Source of the DNA: Gammaproteobacteria bacterium
GTDB lineage: Bacteria; Pseudomonadota; Gammaproteobacteria; Porifericomitales; Porifericomitaceae
NCBI GenBank assembly: GCA_014238615.1
Contig: JABAAT010000048.1
Location: 1 to 53,385 of the forward strand
Reading direction: 5' to 3'
Length of the DNA stretch: 53,385 nt
A program made the translations under genes and the position numbers. This document shows positions 1-53,385 of this stretch, piece after piece. The notes under the pieces were generated by a model. That model saw only the letters and a program-made list of their open reading frames with translations. It was not told the DNA's origin and did not search any database. Position 1 is the stretch's first letter; each line of letters opens with the position of its first letter.

Positions 1-854
1 CCGGGGTGGACTTCGATCGTCCCCCCGGTGTGAACCTGGGCCTGCTGCACTGCAACCGGGATCAGCCCGGTAGCCCCTACGCGCCGGTGCCCAGGCGAGA
101 GCTGGAGGGGGCGGGTCTGGACGGCTGGCTCCTGGGGCATGTGCATCAGCCGGATGCCTTGTCCGCGCCTCATCCTTCCGGGTATCTCGGCTGCGTGACG
201 GGGATGAACCCGGGTGAGCCCGGGGCGCGCGGGCCGTGGCTGCTCACCATGGAGGGGGGGCGGATCGAGGAGATAACGCAGTGGGTGCTGGCACCGCTGC
301 GCTGGGAACGCCTGGAGGTGGACATTGCCGGGATCCCGGATCCCGGGCAGGATTCCGGGGAGGTCCGCAAGCGGTTGCTGTCCCGGGTGCGGGAACTGGA
401 CGCGGAGGTAAACAAGGCGTACCGGCTGCCGGACGCCGTGGGGCTGCGGGTGAAGCTCACCGGGCGCACCCGCTTCGGGGAGAAGGCGGCAGAGCTGTTC
501 TCCGAAGAGGAGCGCGCTCACATCCACGGCGGCCAGGAAGGCACGCATTACTTCATCGAGCGGCTGGAGGCCCTTACCCAGCCGGAGGTCGAGCTCGCCG
601 AGCTGGCGAAGACTGCGGATCCACCGGGCCTGCTGGCGCGGCGCCTGCTGCTGCTGGATGAGCCCGCTGAGCATGTCGGGCGCCGGAAACTGCTGGCCGA
701 GGCGCAAGACAAGCTGTCGGAACAGTCGCGCAAGGCCACGTGGCAGGGGCTGCGGCTGAATCCCCCGGATGAAGCAGCCGTGGCCCTGTGGCTGCGGCGC
801 TCGGGCATGCGTTTACTGGAGAAGCTGCTGGCGCAGCAGGGGGAGTCTGCGTGA
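1..854 (+). CDS. DNA repair exonuclease, YhaO/SbcD-like metallophosphoesterase (5' truncated)
   Basis: Only the C-terminal part is present; the reading frame is open to the left edge, so the N-terminal phosphoesterase motifs lie outside the window. Visible are a histidine in LLHCNRD and a GHVHQP motif about 40 residues later, which are the late metal-binding motifs of the calcineurin-like SbcD/Mre11/YhaO nuclease family. The rest is the cap and C-terminal region. It overlaps the next gene by four bases (GTGA), which implies translational coupling with the SMC-like ATPase. By analogy with SbcCD and YhaO/YhaN, the two should form one DNA-end-processing complex in the cytoplasm. The family call is firm; the exact substrate is unknown. 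Confidence 0.85.
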   Translation, partial: GVDFDRPPGVNLGLLHCNRDQPGSPYAPVPRRELEGAGLDGWLLGHVHQPDALSAPHPSGYLGCVTGMNPGEPGARGPWLLTMEGGRIEEITQWVLAPLRWERLEVDIAGIPDPGQDSGEVRKRLLSRVRELDAEVNKAYRLPDAVGLRVKLTGRTRFGEKAAELFSEEERAHIHGGQEGTHYFIERLEALTQPEVELAELAKTADPPGLLARRLLLLDEPAEHVGRRKLLAEAQDKLSEQSRKATWQGLRLNPPDEAAVALWLRRSGMRLLEKLLAQQGESA

Positions 855-3800
855 AACTTTCTCTCCTGGAAATCCGCACTCTGCCCGGTATTGAGCCGGG
901 CTTCACCCTGGAGAAGATCGCCCCCGGCGGCAACCTGGTCACCGGCCCCAACGCGGTGGGCAAAAGCAGCCTGATCCGCGCCCTCGGCTACCTGGTCGGC
1001 GGGGTGAGCAACGACGATCCCAAGGGCCTGTCGCTGAGGGCGGTGTTTCAAGGAAAGAGCGGACGCTGGACCGTGCGGCGGCTCGGAAGCGAACTCAACT
1101 GGGAATCCGAAGATGGTGGGAGAGAGGCGCCTCCCCTGCCCGACCGCAACCAACTCCACCACTGCTACTGGCTGTCCATGGAAAACCTGCTGCGTGCCGA
1201 TCAGCAGGACGATGTGCTGCTGCTTGAGCTGCGGCGCGAATTGAGCGGCGGCTATGACATGGACACCCTGCGCGGGGAGGCGGTCTTTCGTCTCCGCCCC
1301 CGACACGGTCGCAGTGAGACGCGCGCCCTGGCCGACGCCGAGCGGGCGCGGCGGGAAATGGAGGCCGACTACAAGGCGCTGCGGCACGAAATGATCGGAA
1401 TGCCGCGCCTGGAAGAGCACATCCGGGAAGCGCGCGACGCGGCCGGGCGCGCCGAGCGCCTGGAACAGGCCCTGGAGCTGCTGGAACTGCACCGCAGGCG
1501 CCGGGAGCTGGAAGCGGGGCTGCAGGAATTCCCGAAGGGGATGGAGCGGCTGCGCGGCGATGAACTCAAACGCATGGAGACCCTGGACGGCAAGCGCGGG
1601 CAGCTGCGCGACCGCATGGAGGCCCAGGACCAGGCCTTGGCGGAGTCCAGGGGCCGACTCCGGGAGACCGGCCTGGACGAAGGGCGGCCGGAGTCCACGG
1701 AGCTGCAGGCCCACTCCCGGGACCTGGAGCAGGCACGGCGCCTGGGCGACCAGCGCAACCAGAAACAAGGGGAGCTTGAGGAAGCCGCCACGGCCGAGAA
1801 ACAGGCGCTCGGCAGCCTGGGCGGCGAGTGCGCCGCGCCGCGCCTGGACCCGGACAGCGTCTCGCAGGCCGAACGCCTGGCCGGGAGGCTGCAAAGCCAC
1901 ATTCGCAAAAGCCAGGAGCTGCGCGACCAGGTGGAGCAGGCCGGGCAGGCGCCCTGCGACCAAGAGCGCATCGACGAGATCTACCGGGCGATGGAAGCCC
2001 TGCGCTCCTGGCTCACCTTCGCGAACGGAAACCCCGGTCGCCTGCGGGCCGGGCTGCTCCTGGCCGGTATAGGCACCCTGCTGTCCGTGATCGTAGCGCT
2101 TCTGGTCGAGGTGAGGGTCCTCCTGTGGGGTGCCGGCATTACCCTGCTGGGTGTGCTCTGGGCCTGTTTTGAAGCGCGTGTTTTTGACTGCGCGTCCGCG
2201 CGCCGGCGTTTCAGGCACTGCGCCGTCAAGGAACCTCGGGAATGGCATCCGGAACAGGTCAGGCAGCGCCTCCAGGAACTTGAAAGGGAGCGCCAGGAGC
2301 TGCTGCATGGACAGCTGCGCTTCCAACAGGCGGAGGAAGTGCGCTGGAAACTCAGCCAGGTCGAGCAGGAGCTGGACGGCCTGCTGAAGGAAAAAACCGC
2401 CATGGCCGGGCGACTGGGCTTTGACCCGGAGCTGACCGCCGTCAGCCTGGATCGCTTCGTGCGCCTGGTCGGGAACTACCAGCGGAACCAGGAAAAACGG
2501 GCAACGGCCCAGGCGGCAATCGAGCGCCTGGACGAGGAGATCGAGACCTGCGCCGGACGGCTGCGCGGCTTCCTCGGGCGCTGGGCGGCTATCCCCACCG
2601 GGGAGAACTCAGACAAAGGCCCAGGGGGAGGATTGGAGGCGCTGGACATCCACCTGGAAGAGCTGCGCCGGCGCTGTGAGGCCGCCGGAGACGCCCAAAA
2701 CGCACTCCGCGCCGCGGAACGGGAACAAGGCCAAAGCCGAGAGGCCGCCGCCGCGCTTGACCGGGAGGAAGCGGACTTCTTCAAAGAGCTGGGCCTGGAA
2801 CCCGGGGCACGGCAGGAACTGGAACGGCGCCTCGAGCGCTTCGACGCGTGGCGGGAACAGCGAAACAAGCTGCATGAAGCGGAGGTACTTGAGGCCAGGC
2901 AGCGCCAGGGCCTACAGGATCGGGAGGATCTGCTCCGGCTTGTGGAAGCCGACGAGCGTGCGCGCCTGGAGCGGGACCTGGAACAGGACCGGCGGCAGTC
3001 CACGGAGTTGGAGACCCAGCAGGAAGCGCTCACCGCCCTCCGCACCCGCCTGCGGGAGGCCGGCAAGGACTTCAAGCTGGAAGAGGCCGCGGCGCAGGCG
3101 GACAGCGCCCACGCCGCGCTGGAAGGCAAATACCACGAGGCCCTGTTCGCCGACGCCGCGAACCTGCTGCTGGACAGCGTACAGCGCGAATATCACAGCG
3201 AGCACGAGCCGGAAGTGCTGCGCGACGCCCGCGATCGCTTCCTGCGCTTCACCCACCAGGCCTTCGCCCTGGAGATAGATGAAAGCAAAGGCTGCTTCGT
3301 CGCCCGTGATCTACAGCAGCAGACCCGGCGCAGCCTCTCCAGGCTCTCCTCCGCCACCCGCATGCAGCTGCTGCTCGCCATGCGGCTGGCCCGGATGCGC
3401 AGCCTGGAGCGGGGCCGCGAGACGCTGCCGCTGTTCCTGGACGAGGCCCTCACCACGAGCGATGAGCAGCGTTTTCGGGAGGTCGCGAAAAGCCTGGAGC
3501 AGCTCGCCCGGGAGGAGGAACGGCAGATCTTCTACCTCAGCGCCCGCCGCCAGGAGGTCGCGCTCTGGGGACAGGCCACCGGGCGGCCCCCGCATCACAT
3601 CGACCTGGCTGCCGTACGCTTCGGCCTTAGCTCCACGGCGCCCGGGGACTTCGCCCTGCCGCCGACCGAAAGCAAAAGCATCCCACCGCCGGACGGGTGC
3701 AGCCCCGAGAGCTACGCCGCCAGCCTGGGCGTACCCCCCCTCAACCCCTATCAGCCGGAGGGCATGATTCACCTCTTCCACCTGCTACGTGACGACCTCG

Positions 3801-4321
3801 AGCTACTCCACCGGCTCATGGAGGATTGGCGCCTCACCACCCTGGGCCAGCTGAAAAGCCTGCTCGACAGCAGCGCGGCCGCCATCGCCCTCCCCGACTC
3901 CGAATATCGCCGACGCCTTCAGGGGCGTTGCGAAACGGCCCGCATCTGGAGAAAAATCTGGCTGCGCGGCCGCGGCAAACCCGTAGATCGCATCGCCCTG
4001 GATCGTTCCAGGATCGTGAGCGATATATTCATTGGGCCCGCGGCCGCCCTGGCCGATACCCTGGAGGGAAACGGCGCCGTCTTGATTAAGCTTCTCCGGA
4101 AGGGCCGGATTCCCAATTTCCGCAAACAAAAAGCCGAAGACCTTGCCGAATGGCTAAAGCAGGAGGGCTACATTGACGAAGCGGAAATCCTGAAGCCCGA
4201 GGAGCGCGAACGCGACACCCTGCATAGCGCCGCCAGGTGCCTGCCCCCAGGGGACATCCGCCGACTCGTACCCTGGCTGGAGGCAACCATCCAGAAGACA
4301 GGGCCTGAATTGCCACGATGA
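851..4321 (+). CDS. YhaN-like SMC/Rad50-type AAA ATPase with C-terminal extension
   Basis: 1156 aa from a GTG that overlaps the stop of the upstream nuclease; an ATG 63 bases earlier is open but would add a tail that is unusual for the family. A Walker A motif (GPNAVGKSS, about residues 32-40) starts the ATPase head. Long Glu/Arg-rich coiled coils follow, interrupted by two hydrophobic helices around residues 398-440, a feature of YhaN proteins. The second half of the head is near residues 820-880, with a signature-like LSSATRMQ and Walker B (LPLFLDEAL). The signature has Ala where ABC signatures have Gly. About 240 residues then follow the head and match nothing I recognise. The partner is the YhaO-like nuclease just upstream. 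A role in DNA-end processing is inferred from the pair. Confidence 0.85.
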   Translation: MKLSLLEIRTLPGIEPGFTLEKIAPGGNLVTGPNAVGKSSLIRALGYLVGGVSNDDPKGLSLRAVFQGKSGRWTVRRLGSELNWESEDGGREAPPLPDRNQLHHCYWLSMENLLRADQQDDVLLLELRRELSGGYDMDTLRGEAVFRLRPRHGRSETRALADAERARREMEADYKALRHEMIGMPRLEEHIREARDAAGRAERLEQALELLELHRRRRELEAGLQEFPKGMERLRGDELKRMETLDGKRGQLRDRMEAQDQALAESRGRLRETGLDEGRPESTELQAHSRDLEQARRLGDQRNQKQGELEEAATAEKQALGSLGGECAAPRLDPDSVSQAERLAGRLQSHIRKSQELRDQVEQAGQAPCDQERIDEIYRAMEALRSWLTFANGNPGRLRAGLLLAGIGTLLSVIVALLVEVRVLLWGAGITLLGVLWACFEARVFDCASARRRFRHCAVKEPREWHPEQVRQRLQELERERQELLHGQLRFQQAEEVRWKLSQVEQELDGLLKEKTAMAGRLGFDPELTAVSLDRFVRLVGNYQRNQEKRATAQAAIERLDEEIETCAGRLRGFLGRWAAIPTGENSDKGPGGGLEALDIHLEELRRRCEAAGDAQNALRAAEREQGQSREAAAALDREEADFFKELGLEPGARQELERRLERFDAWREQRNKLHEAEVLEARQRQGLQDREDLLRLVEADERARLERDLEQDRRQSTELETQQEALTALRTRLREAGKDFKLEEAAAQADSAHAALEGKYHEALFADAANLLLDSVQREYHSEHEPEVLRDARDRFLRFTHQAFALEIDESKGCFVARDLQQQTRRSLSRLSSATRMQLLLAMRLARMRSLERGRETLPLFLDEALTTSDEQRFREVAKSLEQLAREEERQIFYLSARRQEVALWGQATGRPPHHIDLAAVRFGLSSTAPGDFALPPTESKSIPPPDGCSPESYAASLGVPPLNPYQPEGMIHLFHLLRDDLELLHRLMEDWRLTTLGQLKSLLDSSAAAIALPDSEYRRRLQGRCETARIWRKIWLRGRGKPVDRIALDRSRIVSDIFIGPAAALADTLEGNGAVLIKLLRKGRIPNFRKQKAEDLAEWLKQEGYIDEAEILKPEERERDTLHSAARCLPPGDIRRLVPWLEATIQKTGPELPR

Positions 4322-4385
4322 GCGGCGCCGGCGGCAAGGGCCTGTTTTCCCTGGGGAAGCACCGTACCCCGCACCCAGATTCGCC

Positions 4386-4808
4386 ATGAGCCTGGACCTC
4401 TGGGTGTGGCTTTACCTGCTCTGCTGTGTGGGGGCGGCGAATCTGCCCTGGCTTAGTACGCGGTTGCTGGGAATATGGGACACACCGACTGGTGACAAGG
4501 GGATCTGGATGTGTCTTCTGGAATGGCTGCTGCTGGCCCTGCTGACGGGAGCCTTCGGATTCTTCCTGGAGTGGCGTTCCAGCGGCGCCCTGCATCCCAA
4601 GTCGGGGGAGTTCTACGTCATTTTGCTGCTGCTGTTCGGGGTGTTCGCCGTGCCGGGCTTCATCTACAGGCAGGTTTACCTGCCTTTCATGGCGAGACGT
4701 GCGGCGGCGCCGGCGTCCCCAGGGGACTCCGCGGAGGTACCTGGGGCGGACGCGGCGGATGTTTCCGCCGAGGACGGCGGCGCAGGGCAGGCTAAGCCGG
4801 GGAGTTAG
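4386..4808 (+). CDS. DUF2818 family membrane protein
   Basis: 140 aa with three hydrophobic helices (about residues 4-20, 42-60 and 75-95), the motif ANLPW after helix 1 and GEFYVILLLLFGVFAVPGF near helix 3. These match my memory of DUF2818, a small membrane protein of unknown function that usually lies downstream of the nuo (complex I) operon. Here no nuo genes are next to it. The C-terminal 35 residues are Ala/Gly/Asp-rich and probably disordered. Its stop codon overlaps the stop of the convergent oxidoreductase gene by two bases. The gene begins 64 bases after the YhaN-like gene and could be co-transcribed with it. Confidence 0.7.
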   Translation: MSLDLWVWLYLLCCVGAANLPWLSTRLLGIWDTPTGDKGIWMCLLEWLLLALLTGAFGFFLEWRSSGALHPKSGEFYVILLLLFGVFAVPGFIYRQVYLPFMARRAAAPASPGDSAEVPGADAADVSAEDGGAGQAKPGS

Positions 4809-5809
4809 AATCCGGAAAGGACGATCTTGCCCCGGGATTTCCCTGATTCCAGCAGGCCGTGTGCACGCAGCAGGTTGCCGGCGGTGATTTTCCCAAAGTG
4901 CCGGGCCAGGGTGCTCTTGAGCTTCTGCCTGTCGATCATCCCGGCGACCTCGGTCAAGAGCCTGTGCTGCTCGATCATGTCCTCCGTTTCAAACAGGGAG
5001 CGGGTGAACATGGACTCCCAATGCACGGCGACACTCTTCATTTTGAAGGGATTGATGTCCAGTATTTCAGGGGCATCGATCACGCCCATGCTTCCCTGCG
5101 GAGCGATCAACTCCACGATGTCCGCAAGATGCTCCGTGGTGTGCGTCAGGCTCGCCACGTGTTCGACCGCCGTGATCCCCGCCTCCTTCAGCTGGGCCGG
5201 CATGGGCTGGTGGTGATCGATGACCTGATCCGCGCCAAGGGATGTCACCCATTCCCTGGTCTCGGGTCGGGACGCGGTCGCTATCACCCTGAGCCGCGTC
5301 CTTGTCTTGGCCAGCTGAATCAGCATGGAGCCCACACCGCCCGCGGCGCCTGTGATCAGCAGCGTGCCCGTGCTCTCCGCCGACAACCCGAGGCGATCAA
5401 ACAGCAATTCCCAGGCGGTGATGGTGGTAAGCGGCAGGGCCGCCGCCTCGGGGAAATCCAGGGATTTCGGCTTATGCGCGACGACCCGCTCGTCCACCAG
5501 GTGAAACTCGGCGTTCGTTCCCGGGCGGTTGATGGCGCCCGCGTACCAGACCTCGTCCCCCGGGTGAAACAGGCTGACCTGCTCTCCGACGGCCTCAACA
5601 ACACCCGCGGCGTCCCAGCCCAGGATCCTGCTTTCGCCCACCGCGCCGAAAACACCCCTTCGAACCTTGGTATCCACCGGGTTGACCGAAACCGCCACGA
5701 CGCGCACCAGGAGATCCCTCCCCCTGGCAATGGGATTGGGTAAATCGGAATCCAACAGCGCCCGGGGGTCTGCGACCGGCAATGATTCTGGACAGATAAC
5801 AGCCTTCAT
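4805..5809 (-). CDS. Zinc-binding alcohol dehydrogenase family / NADPH:quinone reductase-like MDR protein
   Basis: 334 aa. It starts with the MDR catalytic (GroES-like) domain, MKAVICPESLP and NPVDTKVRRG, followed by GWDAAGVVEAVG. The nucleotide-binding Rossmann motif ITGAAGGVGSMLIQLAK lies near residues 150-167. The structural-zinc cysteine cluster of true alcohol dehydrogenases is absent, so it resembles the quinone oxidoreductase-like branch annotated as zinc-type alcohol dehydrogenase-like (TIGR02817). It probably reduces quinones, enones or aldehydes with NADPH in the cytoplasm; the substrate cannot be told. It is the last minus-strand gene before the DUF2818 gene and is separated from psd by a 311-bp gene-free spacer, so it may have its own promoter. 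Confidence 0.85.
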   Translation of the reverse strand: MKAVICPESLPVADPRALLDSDLPNPIARGRDLLVRVVAVSVNPVDTKVRRGVFGAVGESRILGWDAAGVVEAVGEQVSLFHPGDEVWYAGAINRPGTNAEFHLVDERVVAHKPKSLDFPEAAALPLTTITAWELLFDRLGLSAESTGTLLITGAAGGVGSMLIQLAKTRTRLRVIATASRPETREWVTSLGADQVIDHHQPMPAQLKEAGITAVEHVASLTHTTEHLADIVELIAPQGSMGVIDAPEILDINPFKMKSVAVHWESMFTRSLFETEDMIEQHRLLTEVAGMIDRQKLKSTLARHFGKITAGNLLRAHGLLESGKSRGKIVLSGF

Positions 5810-6120
5810 ATGCTTTCCCTGGCTTCAGCCTACCCCCTCCAGGCGCCGCCCGCAAACCATCGATGGAGCACCCGCCTGGAACACGACTGGACGCATCGGC
5901 CGGGCCTGCGACCAGAAGACTTCGAGGACGGATGCTCCGGCAGGCGGGTGCGCCGCGTCCGGCACTGGATGCGCCGCGTCCGGCACTGGGTGCGCCGCGT
6001 CCGGCACTGGATGCGCCGCGTCCGGCACTGGGTTCCGAGGCGGGAGACTTGTTTGGGGCGTTCGCTGCGGGACCAGTGGCCGCGCCGCACCCTGGGACAG
6101 GTGAGGTTGCCGGCTTTAAG
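5810..6120. other. Gene-free spacer between psd and the oxidoreductase, carrying a tandem repeat
   Basis: 311 bp with no convincing gene. It holds a perfect 4 x 21 bp tandem repeat at 5949-6032. Because the unit is a multiple of three, all frames through it stay open and produce repetitive peptides such as PDAAHPV on the minus strand. None has a ribosome binding site or family resemblance that I can see. No clear terminator for psd and no clear promoter for the oxidoreductase is visible. Confidence 0.6.
5949..6032. repeat. 4 x 21-bp tandem repeat (2 x 42 bp)
   Basis: The 20-base core TGCGCCGCGTCCGGCACTGG occurs four times in direct succession with a 21-base period. The last base of the unit alternates A, G, A, G, so the array is also a perfect 2 x 42 bp duplication. 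This suggests the 21-mer duplicated first, one copy mutated, and the pair was then duplicated. There are no unique spacers, so it is not a CRISPR array. Confidence 0.97.
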
Positions 6121-7017
6121 TCAATGGGGAAGGGTTTTGGATGTGCTTGGAAAAGGGTCTTTCTCGGGGCGCAGTTTCCCCAGTGGAGAGGCCATGCGCA
6201 CCCTCTCGCCTTGTTTGAGCTGTTCTTGCCAGTAGATGCTCCCGGGCTCAAAAAGCAGGATGACGCAGGAGCCCATGTGGAAAACGCCGAATTCGTGGCA
6301 GCGCTCCCAGGTGGCGGCCGGGCTGCTGATGTCATAGCTCGCGGCGCGCCTGGGCATCCCCTGTTCAAAGCCCGGGTAATTCACGCTGATGCGCCCGACA
6401 CAGAGGGCGCCTACCATGACCAGGGCCATGCGGCCGGCAGCGGTGTCAAACAGCGCCGCGAGACGCTCATTGCAGGAATACAACCGGGGCCGCCTGGCGA
6501 CACTTGAGGGCTGCACCGAAAACAGCCTGCCAGGCAGGTAACGCAGTGTCTGGGGCCGGCTCCTGATCGGAAGATGCACGCGGTGATAGTCGCCTGGAGC
6601 CAGGTACAGGGTCATGTAGAGTCCATTCCGGAAGGCTGCGGCCTGCCTTGGATCGCCCAGCAATTCGCTTATCGTGTAGCTTATTCCCTTGGCCTGGAGC
6701 AATTGCTCTCCCTGGGCCGTGCCGAAGCAGTCCAGAACGCCGTCCACCGGGCTCGTGATGCTACGGGGGTCACCAGGAGGGATGCGCACTCCGGACTTCA
6801 AGGCCCGGGTAAAGAAGGCGTCAAATGACTTGTAAGCCAGTGGGTCCGGCTCGGCGCATTCCTTCAGGTCCTCCGGGCTGATACGGTAGCGGCGCAGGTA
6901 CCATTGGATCAGCGCATTTTTCCATGGGCGCCAGGCGCAGCCGGCCAGGGCGCCGGCCAGGGCGCCCAGGAGGCGCTGCAGTGGAGCGGTTCCTGGAAAT
7001 GGCGCTCCTTTGCTCAT
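6121..7017 (-). CDS. psd: Phosphatidylserine decarboxylase proenzyme
   Basis: 298 aa. It makes phosphatidylethanolamine from phosphatidylserine at the inner membrane. The proenzyme cleaves itself at Gly-Ser and the Ser becomes the pyruvoyl cofactor. The catalytic Asp is in TSPVDG (D92), the His in DYHRVHLP (H145), and the processing site is FHMGSCVILLFEPG with Ser250. Most family members have GST at this site; here it is GSC, with the reactive Ser kept. The N-terminus holds a 12-bp tandem duplication giving LAGALAG. The gene starts four bases after the sco stop, so it is the promoter-distal gene of the rpe-trp-sco operon. Confidence 0.93.
   Translation of the reverse strand: MSKGAPFPGTAPLQRLLGALAGALAGCAWRPWKNALIQWYLRRYRISPEDLKECAEPDPLAYKSFDAFFTRALKSGVRIPPGDPRSITSPVDGVLDCFGTAQGEQLLQAKGISYTISELLGDPRQAAAFRNGLYMTLYLAPGDYHRVHLPIRSRPQTLRYLPGRLFSVQPSSVARRPRLYSCNERLAALFDTAAGRMALVMVGALCVGRISVNYPGFEQGMPRRAASYDISSPAATWERCHEFGVFHMGSCVILLFEPGSIYWQEQLKQGERVRMASPLGKLRPEKDPFPSTSKTLPH
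6941..6966. repeat. 12-bp tandem duplication inside psd
   Basis: CCGGCCAGGGCG is present twice in direct succession plus two bases. In the psd frame it encodes a repeated LAGA element near residues 18-26. Confidence 0.9.
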
Positions 7018-7021
7018 GTTT

Positions 7022-7675
7022 TCAGCCGGATGATGGGGGGAGCAACAGGCGGTTTAGCTCGGCCGCCAACTCCTGGCCTTGTCGGCCGCCGTCCAGGACG
7101 GCGCTTAGACGTGCTTCCGGGTTCACCAGGAAGAGGCGTGAGGAGTGCTGTACCAGGTAACCCGCCTCCGGGGAGCCCTCCTCTTCCCTGCGGAACTCGG
7201 CTCCCAGCTGTAGGGCCAGGGCCTTGATCTGATCCTTATCGCCGTGCAGTCCGAGTAGTTCGGTGTCCTGGAACAGTTCGAGGAATTGCCGAAGGCGACG
7301 GCCGTCGTCCCTTTCGGGATCCACGGAAACGAAGACCAGGGATAGCTCGTGGGGATGCCGCAGCAGCCTTCGGGCCTCGCTCATGCGGCCCAGGGTGGGG
7401 GTACAGATGTCGGGGCAGTGGGTGTAGCCGAAAAACAGCAGGGACCAGCGGCCGCGCAATTGCTCCACGCTGAAATCCTGGTCGTGCTGATTACGCAGCC
7501 CCAGGAAGCCCAGTTTGCGCGGCTCCTGCAATACCCAGGTGGTCTCGGAGGAGGCCTCCTCCCGAACCATGGCATCCCGGGGCACCGTCTCCGCCGAGCG
7601 GTAGATATACGTGATATACAGGCCCGTGGCAACGAGGACCAGGGCCGCCGGGATGAGTGGGAAACGCCGGTCCAT
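7022..7675 (-). CDS. SCO1/SenC family copper chaperone for cytochrome oxidase
   Basis: 217 aa. An uncleaved N-terminal anchor (about residues 6-24) is followed by a periplasmic thioredoxin-like domain. The copper-binding CxxxC is in HCPDICTP (C87, C91), and the distal His is in LVQHSS (H177). These are the three copper ligands of Sco proteins, which deliver copper to the CuA site of cytochrome c oxidase. The start lies five bases after the trpC stop and the stop four bases before psd, so it is embedded in the tryptophan operon, an unusual place for a respiratory assembly factor. The ligand set makes an SCO copper role more likely than a generic thioredoxin. Confidence 0.92.
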   Translation of the reverse strand: MDRRFPLIPAALVLVATGLYITYIYRSAETVPRDAMVREEASSETTWVLQEPRKLGFLGLRNQHDQDFSVEQLRGRWSLLFFGYTHCPDICTPTLGRMSEARRLLRHPHELSLVFVSVDPERDDGRRLRQFLELFQDTELLGLHGDKDQIKALALQLGAEFRREEEGSPEAGYLVQHSSRLFLVNPEARLSAVLDGGRQGQELAAELNRLLLPPSSG

Positions 7676-7680
7676 TCCGG

Positions 7681-8574
7681 CTAGGCGCCAGGCGGGGGCG
7701 GCCGGGTTTCCCGCCGCTCGGGGTAAAACAACTCGCGCAGCCTGGCGCCCGGGTCGGCCGCGCGCATGAAGGCTTCTCCAACCAGAAACGCCTTGGCACC
7801 GGCGGCGCTTAGCTCCGTGACCTGCTCCGGGTCGTGGATGCCGCTTTCGCTGACCGTAAGGCGCTCATCATCAACGCGCAGCAGCAGGCGGCGGCTGACC
7901 TCCAGGTCGGTATGAAAGGTGTTCAGGTTACGGTTGTTGATGCCGATCAGGATTTCTCTGGGAAGTTGCAGGGCCTGCTCGAGTTCGCGCTCATCATGCA
8001 CTTCCAGCAGGACGTCCATGCCGAGGGCGCAAGCCAGTTCCGCAAGTTCCCGGAGTTTCCGGGGCGCCAAGGCGGCGGCGATGAGCAGGATGCAGTCGGC
8101 GCCCAGCGCGCGGGATTCCAGTATCTGCAGGGCATCGATAAGGAAATCCTTGCGCAGCAGCGGCAGGCGGGAGACGGCGGCAGCCTGCAGGTGTTCCGGG
8201 CGGCCCATGAAGTAGCTGCGATCGGTGAGTACCGACAGGCAGTCGGCTCCGGCCCGCAGGTAGCGCATGGCCAGCACGGCTGGATCATAGTCGCGGCGCA
8301 GCAGGCCCTGGCTGGGGGATGAGCGCTTCATTTCGGCGATGACGCCCGGGCGGCGATCTTTTTGGGCCTGGCGCAAGGCCTCGCCAAATCCCCTGGGCTC
8401 GGCCGCCTCCCGGCAGCGGTGCTCAAGTTCAGCACGCGTGGTGGCTGCCGCCAGCGCTTCCACCTCGCTTTGTTTCTGCTCCAGGATACGCCGCAGCAGA
8501 TCGCTCTCAGGGCGCACCCCTGTTGCCGCGCCGGTGGAGGCGGAAGCCGACCCCCGGGTTGCGTGAGTGCTCAC
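7681..8574 (-). CDS. trpC: Indole-3-glycerol phosphate synthase
   Basis: 297 aa, (beta/alpha)8 barrel. It closes CdRP to indole-3-glycerol phosphate in tryptophan synthesis. Diagnostic segments are ILEQKQSEVEAL, the catalytic lysine in VIAEMKRSSPSQG, LLRKDFLID, GINNRNLNTFHTDLEVS and VSESGIHDPEQV. It begins at a GTG whose next base completes the trpD stop (GTGA), indicating translational coupling. About 25 residues precede the usual N-terminus, rich in Ser, Thr and Ala, so an internal start remains possible. It is a stand-alone TrpC with no fused TrpF. Confidence 0.96.
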   Translation of the reverse strand: MSTHATRGSASASTGAATGVRPESDLLRRILEQKQSEVEALAAATTRAELEHRCREAAEPRGFGEALRQAQKDRRPGVIAEMKRSSPSQGLLRRDYDPAVLAMRYLRAGADCLSVLTDRSYFMGRPEHLQAAAVSRLPLLRKDFLIDALQILESRALGADCILLIAAALAPRKLRELAELACALGMDVLLEVHDERELEQALQLPREILIGINNRNLNTFHTDLEVSRRLLLRVDDERLTVSESGIHDPEQVTELSAAGAKAFLVGEAFMRAADPGARLRELFYPERRETRPPPPGA

Positions 8575-9608
8575 GCGGGTTCCCGCCCGCCCAAGGCGCG
8601 GCTGCCTGCCACGAGTTCCTCCAGCTTGGCCCGGGCCTTGCCCTGCTCTATGACCCGGCGGGCGACGGCGACTCCGGCGCGCATCCCCGGCGCCTGGCCG
8701 GCCACGTAGATGGCCGCACCGGCGTTCAGCAGCACGATGTCACGCGCCTGGGGATCGCTGCCGTCCAGGGCCGCGTAAAATTTGCCGAGGCTTTGCTCTG
8801 GATCATCACATTGGATCATCTCCAGGGGAGCACGCTCCACCCCCAGCTCTTCCGGGGTGACCTGGAACTCGCGCAGTTCCCCGGCGCGCCATTCGCAGAC
8901 ATCCGTCTCCCCCGCCAGGCTGATCTCGTCCAGGCCGTCACGGCCGTGCACCAGGAGTGCGTGCTCGGACTGCAGGCCGGCCAGCACCTCTGCCAGGGGA
9001 CGCAGCAACCCGCGCTGGTAAACGCCCATGACCTGGCGCCGCGCGCCGCTCGGATTAGTGAGCGGCCCAAGCTTGTTGAACAGGGTGCGCACGCCCAGGG
9101 CGCGGCGCGCTTCGGCGGCATGGCGCATGGCCGGGTGGAAACGGGGCGCGAACAAGAATCCCAGGCCGACGCGCTCGATGCAGGTGGCCACGGCGGCGGG
9201 CGCAAGCTCCAGGTCAACGCCGCAGGCGCGCAGGATATCAGCGCTGCCGCAATGGCTGGAAACGGCCCGGTTGCCGTGCTTTGCAACGCGCACGCCGGCG
9301 GCGGCCGCCGTCACCGCGGCCGCGGTGGAAATATTGAAGGTGTGGGCACCGTCACCGCCGGTGCCGCAGGTGTCCACCAATCCGCTTGCCTCGATCGGCA
9401 GGGTCTCCACCAACTCCCGCATGACCTGCGCCGCGGCGCGCAGTTCCGTGACGCTCTCGCCCTTCATGGCCAGGGCCGCAAGGAAAGCGCCCAACTGCGC
9501 GGGGTTCATCTCGCCGCGCATGAGGGTCTGCATCGCCTCCCGCATCTGCGCCTCCTCCAGGTCTTCGCGGCGCAGTAACTGCTGTAAAAGTCTGCTGAAA
9601 TTCATCAT
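8571..9608 (-). CDS. trpD: Anthranilate phosphoribosyltransferase
   Basis: 345 aa. It transfers phosphoribose from PRPP to anthranilate. The PRPP and anthranilate motif [18 protein letters not shown] lies near residue 80, with [14 protein letters not shown] following, [11 protein letters not shown] and [13 protein letters not shown] further on. The open frame runs far upstream inside trpG, but the start is placed at the ATG that overlaps the trpG stop (ATGATGA), giving [12 protein letters not shown] and the normal family length. It is separate from TrpG, unlike the enterobacterial fusion. Confidence 0.96.
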
Positions 9609-10189
9609 CGCTCCAACTTCAGGAAATTGCGCAGCAGGTCGTGACCGTGCTCGGTGAGGATAGATTCCGGATGGAACTGCACCCCGTGGATGGGCAGTGC
9701 GCGGTGACGCAGGCCCATGATGGCTTCTCGAGAGCCGTCCGTCCCCACCGTCCAGGCGGTCACTTCCAGGCAGTCCGGCAGGCTCTCCGCATCGGCCACC
9801 AGGGAGTGGTAACGGGTCGCCGTAAAGGGATTCCCCAGGTTCCGAAACAGGCCGTCGCCGTCGTGCTGGATCGCCGAGGTTTTGCCGTGCATGACCGTCG
9901 CCGCACGCACGATGCGGCCGCCGTAGGCCTGGCTGATGCTCTGATGCCCCAGGCAAACGCCCAGGATAGGCAATTGTCCCTGGCAGTGCTGGATCGCCGC
10001 CACCGAGACGCCGGCGTCATCGGGTGTGCAGGGGCCGGGGGAGATCACCAGGTAATCCGGGCGCCGCGCCATGATCTCCCCGGGAGTAATCTGATCGTTG
10101 CGAAACACACGCACCGTTTCGCCCAGTTCGCCGAAGTACTGCACCAGGTTGTAGGTGAAGGAATCGTAGTTGTCGATGAGCAACAGCAT
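9605..10189 (-). CDS. trpG: Anthranilate synthase component II (glutamine amidotransferase)
   Basis: 194 aa from the ATG giving [17 protein letters not shown], the usual N-terminus. An upstream in-frame ATG at 10219 would add ten residues and overlap the trpE stop, so it is a real alternative. The class I amidotransferase triad is visible: Cys in GVCLGHQSI, and His and Glu in VQFHPESI. It supplies ammonia from glutamine to TrpE, and may double as PabA for folate synthesis. It lies within the trp operon between trpE and trpD, with ATGA-type overlap to trpD. Confidence 0.95.
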
Positions 10190-10211
10190 GGCTTTGCGGG
10201 ATGACTTCGGC

Positions 10212-11744
10212 TCAGGCATCGGCGGCGCGCGGCGTCGGCGGCGCGCGCCGGGCGGCACGTGCCTCCGCCAGGGCGGCGGCATGGAACAGGACGTTGCCCT
10301 TGTTCAGCGTCTCCTGCCACTCACGCTCCGCCACCGAGTCGGCCACTAACCCGCCGCCCGCCTGCACGTACAGTGTACCGTCACGCAGCAGGGCGGTGCG
10401 GATCGCGATAGCGGTGTCCAGATCGCCATGCCAGGAAATATAGCCTACCGCGCCGGCGTAGATGCCGCGCCGCTCCGGTTCCAGTTCCCGGATGATTTCC
10501 AGGGCGCGGATCTTGGGCGCGCCGGAGACAGTGCCGGCCGGGAAGCAGGCACGCAGGACATCCAACGGCCCCGCTCCGTCGGCCAGACGGCCCGTGACAT
10601 TCGAGACAATATGCATGACGTGCGAATAGCGCTCCACGGTCATGCACTCCGTGACCTGCACGCTGCCGGTGACCGCCACCCGACCCACGTCATTACGCCC
10701 CAGGTCAATGAGCATCAGGTGCTCGGCCCGTTCCTTCGGATCGTTCAGCATTTCCTCTTCCAAGAGGGTATCTTCGGCGTCGCCGCCGCCGCGCGGCCGG
10801 GTGCCGGCAATGGGGCGCAGGGTCACCGTGTCCCCTTCCAGGCGCACCAAGACCTCGGGAGAAGAACCCACAACGCTGAAATCATCCAGGTTGAGATAGT
10901 ACATGTAGGGGGAGGGATTGAGGTGGCGCAGGGCCCGGTACAGGTCCAGGGGGTCCTGGTCGAAGGGTTGCGCCATGCGCTGCGAGAGCACCACCTGCAT
11001 CACGTCACCGTCCACGATGTAGCGCTTCACGCGCGTCACCGCGGCTTCATAGCGTGGGCGCGGGAACGAGCAGGAGCGCGGCGGCGGCGCCACGGCGGCA
11101 GCATCCGCCGGGGGCGCACCCGGCCGAGCGCGCCGCTCCTCCGGGAGCGTCTCGGAGAGACGCTCTTCAAGCACCGCGAGACGTTCCATGGCATTTTCGT
11201 AGGCGCCCTTCACGGCCGGGTCGGCATGCACCACCAGCCACAGGTTGCCGCGCAGGTTGTCAAACACCACCATCTCTTCCAGCAGCATCAGCAACAGGTC
11301 GGGACAACCCAGGGGATCCGGGGAATACGGGCCGGCCAGGCGGGGCTCCATGTAGCGCAGGCATTCAAAGCCGAAATAACCGGCCAGGCCGCCGTGGAAG
11401 CGCGGCAGCCCGGGGAGGTTCGGGACCCGGTAGCGGCCGCGGAATTCCTCCACGAAGCGCAGCGGGTCGGGGTTTTGCAGCTGCTCTATAACCCGGCCCG
11501 CGCGCCGCACGGTGACCTGATCGCCGCGCGCCTCCAGCACCTCCCCCGCCGGGAGGCCGATGAGCGAGTAACGACCCCAGCGCTCGCCCCCCTGCACGGA
11601 TTCAAGCAGGCAGGAGTAAGGACCGTCAGCCAGTTTCATGTAGGCGCTCAGCGGTGTTTCCAGATCGGCTTCCACCTCGCGCGCCAGCGGCACGCGGTTG
11701 TAGCCGGCGCCGCCCAGTTCGCGGAAGCGATGCGGCGTCATCAT
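10212..11744 (-). CDS. trpE: Anthranilate synthase component I
   Basis: 510 aa. It converts chorismate to anthranilate. The tryptophan-feedback segment [18 protein letters not shown] is near residue 45. The C-terminal chorismate-binding domain carries [43 protein letters not shown] and [14 protein letters not shown]. It starts at an ATG that overlaps the gph stop (ATGATGA), the second ATG being an equal candidate. No leader peptide or attenuator can sit directly in front, so any tryptophan control must act at rpe or through TrpE feedback inhibition. Confidence 0.97.
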
Positions 11745-12457
11745 TCCGTGATCCCCAGGAGGCCCGGCAGTTCCTTAAAGCAGGGGAGGATGCCGTCAAT
11801 CTCCGCCGCCGAGGGCTCCGGGCCATGGTGGTAGCCGTGGGGAAACCAAAGCAACGGTATGCCCGCGGCGCGCGCCGCGCGGATGTCGTTTTCCGAGTCG
11901 CCCACCATCAGGCAGTCCGCGGGCGCCAGGCCCAGGGCGCGCGCGGCATACAGCAGGGGCTCCGGGTCCGGCTTGAAGCACTCGGTGGTATCGCCGCTCA
12001 CGACGATATCGAAACGCTCAAAGAGCCCAAGGGCGCGCAACAATTTCCCGGTGAAGCGGGCGCGCTTGTTGGTGACGCAGGCGAGGCGCAGCCCGGCGCG
12101 CGCCAATACTTCCAGGCTGGCCGCGGCTCCCGGGTAACAGCAGCTAAGGCGGCAGATATCGCGTTCATAGGCATTCAGAAAGGCTTCCAGCACGGACTCC
12201 TGCAGGTCGGCCCTGGGCTCCTCCCCGCCGAGCGCATGGCGTAGTCCGCGACGCACCAGGAGCGCCGCGCCGCCACCCACCCAAGGGCGCACATCCCGGA
12301 CCTCCACGACAGGCAAACCGGCCGCGTGCAAGGCGGAATCCAGGGCGCCGGCCAGATCCGGGGCGGAATCCACCAAGGTGCCATCCAGGTCGAAGAATAC
12401 CGCGCGCGGCGCCTGCGCCGGAGCCCGCGCGGCGCGCCGTGCCGTGGCCCCGTTCAA
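11741..12457 (-). CDS. gph: Phosphoglycolate phosphatase (HAD family)
   Basis: 238 aa. HAD motif I is [12 protein letters not shown] (residues about 20-31), motif [15 protein letters not shown], and motif [16 protein letters not shown]. It removes phosphate from 2-phosphoglycolate produced by DNA repair or oxygenase side reactions. The start is a TTG overlapping the rpe stop (TTGA); no ATG or GTG lies between it and motif I, so TTG is the best choice. It is coupled at its 3' end to trpE. The order rpe-gph-trpE is conserved in Pseudomonas and relatives. Confidence 0.93.
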
Positions 12458-13137
12458 ATCACCGGGGCGGAGGCCAGAACGCGCCGCAAGCCAGCGATGG
12501 CGGCGCGGTAGTCTGAGCCGGGAGCCCCGAACAGGGCCGTACCCACCACGAACACATCGGCGCCGGCGGCGGCAGCCTGCCCGATGTTGTCTTCCTTGAC
12601 ACCACCATCCACCTGCAGACGCGCCTTGCTCCCAGCCTGGTCCAGCATGCGCCGCACCGTGCGCAGCTTGTCCAGCATGCGCATCAGGAAAGACTGGCCG
12701 CCGAAGCCCGGATTCACGGACATCACCAAAACCAGGTCCAGCTTGTCCAGCACATACTCCAGAACCTCCGGAGGTGTGGCCGGATTCAGCACCAGGCCGG
12801 CACGGCAGCCCTGATCCAGGATCAGTTGCACGCTTCGATGCACATGCTCGCTGGCCTCCGGGTGGAAACTGATCAATTCCGCACCGGCCGCGGCGGACTC
12901 CCGGATGAGCCGATCCACCGGCCGGGCCATGAGATGCACGTCAATCGGCGCACGGACGCCATGCGCACGCAAGGCGCGCACCAACATGGGGCCGAAACTG
13001 AGATTCGGCACATAGTGATTATCCATCACATCGATGTGCAGCCAGTCGGCGCCCGCCGCCAGGACACGTTCGGCCTCGCTGCCAAGGCATGCTATATTGG
13101 CCGCCAGGATAGAGGGGGCAATAACGAAATCTTTCAT
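12454..13137 (-). CDS. rpe: Ribulose-phosphate 3-epimerase
   Basis: 227 aa TIM barrel, pentose phosphate pathway, interconverting ribulose 5-phosphate and xylulose 5-phosphate. Key segments are [46 protein letters not shown] and VDGGVKEDN, carrying the metal-binding His and Asp residues and the phosphate loop. It is the first gene of the rpe-gph-trp-sco-psd operon. The upstream minus-strand sequence contains an AT-rich stretch near 13165-13180 that could hold the promoter, but no clear -35 is visible. Confidence 0.96.
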
Positions 13138-13178
13138 GACCGCGCTGCCTTTCAGAGGAGTGCTTTCCGAAAAATTTT

Positions 13179-14192
13179 ATGGGCCGAGAAGAAAATTCCG
13201 GCTGGGCGCGGGCCTGGAGGGGGCTTCTCCCAAGCGTGGCGTGGGGGTTCACTTTAACCGATCGCCGGTGCAGAGTCACCGGTCGCATCCGCCTGTGCGT
13301 GTTGCTGTTGTTCGCCGCGGGGCCTGGGTGGGGCTTACCGACGGCGGTCCGGGCCGCTGCTCCCGAAACACCCATTCCCCCTCCTCCTCCTCCGGCACAA
13401 CTGCAATTTCCGGAGGCGCCGATGGTGGACGCAGCCGCCACCGAGGAAGTGTTGCTGCAGGACCGGGAGCAACCCTTCAAGGGACTGTTCCTGGAGGAGC
13501 AGACAACAGCACGCCAGGGCGCCATGCTGATTCTGCCTGACCTGGATCGCGGCCCGGATGAAGCGGCGGTAGCGCGGGCCCTGCGCCTCCATATACCCAC
13601 CCAGGGCTGGTCCACCTTTTCCCTGGAACTTCCCGGAAGCTCCCAGCCTTTCACCGAAGACGGCTATGGCAGGCTCATCATCGCCTGCCGGCGCCGCATT
13701 CGGCTGGCCTTCCTGCACCTGCTGCAACGGGGCTACGAGCGCATCGTGCTCCTGGGGCATGGTTTCGGGGCCCTCATGGCGGTCTCCTGGGCCAGCGTGG
13801 ATAAGGAAAACCTGCCGGAGGGCATCATCGCCCTGAACCTCATTCCCTACCATCCTCCGAGCGGCGAGGTGCCTTTAATGGAGCATCTAAAGAAGATCAA
13901 GGTGCCGATCCTGGATCTGTACAGCGGCAAGAGCTACCAGCGCGTCACCCGCCAGGCCCCGGCCCGCAAGCGGGCCGGACAGCTGTCCGGCAACCCCATG
14001 TACCGGCAACTGCAACTGGAGTACGCGGACCATGATTTCAACCCCTATACACCGGTGCTGCTCCGCGTGGTGCGCAACTGGCTGAAATCCCTGCCGCTGG
14101 AGCAACAGCACTACGCGCCCGGGGCCACGGAGGATTCACCGCCGCCCTCGGTGCACGCCCCGGCGGAAGCCGCGTCGATATGGCGCGGTTGA
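13179..14192 (+). CDS. DUF3530 family alpha/beta-hydrolase-like exported protein
   Basis: 337 aa from the ATG; a GTG near 13238 would give a shorter leader. A basic segment followed by a hydrophobic stretch (IRLCVLLLFAAGPG) resembles a signal peptide ending near AVRAAAPE. A proline run then precedes a domain with alpha/beta-hydrolase character: GAMLILPDLDRGPDE, and LLGHGFGALMAVSW at the nucleophile elbow. The elbow is GHGFG, so the Ser of GxSxG is Gly and classical hydrolase activity is doubtful. A late DHDFNPY could carry the acid/base pair. It is divergent from rpe, and its 3' end overlaps the queG remnant by 82 bases. Function is unknown; it may bind rather than hydrolyse. Confidence 0.7.
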   Translation: MGREENSGWARAWRGLLPSVAWGFTLTDRRCRVTGRIRLCVLLLFAAGPGWGLPTAVRAAAPETPIPPPPPPAQLQFPEAPMVDAAATEEVLLQDREQPFKGLFLEEQTTARQGAMLILPDLDRGPDEAAVARALRLHIPTQGWSTFSLELPGSSQPFTEDGYGRLIIACRRRIRLAFLHLLQRGYERIVLLGHGFGALMAVSWASVDKENLPEGIIALNLIPYHPPSGEVPLMEHLKKIKVPILDLYSGKSYQRVTRQAPARKRAGQLSGNPMYRQLQLEYADHDFNPYTPVLLRVVRNWLKSLPLEQQHYAPGATEDSPPPSVHAPAEAASIWRG

Positions 14193-15330
14193 GCGACGGC
14201 CGGGCGCGCGCTGTCTCTCCGGTGCGCCAGCGCCCAGCGCACGTGCTCACGCACCAGTTCCGAGGGATATCCCAGGCGCCGTTCCAAGGCGCGCCCGCAC
14301 TCCGCCCCATCCTCCGCATCAGGCGGCGCATTGCCCAGGGCCACGGCCAGGTTGCGCAGCCAGCCTTCGTAGCCCACCCGCCGGAGCGCGGAGCCCTCCG
14401 TATTGCGCAGGTATTGCGCTTCATCCCAGCTAAACAGACGCACCAGGGAAGCCGCGTCCAGCCCCCGCCGCGCCTCAAAGTCAGGGAGCGCGGCGCGCCC
14501 CGCGTAACGGTTCCAGGGACAGACCATCTGGCAATCGTCGCAGCCGAAGACCCGGTTGCCCAGCAACGGGCGCAAGGCCTTCGGGATGGGGCCCTTGTGC
14601 TCTATGGTCAGGTAGGCGATGCAGCGGCGGGCATCCAGGCGATAGGGCGCCACGATGGCCCCGGTCGGACAGACCTTCAAGCAGGCCGTGCAGTTGCCGC
14701 AGTGATCGGTTCCGAAAGGCACGCTGACCGGTAACGGTAGATCGGTATAGATTTCCCCCAGGAAAAATCAGGAACCAGCGCGCGGGTGCAACAGGATCGT
14801 GTGCTTGCCGAACCAACCAAGACCGGCTTTGCGCGCCAGGGTCTTCTCCAGCACTGGCGCACTGTCGCAAAAACCCGGTAGCCGAAAGGTCCGGCGACCT
14901 GTCCGATGCGATCGGCCAGATGTTGAAGACGCCGGCGCAGGGGTTTGTGGTAGTCACGGCCCAGGGCGTAGCGGGAGATATAGGCCAATTGATAATCACC
15001 GAGCACGCGCAACGGTGCGGCGGCGCGCCTCGGCAGGTAGCCCATGGCCACGCTGATGACACGCACCGTGCCGGGCCGCAGTTCCGCCGGGCAGGCGCGG
15101 CGCGCCCCGTGCCGGCGCATAGAATGCATTCCTCCCTCGAAACCGCGCAGCAGCCAATCCAGCAGGTGGGCTTCCTCGGCCCGCAGATCGATATCGCAGA
15201 TGCCGACCCTGACGAAACCCAGCTCCCGCCCCCACGCCGGAATGCGCCGCGCCAGCTCCCGCAAGTCGAGATGCGCGCCTCGCTCCGAGGCAGGAGTCGG
15301 GGCCGCGCCGGAAGCACCCCGGTCTATCAT
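14111..15330 (-). pseudogene. queG: Epoxyqueuosine reductase remnant (frameshift plus premature stop)
   Basis: QueG reduces epoxyqueuosine to queuosine in tRNA. The sequence reads as a full QueG in two frames. The 5' part runs DLRELARRIPAWGRELGF to the motif RYALGRDYHK and FGYRVF. Then one base is missing at a run of five A (plus strand 14869-14873). The frame continues as DSAPVLEKTLARKAGLGWFGKH, and reaches an in-frame TGA at 14768-14770 where GSWFFLGE or GSFFFLGE is expected. The rest is intact, with both [4Fe-4S] cysteine sets (CGNCTACLKVCP and CDDCQMVCPW). Two separate lesions make decay more likely than one sequencing error. The start is placed at MIDRGASG; an upstream ATG at 15381 is also open. 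Confidence 0.85.
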
Positions 15331-15431
15331 GCGCAAAGCTTCCTGTACACTATGACCCTGTTTCGGAGGAACGGAACACACGTTCCCCCACCGGGGGTGC
15401 CACGCGGCAAAAACCGAGGAACCGAGCCCGT

Positions 15432-16508
15432 ATGTTTGGAGTGCTGAAAGACTACTATCAACGCTACCTGACGCATCCGCAGGCGGTCCTGTTATTGCTC
15501 ATCCTTCTCGGCCTGTTGCTGCTGGTGATCTTCGCGGCGCATATCCTGGCTCCCTTTCTCGCGGCCCTGATTTTCGCCTACCTGCTTGAAAGCCTGATGA
15601 AAAAGCTGGAGCGCGCGCCTCCCGATTCCGGGCGCGGCCGGGCGCTTGCCGTCGTCTTCAGCTTCTTCCTGGTGTTGCTGCTCTTCGCATGCCTGGTATT
15701 GGCGCCCCTGTTACTCGTGCAGATAGGCAACTTCGTTCAGCAGCTTCCGGACATGGTCAAGGGCGGCCTGGAAACCCTGCACAAATTGCAGGCCCGCTAC
15801 CCGGAGTTCATAACCACGGAACAACTGAACGAACTACTGGGCAAACTGGGCGACCAACTGACCTCCATCGTCCAGAACCTGCTGCTGAAAGCGGTCGGCG
15901 TGACCGGCTCTCTGATCTCCCTGATCATCTACCTGGTGCTGGTGCCGCTGATGATATTCTACATGCTCAAGGACAAGCGGCTGCTGCTGGGCCTGCTGGA
16001 GGGCCTCCTGCCGCGCGAGCGCAGCGCCCTGAGCCAGATGTGGATGGAACTGGATTCCCAGTTGGGCAATTACATGCGCGGCAAGTGCTACGAAATCCTG
16101 ATCGTGGGAAGCATCAGTTATCTCCTGTTTGCCCTTCTGGGCCTGGAATACGCATCCCTGCTCGCGGTCCTGGTGGGCCTGTCGGTGGTGATCCCCTACG
16201 TGGGCGCCTTCGTGGTCACCGTGCCGGTGCTCCTGGTGGGTTATTTCCAGTGGGGGCTGGAAGGCTCAAGATTCACGATACTGGTAACCGGCTACTTGGT
16301 CATCCAGGTGCTGGACGGCAACCTGCTGGTGCCCTGGTTGTTTTCCGAAACCCTCAAGCTGCACCCCCTGGCCATCATCATGGCCATCCTGTTGTTTGGC
16401 AATCTGTGGGGCTTCTGGGGAGTCTTCTTCGCCATCCCCCTGGCCACCCTGGTGAAAGCCGCCATCAATGCCTGGCCTTCCAGGGAGGCCGAAAGCGGCG
16501 GCACCTGA
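15432..16508 (+). CDS. AI-2E family transporter / PerM-type permease
   Basis: 358 aa integral membrane protein with about eight hydrophobic helices. Two or three lie at the N-terminus (residues about 18-50 and 70-95), then a hydrophilic section (FVQQLPDMVKGGLETL), then a C-terminal helix group. The family-typical segments LVPLMIFYMLKDK, VVIPYVGAFVVTVPV and DGNLLVPWLFSETLKLHPLAIIMAILLFGNLWGFWG are present. Members include PerM, TqsA (autoinducer-2 export) and sodium/proton antiporters; the substrate cannot be told. It is convergent with bcp, as in Pseudomonas where perM, bcp, gcvR and dapA are neighbours. Confidence 0.9.
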   Translation: MFGVLKDYYQRYLTHPQAVLLLLILLGLLLLVIFAAHILAPFLAALIFAYLLESLMKKLERAPPDSGRGRALAVVFSFFLVLLLFACLVLAPLLLVQIGNFVQQLPDMVKGGLETLHKLQARYPEFITTEQLNELLGKLGDQLTSIVQNLLLKAVGVTGSLISLIIYLVLVPLMIFYMLKDKRLLLGLLEGLLPRERSALSQMWMELDSQLGNYMRGKCYEILIVGSISYLLFALLGLEYASLLAVLVGLSVVIPYVGAFVVTVPVLLVGYFQWGLEGSRFTILVTGYLVIQVLDGNLLVPWLFSETLKLHPLAIIMAILLFGNLWGFWGVFFAIPLATLVKAAINAWPSREAESGGT

Positions 16509-16600
16509 GTTAAGTTCCCAGGCCGGGGCCCGATCCGGGCTGATGGACAGCCGCCCTGCCCCGCTCCGCCGGGTGCGCGCGGCACACCCCCGGCGCTTCA

Positions 16601-17083
16601 TCAACGCTCCGCCCGCAATTCCTCGTCCAACGCCGCCAGCACCTCCTCCGCGTGGCCCGCCACCTTGAGCTTGCGCCACTCCCGGCGCACCACCCCTTTC
16701 GGATCGATGAGGAAAGTGCTGCGCTCAATCCCGCGCACCTCGCGCCCATACATGCGTTTTTGGCGGAGCACGTCAAACAACCCACAGAGACGCTCCTCCT
16801 TGTCCGACAACAGCTCAAATTCCAGGCCATATCGATCCCGGAACTTCTCATGGCTGCGCAGGGAATCGCGGGAAACGCCGAGCAGCACCGCACCGCGCCG
16901 GCGCAGCGCGCCGCGCCGCGCCTGGAAATCAAGGCTTTCCCGCGTACAGCCGGGGGTACTGTCGCGCGGATAAAAATACAGCACGACCCAGGAACCACGC
17001 AGCTCACCCAGACTCACATCCTTCCCGGAAACAGCGGGCAGGGTGAAATCCGGGGCCTGCCGGCCGAGACGCACTCCGCTCAT
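16601..17083 (-). CDS. bcp: Thiol peroxidase Bcp (atypical peroxiredoxin, PrxQ type)
   Basis: 160 aa. It reduces hydroperoxides with a cysteine in the cytoplasm. The peroxidatic motif is YPRDSTPGCTRES. The PrxQ second cysteine, normally five residues later, is replaced (CTRESLDF), so this looks like a 1-Cys member or one using a distant cysteine. The start at MSGVRLGRQAPDFTLP is supported by GGAGG eight bases upstream; a longer frame to 17125 would run into gcvR. It lies 16 bases after gcvR and is probably co-transcribed. Confidence 0.93.
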   Translation of the reverse strand: MSGVRLGRQAPDFTLPAVSGKDVSLGELRGSWVVLYFYPRDSTPGCTRESLDFQARRGALRRRGAVLLGVSRDSLRSHEKFRDRYGLEFELLSDKEERLCGLFDVLRQKRMYGREVRGIERSTFLIDPKGVVRREWRKLKVAGHAEEVLAALDEELRAER

Positions 17084-17099
17084 GAAGCAAACCTCCGTG

Positions 17100-17627
17100 T
17101 CACTTGACCGGCTCGATGATGCCATCCAGATTCAGGCGTTCGCACAGGTCCATGAAGTTGCCACGCAGCGCCGCCAGCGAGGTCTGTACGGGGATATCCA
17201 CGTTCATATGCAAGGACAGCATGCGCGCGTTGGAATGCGCCGCCTGGTAGCTGTTCGTGTGCTGCTCCTGCAGCTCAATTTCGTTCTGCCGCAGAAAACG
17301 CAGAATCTCATGGACAATGCCGGGCTGGCTCGCGGCCACCAGGTCGATGGCATAGGGCATCACCTCGCTGGGAGCCACTTCCCCCTGGGTGCGTCGACTG
17401 GTAATCGCCAGGTCAAATTCCTCGGCCGACTGCGTCGTCAGGTTCTCGACCTTAGCGATCGCGTCCCAAGTGCCGCTAAGCTCCGCCAGCAGGGCGAAAT
17501 TCTCACCCAGGCGCAGCATGCGATAGACCTCGATATTGCAGCCGCTGTCACGTAGCGCCTGGGAAATCCGTTCCAAGGTCTGCATGGAATATTCACCAAG
17601 CATGGTGAGAGTCAATAAGTGATTCAT
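17100..17627 (-). CDS. gcvR: Glycine cleavage system transcriptional repressor GcvR-like (two ACT domains)
   Basis: 175 aa with two ACT-type regulatory halves: LLTLTMLGEYSMQTLERISQ at the start and a second beginning near YAIDLVAASQPGIVHEIL. In E. coli, GcvR binds glycine and interacts with GcvA rather than DNA. The ATG at 17627 is chosen because GGAAG lies six bases upstream; two preceding TTG codons are open. Its place between bcp and the divergent dapA is conserved in gammaproteobacteria. It may have a related but different amino-acid-sensing role if no GcvA is encoded elsewhere. Confidence 0.87.
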   Translation of the reverse strand: MNHLLTLTMLGEYSMQTLERISQALRDSGCNIEVYRMLRLGENFALLAELSGTWDAIAKVENLTTQSAEEFDLAITSRRTQGEVAPSEVMPYAIDLVAASQPGIVHEILRFLRQNEIELQEQHTNSYQAAHSNARMLSLHMNVDIPVQTSLAALRGNFMDLCERLNLDGIIEPVK

Positions 17628-17914
17628 CAACAACTTCCAGAAGGGTTAAAGGCCAGAACAATGAAACGCTAACCCGCGGATCTCCTAAACGACCGAACGC
17701 ACCTCGCCCATCCGGGAACGCCGGCACATTGGAACGGGGCGGTACCCGCCCGGAAACGCAAGTCGACCATCCTCCATGTACCATCCGGGCCGCCTCCGGA
17801 CCCGTCTGAAATGCATCTTAACTGATCCTCACCGAAATGCGCCCCGAGCGCCCTCTTGATGCGCTTCTTGATGCTCCTCTTGATGCTTGGGAGAGGCTCC
17901 GTTAGGATGCTTCC
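17628..17914. other. Divergent gcvR-dapA intergenic region
   Basis: 287 bp, presumably holding both promoters. Visible structure is a hairpin GGGCGG-TAC-CCGCCC at 17737-17751 and a triple 12-bp direct repeat at 17855-17890. AGGA at 17904 serves as the dapA ribosome binding site. I could not assign -35/-10 pairs with confidence. Confidence 0.5.
17855..17890. repeat. 3 x 12-bp direct repeat upstream of dapA
   Basis: CTTGATGC followed by four variable bases occurs three times at an exact 12-base period (17855, 17867, 17879), ending 25 bases before the dapA start codon. It may be a slippage product in the leader. Confidence 0.9.
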
Positions 17915-18844
17915 ATGCCCACCTTCAAATCTTCACAAGGCACCCTGCAAGGCAGCCTGGTCGCTATCGCAACCCCCATGCAGGGCGGCGTCGGCGCGTC
18001 CGTGCCGGTTGATTACGTCGCCCTGGAACGCCTCATCGATTTCCACGTGCGGCAGGGCAGCGACGGCCTGGTGGTGGCCGGAACCACGGGCGAGGCCGCC
18101 ACCCTGACGCACGAGGAACACTGCGAACTGCTGCGCCGCGCCGTGCAGCTGGCAGCCGGGCGCCTGCCGATCATCGCGGGTACCGGCGCCAACTCCACCT
18201 GGGAGGCGATCGCTCTGAGCCGCAGCGCCCATGCACTCGGTGTGGATGCCTGCCTGCTGATCACACCTTATTACAACAAGCCGACCCAGCAGGGGCTGGT
18301 GCGGCACTTCACGGAAGTGGCGCAAGCCGTACCGGCACCGCTGATCCTATATAATATCCCGGGTCGTACCGCCTGTGACATGCTGCCAGGAACCGTGGCA
18401 GAGTTGGCCCGCCTGGAAAACGTCATCGGCTTGAAGGAGGCTTCCGGGGAATTGTCCAGGGTCGCCGAGCTGCGCGCCGGGTGCCCGGACGATTTCTTGT
18501 TATTCAGCGGCGAGGACTCCTGTGCGCGGGATTTCATCCTGGCGGGCGGCAACGGTGTGATCTCGGTGACCGCCAACGTGGCACCGGGAGCCATGCACAA
18601 GCTCTGCGAGCTGGCGCTGGCGGGCGACAAGAACGGCGCGCTGGAGGTGAATAAGCGGCTCACAATGTTGCACCAAAGACTGTTTCTAGAGTCTAATCCC
18701 ATTCCCGTGAAATGGGCCTTACAGCGCATGGGACTCTTGGAGAAAGGTATGCGTTTACCCCTGACCTGGCTTACCCCGGAGCACCACGGCGCCGTGGAAG
18801 AAGCCCTGCACCAGGCCGGTTCGCTACAGCAAACCTGCGACTAA
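17915..18844 (+). CDS. dapA: 4-hydroxy-tetrahydrodipicolinate synthase
   Basis: 309 aa TIM barrel. It condenses pyruvate with aspartate semialdehyde, the first lysine/diaminopimelate step. The Schiff-base lysine is K174 in IGLKEASGEL. The catalytic triad elements are T57-T58 in VVAGTTGEA, Y120 in TPYYNKPTQ and Y146 in ILYNIPGRT. AGGA lies seven bases before the ATG. It is followed 41 bases later by bamC, the conserved dapA-bamC pair, so an operon is likely. dapB, the next enzyme of the pathway, is encoded convergently only 1 kb away. Confidence 0.97.
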   Translation: MPTFKSSQGTLQGSLVAIATPMQGGVGASVPVDYVALERLIDFHVRQGSDGLVVAGTTGEAATLTHEEHCELLRRAVQLAAGRLPIIAGTGANSTWEAIALSRSAHALGVDACLLITPYYNKPTQQGLVRHFTEVAQAVPAPLILYNIPGRTACDMLPGTVAELARLENVIGLKEASGELSRVAELRAGCPDDFLLFSGEDSCARDFILAGGNGVISVTANVAPGAMHKLCELALAGDKNGALEVNKRLTMLHQRLFLESNPIPVKWALQRMGLLEKGMRLPLTWLTPEHHGAVEEALHQAGSLQQTCD

Positions 18845-18885
18845 GCACTCTCTTCAGGGCGCATTCCCTGCCATTGAGAACCCAC

Positions 18886-19605
18886 ATGCAAGACACTGAC
18901 ACCTCTAAACACCATCGCCCCGCACCACCCGCCGCCCGGGCCGTGTGCGTCTGCCTGCTGCTCAGCCTCCTGGGCGGCTGCAAATACTTGCCCACCCTGG
19001 ACAAGGTGAAGAACGACGAACGCGAGGAATACACGAAGCACCGCGAGATGGAAGACCTGGAGATCCCCCCCGACCTGACCCGGGAATTGCCGTCCGAGCC
19101 ACCGTTGGTCGTCAACGATCCTCCTCCCGGGGACGGCCTGCCCCGGGAACAAGCCAAGACACAGCCTGCCGCGACGCCAGGCACACCGCTTCCCGCCCCT
19201 TCCGCCGCGACCAATGCGGTACTCGCCTCCCGAGAGAGCGGCGGCGTGCTGCTACAAATCACCGCCGGCCTTGAGGAAACCTGGCCGCGGCTGCGCGCGT
19301 ACTGGACTAAGGTAGGACGGGAACTCAGCATAGACGACATGGAACTGGGAGTCATGGAAACATCCTGGTCCACCCCGCATCAAGAGGGAGCCCGGCAGAC
19401 CCGCGACAAGATCACCCTGATCGTCGAAGCCAGGGAAGGTGGCAGCCGGCTCATGCTGCACATCAGCCACGCCAGGGAGCGGCTTCAGGAAGATCCGAAC
19501 GGAGCACAGGCATGGCTTCCCGTTCAGTCCGAACCTGGCAGGGACCAACAACTGGCGGCCAGGCTCACCGAACACCTGGGTGCCGCGGGCTCCACGGAGA
19601 GCTGA
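18886..19605 (+). CDS. bamC: Outer membrane assembly lipoprotein BamC (NlpB)
   Basis: 239 aa. A signal peptide ends in the lipobox LLGGC (Cys32). Next comes the unstructured BamC N-terminal segment with the typical EEYTKHREMEDLEIPPDLT, which contacts BamD, then a Pro/Ala linker and one helix-grip domain (LQITAGLEETWPRLRAYW, VMETSW). E. coli BamC is about 340 aa with two such domains; this one appears to have only the first. The start is the ATG giving MQDTDTSK; the frame is open further upstream inside dapA. It is part of the BAM complex with the BamB and BamE encoded elsewhere in this window. Confidence 0.87.
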   Translation: MQDTDTSKHHRPAPPAARAVCVCLLLSLLGGCKYLPTLDKVKNDEREEYTKHREMEDLEIPPDLTRELPSEPPLVVNDPPPGDGLPREQAKTQPAATPGTPLPAPSAATNAVLASRESGGVLLQITAGLEETWPRLRAYWTKVGRELSIDDMELGVMETSWSTPHQEGARQTRDKITLIVEAREGGSRLMLHISHARERLQEDPNGAQAWLPVQSEPGRDQQLAARLTEHLGAAGSTES

Positions 19606-19608
19606 CCG

Positions 19609-19638
19609 CCCGGAATCGTTTGCCCGGAATCGTTTGCC
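19609..19638. repeat. 14-bp tandem duplication
   Basis: CCGGAATCGTTTGC is duplicated head to tail with a 14-base period (19609-19622 and 19623-19636), directly after the bamC stop. Confidence 0.92.
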
Positions 19639-19681
19639 GCGCTTCGAACCCCGGAAAATAACGGTGACGAAGCCGTCCGCC

Positions 19682-19707
19682 GCGGTTGTTTACTGCGGTT
19701 GTTTACT
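19682..19707. repeat. 13-bp tandem duplication
   Basis: GCGGTTGTTTACT occurs twice in direct succession in the bamC-dapB spacer. Confidence 0.93.
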
Positions 19708-19718
19708 TCCTGGGCGGC

Positions 19719-19748
19719 CTTTTGACAGGGGCGCTTTTGACAGGGGCG
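19719..19748. repeat. 15-bp tandem duplication
   Basis: CTTTTGACAGGGGCG occurs twice in direct succession, 30 bases before the dapB stop on the plus-strand map. Confidence 0.93.
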
Positions 19749-19779
19749 GCTTTCGGCAGGAGCTGCAGGGGGTTTCCAG

Positions 19780-20628
19780 TCAATCCGCCGGCGCCGCGGG
19801 TGCCCGGCCCAGGCCGAGCACATCGCGCATTTCATAGCAACCGGGCGGGCGCTCCCGTAACCAGAGCGCGGCGCGCAGGGCACCGGCGGCGAAAGTAGCA
19901 CGGCTGGCGGCGCGGTGGGTGATCTCCACCCGCTCGCCCGGGCCCCCCAGCAACAAGGTATGCTCGCCGACGATGTCGGCAGCTCGGATCACCGAGTAAC
20001 CCAATTCCCCGGGGCGCCGCAGCGATGCGCCGAAGCGGTTCCGCACGGCGCATTCCTCGTGTTCCAGGCCGCGCGCCCGGCAGACCAGTTCCCCCAGGTG
20101 CAAAGCGGTTCCGGAAGGCGCATCCCGCTTGGCTGCATGGTGCATTTCCGTGATCTCCATGTCGTATTCAGCGCCCAGCGCCCCCGCGGCGATCTCGCCC
20201 AACACGAAGCAGAGATTCATGCCGATGCTCATGTTGGGACTCCAAAGCACCGCGATCTCCCGCGCTATGCTCCGCAGGCAGTCGCGCCCCGCATCATCCA
20301 GGCCGGTCGTGCCGCTGACCATGGAAACCCGGGCCTGGGCGCAGGCGCGCGCCAACCCGGTAAACGCCGACGGCAGACTGAAGTCAATCAAGACATCGCT
20401 TTGGGACAGGTCCAGGTCTTCGCTTGCCTTGAGGACGACTCCCAACTCCCCCAGACCGGCAGCCACTCCGACATCGGCACCGAGAGCAGGCGCCCCGGCG
20501 TGTTCGCAGGCCGCGCTCAGGCGCACTCCCGGCGTGGCATGGCAGACTTCCAGAACCTTCCTGCCCATGCGCCCGGCGGCACCACTCACGGCGACCCGCA
20601 ACAGGCGCGCCTCCGCCTCAGTGACCAC
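19780..20628 (-). CDS. dapB: 4-hydroxy-tetrahydrodipicolinate reductase
   Basis: 282 aa. It reduces the DapA product with NAD(P)H. The Rossmann motif VSGAAGRMG is at residues 14-22, GTTGL near 120, the catalytic segment EITEMHHAAKRDAPSGTAL near 165-183 (His pair and Lys), and GEHTLLLGG follows. The GTG start overlaps the end of dnaJ by 11 bases; a later TTG just before RVAVSG is a less likely alternative. The dnaJ-dapB arrangement occurs in several gammaproteobacteria, so lysine synthesis is here tied to the heat-shock transcript. Confidence 0.96.
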   Translation of the reverse strand: MVTEAEARLLRVAVSGAAGRMGRKVLEVCHATPGVRLSAACEHAGAPALGADVGVAAGLGELGVVLKASEDLDLSQSDVLIDFSLPSAFTGLARACAQARVSMVSGTTGLDDAGRDCLRSIAREIAVLWSPNMSIGMNLCFVLGEIAAGALGAEYDMEITEMHHAAKRDAPSGTALHLGELVCRARGLEHEECAVRNRFGASLRRPGELGYSVIRAADIVGEHTLLLGGPGERVEITHRAASRATFAAGALRAALWLRERPPGCYEMRDVLGLGRAPAAPAD

Positions 20629-21766
20629 GCAGATCCTTTAGGAATTTCTTCATCCCCTGAACCCATGAATCCATGATGGGCATGTGGCGGTGTCCGACGC
20701 CCTCACTCATCTCCCGATTCAGTTCCTCCAGTAACTCGCGTTGCCGCTTCGTCAGCCGCACGGGAGTCTCCACCTGGATATGGCACAACAGGTCACCGCG
20801 CCGGCCCTGGGAACGTCGGCTCGGCACGCCCTGGCCACGCAGGCGTAACTCCTGCCCGGACTGTGTGCCGGGCGGCACCTTCAGCATCACCTTCCCCTTC
20901 AGGGTCGGCACCTCCACCTCACCGCCCAGGCAGGCACGGACAATGCTCACGGGCACCCGGCACAGCAGGTTGGCGCCATCGCGTACGAAAAACGGATGCC
21001 GGCGCACATGCACCCGCACATACAGATCACCGGCCGGCGCGCCCCGTTCTCCGGCCTCTCCCTTTCCCGTTAGACGCACCTGGTCGCCGTCGTCAACGCC
21101 CGCCGGGATCTGCACTTCAAACTGGCTGGCCCGGCGGCGGCGGCCCTCGCCCCGGCACTGCGGACAGGGATCGGAGATGGTCTGACCGGAACCACGGCAT
21201 CCAGGGCAGGTCTGCTGGATCGAAAAAAAGCCCTGCTGCGTTCGTACCTGGCCGGTACCGCTACAGCTCGAGCAAGGCCGCAGCGGGGTCTTGCCCAAGC
21301 TCCCGCTGCCGCGGCAACTTTCACAGGCGCAGAGTTTCTGGAAACGCAAGTCCACCTTGCGACCGAAGGCCGCCTCCCGCAGATCCAGTTCCACGTCATA
21401 GATCAGGTCAGAGCCAGCCCACCCGTCGGCCTGGGCGCCAGCGGCAGCCCCTCCCCCCTGCGTAAAAACGTCGTTAAACAGATGGTTGAACAGACCGCCT
21501 ATATCCTGCCGGCCGGCGGCGTGGCCGGCTTGCGACCCAACCGCCGCACCGGCATGACCGAACTGATCGTAGGCACGGCGCTTGGCCTGTTCGGAAAGCA
21601 CACCAAAAGCTTCCCGCACTTCCTTGAAGCGCTCCTCGGCCTGCCGATCTCCGGGGTTGCGATCCGGATGATGCCGCATCGCCTGCCGCCGGTAAGCCTG
21701 GCGGATCTCCTCCGTGTCAGCCTGGCGGGAGACGCCCAACACTTCGTAATAATCCCGCTTCTCCAT
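20618..21766 (-). CDS. dnaJ: Chaperone protein DnaJ
   Basis: 382 aa. J domain with HPD at residues 33-35. A Gly/Ala-rich linker contains DIGGLFNHLFNDVF. The zinc-binding domain has all four CxxCxGxG repeats (CESCRGSG, CSSCSGTG, CPGCRGSG, CPQCRGEG), followed by the two beta-rich C-terminal domains. It stimulates DnaK ATPase and delivers substrates. AGGA lies upstream of the ATG. It follows dnaK by 35 bases, the standard arrangement. Confidence 0.98.
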   Translation of the reverse strand: MEKRDYYEVLGVSRQADTEEIRQAYRRQAMRHHPDRNPGDRQAEERFKEVREAFGVLSEQAKRRAYDQFGHAGAAVGSQAGHAAGRQDIGGLFNHLFNDVFTQGGGAAAGAQADGWAGSDLIYDVELDLREAAFGRKVDLRFQKLCACESCRGSGSLGKTPLRPCSSCSGTGQVRTQQGFFSIQQTCPGCRGSGQTISDPCPQCRGEGRRRRASQFEVQIPAGVDDGDQVRLTGKGEAGERGAPAGDLYVRVHVRRHPFFVRDGANLLCRVPVSIVRACLGGEVEVPTLKGKVMLKVPPGTQSGQELRLRGQGVPSRRSQGRRGDLLCHIQVETPVRLTKRQRELLEELNREMSEGVGHRHMPIMDSWVQGMKKFLKDLRGH

Positions 21767-21801
21767 GGTTGTCCTATTTAGCGCTTCCGCCCGGCGCGCG
21801 C

Positions 21802-23781
21802 TCAGGATTCATCCGGGGATTTATCCGAATCTTTCTTTACTTCGCGGTACTCCGCATCCACCACTTCCTGGACCGCCTCGCCCTCGGTGTCGGCGGCCTG
21901 CTGCTCTCCGGAGTCTGGAGAAACGGACGACTCCGAACCATTCCCAGCCGCCGCGGCGGCCTGCTGCGGGGGCTGCAGCTTCTGGGCCAACTTCATGCAA
22001 AGTTCGCCGAGTTCCCGACTTGAGTCTTCGATCTTTTGCCTGTCCTTGGAACGCAAGGCTTCCTCCAGGCCGCCCGCGGCCTTCTCCATCTCTTCCTTGT
22101 CTGCGACCGCGACCTTGTCACCGGCCTCCCGCAGCTGCTTGCGTGCTCCGTAGAGGATGGTATCCGCGCTGTTACAGAGTTGCACCAGTTCAAGCGCCTG
22201 GCGATCCTCCTCGGCATATTTTTCGGCATCCCCCACCATGCGCTGAATCTCCTCTTCAGCCAGACCGCTGGAAGCACGGATCTCAAGACGTTGTTCCTGC
22301 CCGGTGTCCTTATCCCTGGCGGAGACCTTGAGGATGCCGTTCGCGTCAATATCAAAGCTGACCTGCACCTGCGGCATGCCGCGTGGCGCCTGGCGGATCC
22401 CGGTCAGGTCAAACTGCCCGAGGGAGCGATTATCCTTAGACAACTCGCGCTCCCCCTGTAGGATGTGCACGGTGACCCGGGACTGATTGTCCTCCGCGGT
22501 CGTAAAAGTCTGTTCGGCGCGGGTCGGGATGGTGGTGTTCTTGCTGATCAGCTTGGTCATGATGCCGCCCTGGGTTTCCACGCCCAGGGACAAAGGCGTC
22601 ACGTCCAACAGCAGGATATCCTTCACCTCGCCGCCCAGCACACCGCCCTGCAGGGCTGCGCCGACCGCCACCGCCTCGTCCGGATTCACATCGCGCCGCG
22701 GTTCCCGGCCGAAAAATTCCTGCACCTTCTCCTGCACCTTGGGCATCCGGGTCTGGCCGCCCACCAGGAGCACGTGGGAGATGTCCGACACTTCCAGCTT
22801 CGCGTCCCGCAGCGCGATGCGGCAGGGTTCCAGGGAGCGCTCCACCAAGTCCTCGACCAGGGACTCCAGGCGCGCGCGCGTGAAGCGCATGTTCAGGTGC
22901 TTCGGCCCCGAAGCGTCGGCCGTGATATAAGGCAAATTGATATCCAGCTGCTGGCTGGAAGACAACTCGATCTTGGCCTTCTCCGCCTCATCCTTGAGGC
23001 GCTGCAGGGCCAGCGGATCATTCTTCAGATCGATGCCCTGCTCTTTCTGGAACTCCTCGCACAGGCAGTCGATGATGCGTAGATCAAAGTCTTCGCCGCC
23101 GAGGAACGTGTCACCGTTCGTGGCCAGCACCTCGAACTGTTGCTCGCCGCTCACATCCGCGATTTCAATGATGGAAACATCGAAAGTCCCGCCGCCCAGG
23201 TCATACACCGCGATCTTGCTGCTGCCCGCCTGCTTCTTATCCAGGCCGAAAGCCAAGGCGGCCGCGGTCGGCTCGTTGATAATGCGCTTCACTTCCAGAC
23301 CGGCGATACGCCCGGCGTCCTTGGTCGCCTGGCGCTGCGAGTCATTAAAGTAAGCTGGCACCGTGATCACGGCCTCCGTGACCGTCTCCCCCAGGTAATC
23401 CTCGGCGGTCTGCTTCATCTTCATCAGTATGCGCGCGGAGACCTCCGGCGGAGCCATGCTTTTGCCGCGTGCTTCAATCCAGGCGGCGCCGCTCTCCGCC
23501 TTGACGATGCTGTACGGCACCATCTTGATGTCGCGCTGCACCACCTCGTCATCGAAACGCCGGCCGACCAGGCGCTTCACCGCGAACAGGGTGTTCTTGG
23601 GATTGCTGACCGCCTGGCGCTTAGCCGCCTGCCCGACCAATACCTCGTCATCGCTGTAGGCGACCACGGACGGTGTGGTGCGCGAGCCCTCGTTGTTCTC
23701 CAGCACGCGGGGAGAGGAACCCTCCAACACCGCGACACAGGAATTCGTGGTGCCCAGATCAATGCCGATAATTTTTCCCAT
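21802..23781 (-). CDS. dnaK: Chaperone protein DnaK (Hsp70)
   Basis: 659 aa. The N-terminal ATPase domain starts [17 protein letters not shown] and contains [15 protein letters not shown] and [11 protein letters not shown]. The substrate-binding domain starts near [14 protein letters not shown], and the helical lid is followed by a Gln/Ala-rich tail ending in acidic residues ([12 protein letters not shown]). It lies between grpE and dnaJ, with 68 and 35 bp gaps. Slightly longer than the E. coli protein because of the tail. Confidence 0.98.
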
Positions 23782-23808
23782 ACTTCAAAACTCCCGATAA
23801 ACTCAATG

Positions 23809-23837
23809 AATAGACAGCGAGGGAGTAGACAGCGGGG
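23809..23837. repeat. 15-bp imperfect tandem duplication in the grpE-dnaK spacer
   Basis: TAGACAGCG-containing units repeat with a 15-base period between the grpE stop and the dnaK start. Confidence 0.75.
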
Positions 23838-23849
23838 CGGCGCCCCGGC

Positions 23850-24566
23850 TCATTCAGACATCTCCTCGCACTTGCTGACGATGACCTTGGCGGCACGCAG
23901 CAGCCTGCCGTCCAGGCGACAACCGTACTGCAGCATCTCCAGCACTTTCTGTCCGGACCCGGACCCGCCGTTTGTAACGACCCGCATGGAAACGACTTCA
24001 TGCGCCTGCGGATCGAACGCCGCACCGGGACGCGGTTCAATCCACTCCACCTGGAAGCGACCCAACACCTCGCGCAACCGGCGCAGCGTCATGTGCATCC
24101 CTTCCCGCACCGCCTCTAAGTCCGATTCACCGGAGACTGCGCGCACCCCCAGCTCCATGCTGTCCAACACCGGCAGCAATTCCCGCACCAGCGGTTCCAG
24201 GCCGTAGCGATAAGCTTTCTCCACTTCGCGCTGGGCGCGCTTCCGGATATTCTCCAGCTCCGCCCGGGCGCGCAGCAGCTCCTCCTGATTGCGCTGCAGA
24301 ACTTCCTCCAGTTCCCGCACTTCCAGGGCCGATGCATCCTGCCCCCGCAACGCTTCTTCCTGCTCCCCCGCCTGCTCTCCCGCCCCAGACCCAGGTGCAG
24401 ACCCAAGTACAGGCGCCTGCCCAGGCACCCGCGCCGCGCCTCCGCTCTCCGGCCGTGTCTCCCCGTCGCCATTGGCGTCGCTGTCAGCGCCGTTCCGCGC
24501 GTCACCCGGGTCGTTCGTCACGAAATGCTCCCGCGGTTTCTGCTTGTTGTTCGGCTCTTTCACCAT
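23850..24566 (-). CDS. grpE: Nucleotide exchange factor GrpE
   Basis: 238 aa. The first 80 residues are acidic and low-complexity, with a 12-bp tandem duplication encoding GSAPGSGAG. A long coiled coil follows (VRELEEVLQRNQEELLRARAELENIRKRAQREVEKAYRYG in pieces), then the C-terminal beta domain with LEAVREGMHMTLRRL and ADEVVSMR-like DPQAHEVVSM. It releases ADP from DnaK and acts as a thermosensor in E. coli. The long tail before the coiled coil is the only unusual feature. Confidence 0.96.
   Translation of the reverse strand: MVKEPNNKQKPREHFVTNDPGDARNGADSDANGDGETRPESGGAARVPGQAPVLGSAPGSGAGEQAGEQEEALRGQDASALEVRELEEVLQRNQEELLRARAELENIRKRAQREVEKAYRYGLEPLVRELLPVLDSMELGVRAVSGESDLEAVREGMHMTLRRLREVLGRFQVEWIEPRPGAAFDPQAHEVVSMRVVTNGGSGSGQKVLEMLQYGCRLDGRLLRAAKVIVSKCEEMSE
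24386..24409. repeat. 12-bp imperfect tandem duplication inside grpE
   Basis: CAGACCCAGGTG is followed directly by CAGACCCAAGTA. It lies in the low-complexity N-terminal region of GrpE, in frame. Confidence 0.8.
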
Positions 24567-24635
24567 CTTGAGGAAACTCCTATGCGCAGGAAATAGAGAC
24601 CCGCGGTGCCGCCCCGCCCACGCCGCCGTATGCTT

Positions 24636-25742
24636 TCAGATAGATCCTAAGGGGGCCAAATTCAAGGTGGCGCTTAACATCCGGGCCGTCACCTTGACCA
24701 CGGGGATCACCCGCTCGTAATGCATGCGGGTGGGGCCGATCACGCCCAGCACACCCACCACCTTGCCGTTACGCTGGTAGGTTGAGGTCACCATGCTGCA
24801 GTCGTCCAGCACCGGGTAGCCGGATTCGGCGCCGATGAAGATATGCACGCCCTTCGCGTGAATCGCCCGATCCAGCAAGTAAAGCATTTCCCGCTTGTCG
24901 CTGAACACCTCGAAAATCCGCTTGAGCTTCTCCAGATCGCCTAACTCCTGCACATCCATGAGATTGGTCTGCCCGGTGATGAAATAACGATCCCCGCCCT
25001 GCCGGTTGCGCCGCGCCTGCTCGGTCAACTCCATGACCTGCTGCAGAAGCGTATTCACCCGTTCCCGGGTGCGCCGCAGCTCTTCCAGTAGGCAGTCGCG
25101 AATGCTCCCCAGTTCCTCGCCACCCAGAAGCGAGTTCAGGTAATTCGAAGCCCGTTGCAATTCCGCTGTGGAGTGACGGCGCTCGGTGCTGAACACCCGG
25201 TTCTCCACCTTTCCGTCACTGGCAATCAACACCACCAAGAGACGCTTCCCGGACAGGGGGACGAATTCAATATGCTCCACCACCCCTACCCGGCGCTCGT
25301 CGTGCGGCAGACTGACGACCCCGGCAAACTGCGTGAAGTGCGAGAGGATGCCGGAAACCCGCTGCAGCATGGCCTCGGGCAGCTCCTCCAGGCCGGTTTC
25401 CAGTTTCCCGCCCAACTCCTCGCCCAGGCGCTGCATGCCGGCCGCGTCCAGGGTTTCCTCCATCTGCAGCATGTTATCCACGAACAGGCGGTAGCCCTTC
25501 ACCGTGGGAATGCGCCCGGCCGAGGTGTGCGGGGAACGAATCAGGCCCAGATCTTCCATATCCGCCATGACGTTGCGGATCGTCGCCGGACTGAGCATCA
25601 TACCGCTACCCCGTGCCAGGCAACGCGAACTCACCGGCTGACCGTCGTTGATGTAGTGCTCGACCAGGCTGCGGAACAAATGCCAGCCGCGTTCGCCGAG
25701 CCCGAAGGTATCTTCCTCCTCGTCTTTGCGTTTTCTAGGCAT
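24636..25742 (-). CDS. hrcA: Heat-inducible transcription repressor HrcA
   Basis: 368 aa. An N-terminal winged helix (SSRCLARGSGMMLSPATIRNVMADMEDLGLI) is followed by the HrcA signature SPHTSAGRIPTVKGYR and a GAF-like domain with dimerisation region. In other bacteria HrcA represses grpE/dnaK and groE operons through the CIRCE inverted repeat and depends on GroEL for folding. It leads an hrcA-grpE-dnaK-dnaJ-dapB series. I find no CIRCE sequence (TTAGCACTC and GAGTGCTAA halves nine bases apart) in front of it or anywhere else in the window. Confidence 0.96.
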   Translation of the reverse strand: MPRKRKDEEEDTFGLGERGWHLFRSLVEHYINDGQPVSSRCLARGSGMMLSPATIRNVMADMEDLGLIRSPHTSAGRIPTVKGYRLFVDNMLQMEETLDAAGMQRLGEELGGKLETGLEELPEAMLQRVSGILSHFTQFAGVVSLPHDERRVGVVEHIEFVPLSGKRLLVVLIASDGKVENRVFSTERRHSTAELQRASNYLNSLLGGEELGSIRDCLLEELRRTRERVNTLLQQVMELTEQARRNRQGGDRYFITGQTNLMDVQELGDLEKLKRIFEVFSDKREMLYLLDRAIHAKGVHIFIGAESGYPVLDDCSMVTSTYQRNGKVVGVLGVIGPTRMHYERVIPVVKVTARMLSATLNLAPLGSI

Positions 25743-26068
25743 GGCGCCACCGTAAACCAGAAAGGAAACCTGTAACCGTGCGCTTGGAGCCGAACGCCGC
25801 GCGTGTTAACTTCATATCCTTCGGGACAACCCCGAACGGAACCCCGCGTTCCGGGGAGGAGACTACCCGCCTCAGCCGCGCCACCCCGGGCCATGCCCGA
25901 GACCACGAATTGGGATGCTTCATTCCATCTCTAAAAAACATGCTGCTCAATCTCCACGGTAACCACTCCACGGCCGACCCACTGATCATCTCATGGATTG
26001 GGGCGCGGGCAAGCCCACCTTGGGGACGCTTTCCCCGTTCCCCCCTATTATTGTAAGTCTTTGGGCAA
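25743..26068. other. Divergent hrcA-nadK intergenic region
   Basis: 326 bp without a convincing gene. It contains two abutting perfect inverted repeats at 25820-25853. TATTAT at 26046-26051 could be a -10 for nadK, without an obvious -35. No CIRCE is present and no clear sigma-32 promoter was identified for hrcA. Confidence 0.55.
25820..25853. other. Two adjacent inverted repeats upstream of hrcA
   Basis: TTCGGG-ACAAC-CCCGAA (25820-25836) is followed immediately by CGGAAC-CCCGC-GTTCCG (25837-25853). Both have 6-bp perfect arms and 5-base loops. They lie 78-111 bases upstream of the hrcA start, where a leader hairpin or operator could act. They do not resemble CIRCE. Function is not known. 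Confidence 0.6.
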
Positions 26069-26989
26069 ATGTTCAAACGCGTAGTACTTTTTTTGCGGCC
26101 GGAGGAACCACGGCACGCGTCTTGCACTTGGCGCACCGTGGCTGAAATCTTGGAACACCACGGGGCAAATATCCATATCGCCGAAGACCAGCGGGCGGGT
26201 CAGCGTCAAAATAACCAGGCTCCGGAAGAGCTGCAGCGCTGCGATCTGGTCATCGCCGTGGGGGGGGACGGTACCCTGCTGCACGCGGCGCGCGTCCTGA
26301 ACCAATACGCTTCCGCGCCGGGATCCGGGAATGACACGGATGTCAACGCGCAACAACCACCCCTGAATCCCCCCCTGCTCGGCATCAACACCGGCCGTCT
26401 CGGCTTTCTGACAGACATTCCCAAGGAGCATCTCGGCACGACGCTGGAAAAGGTCCTGGCCGGCGCTTACAGCATTGAGCAGCGCTCCATTCTCGACTGC
26501 CGGGCACTGCACGGAAAGACCCCGATCTGTAAACAGATCGCCGTGAACGACGTGGGCGTCTTCAAGCGCAAGGCCAGCCTGATCGACCTGGAAACCTGGA
26601 TCGACGGGCGCCTGGTGCTGCGGGAACGCGCCGACGGGGTCATCGTCTCCACGCCCACCGGCTCCACCGCCTACGCCATGGCAGGCGGCGGACCGATCCT
26701 GCACCCGCGCCTGCATGCCTTGGAACTGGTGCCAATCTGCCCGCTTACCCTGAGTCACAGGCCGCTGGTGCTGCCCGGTGACAGCCAGCTTTCTTTCCGC
26801 ATTGCCGGACACGATCAAGTCCTTGCCGCTCTGACCTGCGACGGCTACGTGGTCACCGAATCGCTGCGCCCGGGGGACGAGGTCCATGTCAAGGCCATCC
26901 CCGAAGCCTTGCGCCTGCTGCATCCCGACGGCTACGACTACTACCGCAGCCTGCGCGACAAGCTGAATTGGGGCGCCCAGCCTTGCTGA
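26069..26989 (+). CDS. nadK: NAD kinase
   Basis: 306 aa. It phosphorylates NAD to NADP. GGDGT is at residues 65-69, followed by INTGRLGFLTD, VNDVGVFKR (the ND/NE motif) and TPTGSTAY with AGGGPILHP. Between the GGDGT helix and GINTG there is an extra segment of about 18 residues (SAPGSGNDTDVNAQQPP) that most bacterial NadK lack. No strong ribosome binding site is visible before the ATG. Its 3' end overlaps recN by seven bases. grpE/nadK/recN adjacency is conserved in gammaproteobacteria. Confidence 0.96.
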   Translation: MFKRVVLFLRPEEPRHASCTWRTVAEILEHHGANIHIAEDQRAGQRQNNQAPEELQRCDLVIAVGGDGTLLHAARVLNQYASAPGSGNDTDVNAQQPPLNPPLLGINTGRLGFLTDIPKEHLGTTLEKVLAGAYSIEQRSILDCRALHGKTPICKQIAVNDVGVFKRKASLIDLETWIDGRLVLRERADGVIVSTPTGSTAYAMAGGGPILHPRLHALELVPICPLTLSHRPLVLPGDSQLSFRIAGHDQVLAALTCDGYVVTESLRPGDEVHVKAIPEALRLLHPDGYDYYRSLRDKLNWGAQPC

Positions 26990-28668
26990 GGCGCCTGCTC
27001 ATCCGGAACTACGCCCTCATTGAGCACCTGGAACTGGAGCCGGAGGAAGGTTTCACGGTGCTGACCGGGGAAACCGGCGTCGGCAAATCCATCCTGGTCG
27101 GCGCACTGGGCCTGCTGCTGGGCGAACAGCCCGGGCGCGACACCCTCGGCGCCGCCCCCGACCACACCGAGGTCAGCGCGGAATTCGCTCCCCCCGGCGC
27201 CGATACCCCCCTGCATCAATTACTCGGCGCCCGGGACTTACAGCCCGCGCCCGGAGATGCCTTGCTGCTGCGCCGGATCCTGAACCCCAGGGGGCGCGGA
27301 CGAGCCTATGTCAACGCCGTCCCGATCCCCCTGCAGGTTCTGCGCGAAGTGGGCGCCCACCTGGCCGATCTACAGGGCCAGCACGTTCAGCATTCCTTGC
27401 GCCGCCCCGAGATCCGCCTGGCCCTGCTGGACGCCGGCGGCGACGGCCAAAAGGAGCTGCCCCGGGTACGCGCCGCCTACCTGAAATGGAAAAAGGCGCG
27501 ACGCGATCTGCGGGAACTGAAAAACCCAGACGACTCCGCCGGTATGGAGACAGGGCTGCGCGAGCAGCTGGAAGAACTCACCGCGCTGGCACCGAAACCG
27601 GACGAGTTGGAAAAGCTTTTCAGACAGCAGGCGTTGCTGGCCGGTGCCGAGAGCGTTCTGGAGACCTGCGGCGCGGCGCTGGAGACCCTGGAGGCGGAAG
27701 ACGCCCTGCTGGAACGCCTGCATCGCATGCGCGAGGCCCTACGCGAACTGCCAGCGGATGACACCTTGGGGAACAGCGTCCGGTTAATGGAGGAAGCGCA
27801 CATTCTGCTGCGTGAAGCGGCCTCGGATCTGCGCCGCTTCACGAATGACCTGGAGAACGATCCGCAACAACTGCAGCAGGTAGAAACGCGCCTGGAAGAA
27901 CTGCACCGCGTCGCGCGCAAGCAAAACACCAGCCCGGAGCGGCTGCCGGAACGACGCAACGCCCTGGAACAGCGTCTGCGGGAACTAGGCGCGGCCGGCC
28001 GGCGGCGTGCCGCGCTGCAAAAGCACCTGCGGGCACTCCACGCGAGCTACCTGGAGGCGGCCGCCGCGCTGAGCGCGCGGCGCCGCAAAGACGGCGTGCG
28101 CCTGGCGCGCGAGGCCCGGAAATACCTGGCCAGGCTGGGCATACCGCGGCCCCGCTTCCTCATGGAAATCCAGGAACTATCTCCGGAAAGCCCCCAGCGG
28201 AACGGCCTGCAGCGCGTTGCCTTCCTGTTCAGCGCCAACCCGGACCACGACCCCGCGCCACTGGAGCACTTGGCCTCCGGCGGTGAACTGTCCCGCATCT
28301 GCCTGGCCCTGCTCACCGTCTGCGGCGGCCACGGCCGAGACCTGCCGCTGCTCGTGTTTGACGAGGTGGACGCCGGGGTCGGAGGCGCCGCCGGAGAACG
28401 GATCGGCCACCTGCTCTCCGACCTGGCCGGGAACCGGCAGGTGTTGTGCGTCACCCATCTGCCGCAACTGGCCGCATGCGCCCGGAACCACTACAGGGTC
28501 TGCAAGGAACAGCAAGCCAACGGCCGCACCCGCATCCACGCCGAACCGCTGAGTCCGGCGCAACGGATCGAAGAACTGGCCCGCATGCTGGGCGGACTGA
28601 AGATCACATCCAAGACGCGCGCCCACGCCGAGGAACTGCTGACCACGCTCGGCGGCGCAACCCCCTAG
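26983..28668 (+). CDS. recN: DNA repair protein RecN
   Basis: 561 aa SMC-like ATPase in double-strand break repair. Walker A is GETGVGKSI (residues 29-37), followed by GALGLLLGE, a coiled-coil middle, the signature LASGGELSRICLALL and Walker B LPLLVFDEVDAGVGG, then VTHLPQLAA. The start is set at the TTG giving (M)LRRLLIRNYALIEHL, which matches the usual RecN N-terminus and overlaps nadK; an earlier TTG at 26968 is also open. Coupled translation with nadK is likely. Confidence 0.95.
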   Translation: MLRRLLIRNYALIEHLELEPEEGFTVLTGETGVGKSILVGALGLLLGEQPGRDTLGAAPDHTEVSAEFAPPGADTPLHQLLGARDLQPAPGDALLLRRILNPRGRGRAYVNAVPIPLQVLREVGAHLADLQGQHVQHSLRRPEIRLALLDAGGDGQKELPRVRAAYLKWKKARRDLRELKNPDDSAGMETGLREQLEELTALAPKPDELEKLFRQQALLAGAESVLETCGAALETLEAEDALLERLHRMREALRELPADDTLGNSVRLMEEAHILLREAASDLRRFTNDLENDPQQLQQVETRLEELHRVARKQNTSPERLPERRNALEQRLRELGAAGRRRAALQKHLRALHASYLEAAAALSARRRKDGVRLAREARKYLARLGIPRPRFLMEIQELSPESPQRNGLQRVAFLFSANPDHDPAPLEHLASGGELSRICLALLTVCGGHGRDLPLLVFDEVDAGVGGAAGERIGHLLSDLAGNRQVLCVTHLPQLAACARNHYRVCKEQQANGRTRIHAEPLSPAQRIEELARMLGGLKITSKTRAHAEELLTTLGGATP

Positions 28669-28716
28669 GCAAAGCTCAAGGCAAAAAGCGGGCAAAAACG
28701 CCCGGACGGAACCGGC

Positions 28717-29172
28717 TCAGTCCCGGGGACGCTGCTTGCGCGGTCGCACGTGGAGCACCAGGCTGTGATCCACCAGGTCGTAGCCGTGCCTGGCCGCGGT
28801 CTCGAGCAACAGCTTCTCAATGAGCTCGTTCTGAAACTCCACCACCGTGCCGGTATCCATGCAAATCATGTGGTCGTGGTGCGCGCCATCGTCCAACTCG
28901 AAGAGCGCCTGGCGCGCACCGAAACGCTGGCGAATCACCAGCCCCGCCGCCTCAAACTGGGTCAGAACTCGGTAGATAGTTGCGATTCCGACCTTCTCTC
29001 CCTTCTTCAGCAGTTCCTGGTGCACGCCAACGGCGCTTAAATGTTTGTGCCGACCTTTTTGCTCTAGAATCCTTAGAATATGCGTACGCGGCATGGTCGC
29101 CTTCAGGCCGACCCGCTTCAGCGAACCCACCCGGGAAGCGTTCCCGGAACCCGGTAAATCAGCATCCGACAT
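28717..29172 (-). CDS. fur: Ferric uptake regulator Fur
   Basis: 151 aa. N-terminal winged helix with ATIYRVLTQFEAAGLV, then the metal-binding domain with AHHDHMICMDTG. The HHDH motif (98-101) is present. Of the CxxC structural zinc pair only the first Cys remains (C104; T107 in the second position), so this belongs to the Fur type with an incomplete CxxC, as known in Pseudomonas. A preceding 20-residue N-terminal extension (SDADLPGSGNASRVGSL) is longer than usual. AGGAA lies upstream of the ATG at 29172. It is divergent from bamE, the conserved fur/omlA arrangement. Confidence 0.94.
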   Translation of the reverse strand: MSDADLPGSGNASRVGSLKRVGLKATMPRTHILRILEQKGRHKHLSAVGVHQELLKKGEKVGIATIYRVLTQFEAAGLVIRQRFGARQALFELDDGAHHDHMICMDTGTVVEFQNELIEKLLLETAARHGYDLVDHSLVLHVRPRKQRPRD

Positions 29173-29363
29173 AGGTATCATTCCTAACCATGCAACAATC
29201 CGCAACGCGCCCGCTTCCTGTCCGGGGGCACCGCCCCGAAGCCATCCCTGTGCCATGTGCGCTCCGGGCGCGCGCCGCAGGCTCCGTCCCCATGGCGTTC
29301 CCGGGGCGCGGAACGCATGCGTCCCATTATACCCGCCCCAACCCAAAAACAGCCCGTGGAAAC

Positions 29364-29909
29364 TTGAAAAAGCTCCTGCCCTGCCTGCTCTGCCTGACCG
29401 TCGCCTGGGGCCTCTCCGCCTGCTCGCCGCGTGGACTGGCCAACCGAGTCATCTACCGGGTGAACGTCCAGCAAGGCAACCTCATCTCCCAGGACATGCT
29501 CTCCAGGCTGGAATACGGCATGAGCAAGGAAAAAATTCTCCAGATCATGGGACACCCCGTGCTGCGGGATCCCTTCCATCGAGACGACTGGTATTACGTT
29601 TACACCCACCGGGACGGTTGGAAGATCGGCGAACAACGCAACATCGTGCTGCGTTTCCGCGACAACCGGCTGCTCAAGGTGGAAGGCGACGTGCGCCTCG
29701 GCAGCATGGATTCAGAGTCCCTGGCGGCCCAGCTGGAAGCCGCGCCGCGCCGTTCCCTGGTCATCCCGGACGCGGCGCCCGAGGGGCTCCTGCGGCGCCT
29801 GTTTTCCGGGGATAGCGGGCCCCCGGTGCCAGGGGGGGAGGAAGAGGAAAAAGGCAGCGCCGCGGAGGCGGTCACCAGCGAACCAAGCGTGGAAGACGCT
29901 CATCATTAA
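29364..29909 (+). CDS. bamE: Outer membrane assembly lipoprotein BamE (OmlA/SmpA)
   Basis: 181 aa from a TTG that gives MKKLLPCLLCLTVAWGLSAC, an ideal lipoprotein signal with lipobox LSAC (Cys20). Upstream in-frame ATGs would bury this signal behind 58 non-family residues. The BamE domain shows QGNLISQDMLSRLEYGMSKEKILQIMGHP and WYYVYTHRDGWK. A Glu-rich C-terminal tail of about 60 residues extends past the usual domain. It is a non-essential stabilising subunit of the BAM complex. Divergent from fur. Confidence 0.93.
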   Translation: MKKLLPCLLCLTVAWGLSACSPRGLANRVIYRVNVQQGNLISQDMLSRLEYGMSKEKILQIMGHPVLRDPFHRDDWYYVYTHRDGWKIGEQRNIVLRFRDNRLLKVEGDVRLGSMDSESLAAQLEAAPRRSLVIPDAAPEGLLRRLFSGDSGPPVPGGEEEEKGSAAEAVTSEPSVEDAHH

Positions 29910-29920
29910 TTCCCCCCATT

Positions 29921-29950
29921 AACTTCCCGGCTACTAACTTCCCGATTACC
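29921..29950. repeat. 15-bp tandem duplication between bamE and ratB
   Basis: TAACTTCCCGGCTAC is followed directly by TAACTTCCCGATTAC, in the short gap between the convergent bamE and ratB genes. Confidence 0.88.
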
Positions 29951-30260
29951 CTGACCGTCGTTGCGTTCCGCTTGAAAGTCGTCCCACGCGCCGCCGCCGC
30001 GCCTCCTTGGGATCTATCACCAAGGGCCGATACAACTCCACCCGGTCCCCCGGTTGCAAAAGCCAATCCGCCCCCTGCGGGCGCCCGAAGACCCCCATTC
30101 CCCAGCGCTCCGGATCCAACTCCGCACAGCGTTCCAGCAGCCCCGAAGCGCTCACGGCGCGACCCAGAGTGGCCCCGGGTTCCAGCCGCAAAGTCACCCG
30201 GTACAGGCGCTCCGGCGCCGCGTACACCACCTCCACCTCCAATTGCTCCGGTTCAGCCAT
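29946..30260 (-). CDS. RnfH/RatB family ubiquitin-fold protein (UPF0125)
   Basis: 104 aa. The family core is LEVEVVYAAPERLYRVTLRLEPGATLGRAVSASG, followed by GVFGRPQGADWLLQPGDRVELYRPLVIDPKEARRRR. This is the RnfH/RatB beta-grasp family that pairs with ratA in E. coli and relatives. The start ATG overlaps the ratA stop by eight bases. Its biochemical role is unclear in all species; the label comes from family and position. Confidence 0.92.
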   Translation of the reverse strand: MAEPEQLEVEVVYAAPERLYRVTLRLEPGATLGRAVSASGLLERCAELDPERWGMGVFGRPQGADWLLQPGDRVELYRPLVIDPKEARRRRVGRLSSGTQRRSG

Positions 30261-30681
30261 ACAAAGCACCAGCGCGCTCCACGAAGGAATCCAGCATGGA
30301 ATCCGCCAAGCGCCCAAACACCGGGGCCAACACCCGATGCGCCCACCGCCCGCGAAATTCAAAATCAAGGCGGCAGCCAACCCGGCACTCGGCCTCGCCC
30401 AAGGGCTCAAACGACCACACGCCCTCCAGGCGACGAAAAGGCCCCCTGACCAACCGCAACTGAACGCTCCGCCCCGGGTCTAAATAGTTTTCGGTGACGA
30501 AACACAGGCGCAGCAGCTTGGAGCCCAGGCGCAGGTAGGCTCTATAGCAACCTTCCCGCGACTCCAGGATCCCGGAAGACTCGCACCAAGGCAGGAATTC
30601 CTGGTAGGAGGGCACATCGTTCACCAGCGCGTACATACGCTCGGCCGTGTACGGCACGCGGGCGCTGCGCTCGATCAACAT
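30253..30681 (-). CDS. ratA: RatA/Coq10-like START-domain protein
   Basis: 142 aa. The sequence follows the family closely: ERSARVPYTAERMYALVNDVPSYQEFLPWC, VTENYLDPGRSVQLRLVRGPFRRLEGVWSF and FEFRGRWAHRVLAPVFGRLADSML. E. coli RatA was described as a ribosome-association toxin, while homologues (Coq10) bind ubiquinone; a quinone role is at least as likely. It forms a pair with ratB and lies 20 bases after the sodium-dependent transporter. Confidence 0.92.
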   Translation of the reverse strand: MLIERSARVPYTAERMYALVNDVPSYQEFLPWCESSGILESREGCYRAYLRLGSKLLRLCFVTENYLDPGRSVQLRLVRGPFRRLEGVWSFEPLGEAECRVGCRLDFEFRGRWAHRVLAPVFGRLADSMLDSFVERAGALYG

Positions 30682-30700
30682 CCGAATACGACAGGCCGCA

Positions 30701-32083
30701 TCAAGCGCCGAACACCCCCAGTTGATAAAGGAAAAGCACCAGCACGCCGAGCGGAGCCATCCAGCGCGCCAGGAACAACCAGGTCCGGCGTACCCACAAA
30801 GAAGTCCCCTCCAGCTCCCGCGCGAGCATTTCGCGCTTCAGGAACCAGCCCGCGAAGACCGCGATGAACAGGCCGCCCAGGGGCAGCATGACATTGGCGG
30901 TCAGGTAATCCAGGAAGTCAAAGAAAGACAATTCAAAGAATGTCGCCTCCCAGACGTTCAGGGACAACAGGCAGCCGATGCCCAGCAGGAAAGGCAGTAA
31001 ACACAGCACCACGGTAGCCGGCAAGCGCTTCAAGCGCGTGTTCTCTACCAGGAACGCTACGGACGGTTCGAGCAGGGACACCGAGGAAGTCCAGGCCGCG
31101 ATCAACAACAGGCCAAAAAAGAGCAACGCGAAAGCGCTCCCCAGCGGCATCTGCGCAAAAGCCAACGGCAACGTCTGAAAGATCAACCCAGGCCCTCCTC
31201 CAGGTTCCAGGCCGTGGCTGAAAACCAGGGGGAAGATGGCAATCCCCGCAAGCAACGCGACCAGGGTGTCCACACCAACGATCCAGCCGGCCGCCCTGGG
31301 CAGGGGCACCTCGCGCGGCAGGTAAGCCCCGTAGGCCATGATCACCCCCAGCCCGATGCTCAGGCTGAAAAAAGCCTGCCCCATGGCCGCCAGCATCCCA
31401 GACGCCCCAAGCGCGCTGAAATCCGGCTTAAACAGGTAGGCCATGGCGGAGGAGAAGCCGGAAGTGCGCAAGGCATAGCCCACCATCAGCAACAGCATCC
31501 CCAGGAGCAGGGGCATCAGCACCTTGACCATGCGCTCCAGCCCGTTTTGCACTCCCAGCGCGACCACCCCCCCGCTCAGTACCAAGAACACGCTGTGCCA
31601 CAACAACAACCGCCCGGGAGAAGAGAGTAGATGCTCCCAGGCCGCCAGGGCGCCGGCCTTCGTCATATCCTGCATGCCAACGATCAGGTCCAGAAACAGG
31701 TAATGCAACAGCCAGCCAGCCACCACGCTGTAGAATGACAGGATCAATAACCCCGCCGCCAATCCCATCCAGCCCACCAGGCTCCAGGCCCGGACGTGCC
31801 CGCTCCGCTCCGCCAGCACCCGCATGGTATCCACCGGGTTACGCTGCCCGCATCGCCCCAGCAGGATCTCCGACACCACGATCGGAAGCCCGAGTAGCAG
31901 CACGCTGAGCAGGTATACGCAGACAAAAGCCCCGCCCCCGTTCTCTCCGGCGACGTAAGGAAAGCGCCAGATATTCCCCAGCCCCACGGCCGACCCCGAT
32001 GCCGCCAGCACGAAGGCCCACTCCGAGGACCACTGTCCATGCGGCGGAGAGGAAGCAGCAGTGGAAGAGGAAGCAGACATCAT
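30701..32083 (-). CDS. Sodium-dependent transporter, NSS/SNF family
   Basis: 460 aa with 11-12 hydrophobic helices. The family hallmark ASGSAVGLGNIWRFPYVAGENGGGAF forms TM1 and the sodium and substrate site, and is followed by LLGLPIVVSEILLGR. Members take up amino acids or related solutes with sodium in the inner membrane; the substrate cannot be predicted from what I see. It is inserted between ratA and the divergent smpB, which are direct neighbours in E. coli. Confidence 0.93.
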   Translation of the reverse strand: MMSASSSTAASSPPHGQWSSEWAFVLAASGSAVGLGNIWRFPYVAGENGGGAFVCVYLLSVLLLGLPIVVSEILLGRCGQRNPVDTMRVLAERSGHVRAWSLVGWMGLAAGLLILSFYSVVAGWLLHYLFLDLIVGMQDMTKAGALAAWEHLLSSPGRLLLWHSVFLVLSGGVVALGVQNGLERMVKVLMPLLLGMLLLMVGYALRTSGFSSAMAYLFKPDFSALGASGMLAAMGQAFFSLSIGLGVIMAYGAYLPREVPLPRAAGWIVGVDTLVALLAGIAIFPLVFSHGLEPGGGPGLIFQTLPLAFAQMPLGSAFALLFFGLLLIAAWTSSVSLLEPSVAFLVENTRLKRLPATVVLCLLPFLLGIGCLLSLNVWEATFFELSFFDFLDYLTANVMLPLGGLFIAVFAGWFLKREMLARELEGTSLWVRRTWLFLARWMAPLGVLVLFLYQLGVFGA

Positions 32084-32167
32084 AAGAACCCAGGCAGGGG
32101 TAAATCGGGCTGAGCCGGAATCTTATATGATCTACGACTCACGTGTCCAGAATCTGATGACATTGCC

Positions 32168-32662
32168 ATGCCAGCCGGTAAAAGCACAGCGTATATCTGC
32201 AGGAACCGCCGCGCGCTCCACGACTACACCTTGGGCGAACGCTTTGAGGCTGGCCTGGAGCTCCGGGGCTGGGAGGCGAAAAGCCTGCGCGCCGGCAGCG
32301 CCCAGATCACCGAAGGTTACATTCACCTGAACAAGGGACAGGCCTATCTCCTGAACGCGCACATCCCCCCCTTACCCACCGTGGCCTCCCACCTGAAACC
32401 GGATCCACGCCGCCAACGCAGACTACTCCTGCACCGCAAGGAACTGAACCGCATCCGCAGCGCCATGGAACGCAAGGGGTACACCGCCGTTCCCCTGAAC
32501 ATGCACTGGAAACGAGGAAACGCCAAGCTGGAGCTGGCTCTCGCCAAGGGAAGAAGGCAGCAGGATAAACGCGCCCACATTAAGGAACAGGACTGGCGCA
32601 GACAGCAGCAGCGCTACCTGAAGACCCAAGGCAAGACCCCCCGGGCCCAAAACAGCGACTAA
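32168..32662 (+). CDS. smpB: SsrA-binding protein SmpB
   Basis: 164 aa. The core motifs are NRRALHDYTLGERFEAGLELRGWEAKSLRAG, LNAHIPPLP, RRLLLHRKELNRI and a basic tail KDKRAHIKEQDWRRQQQRYLK-like. It brings tmRNA to stalled ribosomes. Three to four residues in conserved patches differ from the E. coli protein, but no key loss is apparent. The tmRNA gene (ssrA), often adjacent, is not in the short 46-bp gap before der. Confidence 0.96.
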   Translation: MPAGKSTAYICRNRRALHDYTLGERFEAGLELRGWEAKSLRAGSAQITEGYIHLNKGQAYLLNAHIPPLPTVASHLKPDPRRQRRLLLHRKELNRIRSAMERKGYTAVPLNMHWKRGNAKLELALAKGRRQQDKRAHIKEQDWRRQQQRYLKTQGKTPRAQNSD

Positions 32663-32708
32663 CCGGCCGACTCTCCCGTTTTTGTCAAATCCATCGGACG
32701 CGCGCGGG

Positions 32709-34082
32709 TCACTTGCCGCCCCCGGAGTCGGCCTGGTACAGATCCACCTGTATCGGAACCAGTCCCCTGGGTTCCAGGGCCTGGCTGAAGCCGCGCTCGA
32801 GGTAGCGCTGGTAGAACTTGGGTATGAGCTGCAGGCGGCGGCCGTGGAGAATGACCCGCAGCGGCCGGCGGCCGCCCAGGTGGGCGTGCAGCAGGCGGGC
32901 GCGCTGTCCCCGGCCGACGCCCGGGGGGGGGTGCTTGATTAACAGCTCATTCAGGATGCGGGTCAGGCGCGCCGTGCCGGGCTTGAGTTGCATGGCCGCG
33001 CGGATATACTCCAGGTCTTTGAACAGCCCGCCCAGACCGCTGCCCTGTAGCGCGGAGATAGGGTGGACACGGCGCCCCTGGTCAAACCGCAGCATCAGAT
33101 CCAGGCTGTCACTGGCCCGACGGCGCTCCGAGGCTGCCAGGCCGTCCCACTTGTTGAGCGCCACGAGGATGGATTTACCGCGGCGGCGGGCCTCACGGTA
33201 AAGCCGTACATCCTGCGCGGCGGCACCCAGCCGGGCATCCACCAGCAGCAGCATCGTGTCGGACGCTTCCAGTATCTCCAGCGCCTTGGCGACGCTGAAT
33301 TTCTCCAGCGGGTCGCTGACGCGGGCGCGGCGTCTCACTCCGGGGGTGTCCACCAGGCGGTAGTGCAGATCCTGACGCTTGAGGTCACTGGCAACGCTGT
33401 CCCGGGTGGTACCCGGAATTTCGCTGGTCAGCATGCGCTCGCTTCCCAGCAGGCGGTTGACCAAGGTGGACTTACCCGCGTTCGGGCGGCCCATGACAAC
33501 GATCCGCATGCTTTCCGAGTACGTATCCGGGTTCGTTTCGAGAGCGGCCGGCGGCGCGGTCGGCGGCATTTCCCGGGCCGGCGCCTGCCTGTGCAGCGCC
33601 AGGGCCTGCTCCAACATGTGGCTGACGCCGTCCCCGTGGCGAGCGGAAATGCTGACCGTTGCCTGCATCCCCAGTGCATGAAATTCAGCCGCGGCCAGTT
33701 CCGGAGAGGTGTTCTCGGTCTTGTTCACGACCAGAAGGCAGGGTTTCCGCAACCGCCTGATGCGCTGCGCCAGTTCCTGGTCGACGCCGGTGTGACCGAC
33801 GCGACCGTCCACCAGCCATATCAGCACGTCGCCCTGCCGCGCGGCATGCAGGGCACGCTCTTGAACCGCCGCTTCCATGCCTTCTCCGCTGACGCCTATG
33901 CCGCCGGTATCCACGAGGGTGAAACGCCGACCGGCGGCGCTGGCCGTGTCGCTCTGGTAATCACGGGTCACGCCGGGGCGGTCCGCCACCAGCGCCCGGC
34001 GGCTGCGGGTCAGCCGATTGAACAGCGTGGATTTACCGACGTTCGGGCGGCCGACGATGACCAGGGTCGGGCACCTCGACAT
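32709..34082 (-). CDS. der: GTPase Der (EngA)
   Basis: 457 aa with two tandem GTPase domains: first P-loop GRPNVGKST (about residues 11-19) and DTGG; second P-loop GRPNAGKST (about 195-203), with DTPGVRRR and NKWDG. A KH-like C-terminal domain follows (KHPPPGVGRGQRARLLHA). It is essential for 50S ribosomal subunit maturation. It starts seven bases after the bamB stop, in the conserved hisS-yfgM-bamB-der order. Confidence 0.98.
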   Translation of the reverse strand: MSRCPTLVIVGRPNVGKSTLFNRLTRSRRALVADRPGVTRDYQSDTASAAGRRFTLVDTGGIGVSGEGMEAAVQERALHAARQGDVLIWLVDGRVGHTGVDQELAQRIRRLRKPCLLVVNKTENTSPELAAAEFHALGMQATVSISARHGDGVSHMLEQALALHRQAPAREMPPTAPPAALETNPDTYSESMRIVVMGRPNAGKSTLVNRLLGSERMLTSEIPGTTRDSVASDLKRQDLHYRLVDTPGVRRRARVSDPLEKFSVAKALEILEASDTMLLLVDARLGAAAQDVRLYREARRRGKSILVALNKWDGLAASERRRASDSLDLMLRFDQGRRVHPISALQGSGLGGLFKDLEYIRAAMQLKPGTARLTRILNELLIKHPPPGVGRGQRARLLHAHLGGRRPLRVILHGRRLQLIPKFYQRYLERGFSQALEPRGLVPIQVDLYQADSGGGK

Positions 34083-34089
34083 GTTCCGC

Positions 34090-35274
34090 TCAGGGCGTGC
34101 TGTAGGCTCCGATAGTCCCGTTTTCGGCGCGCGCGTAGACGATGCTTCCAGAACTTCCAGAGCTTGCGGAGACAGGCACCGCGGAGACAGGAGAATCAGC
34201 GAGTCGCACGCGGCCGGCCAAGGCGCCGTCCGCGAGACTTATCCAGTACAGGTAGCCCTCGGCATCCCCGACAACGATGTGGTTTCCGGCCAGTGCCGGA
34301 CCGCTGGGACGACGGTCGCGCAACCCCTCCTGTTGCCAGACGACCAACCCGTGCACCTGGTCCAGGGCCCAGATAACGCCTTTCTCGTCGGCCAAATAGA
34401 CATGCTTTTCTCCCAAGATGAAATCGCTGTAGGAAGATAATTGCCGTTCCCAGACCTTGCCGCCGCGGAAACTATCCACCTTGGCGATTTTGCCCTGAAA
34501 TGTGATGACGTAAATGTGTCCGCCACGCGCCTGCGGTGTGGCATCAATATCCACCAGGCGCTCCAACTCGGTACGGCCCTCCGGCACCGCGATGGTGCTC
34601 TCCCAAAGCAACGCGCCGCTTCCGAGCTGCAGGGCCAGCAGCTTGCCGTTGTCCAGGCCGCTGTAGACTTGCTTCCCTCCCACCTCGGGACTGCTGGTGC
34701 CGCGCAGCGTCAACGCCGGAACCTTGCTCTCGTAGCTCCAGATGACGCCGCCGCCGCCGGCCTCGTGGGCAAACAGCTTACCGTCCAGGGTGCGGGTCAG
34801 GACGATCCCGGTGTCGATTTTCGGCGGTGCCAGTATCTCGCTGGAGAGTTGCGCGCGCCACAGCTCCTCACCGCCCTCCGCCGATTGCGCCAGTAATTCA
34901 CCAGCCGTGGTGCCCAACACAACCAGGGAATCCGTGGCTCCGGGGCCGGCGTGCGTCTCTACACCCAGATCGCGGTGCCAGAGGCGCTTACCGGTGGCGG
35001 CCTCCAGGGCCAGCAGATCACCCGCAGCGCTGTTCGCGTAGAGGCGGCCGGTTTCCGGCACCAGGACCAGGCTCATACGCCGCGGCAGGGGCCCGGCATC
35101 CCCAGCCCCGCCATGTTTCCACAATTGCTGGATATCCAGGTTTCCGGAGACTTCGGGCAGAGGCCCCAGTTCGGGGGCATTCTCCCAGTCAAATTTATCC
35201 CGCAGGGCGGTGATGCAACCCTGCTGGGAGAACAGCACCAGCAGTACCAGCAGGAGATGTAAGGTCTGTTTCAC
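34090..35274 (-). CDS. bamB: Outer membrane assembly lipoprotein BamB
   Basis: 394 aa. Signal peptide with lipobox SQQGC (Cys20), then an eight-bladed propeller with PQQ-like repeats: LYANSAAGDLLALEAATGKRLWHRDLG, GELLAQSAEGGEELW, LFAHEAGGGGVIWSY, LALQLGSGALLWES, GVIWALDQVHGLVVWQ. It is a BAM complex subunit at the outer membrane. The start is a GTG overlapping the yfgM stop (GTGA). Confidence 0.96.
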   Translation of the reverse strand: MKQTLHLLLVLLVLFSQQGCITALRDKFDWENAPELGPLPEVSGNLDIQQLWKHGGAGDAGPLPRRMSLVLVPETGRLYANSAAGDLLALEAATGKRLWHRDLGVETHAGPGATDSLVVLGTTAGELLAQSAEGGEELWRAQLSSEILAPPKIDTGIVLTRTLDGKLFAHEAGGGGVIWSYESKVPALTLRGTSSPEVGGKQVYSGLDNGKLLALQLGSGALLWESTIAVPEGRTELERLVDIDATPQARGGHIYVITFQGKIAKVDSFRGGKVWERQLSSYSDFILGEKHVYLADEKGVIWALDQVHGLVVWQQEGLRDRRPSGPALAGNHIVVGDAEGYLYWISLADGALAGRVRLADSPVSAVPVSASSGSSGSIVYARAENGTIGAYSTP

Positions 35275-36062
35275 GCGTCGGTCGCCGCCGTAGTCGCGTC
35301 CGCATCTCCGCCCGCATCCCCGGGGTCCGCCTCGCCCATATGACCCGAAGCACCGGTCGTGCCGCCCGATGTATCTCCGGCAGTGTCCCCGGGCGGATCT
35401 TTATACTGCTTTTCCGCCTTGTCCTCCAAGGAAACACCCACCGCGTCCAGCTTGGGTTGGAGCCACGATTCTCTCCCCTCGATGCCTTGCTCAAGCGCAG
35501 CCTGGTAGGCCTCACGCGCCGCCGCCGGCTTATCTTCCCGGCGCAGCAGATCGCCCAGTAATTCGTGGTAGAGGCTGCCGCGCATCTTCTCCGGCACGGC
35601 TTTCAGCAAGCGCCGCGCCTCCGCTTCCCGCCCATCGTAAAGATGCAGGCGGGTTAAGCGCAGACGCGCCAGGTTCTGTAAGGCGGGCGACTCTCCGTTA
35701 TCGATCACCCACTGCAGGTGCGCCCCGGCCTTTTCCAGATCCTCCGCGACCACGGCCGCCTTTGCCTCAACCAAGGCAGCCAGGACAGCATAGGTGGTGG
35801 AGCCATACTCTTCCCGCAATTTCCCGGACAAGCCGCGCACCTGCTCCTGGTCAATCTCTGACGCCTGCCCCTGCTTCAGCAACTCGCTGAAAATCGGCGA
35901 GGCCGCCTCGGCCTGGCGGTTCTGGTGGCTTTTATGCAGCACCCAACCGCAGATCAGGCCAGTGCCGCAAAGCACCCCCAGGGAAACCGCCACACCGTTC
36001 TCGCGCAACCAGCGCCGGACTGCTTCTTCGCGCTGCTGCTCGCTGTATTCAAAACTGTCCAA
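35271..36062 (-). CDS. yfgM: YfgM-like ancillary SecYEG translocon subunit (TPR protein)
   Basis: 263 aa. An N-terminal cytoplasmic stretch (YSEQQREEAVRRWLRENG) is followed by one membrane helix (VAVSLGVLCGTGLICGWVL, about residues 24-42) and a periplasmic TPR-like domain (ATYAVLAALVEAK-type, LRLTRLHLYDGREAEARRLL, YHELLGDLLRREDKPAAAREAY). The last 45 residues are Gly/Asp/Thr-rich and repetitive. In E. coli YfgM works with PpiD at the Sec translocon. Overlaps bamB. Confidence 0.92.
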   Translation of the reverse strand: MDSFEYSEQQREEAVRRWLRENGVAVSLGVLCGTGLICGWVLHKSHQNRQAEAASPIFSELLKQGQASEIDQEQVRGLSGKLREEYGSTTYAVLAALVEAKAAVVAEDLEKAGAHLQWVIDNGESPALQNLARLRLTRLHLYDGREAEARRLLKAVPEKMRGSLYHELLGDLLRREDKPAAAREAYQAALEQGIEGRESWLQPKLDAVGVSLEDKAEKQYKDPPGDTAGDTSGGTTGASGHMGEADPGDAGGDADATTAATDA

Positions 36063-36213
36063 GACATTTCACCTTCATGAGGGCGTTCGTCACCAGGGCA
36101 CTGCGGGGGCGACACGCGGCACAGGCGCGAACGCGCGGAACTCCCCGCTGTCACATCCAGCTAAACCCAGAGTCTGCGGCATGATAGCGGGGAAAGCCAG
36201 GGAATGCTATCCA

Positions 36214-37524
36214 TCAGTGCGCTTCCTGTCCGGAAGACCGTTGACATGCCCCCGGGACGTCGGCCTGGGCCACCAGGCGCCGCAGACGCTCCGGAAGTAA
36301 CGTGCGCGGGCATTTTTCCTGGGGCGTGTCTTCGATCAAGGATTTCCAGATCACCTGCTCCTCGGCCAGTTCCTGTTCGCCCAGGATCAGCGCCAACGCG
36401 GCGCCGGAGCGGTCGGCCAAGCGTAATTGGCGGCGCAACCTATCGGTGCCGCAGTGTGTGCACAGGCGCAGACTGGGAACCTGGTCGCGCAGCCACTCCG
36501 CCAGGCACAGCGCGGCGCGGCGCTCGGTGTGTGCCAGGTAAACATGTGGCCGGGACGCGGCCCACGCGGTGCCCGATGCCTCCGGCAGTAAGGCCATGAG
36601 ACGCTCCAGGCCGACAGCGAAGCCCGCCGCCGGGAGCGGAGGACCGCCCAGCGCGCCGCTCAGTCCGTCGTAACGGCCCCCGGCGCAAAAAGCGTCCTGC
36701 GAGGCCTTCAGCCCAGAGGCAACCCATTCAAACACCGTCCCCCCGTAATAATCCAGGCCGCGCACCAAGCGGGGGTTGACCCGCCAAGACAGGCCGGTCG
36801 CCGCCAGCAACTCCTGGAGTCCCTGGAAATGGGCGGTCGCCTCCGGCTCCAGGTAATCCAGGATCGATGGCGCCTCGCGCAGCAAATCCCTGAGCACCGC
36901 TGCCTTGCTATCCAACAGGCGCAGGGGATTCTCCCGCAGGCAGCGGCGCTGCTCCTCGTTCAGGCGCTCCAGGTGGGCCTCAAAATACCCATGGAGCGCG
37001 GCACGATAGCCGCGCCGGGCGGACTCTCCACCCAGGCTGTTGATCTGCAGCTCCACGTTCTCAATATTCAGGACGCGCCACAGGCGCGCGCAGAGCAGCA
37101 ACAACTCCGCGTCCAGGTCCGGTCCATCCCAGCCGTAGGCCTCCACGCCCAACTGGTGGAACTGGCGATACCGACCTTTCTGCGGCCGTTCGTGGCGAAA
37201 CATCGGGCCCAGGTACCAAAAGCGCCGCGGGCCGCCGCGCAACAGCTGCCGGGCCAGCACGGCGCGCAGACAACCCGCCGTACCCTCCGGGCGCAGGGTC
37301 AGCCGCGCACCACCACGATCCAGGAAAGTGTAAGTTTCCTTGCTGACGATATCAGTGACGGCGCCGATGGAGCGTTCAAACAGCTCCGCATGCTCCAACA
37401 GCGGCAAGCGCAGTTCTTCGTAGCCGTAGCCACCCAGTTCCTCGTGCAGGATTTGCTCGAGTTTCCGCCAACAGGCGACCTCGGAGGGCGGCAGGTCCCG
37501 CATGCCCCGCACCGCACGCGGCAT
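36214..37524 (-). CDS. hisS: Histidine--tRNA ligase
   Basis: 436 aa class II synthetase. MPRAVRGMRDLPP begins the protein; motif 2 is in TLRPEGTAGCLRA and FWYLGPMFRHERPQKGRYRQFHQ, histidine-binding segments RGLDYYGGTVFEW and CAGGRYDGL, motif 3 GFAVGLERLMAL, and the C-terminal anticodon domain follows. The ATG at 37524 gives the usual N-terminus; a TTG at 37545 overlapping pilF is possible. ispG and rodZ, which usually lie between pilF and hisS, are missing. Confidence 0.97.
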   Translation of the reverse strand: MPRAVRGMRDLPPSEVACWRKLEQILHEELGGYGYEELRLPLLEHAELFERSIGAVTDIVSKETYTFLDRGGARLTLRPEGTAGCLRAVLARQLLRGGPRRFWYLGPMFRHERPQKGRYRQFHQLGVEAYGWDGPDLDAELLLLCARLWRVLNIENVELQINSLGGESARRGYRAALHGYFEAHLERLNEEQRRCLRENPLRLLDSKAAVLRDLLREAPSILDYLEPEATAHFQGLQELLAATGLSWRVNPRLVRGLDYYGGTVFEWVASGLKASQDAFCAGGRYDGLSGALGGPPLPAAGFAVGLERLMALLPEASGTAWAASRPHVYLAHTERRAALCLAEWLRDQVPSLRLCTHCGTDRLRRQLRLADRSGAALALILGEQELAEEQVIWKSLIEDTPQEKCPRTLLPERLRRLVAQADVPGACQRSSGQEAH

Positions 37525-37535
37525 GCCCGCTTCGC

Positions 37536-38327
37536 TCACAGGCAATCGCCTCGCTTCAGGCGCGCCGCCTCATCGGAATCGGGGTGCTGGTTGCGCAGTT
37601 GGAGCTCGTAGCTGGCCAATTGGTCTTTATCACCCAGCAGGCGTTCAATGCACACGCCGAGCAGCAGGCTGCGCGGGGTGCGCGGGCCGGACACGGCCTG
37701 CTCATAGCGCTGCAGGTAGGCGCGCGCGGAGAGACGCCCGCCATCCTGGTAGCGCAGGACGGACATTTCCAGCAGCGCCTCGGGGAGTTTCGGATTGCGC
37801 TGCAGGGCGCGCAACAGGAATTGTTCAGCGTCCTTGCGTTGCCCGGCGCCGAGGGAACACAAACCGGCGTTCAGGTAGGGAATCTCCGGGGTGTTATAGA
37901 TCGGATCACCGGCTGCCTGCAGCAGGAGCTTTAAACCTTCCTTCCGACGCCCCCGGGTGCGACACAGAAATTGGCCGTAGGCGTTCAGATAGACCGGGTT
38001 GTCAGGCTCCAGTTCCAAGGCGCGCCGAAAATTCACATCCGCTTTTCCCAAGTCTCCGGCCCGGCTGTAGAGCAATCCCAGGACCTGGTAGGGAGGCGGG
38101 TAATCGGCAGCCGCGGCCACGGCCTTACGCAAGACCCGCTCGGCTTCTTCCAGGTTGTTCTGCCGCAGGTAGGCGATTCCCAGGCGGGTATTGGCGCTGG
38201 CCACCCGTACCGGATCTACATTGGCCGGCAGATCCAATCCGGATTGGCGCGCGGGACAACCCTGAACGCCCGGCAGCAACAGCAACATGAGTGGCAAACA
38301 GGCGCCGCGCGGAAATTTTCTAGGCAT
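37536..38327 (-). CDS. pilF: Type IV pilus biogenesis lipoprotein PilF/PilW (TPR)
   Basis: 263 aa. Signal peptide with lipobox VQGC (Cys24), then TPR repeats: ANTRLGIAYLRQNNLEEAERVLRKAV, PPYQVLGLLYSRAGDLGKADVNFRRALELEPDN and NAGLCSLGAGQRKDAEQFLLRALQRNP. It is the pilotin that localises the PilQ secretin. The start at 38327 is supported by AGGAGA six bases upstream; it overlaps the rlmN stop. No other pilus genes are in the window. Confidence 0.93.
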   Translation of the reverse strand: MPRKFPRGACLPLMLLLLPGVQGCPARQSGLDLPANVDPVRVASANTRLGIAYLRQNNLEEAERVLRKAVAAAADYPPPYQVLGLLYSRAGDLGKADVNFRRALELEPDNPVYLNAYGQFLCRTRGRRKEGLKLLLQAAGDPIYNTPEIPYLNAGLCSLGAGQRKDAEQFLLRALQRNPKLPEALLEMSVLRYQDGGRLSARAYLQRYEQAVSGPRTPRSLLLGVCIERLLGDKDQLASYELQLRNQHPDSDEAARLKRGDCL

Positions 38328-39459
38328 GTATTGTCTCCTGTTCCCGCCGCATCGAAGCGACGGTGAGTTGACCACAGGCCGCCGCGATGGAATCCCCCCG
38401 GGTTCTGCGCAGGGTGGTCTGGTAACCGCGCCGCTGCAGGACGCGCTGGAAGCTTTCCAGAACGGCGGGCGGGCTGCGGCGATAAGCGGCGCCCGGAAAG
38501 GAATTGAAAGGAATCAGGTTGATCTTAGCTGGCAGGCCGTGCAACAGTTCGGCGACCTCACGGGCGTCCCGCGGGCTGTCGTTGACTCCATCCAACATGG
38601 TGTATTCAAAGGTCACGGAATCACCAGCGCGGGCCTGCGCGTAGTCACGGCAGGCCGGGATGAGGCGCTCCAGCGGATAACTGCGGTTCAACGGCACCAA
38701 GCGATCGCGCAGCTCATTACGGGCGGCGTGCAGAGAAACGGCCAAGGCGCAACTTCGCAGCGGATTGCGGTCCGCGGCGAGGCGCCGGATGCCGGGCACC
38801 ACGCCGGCGGTGCTGAGCGTAACACGACGCCGCGCCAGTCCATAAAAGCAATCGTCACGCAGCAGGCTGATAACCGATAACACCGCGTCCAGGTTCAGCA
38901 GCGGCTCCCCCATGCCCATCATCACCACATTGCTGATGGGTCCCGGGACACGCCCGAAAGCATCCAGCTCGCGCAGCACCAGCCAAAACTGGCCGATGAT
39001 CTCACCGACACTCAGGTTGCGGGTGAACCCTTGCCGCCCGGTGGCGCAAAAGTCGCAGCGCAGGGGGCAGCCGGCCTGCGTGGACAGGCACAGCGTGGTG
39101 CGCGCGGGCCCGGGAATCAGCACCGTCTCCACGACGGCGCCGTCAGACAACGACACCCGCCATTTACGCACCCCGTCCTCCGCCTCGCGCACCTCGGCCG
39201 GAACCGGCGGCTCCAGGCAGACCGTCTCCCGCAGGCGGCTCCGCAATTCCTTGCCGAGGTTGGTCATCTCGTCAAACTCCAGGACGCCGCGGCGGTGCAC
39301 CCAGTGCAGCACCTGCTGCGCGCGGAAGCCGGCCGCCCCCAACTCCATGAAATAAGCGCTGAGAGCCGGCAGATCGTAATCCAGCAGGTTGGGCGGCCGC
39401 GCGGGCGCGGCAGAGCGCGGCACCGTCTCAGCGGGCTTGTCAGCGTGGATGGAGTTCAT
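38320..39459 (-). CDS. rlmN: Dual-specificity 23S rRNA/tRNA adenine-C2 methyltransferase RlmN
   Basis: 379 aa radical SAM enzyme, methylating 23S rRNA A2503 and tRNA A37. The [4Fe-4S] motif CPLRCDFC is at C131, C135 and C138, with the auxiliary TTLCLS upstream. [10 protein letters not shown] and VSLHA binding segments are present, and the catalytic C-terminal Cys is in [10 protein letters not shown]. The start is set at [12 protein letters not shown], overlapping the end of ndk by 20 bases; longer in-frame starts lie inside ndk. Confidence 0.96.
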
Positions 39460-39880
39460 GTTGCTTGAAGAAAAAAGGTATCTCGGCACGCGCGGTCTCG
39501 AGCTGATCCGAACCATGCAAGGCGTTTTCATACAGGGCACCGCTGTGGCGGGCGCCGGAAAAATCCGCGCGCAGGGTACCGGGGGCGGCCTTCAGGGGAT
39601 TCGTTTTGCCAATCAGTTTGCGATAGTCGTTGATGGCGTCTTCCCCGCTCAGCACCTGCACCACCACCGGCCCGGAACTCATGAAGGACACCAGCGGCTC
39701 GTAGAAGCTCCTGCCACGGTGTACGGCATAGAACTCCTCGGCTCGTGACTTGCTCAGCCACAGCATTTTCAAGGCAATGATGCGCATTCCCCGCTCTTCG
39801 ATGCGGGTGTTGATGCGCCCAATATAGTTACGGCTAACCGCATCCGGCTTGATAATGCAGAGTGTCTGTTCCATGGCCAT
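39440..39880 (-). CDS. ndk: Nucleoside diphosphate kinase
   Basis: 146 aa. [18 protein letters not shown] at the N-terminus and the active-site His in ENALHGSD (H122). It has about three extra residues before the His motif compared with E. coli Ndk, and a short C-terminal tail (KQHELHPR). Start alternatives are 39880 (chosen), 39874 and 39889. It leads the ndk-rlmN-pilF-hisS-yfgM-bamB-der series; a TATAAT lies about 100 bases upstream. Confidence 0.96.
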
Positions 39881-39976
39881 GTCGAACAATCGGGGCGCGG
39901 CGACGCGGGGGAGGGTTTTCTGGGGGACTTTTTAAGGCAGGTGGGACGGAGCCGAGCGAGAGCTTAACCGCACAAG

Positions 39977-39982
39977 ATTATA
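39977..39982 (-). promoter_or_regulatory. Candidate -10 box for ndk
   Basis: A perfect TATAAT on the minus strand (minus-strand context GGATATAATCTT) stands out in GC-rich sequence about 97 bases before the ndk start. The hexamer 17 bases upstream is not a good -35, so the assignment is tentative. Confidence 0.35.
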
Positions 39983-40099
39983 TCCAATCACCACCGTAAC
40001 GCACACGGAGTCGCCGGCCGCGGAATTTTCCAACCGACGAGGACCTCACCGGGGATGGTTTCCGGAACGCGTCTCCGGGAGAGTGGCGTGCACCTCGGC

Positions 40100-40453
40100 T
40101 CAATCCGGCAGGGGACTGCTCCCCACCTGCACCCTGCCGTCCAGAACCCGCACAGGGTGGCGCACCAGGGGATCATAGGCCGGGGGGGTGAGGGCTTCAC
40201 CGGTGCGTATGCAAAAGCGCGCACCGTGTCTCGGGCAGATCAGCTCCCCGCCGTCCAGCACCTCCTCCAGGGCCAGGCCATAGCCAAGCAGGGGGGATTC
40301 TTCATGCGTACAGACATCCTCCACGGCGTAATAGTCACCGTCCAGATTGAACACGGCCACGGCCACGGTCGGAGTCTCCACCAGCCGCGCCTGACCGCTG
40401 CCGAATTCCGCCGCCGCCGCGACATCCAGCCATTGCGACGTCTCGGCGCTCAT
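40100..40453 (-). CDS. Rieske-type [2Fe-2S] ferredoxin
   Basis: 117 aa without signal peptide, so cytoplasmic. The cluster ligands are C48 and H50 in VCTHEESPL and C73 and H76 in CPRHGARF, with the usual spacing for a Rieske ferredoxin. It may pass electrons to the SUF machinery or an oxygenase. The ATG overlaps the sufT stop (ATGA). It is the promoter-distal gene of the suf operon, and related Rieske proteins are found at SUF loci in Xanthomonas-type bacteria. Confidence 0.9.
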   Translation of the reverse strand: MSAETSQWLDVAAAAEFGSGQARLVETPTVAVAVFNLDGDYYAVEDVCTHEESPLLGYGLALEEVLDGGELICPRHGARFCIRTGEALTPPAYDPLVRHPVRVLDGRVQVGSSPLPD

Positions 40454-41067
40454 AAAAAACCGGTCTCCAGGAGCGCCGCCTCGGACATGCGGCTGCGATC
40501 CCAGGGCGGCTCAAAAGTCAGTTCCACGTCCACCCGTGTGACATTCGGCACCTCCGCCACCCGCGAGCGCACATCCGCCGCCAGAAATTCACCCATGCCG
40601 CAACCGGGTGCGGTCAGGGTCATGACGATCCGCACCTGGTTGCCGCCCTTCTCCAGGGGCGATACCCGGCACTCGTAGATCAGGCCGAGATCCACAATGT
40701 TAATGGGGATTTCCGGGTCATAGCAGGTACGCATCTGCTCCCAGATCAGCGCTTCATCCACAGCGCCGCCGCCCGGCTCGGCGCTTTTCCCGGAGCCCGC
40801 CTCCCCGCCCGCCTCGGTCCCCTGCGATGCGGATTTCAGGCGCGCCGCCGCCTCGGGCACCTCAAGGCCCAACGCATCCGCGTCCGCGCCGTCAATGCGG
40901 GCCAGGTTGCCGCTCACGTTCACGGTGAAGCTGCCGCCCAATGCCTGGGTCACAAAGACCACCGCGCCGGCCGGCAACAGCAGCGGTGTGCCGATCGGGA
41001 TCAAGTGCGCCTGGCATTCGCGCTCCAGGGTGATGGGGGTATTCGGATCGATGGGGTCGTCAGTCAT
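40450..41067 (-). CDS. sufT: Fe-S cluster assembly protein SufT (DUF59/MIP18 family)
   Basis: 205 aa. An N-terminal segment (LIPIGTPLLLPAGAVVFVTQALGGSFTV) is typical of the long SufT form. After a low-complexity Gly/Glu linker comes the DUF59 domain: MRTCYDPEIPINIVDLGLIYE and MTLTAPGCGMGEFLAADV with its conserved Cys, ending in FEPPWDRSRMSEAA. It assists maturation of Fe-S proteins in other bacteria. It lies 70 bases after sufU and is coupled to the Rieske gene. Confidence 0.93.
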   Translation of the reverse strand: MTDDPIDPNTPITLERECQAHLIPIGTPLLLPAGAVVFVTQALGGSFTVNVSGNLARIDGADADALGLEVPEAAARLKSASQGTEAGGEAGSGKSAEPGGGAVDEALIWEQMRTCYDPEIPINIVDLGLIYECRVSPLEKGGNQVRIVMTLTAPGCGMGEFLAADVRSRVAEVPNVTRVDVELTFEPPWDRSRMSEAALLETGFL

Positions 41068-41137
41068 GAGGTAAACCCGTGTTCAATTTCTCGTGGTGAA
41101 AGGTCGCCTGTATCCGTGCGTTCCCGGTGATCCCGCG

Positions 41138-41581
41138 TTACTCGGTACTGACATTCCGCTCACCGCCGTTCAGCGCCGCCTTCAGGGTGTGCCAACAGAG
41201 GGTGGCGCATTTCACCCGCCCTGGAAATTTGCGCACTCCGGCCAGCGCCTCCAGCTTGCCCAGTTCCGGGCTGGCCTCGGCAGCGGGGTCAGTCACGCGT
41301 TTCAGGAAACGCTCCAGCAAGGTGCAGGCCGCACGCAATTCCAGGCCCTGGACCGCCTCACTCATGAGGGAAGCGGAGGCGGTGGAGATGGCGCAGCCCT
41401 GGCCTTCAAAGCGCATCTCACTGATACGTTCCCGCTCCAGGCGCAGGGTGAGGAGAAGATCATCGCCGCACAGGGGATTGTGCCCCTCGGCACTGCGGTC
41501 CGCGGGTTCCAGGCGCCCGAAATTGCGCGGGTGGCGGTTGTGGTCGATCACCACCTCCTGGTAAAGGGATTCAAGATCCAT
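41138..41581 (-). CDS. sufU: SUF system scaffold / sulfur-relay protein SufU
   Basis: 147 aa. C38 and D40 in NPLCGDD, C63 in GQGCAIS and C125 in RVKCATLCWH match the SufU/IscU zinc or cluster ligands. The 18-21-residue insertion before the last cysteine (DPAAEASPELGKLEALAGVRKFPG, in part) is characteristic of SufU rather than IscU. In Firmicutes SufU takes sulfur from SufS; no sufE is in this operon, so the same is likely here. It follows sufS by 18 bases. Confidence 0.93.
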   Translation of the reverse strand: MDLESLYQEVVIDHNRHPRNFGRLEPADRSAEGHNPLCGDDLLLTLRLERERISEMRFEGQGCAISTASASLMSEAVQGLELRAACTLLERFLKRVTDPAAEASPELGKLEALAGVRKFPGRVKCATLCWHTLKAALNGGERNVSTE

Positions 41582-41599
41582 GGAACGCCACTCGAAACC

Positions 41600-42850
<1,251 letters not shown>

Positions 42851-42858
42851 GTCATTGC

Positions 42859-44211
42859 TCAGGCGATACCCAACGCCCCGGACGACAGACCGCCTCCGGG
42901 GACGTGGCGCTCCAGCCAATCCTGCAAGTCGGGAAAACGGAAGCGCTCCATCGCCTCGGCGGCGAACGCGCGCACCAGAAGCGCGCGCGCGCGCACGGCG
43001 TCCAGGCCGCGGCTCTGCAGGTAGGCGGCGGAGGCATCGTCCAGGCGGCCGACCGTGGCACCATGCCGGCACTGCACTTCGTCGGCGTGAATGTGCAACT
43101 CCGGACGGGTATAAGCGCGGCTGCGCTCCCCAATTAACAGGTTGGCGTTGCTCTGTGTCGCCTCGCTGTGCGCAGCATGCTCCTCGATGTGTACCGCGCC
43201 ATGGAAAATTCCGTGCGCCGCACCATACAGGATGCCCCGGTAAAAGGCATCGCCCCGGGTCTCCCGCTGCAGATGCCGCACCATCGCAAGACAGGCATGG
43301 CGCCCGTTCCCGGCGGCGCTGTAAAGGCCGTTTAGTTCGGCGCGCGCCGCGCGCCCCAGCAGCCTCACCTGCAACTCGTTGCGCGCCAGCGCCTCGGTGC
43401 GCCCGAAGTAGCAAGAGTGCAAGTGCGCCCGCGTCCCCAGTTGCGCGCAGGAATAGCTGAGATGTGCGGCGGCGTCACAGCGCAGCAACTTGCAGTGCCG
43501 TAGCTCGGCCGCATCCTCGAGACGCAGCTGGGTCACGCTGTTCACCAGGGATTTCGGAGCTCCGCTCCCGGGCGCGGCCGCCGAACTGTAACTTTCATAG
43601 ACGCACGCGGCCGCGCCGCGCCCAAGCAGGCAAAGATTACGCACATGCGCACAACGCGGCGGTCCCCCGGCCGCCGCCTCCGGCTCCAGGTGCCACACGT
43701 GCACGGGGCGCTCTAAGCGCACGCCGTCCGGCACCCGCAGAAACAGTCCGCTGTTAAACAGGGCCGTGTTCAGGGCGCTGAAGCCCGCGTCGGCGCCACC
43801 TTCGACAAACGGCAGATCATCCAGCGCCTGGGCCAGGATCTCATCACGACCAGCGTCCAGCACTTGGCAAAGAGGTGCCAACCGCACCCCCGGCGGCAAT
43901 GCGCCGACGCGTGAGCGCGCGGCACAATAGTGCCCGCCCACAAAGACCAATACATCATGCTCCCGTCCTTCCAGCGGCGCGTCCGGCAAAACCGGCGGAG
44001 CCGCGACGGGCACGGCGGCAGGCTCCAGTTCCAGGCGCAACCAGGCACGCGGATCGGTGTAACGCCAGCCTTCCAGTTCCGGACCCGGGAAACCGGCCTC
44101 CTGGAAATACCGGAAGGCAGTGGCGCGGCGCTCGCGAAACCAGGCACCCGGCAACCGGCGATGCAATGCCTGGAACGCCCGATCGAACGCCTGCAGGGCG
44201 GGAGCGCTCAA
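42859..44211 (-). CDS. sufD: Fe-S cluster assembly scaffold SufD
   Basis: 450 aa. The SufB/SufD beta-helix core is recognisable by the C-terminal stretch SNANLLIGERSRAYTRPELHIHADEVQCRHGATVGRLDDASAAYLQSRGL (in part), and by RFRFPDLQDWL at the end. The N-terminal helical domain includes GWRYTDPRAWLRLEL. It forms the SufBC2D scaffold complex with SufB and SufC. Its start overlaps sufC (ATGA). Confidence 0.96.
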   Translation of the reverse strand: MSAPALQAFDRAFQALHRRLPGAWFRERRATAFRYFQEAGFPGPELEGWRYTDPRAWLRLELEPAAVPVAAPPVLPDAPLEGREHDVLVFVGGHYCAARSRVGALPPGVRLAPLCQVLDAGRDEILAQALDDLPFVEGGADAGFSALNTALFNSGLFLRVPDGVRLERPVHVWHLEPEAAAGGPPRCAHVRNLCLLGRGAAACVYESYSSAAAPGSGAPKSLVNSVTQLRLEDAAELRHCKLLRCDAAAHLSYSCAQLGTRAHLHSCYFGRTEALARNELQVRLLGRAARAELNGLYSAAGNGRHACLAMVRHLQRETRGDAFYRGILYGAAHGIFHGAVHIEEHAAHSEATQSNANLLIGERSRAYTRPELHIHADEVQCRHGATVGRLDDASAAYLQSRGLDAVRARALLVRAFAAEAMERFRFPDLQDWLERHVPGGGLSSGALGIA

Positions 44212-44978
44212 GCGACGCTGCCGACGTCCACGGACGCCTCCTCCTCGAGTTGCTCGTAACCCTGTTCCTCCACGGCACGGGCCAATTCAGGCCCCCCGGA
44301 ACACAGGATGCGCCCGTTGCTCAGGATATGGACCCGGTCCGGCTCAACATGTTGCAGCAGGCGCTGATAATGCGTGATCAGCAGGAAAGATCGCCCGGGC
44401 GTGCGCAGGGCGTTGATGCCCTCTGCGACAATGCGCAAGGCATCCACGTCCAAACCGGAATCGGTCTCGTCCAGGATCGCCAGCCGCGGTTCCAGTACGG
44501 CCATCTGCAGGATCTCGTTGCGCTTCTTTTCACCCCCCGAAAAACCCTCGTTCACCCCGCGCCGCAGTAGCTCCTCCGGCATCCGCACGAACCGCCCCCG
44601 CTTCCGCACCAGGGCAAGAAACTCCACCGCGTCCAAGGGCTTCTCGGAACGCCGCAAACGCAAGGCGTTGAGCGCTTCCTTGAGCAACTGCAGGTTGCTG
44701 ATGCCCGGGATCTCCACGGGATACTGGAATCCCAGGAACAGCCCGGCGGCGGCCCGCTCCTCCGGTTCCATGGATAACAGGTCAACACCGCGAAGCTGCG
44801 CTTGCCCGGAGCGCACCGTGTACCCCGGCATGCCGGCCAGGACGTGCGCCAAGGTGCTTTTGCCCGAGCCGTTCGGCCCCATCACCGCATGCACCTCACC
44901 GGCGCCGACCTCCAGGTCAACGCCGCGCAGGATGAGTTGCTCACCCACCGCGACCTGCAGCTGCCGTATTTCGATCAT
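44208..44978 (-). CDS. sufC: SUF ATPase SufC
   Basis: 256 aa ABC ATPase of the SufBC2D scaffold, cytoplasmic. Walker A is MGPNGSGKST (about residues 33-42), Q-loop FLGFQYPVEIPGI, signature GFSGGEKKRNEILQM, Walker B LAILDETDSGLDVDALR and the H-loop LITHYQRLL. All are intact. It lies 30 bases after sufB and overlaps sufD. Confidence 0.98.
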   Translation of the reverse strand: MIEIRQLQVAVGEQLILRGVDLEVGAGEVHAVMGPNGSGKSTLAHVLAGMPGYTVRSGQAQLRGVDLLSMEPEERAAAGLFLGFQYPVEIPGISNLQLLKEALNALRLRRSEKPLDAVEFLALVRKRGRFVRMPEELLRRGVNEGFSGGEKKRNEILQMAVLEPRLAILDETDSGLDVDALRIVAEGINALRTPGRSFLLITHYQRLLQHVEPDRVHILSNGRILCSGGPELARAVEEQGYEQLEEEASVDVGSVA

Positions 44979-45008
44979 GTCCAGTAAACCACCCCGGTAA
45001 AACCCGGA

Positions 45009-46454
45009 CTAACCCAACGCACCTTCCAGGGTGACGGCCAGCAACTTGCGCGCCTCCACCGCAAACTCCATCGGCAGCTCCTTGATCACCTGCTTGCAGA
45101 ACCCGCTGACGATGAGGTTCACCGCCTCCTCTTCGGAAAGCCCGCGCTGACGGCAGTAATACAGTTGATCCTCGGCAATCCGAGATGTGCTCGCCTCATG
45201 CTCCACGCACCCGCTGGGATGCTGCACTTCCACGTAGGGCATGGTATGCGCACTGCAGCCCTTGTTCATGAGCAGCGAATCGCAGCAGCTGTAATTGCGG
45301 GCGTTGCGGGCGCGCGGCCCCATGCGCACCAGGCCCCGATAGGCGTTGCTGCCGTGCCCGGCGCTGACGCCCTTGGAAATGATGGTGCTGGTGGTGTCCG
45401 GGCCGATATGCACCATCTTGGTGCCGGTGTCAGCCTGCTGATAATTCCGCGTCACCGCGATGGAATAAAACTTACCACTGCTACCGGCGCCGCGCAGCAC
45501 ACAGCTGGGGTACTTCCAGGTGATGGCGGAGCCGGTTTCCACCTGCGTCCAGGAGATACGCGAACGACGTCCCCGGCACTCCCCGCGCTTGGTGACGAAG
45601 TTATAGATGCCGCCGACGCCGTTGGCATCCCCCGGATACCAGTTCTGCACCGTGGAGTACTTGATCTCAGCGTCATCCAGGGCAACCAGTTCCACCACCG
45701 CGGCGTGCAGCTGATTCTCATCCCGCATGGGAGCGGTGCAGCCCTCCAGGTAACTCACCCAGCCGCCGTCTTCCACGACGATCAGGGTGCGTTCAAACTG
45801 TCCGGTATTCGAAGCGTTGATGCGGAAATAGGTGGACAATTCCATGGGACAACGCACACCCGCCGGCACGAAACAGAAGGAACCGTCGGTGAACACCGCG
45901 GAATTCAGCGCAGCGAAAAAATTATCCCCGGGCGGCACCACGGTCCCCAGGTAACGCCGCACCAACTCCGGGTGTTCACGCACCGCGTCCGAAAAGGAAC
46001 CGAAGATCACCCCTGCCTCGGCCAATGTCTTCTTAAAGGTAGTGGCGACCGAAACGCTGTCAAACACCGCATCCACCGCCACGCCGCTCAGGAGCTTTTG
46101 TTCGTGCAGGGGAATGCCCAGCTTCTCGTAGGTCTCAAGCAGCTTGGGATCCACCTCATCCAGGCTGCTCGGACCCTCCCGGGTGCGCGGCGCCGAATAA
46201 TAGGAGATGGCCTGGTAGTCGATGGGTTGATAACGCAACGCGGCCCAGCGCGGCTCGCGCATTTTCAGCCAACCGTGATAGGCGCGCAGGCGCCATTCCA
46301 ACAACCACTCCGGCTCCTCCTTGCGCGCCGAGATGCGGCGGATGATCTCTTCGCTGAGACCGGGCGGCGCGGTATCCGCTTCAATGTCGGTGTAAAAACC
46401 GGCCGCGTAATCCTTGCGCAGCACATTTTCCAGTTCTTCAGCCTGCTGCGCCAT
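45009..46454 (-). CDS. sufB: Fe-S cluster assembly scaffold SufB
   Basis: 481 aa. The N-terminus is [17 protein letters not shown], followed by [65 protein letters not shown] and [20 protein letters not shown]. The cysteines and the Glu/His patch used in cluster assembly are retained. The start at [12 protein letters not shown] overlaps the sufA end by 17 bases; a longer open frame reads into sufA and is not used. Confidence 0.97.
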
Positions 46455-46845
46455 CACCCTGCTCCTCTGCAACATCCGCCGCCGGGGCCTGCTCCACGGC
46501 GAAACTCTGCCCGCAACCACAGGTCGCGGTGACGTTCGGATTATTGAACTTCAGGCTGGCATTCAGCCCTTCCCGCACGTAGTCAATCTCGGTGCCAACC
46601 AGCATCAGCAGGCTCTCACGATCCACGATCAGGGTCACACCGTTACTCTGGAAAACCTCGTCCCCCTCGCGCGGCGCCTGTGCGGCCTCCAGATGATAAC
46701 GGTACCCGGAGCAGCCGCTGCCGCGCACACCGACGCGCAAACCGCGGCCCTTCTCACGACGCAAACGCTCCAGCACGTGACGCGCGGCCGCGGGGGTGAC
46801 GGAAAGGGCGGCCGCGGGGGTGACGGAAAGGGAAGCGGCTGTCAT
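46438..46845 (-). CDS. sufA: A-type Fe-S carrier, SufA/IscA family
   Basis: 135 aa. C45 in GSGCSGY and C109 and C111 in ATCGCGQSF are the three conserved cysteines. The N-terminus contains an eight-residue duplication, SVTPAAAL then SVTPAAAR, from a 24-bp tandem duplication; the second copy is the native helix start of the family (ITPAAAxH-like). A 20-residue acidic Ala-rich tail extends past the usual C-terminus. It starts four bases inside iscR (ATGA) and is translationally coupled to it. Confidence 0.93.
46784..46832. repeat. 24-bp tandem duplication in sufA
   Basis: A 24-base unit beginning CGGCCGCGGGGGTGAC is repeated head to tail. In the sufA frame it duplicates SVTPAAA near the N-terminus. 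Confidence 0.93.
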
Positions 46846-47375
46846 GATGTCTCCAGGGAGTAAGGCGGCCCGTCCGAAGACTTACCTGCCAAAGATTTAC
46901 CTGCCAAAGCATTCGATCCCTTCCCCCGGCGATACAGCGCGACCGGCACCGACCCCCCGGCCGCCGGCCGCCCCCAATGCCCGGCGCATAACTGCGCGAG
47001 GCTAACGCTGCCGAGGAAGGCATTAATCACCTTGCTCAGCCCTTCCCACAGGTTGTGGGTCAGGCAGGGCGAAGAGCCCATGCAGTTGCGGCGCCCCCCG
47101 CAGCGGGTGGCGTCCGTCCCCTCATGCACCGCATCGATCACATCAGCTACCGAGATCTCACGCGGCGCGCGCGCCAGCAGGTATCCCCCACCGGGACCCC
47201 GGCTGGACTCCACCAGGCCGGCCCGGCGCAACCGGCCGAAGAGCTGCTCCAGGTAGTTACAGGAAATATCGAGCCGGGTGCTGATGTCCCGCAGGCGCAC
47301 CGGCCCCTCCTCCTGATGCAGGCTCAGGTCAAGCATCGATCCGACCGCATAACGGCCCTTGGTTGTCAAGCGCAT
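46842..47375 (-). CDS. iscR: Rrf2-family iron-sulfur regulator IscR
   Basis: 177 aa. The winged helix includes [19 protein letters not shown] and [19 protein letters not shown] with [13 protein letters not shown]. The cluster ligands C92, C98, C104 and H107 ([17 protein letters not shown]) have the same numbering as E. coli IscR, which is firm support for a [2Fe-2S]-binding IscR rather than the cluster-less SufR type. The C-terminal tail carries a 15-bp tandem duplication ([10 protein letters not shown]). It is the first gene of the suf operon, under a promoter that overlaps an IscR site, so negative autoregulation is likely. Confidence 0.95.
46880..46910. repeat. 15-bp tandem duplication in the iscR 3' end
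   Basis: CTTACCTGCCAAAGA followed by TTTACCTGCCAAAGC encodes LAGKS twice in the C-terminal tail of IscR. Confidence 0.9.
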
Positions 47376-47484
47376 AACACTCAGTTCACTCAGTACAAAC
47401 GGTCAACAGGCACTCCCCCCAACGAGCGGCGCCAGACCCGACGGCTGACGGCCCCGTAGAGCTTGAATCCATCAGTAGCAAGGC

Positions 47485-47513
47485 AATGTAGCATAACTTA
47501 TTAAAATAGTCAA
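47485..47513 (-). promoter_or_regulatory. Promoter of the iscR-suf operon
   Basis: On the minus strand TTGACT (47513-47508) and TACATT (47490-47485) form a -35/-10 pair with an exact 17-base spacer. Transcription should start near 47478, giving a leader of about 100 bases before the iscR ATG. The -35 lies inside the IscR box described next. Confidence 0.85.
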
Positions 47514-47517
47514 GTAT
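47493..47517 (-). promoter_or_regulatory. Type 1 IscR binding site overlapping the iscR-suf promoter
   Basis: Read on the minus strand the site starts ATACTTGACT, has the AT core ATTTT and ends AATAAGTTAT. By eye it matches 22 of 25 positions of the E. coli type 1 consensus (ATASYYGACT core and the inverted half). It covers the -35 and spacer, so holo-IscR bound here would block RNA polymerase, as at the E. coli isc promoter. Confidence 0.88.
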
Positions 47518-47829
47518 ATTTTTTGGGCCCCCTGCCTTCCCGCAATCCGGTTGTTGCTTTTCTACAACAAAATGCCTGGGGACTGCCCATCCCACGCGAA
47601 AGACCCCTCTATCTGGGCAAGCCTCCCCGTCAAGAAGACAGTTTAAAACTGAAGTTCCAGGTTTCCGGCTGCATAGACACATGCATAGACACGGGGCGGC
47701 ATATGGCCGCTGCTCGTTATATGGCCTTACCCGGCTGACAAGTGGATTGACCCGCTCGCCGTACCTGCTCCAGGCTGGAGCGACCCGTGTCGCGACAGGC
47801 AGGCCGGAGCAGCGGGAACAGCGGCGGGA
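47518..47829. other. Gene-free region between the iscR-suf promoter and dsbB
   Basis: 312 bp. It contains two small inverted repeats (TTGTTG/CAACAA at 47551-47570 and CAGTTT/AAACTG at 47639-47651), a 12-bp tandem duplication at 47671-47694 and a second direct repeat of CATATGGCC-like sequence near 47700-47725. A plus-strand frame at 47523-47738 has no ribosome binding site or recognisable family and is not called. No clear terminator for dsbB was identified. Confidence 0.55.
47671..47694. repeat. 12-bp tandem duplication upstream of iscR
   Basis: GCATAGACACAT is followed directly by GCATAGACACGG. Confidence 0.9.
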
Positions 47830-48330
47830 TCAGCGGCGGGCGGAGGCGCGCAGCGCAGCGACAAAAAGCAGCAGGGCCGCGACGCAAAACATGGCAAACC
47901 AGAGCAGGGCCCAGGCCGGGATGCTGAGACCAAGAAAGCTCCATTGCACCTCACCGCATTCTCCCGAGGCGGTGAAGGCGCGACGTACGGCGTCGAAGTG
48001 GTAGGTATCCCACATATACACCCAACCCGGGCCGCAGGCCGTTTTTTCTTCCTCGGGCAGAAGCTGCATGCGCACCTGCCAGGCAGCCACGGCGCCGCCA
48101 GCCAGGGCGGCCAGAAAGACCAGGGCGCTGTAGATGCAGACCCCCAGGCGCTCCGGGCGATGCAAGGCGCCGGCCAGGCCGATACACAGCAACACCGCCA
48201 TGGCCATGCGCTGCAGCATGCACAGCGGGCAGGGTTCCAGGCCCAGTCGGTGCTCCAGGAAAAAGCCGAAGCCAAGCAACCCGGCGCAAATCAAGGTCAG
48301 CCCGATGAAGAAGTGGGTTTTCCAACGCAT
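47830..48330 (-). CDS. dsbB: Disulfide bond formation protein DsbB
   Basis: 166 aa inner-membrane protein with four hydrophobic helices. The first redox pair is C34-C37 (PCPLCMLQR) and the second C99 and C125 (TACGPGW, SGECGE). It reoxidises DsbA and passes electrons to quinone. The start at 48330 is preceded by GGGAAG five bases upstream; an ATG six codons earlier (48348) has a weaker site. Its 5' end faces the tRNA cluster and it may share a transcript with it. Confidence 0.94.
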   Translation of the reverse strand: MRWKTHFFIGLTLICAGLLGFGFFLEHRLGLEPCPLCMLQRMAMAVLLCIGLAGALHRPERLGVCIYSALVFLAALAGGAVAAWQVRMQLLPEEEKTACGPGWVYMWDTYHFDAVRRAFTASGECGEVQWSFLGLSIPAWALLWFAMFCVAALLLFVAALRASARR

Positions 48331-48450
48331 GAGGTCTTCCCAGCGCATGATTTTCAGTCTCCAGAATGTACGCGCGAGCGCGGGGTGCTGTCCGGGATAA
48401 GGCCGGAACCACCTCGACCGTACTGGCGCACCCATGGGGGGAGAGGGGTC

Positions 48451-48527
48451 TGGTGGGCCGTACAGGAATCGAACCTGTAACCTTGGGATTAAGAGTCCCC
48501 TGCTCTACCGAATTGAGCTAACGGCCC
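48451..48527 (-). tRNA. tRNA-Lys (anticodon CTT)
   Basis: Cloverleaf with acceptor GGGCCGT paired to ACGGCCC, TTCGATTC T-loop, anticodon loop CTCTTAA and an encoded CCA end. The CTT anticodon reads AAG codons. Confidence 0.95.
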
Positions 48528-48562
48528 GCGCTCCAGCCACGTCGCTCCGGGGGCCGGTGCTT

Positions 48563-48640
48563 TGGGGTGAGTGATGGGACTCGAACCCACGACCTCCGGA
48601 GCCACAGTCCGGAGCTCTAACCAGCTGAGCTACACTCACC
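48563..48640 (-). tRNA. tRNA-His (anticodon GTG)
   Basis: Acceptor GTGAGTG paired with CACTCAC, the extra 5' G (G-1) opposite C73 that marks tRNA-His, anticodon loop CTGTGGC, TTCGAGTC T-loop and an encoded CCA. Confidence 0.96.
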
Positions 48641-48779
48641 ATGGGATGGACACCCCCTTGGGCGGGAGGCCTCCGCCGACGGAGGCACCGCGTTTCCAGG
48701 CACCCTCCTCCGCGCGGCTTCATCCTGAAGGACCGGGTGGGGGTCCAAGTGGACCCACCATAGCGATCACCCGGGGCAA

Positions 48780-48857
48780 TGGCACGCCCGGCAGGACTCG
48801 AACCTGCAACCCTCGGCTTAGAAGGCCGATGCTCTGATCCAGTTGAGCTACGGGCGC
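48780..48857 (-). tRNA. tRNA-Arg (anticodon TCT)
   Basis: Acceptor GCGCCCG pairs with CGGGCGT, with a G-U pair at the end. Anticodon loop is CTTCTAA within the stem TCGGC/GCCGA. TTCGAGTC T-loop and encoded CCA are present. Confidence 0.95.
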
Positions 48858-48876
48858 CCGGGGGGAGCCCTTTCAT

Positions 48877-48953
48877 TGGTCGGGGCAGGGGGATTTGAAC
48901 CCCCGACCTCCTGCTCCCAAAGCAGGTGCGCTACCAAGCTGCGCTATGCCCCG
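48877..48953 (-). tRNA. tRNA-Pro (anticodon TGG)
   Basis: Acceptor CGGGGCA paired with TGCCCCG, D-arm GCGCAGCTTGGTAGCGC, anticodon loop TTTGGGA, TTCAAATC T-loop and encoded CCA. It is the first gene of a Pro-Arg-His-Lys array on the minus strand. Confidence 0.96.
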
Positions 48954-49026
48954 CGACCGGTACTACGGAGTCTGGACGCGGAGGTCTCATCTAATCCTTG
49001 ATCTTAACGGCAAACGGCGATGATGG

Positions 49027-49650
49027 CTATCGCCTTGACCGCCCCGGTGCGCACCCGGCGGCAGGGCGCAGCACCCGACCGCCGCGCAATTCCCGAAGTT
49101 CAGTGGGACCGGCCAGGCCGCCGGTCGCGCCGTTTAGGATGTAGTCCAGGCGGTGCCGGAAACAGCGGCGCACCGTGGCAGCGGTGCGCGCCGCGCCGCG
49201 ACCCGAGAGATTGGCGCTGGTCGAGACCAGCGGACCGCAGAGCCGACATAAGTCGGCGGCGATCGGATGCGCGGTGACCCGCACCGCCAGGCCGCGGTGC
49301 CGACCACGCAGCCAGGGAGGTACCCGTAAGCCCCGGTACGGCACGACCCAGGTCACCGGACCGGGCCAGGTACCGAGAACCCTGCGCCTGGCCGCCTCGT
49401 CGGGGTAGGCGATCAGGGTCTCCAGTTGCGCGGGCGAGGCAGCGATCAGGATCAAACCTTTGTACTCCGGGCGCCGCTTTATTTGCAACAGGCGCTGGAC
49501 GGCCTCCGGATTCAGCGGATCACAACCCAGTCCGTACACAGCCTCGGTGGGATAGGCGATCACCCCTCCGGCGCACACCACGGCGGCGGCCCGTTTCAGG
49601 TGCAGCGGATTAGCCGCGCCCGGACGCGCTTGGGAAGAGGCGCCGCGCAT
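49027..49650 (-). CDS. tsaC: Threonylcarbamoyl-AMP synthase TsaC (YrdC)
   Basis: 207 aa. It makes threonylcarbamoyl-AMP for the t6A37 modification of tRNA. Substrate segments are [60 protein letters not shown] and [11 protein letters not shown]. The Sua5 C-terminal domain is absent, so it is the short TsaC type. An Arg/Gly-rich tail of about ten residues ends the protein. It lies 7 bases after purE and just upstream of the tRNA array, so a shared transcript is possible. Confidence 0.95.
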
Positions 49651-49657
49651 GCGCGGC

Positions 49658-50176
49658 TCAGCTTTGCAAGCGTTTTTGCAGCGCCTTGTCCTTGTCTATC
49701 ACCAGGGCCGTGGCCTGCTTGCGCCGAGCCTGCACCCGCCGGGACAACTCGGGGTCAGCCAGGGCCATGACCTGGGCAGCCAGGAAAGCGGCGTTGCGGG
49801 CGCCTGCTTTGCCCACGGCGACACAGGCCACCGGAATACCGGGGGGCATCTGCACGGTGGCGAGCAGGGCGTCCAGACCGCCCATCAGCCCCGCATCCAG
49901 CGGCACCCCGATGACGGGGCGGGTAGTGTGCGCGGCCACGGTTCCGGCCAGGTGAGCGGCCATGCCGGCGCCGGCGATAAACACCGCGCACCCGCGTTGC
50001 TCGGCGGCCCGCACGCAGTTCACGGTGTACTCCGGGCTGCGATGCGCCGAAGCGATGTGCGCCTCCGCCGGTATCCCCAGATCTTTCAATACGTCCAAGG
50101 CAGCCTGCATCACCGGCAAGTCCGAATCCGAACCCATGAACAGGGCTACAAAAGACTTTGAGGTGGTGTTCGGCAT
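49658..50176 (-). CDS. purE: N5-carboxyaminoimidazole ribonucleotide mutase (class I PurE)
   Basis: 172 aa. Purine synthesis. The class I signature [12 protein letters not shown] is near residue 15, the catalytic His in SAHRSPEY, and the loop [12 protein letters not shown] and [14 protein letters not shown] complete the site. The start is the ATG four bases after the topA stop. PurK, needed by class I PurE and usually next door, is not in the window. Confidence 0.96.
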
Positions 50177-50180
50177 GGGC

Positions 50181-52622
50181 CTACACCGCACGCCGCACGG
50201 CGCCCCGGGTGGTGCGCACCGCGGCTTTCTTCCTGGTGACCTTCTTGCGGGCGGCTTTCTTCCTGGTGACCTTCTTGCGGGCGGTCTGCTTCCTGATGAC
50301 CTTCTTTCCGACAGCCTGCTTTTTAGCTCGGCCCTTGCCCTTCTTAACCTTGCGACGTGCTTCCAACAGTTCCCGTGCCCGCGCCACGTCCAGCGTGGCC
50401 GGATCCTCGCTCTTGGGCACGCTGGCGTTGACCTCGCCGTCGGTGACATAAGGCCCGTAGCGTCCCTCCATGACACGGATTCCCTCCTTCTCAAACTCCT
50501 GGATGGGTCGGCGCCCGATCCGGCGGGCTTTCAGCAGCTCCAGGGCGCGCCCAAGTTCCACCGTGTGCGGATCGTCTCCCTCTTCCAGGCTGGCATATAC
50601 CTTGCCGCTCTTCACATAGGGTCCATAGCGCCCCAGCCCGGCTTCCACCGCCTCCCCTTCCGGCGACTCACCCAGCGGACGCGGCAGGCTGAGCAGTTTC
50701 AGGGCTTCCTGTAGAGTCACGGTCTCCACGCGCTGGCCGGACAGGAGACTGGAGAATTTCGGCTTCTCCTCCTTCGAGGCTGCTTCCAGGCGCACGAAGG
50801 GTCCGTAACGCCCTACGCGTGCGTACACCTTTAAGCCACTCTTCGGATCGCTGCCCAGGCAGCGCTCCTCCACCGCCTCGCTGCGTGTCACGCCGCGATC
50901 CTTTTCCCGCACGCGCTTGTCGAAATCCTCCCAGAAGTTCTCCAGCACCGGCACCCAGTCTCGCTCGCCGCGTGAGATGGCGTCCAGTTCGTCCTCCAGG
51001 CGCGCGGTGAATTTATAGTCCACGTAGCGGGGAAAATGCGTGGTGAGGAACCTGCTCACGATGCGCCCTATATCGGTGGGCACGAATTGCTTTCTGTTCA
51101 TCTCCACGTACTCGCGCCTGCGCAGCGTGGAGAGGATGGCGGCATAGGTGGAAGGCCGGCCGATGCCGTGTTCTTCCAAGGTGCGCACCAGGCTGGCCTC
51201 GGTGTAACGCGGCGGCGGTTCAGTGAAATGCTGTTCAGCCTTCAATTCCAGCAGGTCCACCTCTTCACCAGCGCGCAGCGGCGGCAGGGTCGGATCCTGC
51301 TGCTCCGCGACGTCCATGCCCTCCTGGTAAACCTGTATGAAACCGGGTTCCGCCAGCGTGGAACCATGCGCCCGGAAGACGCCCTGCCCACCGCAGTCCA
51401 GTTGCGCCGTCACCTGGTCGAAGAGCGCCGACCTCATCTGGCAGGCCACGCTGCGCTTCCAGACCAGGTCGTACAGGCGGTATTGCTCGCTGGTCAGGGA
51501 AGCACGGACCTGCTCCGGCAGTAACCGGGGCTCGGTAGGGCGGACGGCTTCGTGCGCCTCCTGGGCGTTTTTGGCTTTCGTCTTGTAAACGTTGGCGCGC
51601 GCGGGCAGTTCCTGTTTCCCATAACGCTCGGCGATCACGGCGCGCAGTTCGGCCAGGGCTTCCGCCGCCAGGTGATTCGAGTCCGTGCGCATGTAAGTAA
51701 TCAGTCCGCTCGACCCTCCCGGCAATTCCACGCCCTCATACAGCTGCTGCGCCACCTGCATGGTTCTCTGGGCGTTGAAGCCGAGCTTGCGCGCGGCTTC
51801 CTGCTGCAGGGTGGATGTCGTAAAGGGCGCCGCCGGATGGCGGCGGCGCTGCTTCTTTTCCACTTTCCGCACGTGCAGTACGCCCCGCGCGGCTTGACGT
51901 AGTTTCTCGCGGACGCTGGTAGCCTGCTGCTCCCCGCCCACATCGAAACGCCCCAATTTCTTCCCTTCGTATTCGACCAGCTGGCAGTGAAAGCGGGCTT
52001 GCGGCTTCTCCCGTTTCGCGGCCTGGGCTTCCAGGGTCCAGTATTCGCGCTTCTTGAATCGTTCAATCTCCTCCTCGCGCTCTGTGATCATACGCAGCGC
52101 CGGACTCTGCACCCGTCCCGCGGAGAGGCCACCACGGATTTTTTTCCAGAGCAGGGGTGAGAGATTGAAACCCACCAGGTAATCCAGCGCGCGGCGCGCC
52201 TGCTGGGCGTCCACCAGTTTCGACTCCAGGTCGCGCGGGTTCTTCAGCGCCTCCTGCACCGCCGCGCGTGTAACCTCGTGGAAGACCACTCGGCGCACCT
52301 CCTTGCCACGCAATGCACCCTTGTCACGCAATAGCTGGCAGAGGTGCCAGGCGATGGCCTCGCCTTCGCGATCCGGGTCAGTGGCCAAGTAGAGGGCCTT
52401 GGCCCCGCGCAACGCCTTGCGGATCAATTCCACGTGCTGGACGTTGCGCTTAATCGGCTGGTAATTCATGCGAAACCCGGCCTTCGGCTCCACCGAACCG
52501 GACTTGGCTTCCAGATCCCGGACATGGCCGTAGGAGGCCAGCACCTGGTAGTCCCGACCCAGGTACTTACCCAGGGTTCTGGCTTTGGCCGGCGATTCAA
52601 CTACCACCAGTGCCTTGCTCAT
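50181..52622 (-). CDS. topA: DNA topoisomerase I
   Basis: 813 aa type IA enzyme that relaxes negative supercoils. The Toprim domain begins [19 protein letters not shown] and has [16 protein letters not shown]. The active-site Tyr is in [13 protein letters not shown], and GIGRPSTYA follows. The C-terminus has no Cys4 zinc ribbons; instead there are three GRYGPYV-type repeats ([41 protein letters not shown]) and then a 60-residue Lys/Arg tail built from 30-bp repeats. AGGAGA precedes the chosen ATG; a longer frame to 52673 is unlikely. Confidence 0.97.
50221..50310. repeat. 30-bp tandem repeat in the topA 3' end
   Basis: Two identical 30-base copies (50221-50250 and 50251-50280) are followed by a diverged third (50281-50310) and a partial fourth. 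On the minus strand they encode [10 protein letters not shown] repeats, a basic tail resembling histone H1-like and TopA tails that bind DNA. Confidence 0.95.
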
Positions 52623-52903
52623 AAAAACATCTCCTTGCCTCTTAGTGTTGTCTATCCTTTTGTCCGCCCCCACTCACGGCCTCTTACTTTCATCCATCTC
52701 GCGGCCACCGTGTTTCGCGCGCCGTCAATATAACGGAACTTCAGAAAAATACCATAGCGCCGTCCCGGTGGAGTGGTGCCGAGGAAGTGACAGGCCGCCT
52801 TGATTCGGTCCTGATACATGCGTTGCAGGGACGGCTTTGATGACAGGGACGGTCACGGGTTTCGCCGGTCGGGACACGCTCTTTCCCACGGCGGGCAGGC
52901 GGC
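52623..52903. other. Spacer between topA and gloA
   Basis: 281 bp between two minus-strand genes, holding the topA promoter region and leader. A TATATT is seen on the minus strand near 52730 without a convincing -35. Nothing else is recognisable. Confidence 0.4.
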
Positions 52904-53385
52904 TCAGTCCGATACACCCCAGTCGGCGCCGCGCCGCTCCACCATGTCAGCCTGCAGGATCTCGATCCAGTAGCCGTCCGGATCGCGTACGAAAGCCAGT
53001 CCCTGCATGCGGCCGGCATCCACCTCTTTCACAAAGGAAACCCCGAGACGCTTCAGGCGTTCACAGGCCGCGTACACATCCTGCACGGTAAAGGCGATGT
53101 GCCCGAAACCCTTGGGCTCGCTGTTGCCGTCGTGGTATGCGCACTCCGGGTCGTCTTCCGTGCCCCAATTGTGGGTCAGCTCCAGCATGCCCTTGCCGGA
53201 GAACACCCAAGTGGCGCGTGCCGCACGATCGGCCGGGATACCCGCGTGCTCCGCTTCCTCCCCGTCCAGAGAGGTGAGAAAATACAAGGTAAACTTCATT
53301 TCCGGGAAATCAAGGCGGCGCAGCAGGGACATGCCCAGCACGCGCGTGTAAAAATCCAGCGAGCGCTCGGGATCCTTGATGCGCA
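52904..53385 (-). CDS. gloA: Lactoylglutathione lyase (glyoxalase I), 5' truncated
   Basis: At least 160 aa; the frame runs off the right edge and reads [21 protein letters not shown] there. It turns the methylglyoxal-glutathione adduct into lactoylglutathione. Metal ligands are visible: Glu in LELTHNWG, His in GFGHIAFTV and Glu in GYWIEILQ; the first His lies outside the window. The loop [25 protein letters not shown] (in part) is the long form found in human and yeast enzymes and in some proteobacteria, typical of the zinc-type class, not of the short nickel-type E. coli enzyme. Confidence 0.93.

Follow-up and report, generated by a model that had tools for sequence, protein, structure and literature searches.

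A type 1 IscR box at the head of the iscR-suf operon in a gammaproteobacterium that appears to make iron-sulfur clusters by SUF alone

The textbook account of IscR control derives from E. coli, an organism with two cluster machineries, and IscR of Thermincola potens is said to have been the subject of work in 2014. Most bacteria have a single iron-sulfur (Fe-S) cluster machinery, usually SUF (PMC11559095, in part). The E. coli iscRSUA operon shares with the locus described here a type 1 box at the iscR promoter, four cluster ligands in the regulator and the regulator gene in first position; it differs in that here suf genes follow, one box is present instead of several, and IscS was not detected (PMC12594620 and PMC8593673, both in part). 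According to PMC8561392 and PMC8593673 (both in part), IscR represses every promoter known to have a type 1 site, and oxidation of the cluster weakens type 1 binding too (PMC12594620). In Caulobacter crescentus, which likewise has a single machinery and an operon of suf genes headed by iscR, IscR binds over the −35 element and represses with iron, a behavior that would be expected at the present locus too; Caulobacter is, however, an alphaproteobacterium with iscS before sufB, a different operator motif and a different spacing of the ligand residues (sections of PMC11475020). Rhodobacter sphaeroides IscR is also a cluster-bound repressor encoded first in an isc-suf operon, but it uses single-cysteine ligation and a 19-bp Iron-Rhodo box (PMC4618611, in part), and Myxococcus xanthus RisR, an Rrf2 regulator whose holo form represses suf, differs in its cluster and its DNA sites and represses both isc and suf (PMC9973013, in part). 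Among acidophiles, iscR lies beside sufBCDSU, and IscR control has been proposed for acidophilic Actinobacteria and Firmicutes in a set that includes one proteobacterial case, Acidicaldus; this control was predicted from gene content, and the parts of that paper considered here describe no operator (PMC9628965). The kind of control that we propose below is already known, with Caulobacter, Rhodobacter and Myxococcus RisR as close precedents. Our literature search found no report of a type 1 box before suf in a SUF-only gammaproteobacterium, which is weak evidence of absence, with RegPrecise and most subscription journals outside its scope.

We analyzed a 53,385-nucleotide stretch of DNA from a gammaproteobacterial draft genome (hereafter the window), whose minus strand carries a co-directional run of genes in the order iscR-sufABCDSU-sufT-Rieske with gaps of at most 70 bp. 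The first gene, iscR (46842-47375, 177 aa), overlaps by four bases with sufA (46438-46845), which encodes an A-type carrier that passed the TIGR00049 subfamily cut-off and neither the IscA nor the SufA equivalog cut-off. Next come sufB (45009-46520 as listed among the open reading frames and backed by a profile match, its true start probably internal, near 46454), sufC (44208-44978), sufD (42859-44211; 196.4, below the NCBIfam cut-off of 222), sufS (41600-42850, which passed the SufS subfamily cut-off), sufU (41138-41581) and sufT (40450-41067), with sufC, sufU and sufT assigned by profile matches. A Rieske-type ferredoxin-like gene (40100-40453), which matched ferredoxin-subunit models, all below cut-off, ends the closely spaced run. 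Terminator-like sites on the operon strand were fewer than expected by chance (3 found, 2 of them within sufS, versus a shuffle mean of 8.0).

The draft genome, which is 99.27% complete, contains one SufB, and IscS gave no matches at E up to 1e-60. HscA profiles matched three places genome-wide, none above cut-off, and the best of these (window 21979-23769) is probably DnaK. With SufB present, and IscS and HscA absent at these thresholds from a draft of this completeness, the organism appears to make Fe-S clusters by SUF alone. Two Fur-family matches were also found in the genome, one a gene in the window (28753-29112) and the other on contig C4.

The initial annotation had placed a type 1 IscR site on the minus strand at 47517-47493 and counted 22 of 25 consensus positions, and our recount gave the same result: the site, ATACTTGACTATTTTAATAAGTTAT, differs at positions 17, 19 and 22 from ATASYYGACTRWWWYAGTCRRSTAT, which we take to be the 25-bp type 1 IscR consensus. 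These positions are among the more variable ones in 92 natural sites (consensus agreement 48, 71 and 66%, respectively), and the right half-site of the box is degenerate. The box lies in a local AT-rich patch of a window that is 65% GC. The runner-up non-overlapping match in the window reached 18/25; in 60 samples drawn from a first-order Markov model of the window (one strand), matches of at least 20 averaged 0.03 and matches of at least 21 did not occur, and none of 20,000 samples of the 225-bp local stretch (one strand, the stretch including the site itself) reached 21/25. At up to three mismatches the box is the sole place in the 1,666,869-base draft genome, with 0 for the reversed-pattern control. 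A looser pattern gave five extra places with two to three mismatches, compared to one match per strand for the reversed control; the best of these extra sites, on contig C12, falls inside a long open frame and was taken as chance. A second, tandem type 1 site was sought in the promoter, where the best candidate scored 17/25 and overlapped the box.

A scan with a type 1 matrix, for which the initial annotation had called, returned a score of 39.8 for the box, compared to 2.5 for the next unrelated window position, 14.7 for the best of 100 Markov windows and 23.8 for the best among 3,000 local samples. The matrix was trained on 59 distinct sites from isc-type iscR promoters, excluding suf loci; these training sites were chosen by consensus (at least 19/25), so the matrix and the consensus are not fully independent.

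The box covers the −35 hexamer TTGACT (47508-47513, minus strand), and a 17-base spacer leads to the −10 hexamer TACATT (47485-47490, minus strand), which is preceded by TG as in an extended −10, confirming the arrangement that the initial annotation had given. The gene directly behind this promoter is iscR itself, which precedes suf. The promoter is the one promoter-like site in 47376-47830 (shuffles mean 0.1) and the only promoter-like pair on the operon strand across 39400-48900, where sigma-70-like patterns were scanned. Among the 92 loci whose box reaches 19/25 (window included), 64 have a −10 element matching at 4/6 or better at spacers of 16-18 and 17 have one at spacers of 26-28, indicating that the −10 stands at a fixed distance from the box in most of them. 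Transcription is predicted to start near 47478, which would leave a 5′ leader of about 103 nt (47376-47478, minus strand). The gap between box and ATG, 117 nt, is long compared to the other loci (median 44 over 92 loci, longer in 4/92). Folding of the leader was nothing unusual (z = 0.61), and Rfam models did not match the leader at E up to 1; all Rfam matches in 46300-48900 lie beyond 48450, three of them sub-threshold and three of them tRNA genes, which are on the minus strand in the vicinity of dsbB (48454-48527, 48566-48639 and 48783-48857). A search of the operon strand with a type 2 IscR consensus gave at best 7/9 fixed positions at 47702-47679, more than 160 bp upstream of the box, and a type 2 site at the promoter itself, as at E. 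coli suf, was not found. The best Fur match in 47376-47829 was weak (10/19 to the consensus, one strand). An inverted repeat, TTGTTG-8-CAACAA, lies on the minus strand at 47551-47570, in the intergenic stretch that follows dsbB and upstream of the promoter of iscR.

The regulator carries the ligand motif C-X5-C-X5-C-X2-H at residues 92-107 (C92, C98, C104 and H107) and also E43 (YLEQL), the residue that in E. coli discriminates between type 1 and type 2 sites. Its best NCBIfam match is the IscR equivalog TIGR02010, at 179.8 bits versus a cut-off of 207.55; because this cut-off is missed, we name the protein IscR by its ligands, context and operator. Solved structures of E. coli IscR match it with a best E of 2e-39, and it is the sole clear IscR found in the genome, the other match (E 4e-4) lying inside a 577-residue open frame. 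Residue 40 is N here and S in 102 of the 110 IscRs examined, and residues 39-40 are C-N, compared to L-S in 97 of the 110. Residue 40 is listed among the residues for type 2 DNA binding (PMC11475020, in part). The C-N pair and the degenerate right half of the box may possibly have changed together.

We compared the locus with 110 iscR loci, made up of the 30 best-matching from 56 genomes (the window among them) and the best 80 of at least 587, a sample of the closer IscRs that is not exhaustive. By context, 17 of these loci have sufB nearby, 87 have an isc-type desulfurase and 6 are unassignable. A box of at least 19/25 occurs in all 17 IscR-headed suf loci (a number that includes the window and two near-identical loci of the same genus, L024 and L025), in 72 of the 87 iscR-isc loci and in 3 of the 6 unassigned ones. 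Ten of the 17 suf loci read iscR-sufA-sufB, two read iscR-sufB, and in five iscR and sufB are separated by an IscS/SufS-like gene, the same arrangement as in Caulobacter. Genomes of the same family and others in the class again show both the box and this gene order, with the box at the same place in three same-family genomes (21, 24 and 24/25 in G001, G002 and G003). In the 56-genome sample, 19 genomes have SufB without an IscS match, and 7 of these have an IscR gene beside sufB; the pattern of up to three mismatches occurs in 5 of the 7 IscR-suf genomes examined for it, always as one site, and not in G001 (21/25) or G011 (19/25). As a negative control we used 18 suf operons from genomes of the same class, each with a distant Rrf2 match next to sufB (L121-L138), leaving aside suf operons beside no Rrf2 match. 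A matrix score of at least 15 (uniform background) was reached by none of these 18 operons (highest 12.5), by all 17 IscR-headed suf loci and by 77 of the 87 isc loci, most of which are the training set; the plain consensus count reached 19/25 in 2 of the 18 control operons. This comparison errs on the conservative side, since both strands of the control operons were scanned and most of the stretches taken from them exceeded the others in length, at 901 bases (a single stretch, at a contig end, had 450).

Taken together, the matrix score, the sole clear IscR, its ligands, the conservation of the box and the absence of matrix matches in the control operons support the initial annotation in reading SUF as probably under cluster-dependent repression. 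We consider it very probable that this site is the operator through which IscR controls its own promoter and that it mediates feedback by holo-IscR on the whole iscR-suf operon. In this mechanism, [2Fe-2S]-IscR would bind the box and block RNA polymerase at the −35 element and spacer; when clusters are scarce, apo-IscR would leave the box, and its departure would permit expression of the whole iscR-sufABCDSU-sufT-Rieske operon, presumably from a single transcript. The E. coli isc feedback loop would thus operate with SUF, the sole machinery detected in the genome, in place of ISC, and the SUF operon as a whole would most likely respond to demand by feedback. The initial annotation had also set the locus against E. 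coli, where type 1 sites control isc and apo-IscR activates suf through a type 2 site. A type 1 box does stand at this suf operon, although the contrast is smaller than it sounds because the box belongs to the autoregulatory promoter of iscR, with suf in the position that isc takes at other loci. The points that count against the overall reading are the missed TIGR02010 cut-off, the strict pattern in 5 of 7 genomes, N40, the degenerate right half-site and the two terminator-like sites in sufS.

In Caulobacter, an iscR mutant showed increased iscS and unchanged suf mRNA levels (PMC11475020, in part), a warning that the iscR promoter does not always dictate suf mRNA levels. By extension, IscR might here mainly repress its own gene, with suf expression set by an internal promoter, mRNA processing, Fur or oxidative stress. 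Such a division of control would also suit the two Fur-family matches and the two terminator-like sites inside sufS, but we regard it as unlikely: the genes are closely spaced, the operon strand offers no second promoter-like site among the sigma-70-like patterns scanned, the best Fur match near the promoter on the one strand scanned is poor, and terminator-like sites are rarer than in the shuffles. Activation by apo-IscR from this site, as at the E. coli suf promoter, is less probable still and would be a surprise. Many E. coli type 2 sites overlap the −35 element as the box does (PMC8561392, in part); against this, the box is of type 1, the one strand scanned for type 2 sites has its best match more than 160 bp upstream, a good −35 with an extended −10 would hardly need an activator, and the known type 1 promoters described in the same source are all repressed. 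Chance resemblance of an AT-rich promoter patch in a GC-rich window to the consensus is negligibly probable and in effect refuted, given that the 20,000 locally matched samples yielded no 21/25 match, that the 3,000 local samples peaked well below the score of the box, and that a box stands at the same place before iscR in relatives, including other genera.

The history of the linkage between iscR and suf offers a lead. On the IscR tree (110 rows), the suf label requires 9 changes (bootstrap 8-12), and well-supported branches force at least two of these changes. Clustering of the label exceeds what chance would give (a mean of 16.1 after shuffling, with 0/500 shuffles as low), so the linkage is in part due to shared descent; because the tree has few columns and long branches, with the window row among the long ones, we treat this as a lead and not a result. 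It is about an even bet that iscR with its type 1 promoter forms a portable feedback module in gammaproteobacteria, repeatedly placed before isc, suf or an iscS-suf hybrid, whichever the cell depends on, with the operator retained through changes of the machinery.

The best reading of the locus remains ordinary negative autoregulation by holo-IscR, with suf replacing isc, which would make it a largely expected variation. It shows a probable route by which a SUF-only gammaproteobacterium may adjust its sole machinery, namely simple demand feedback through an E. coli-type operator, and E. coli-style stress induction of SUF should therefore not be assumed there.
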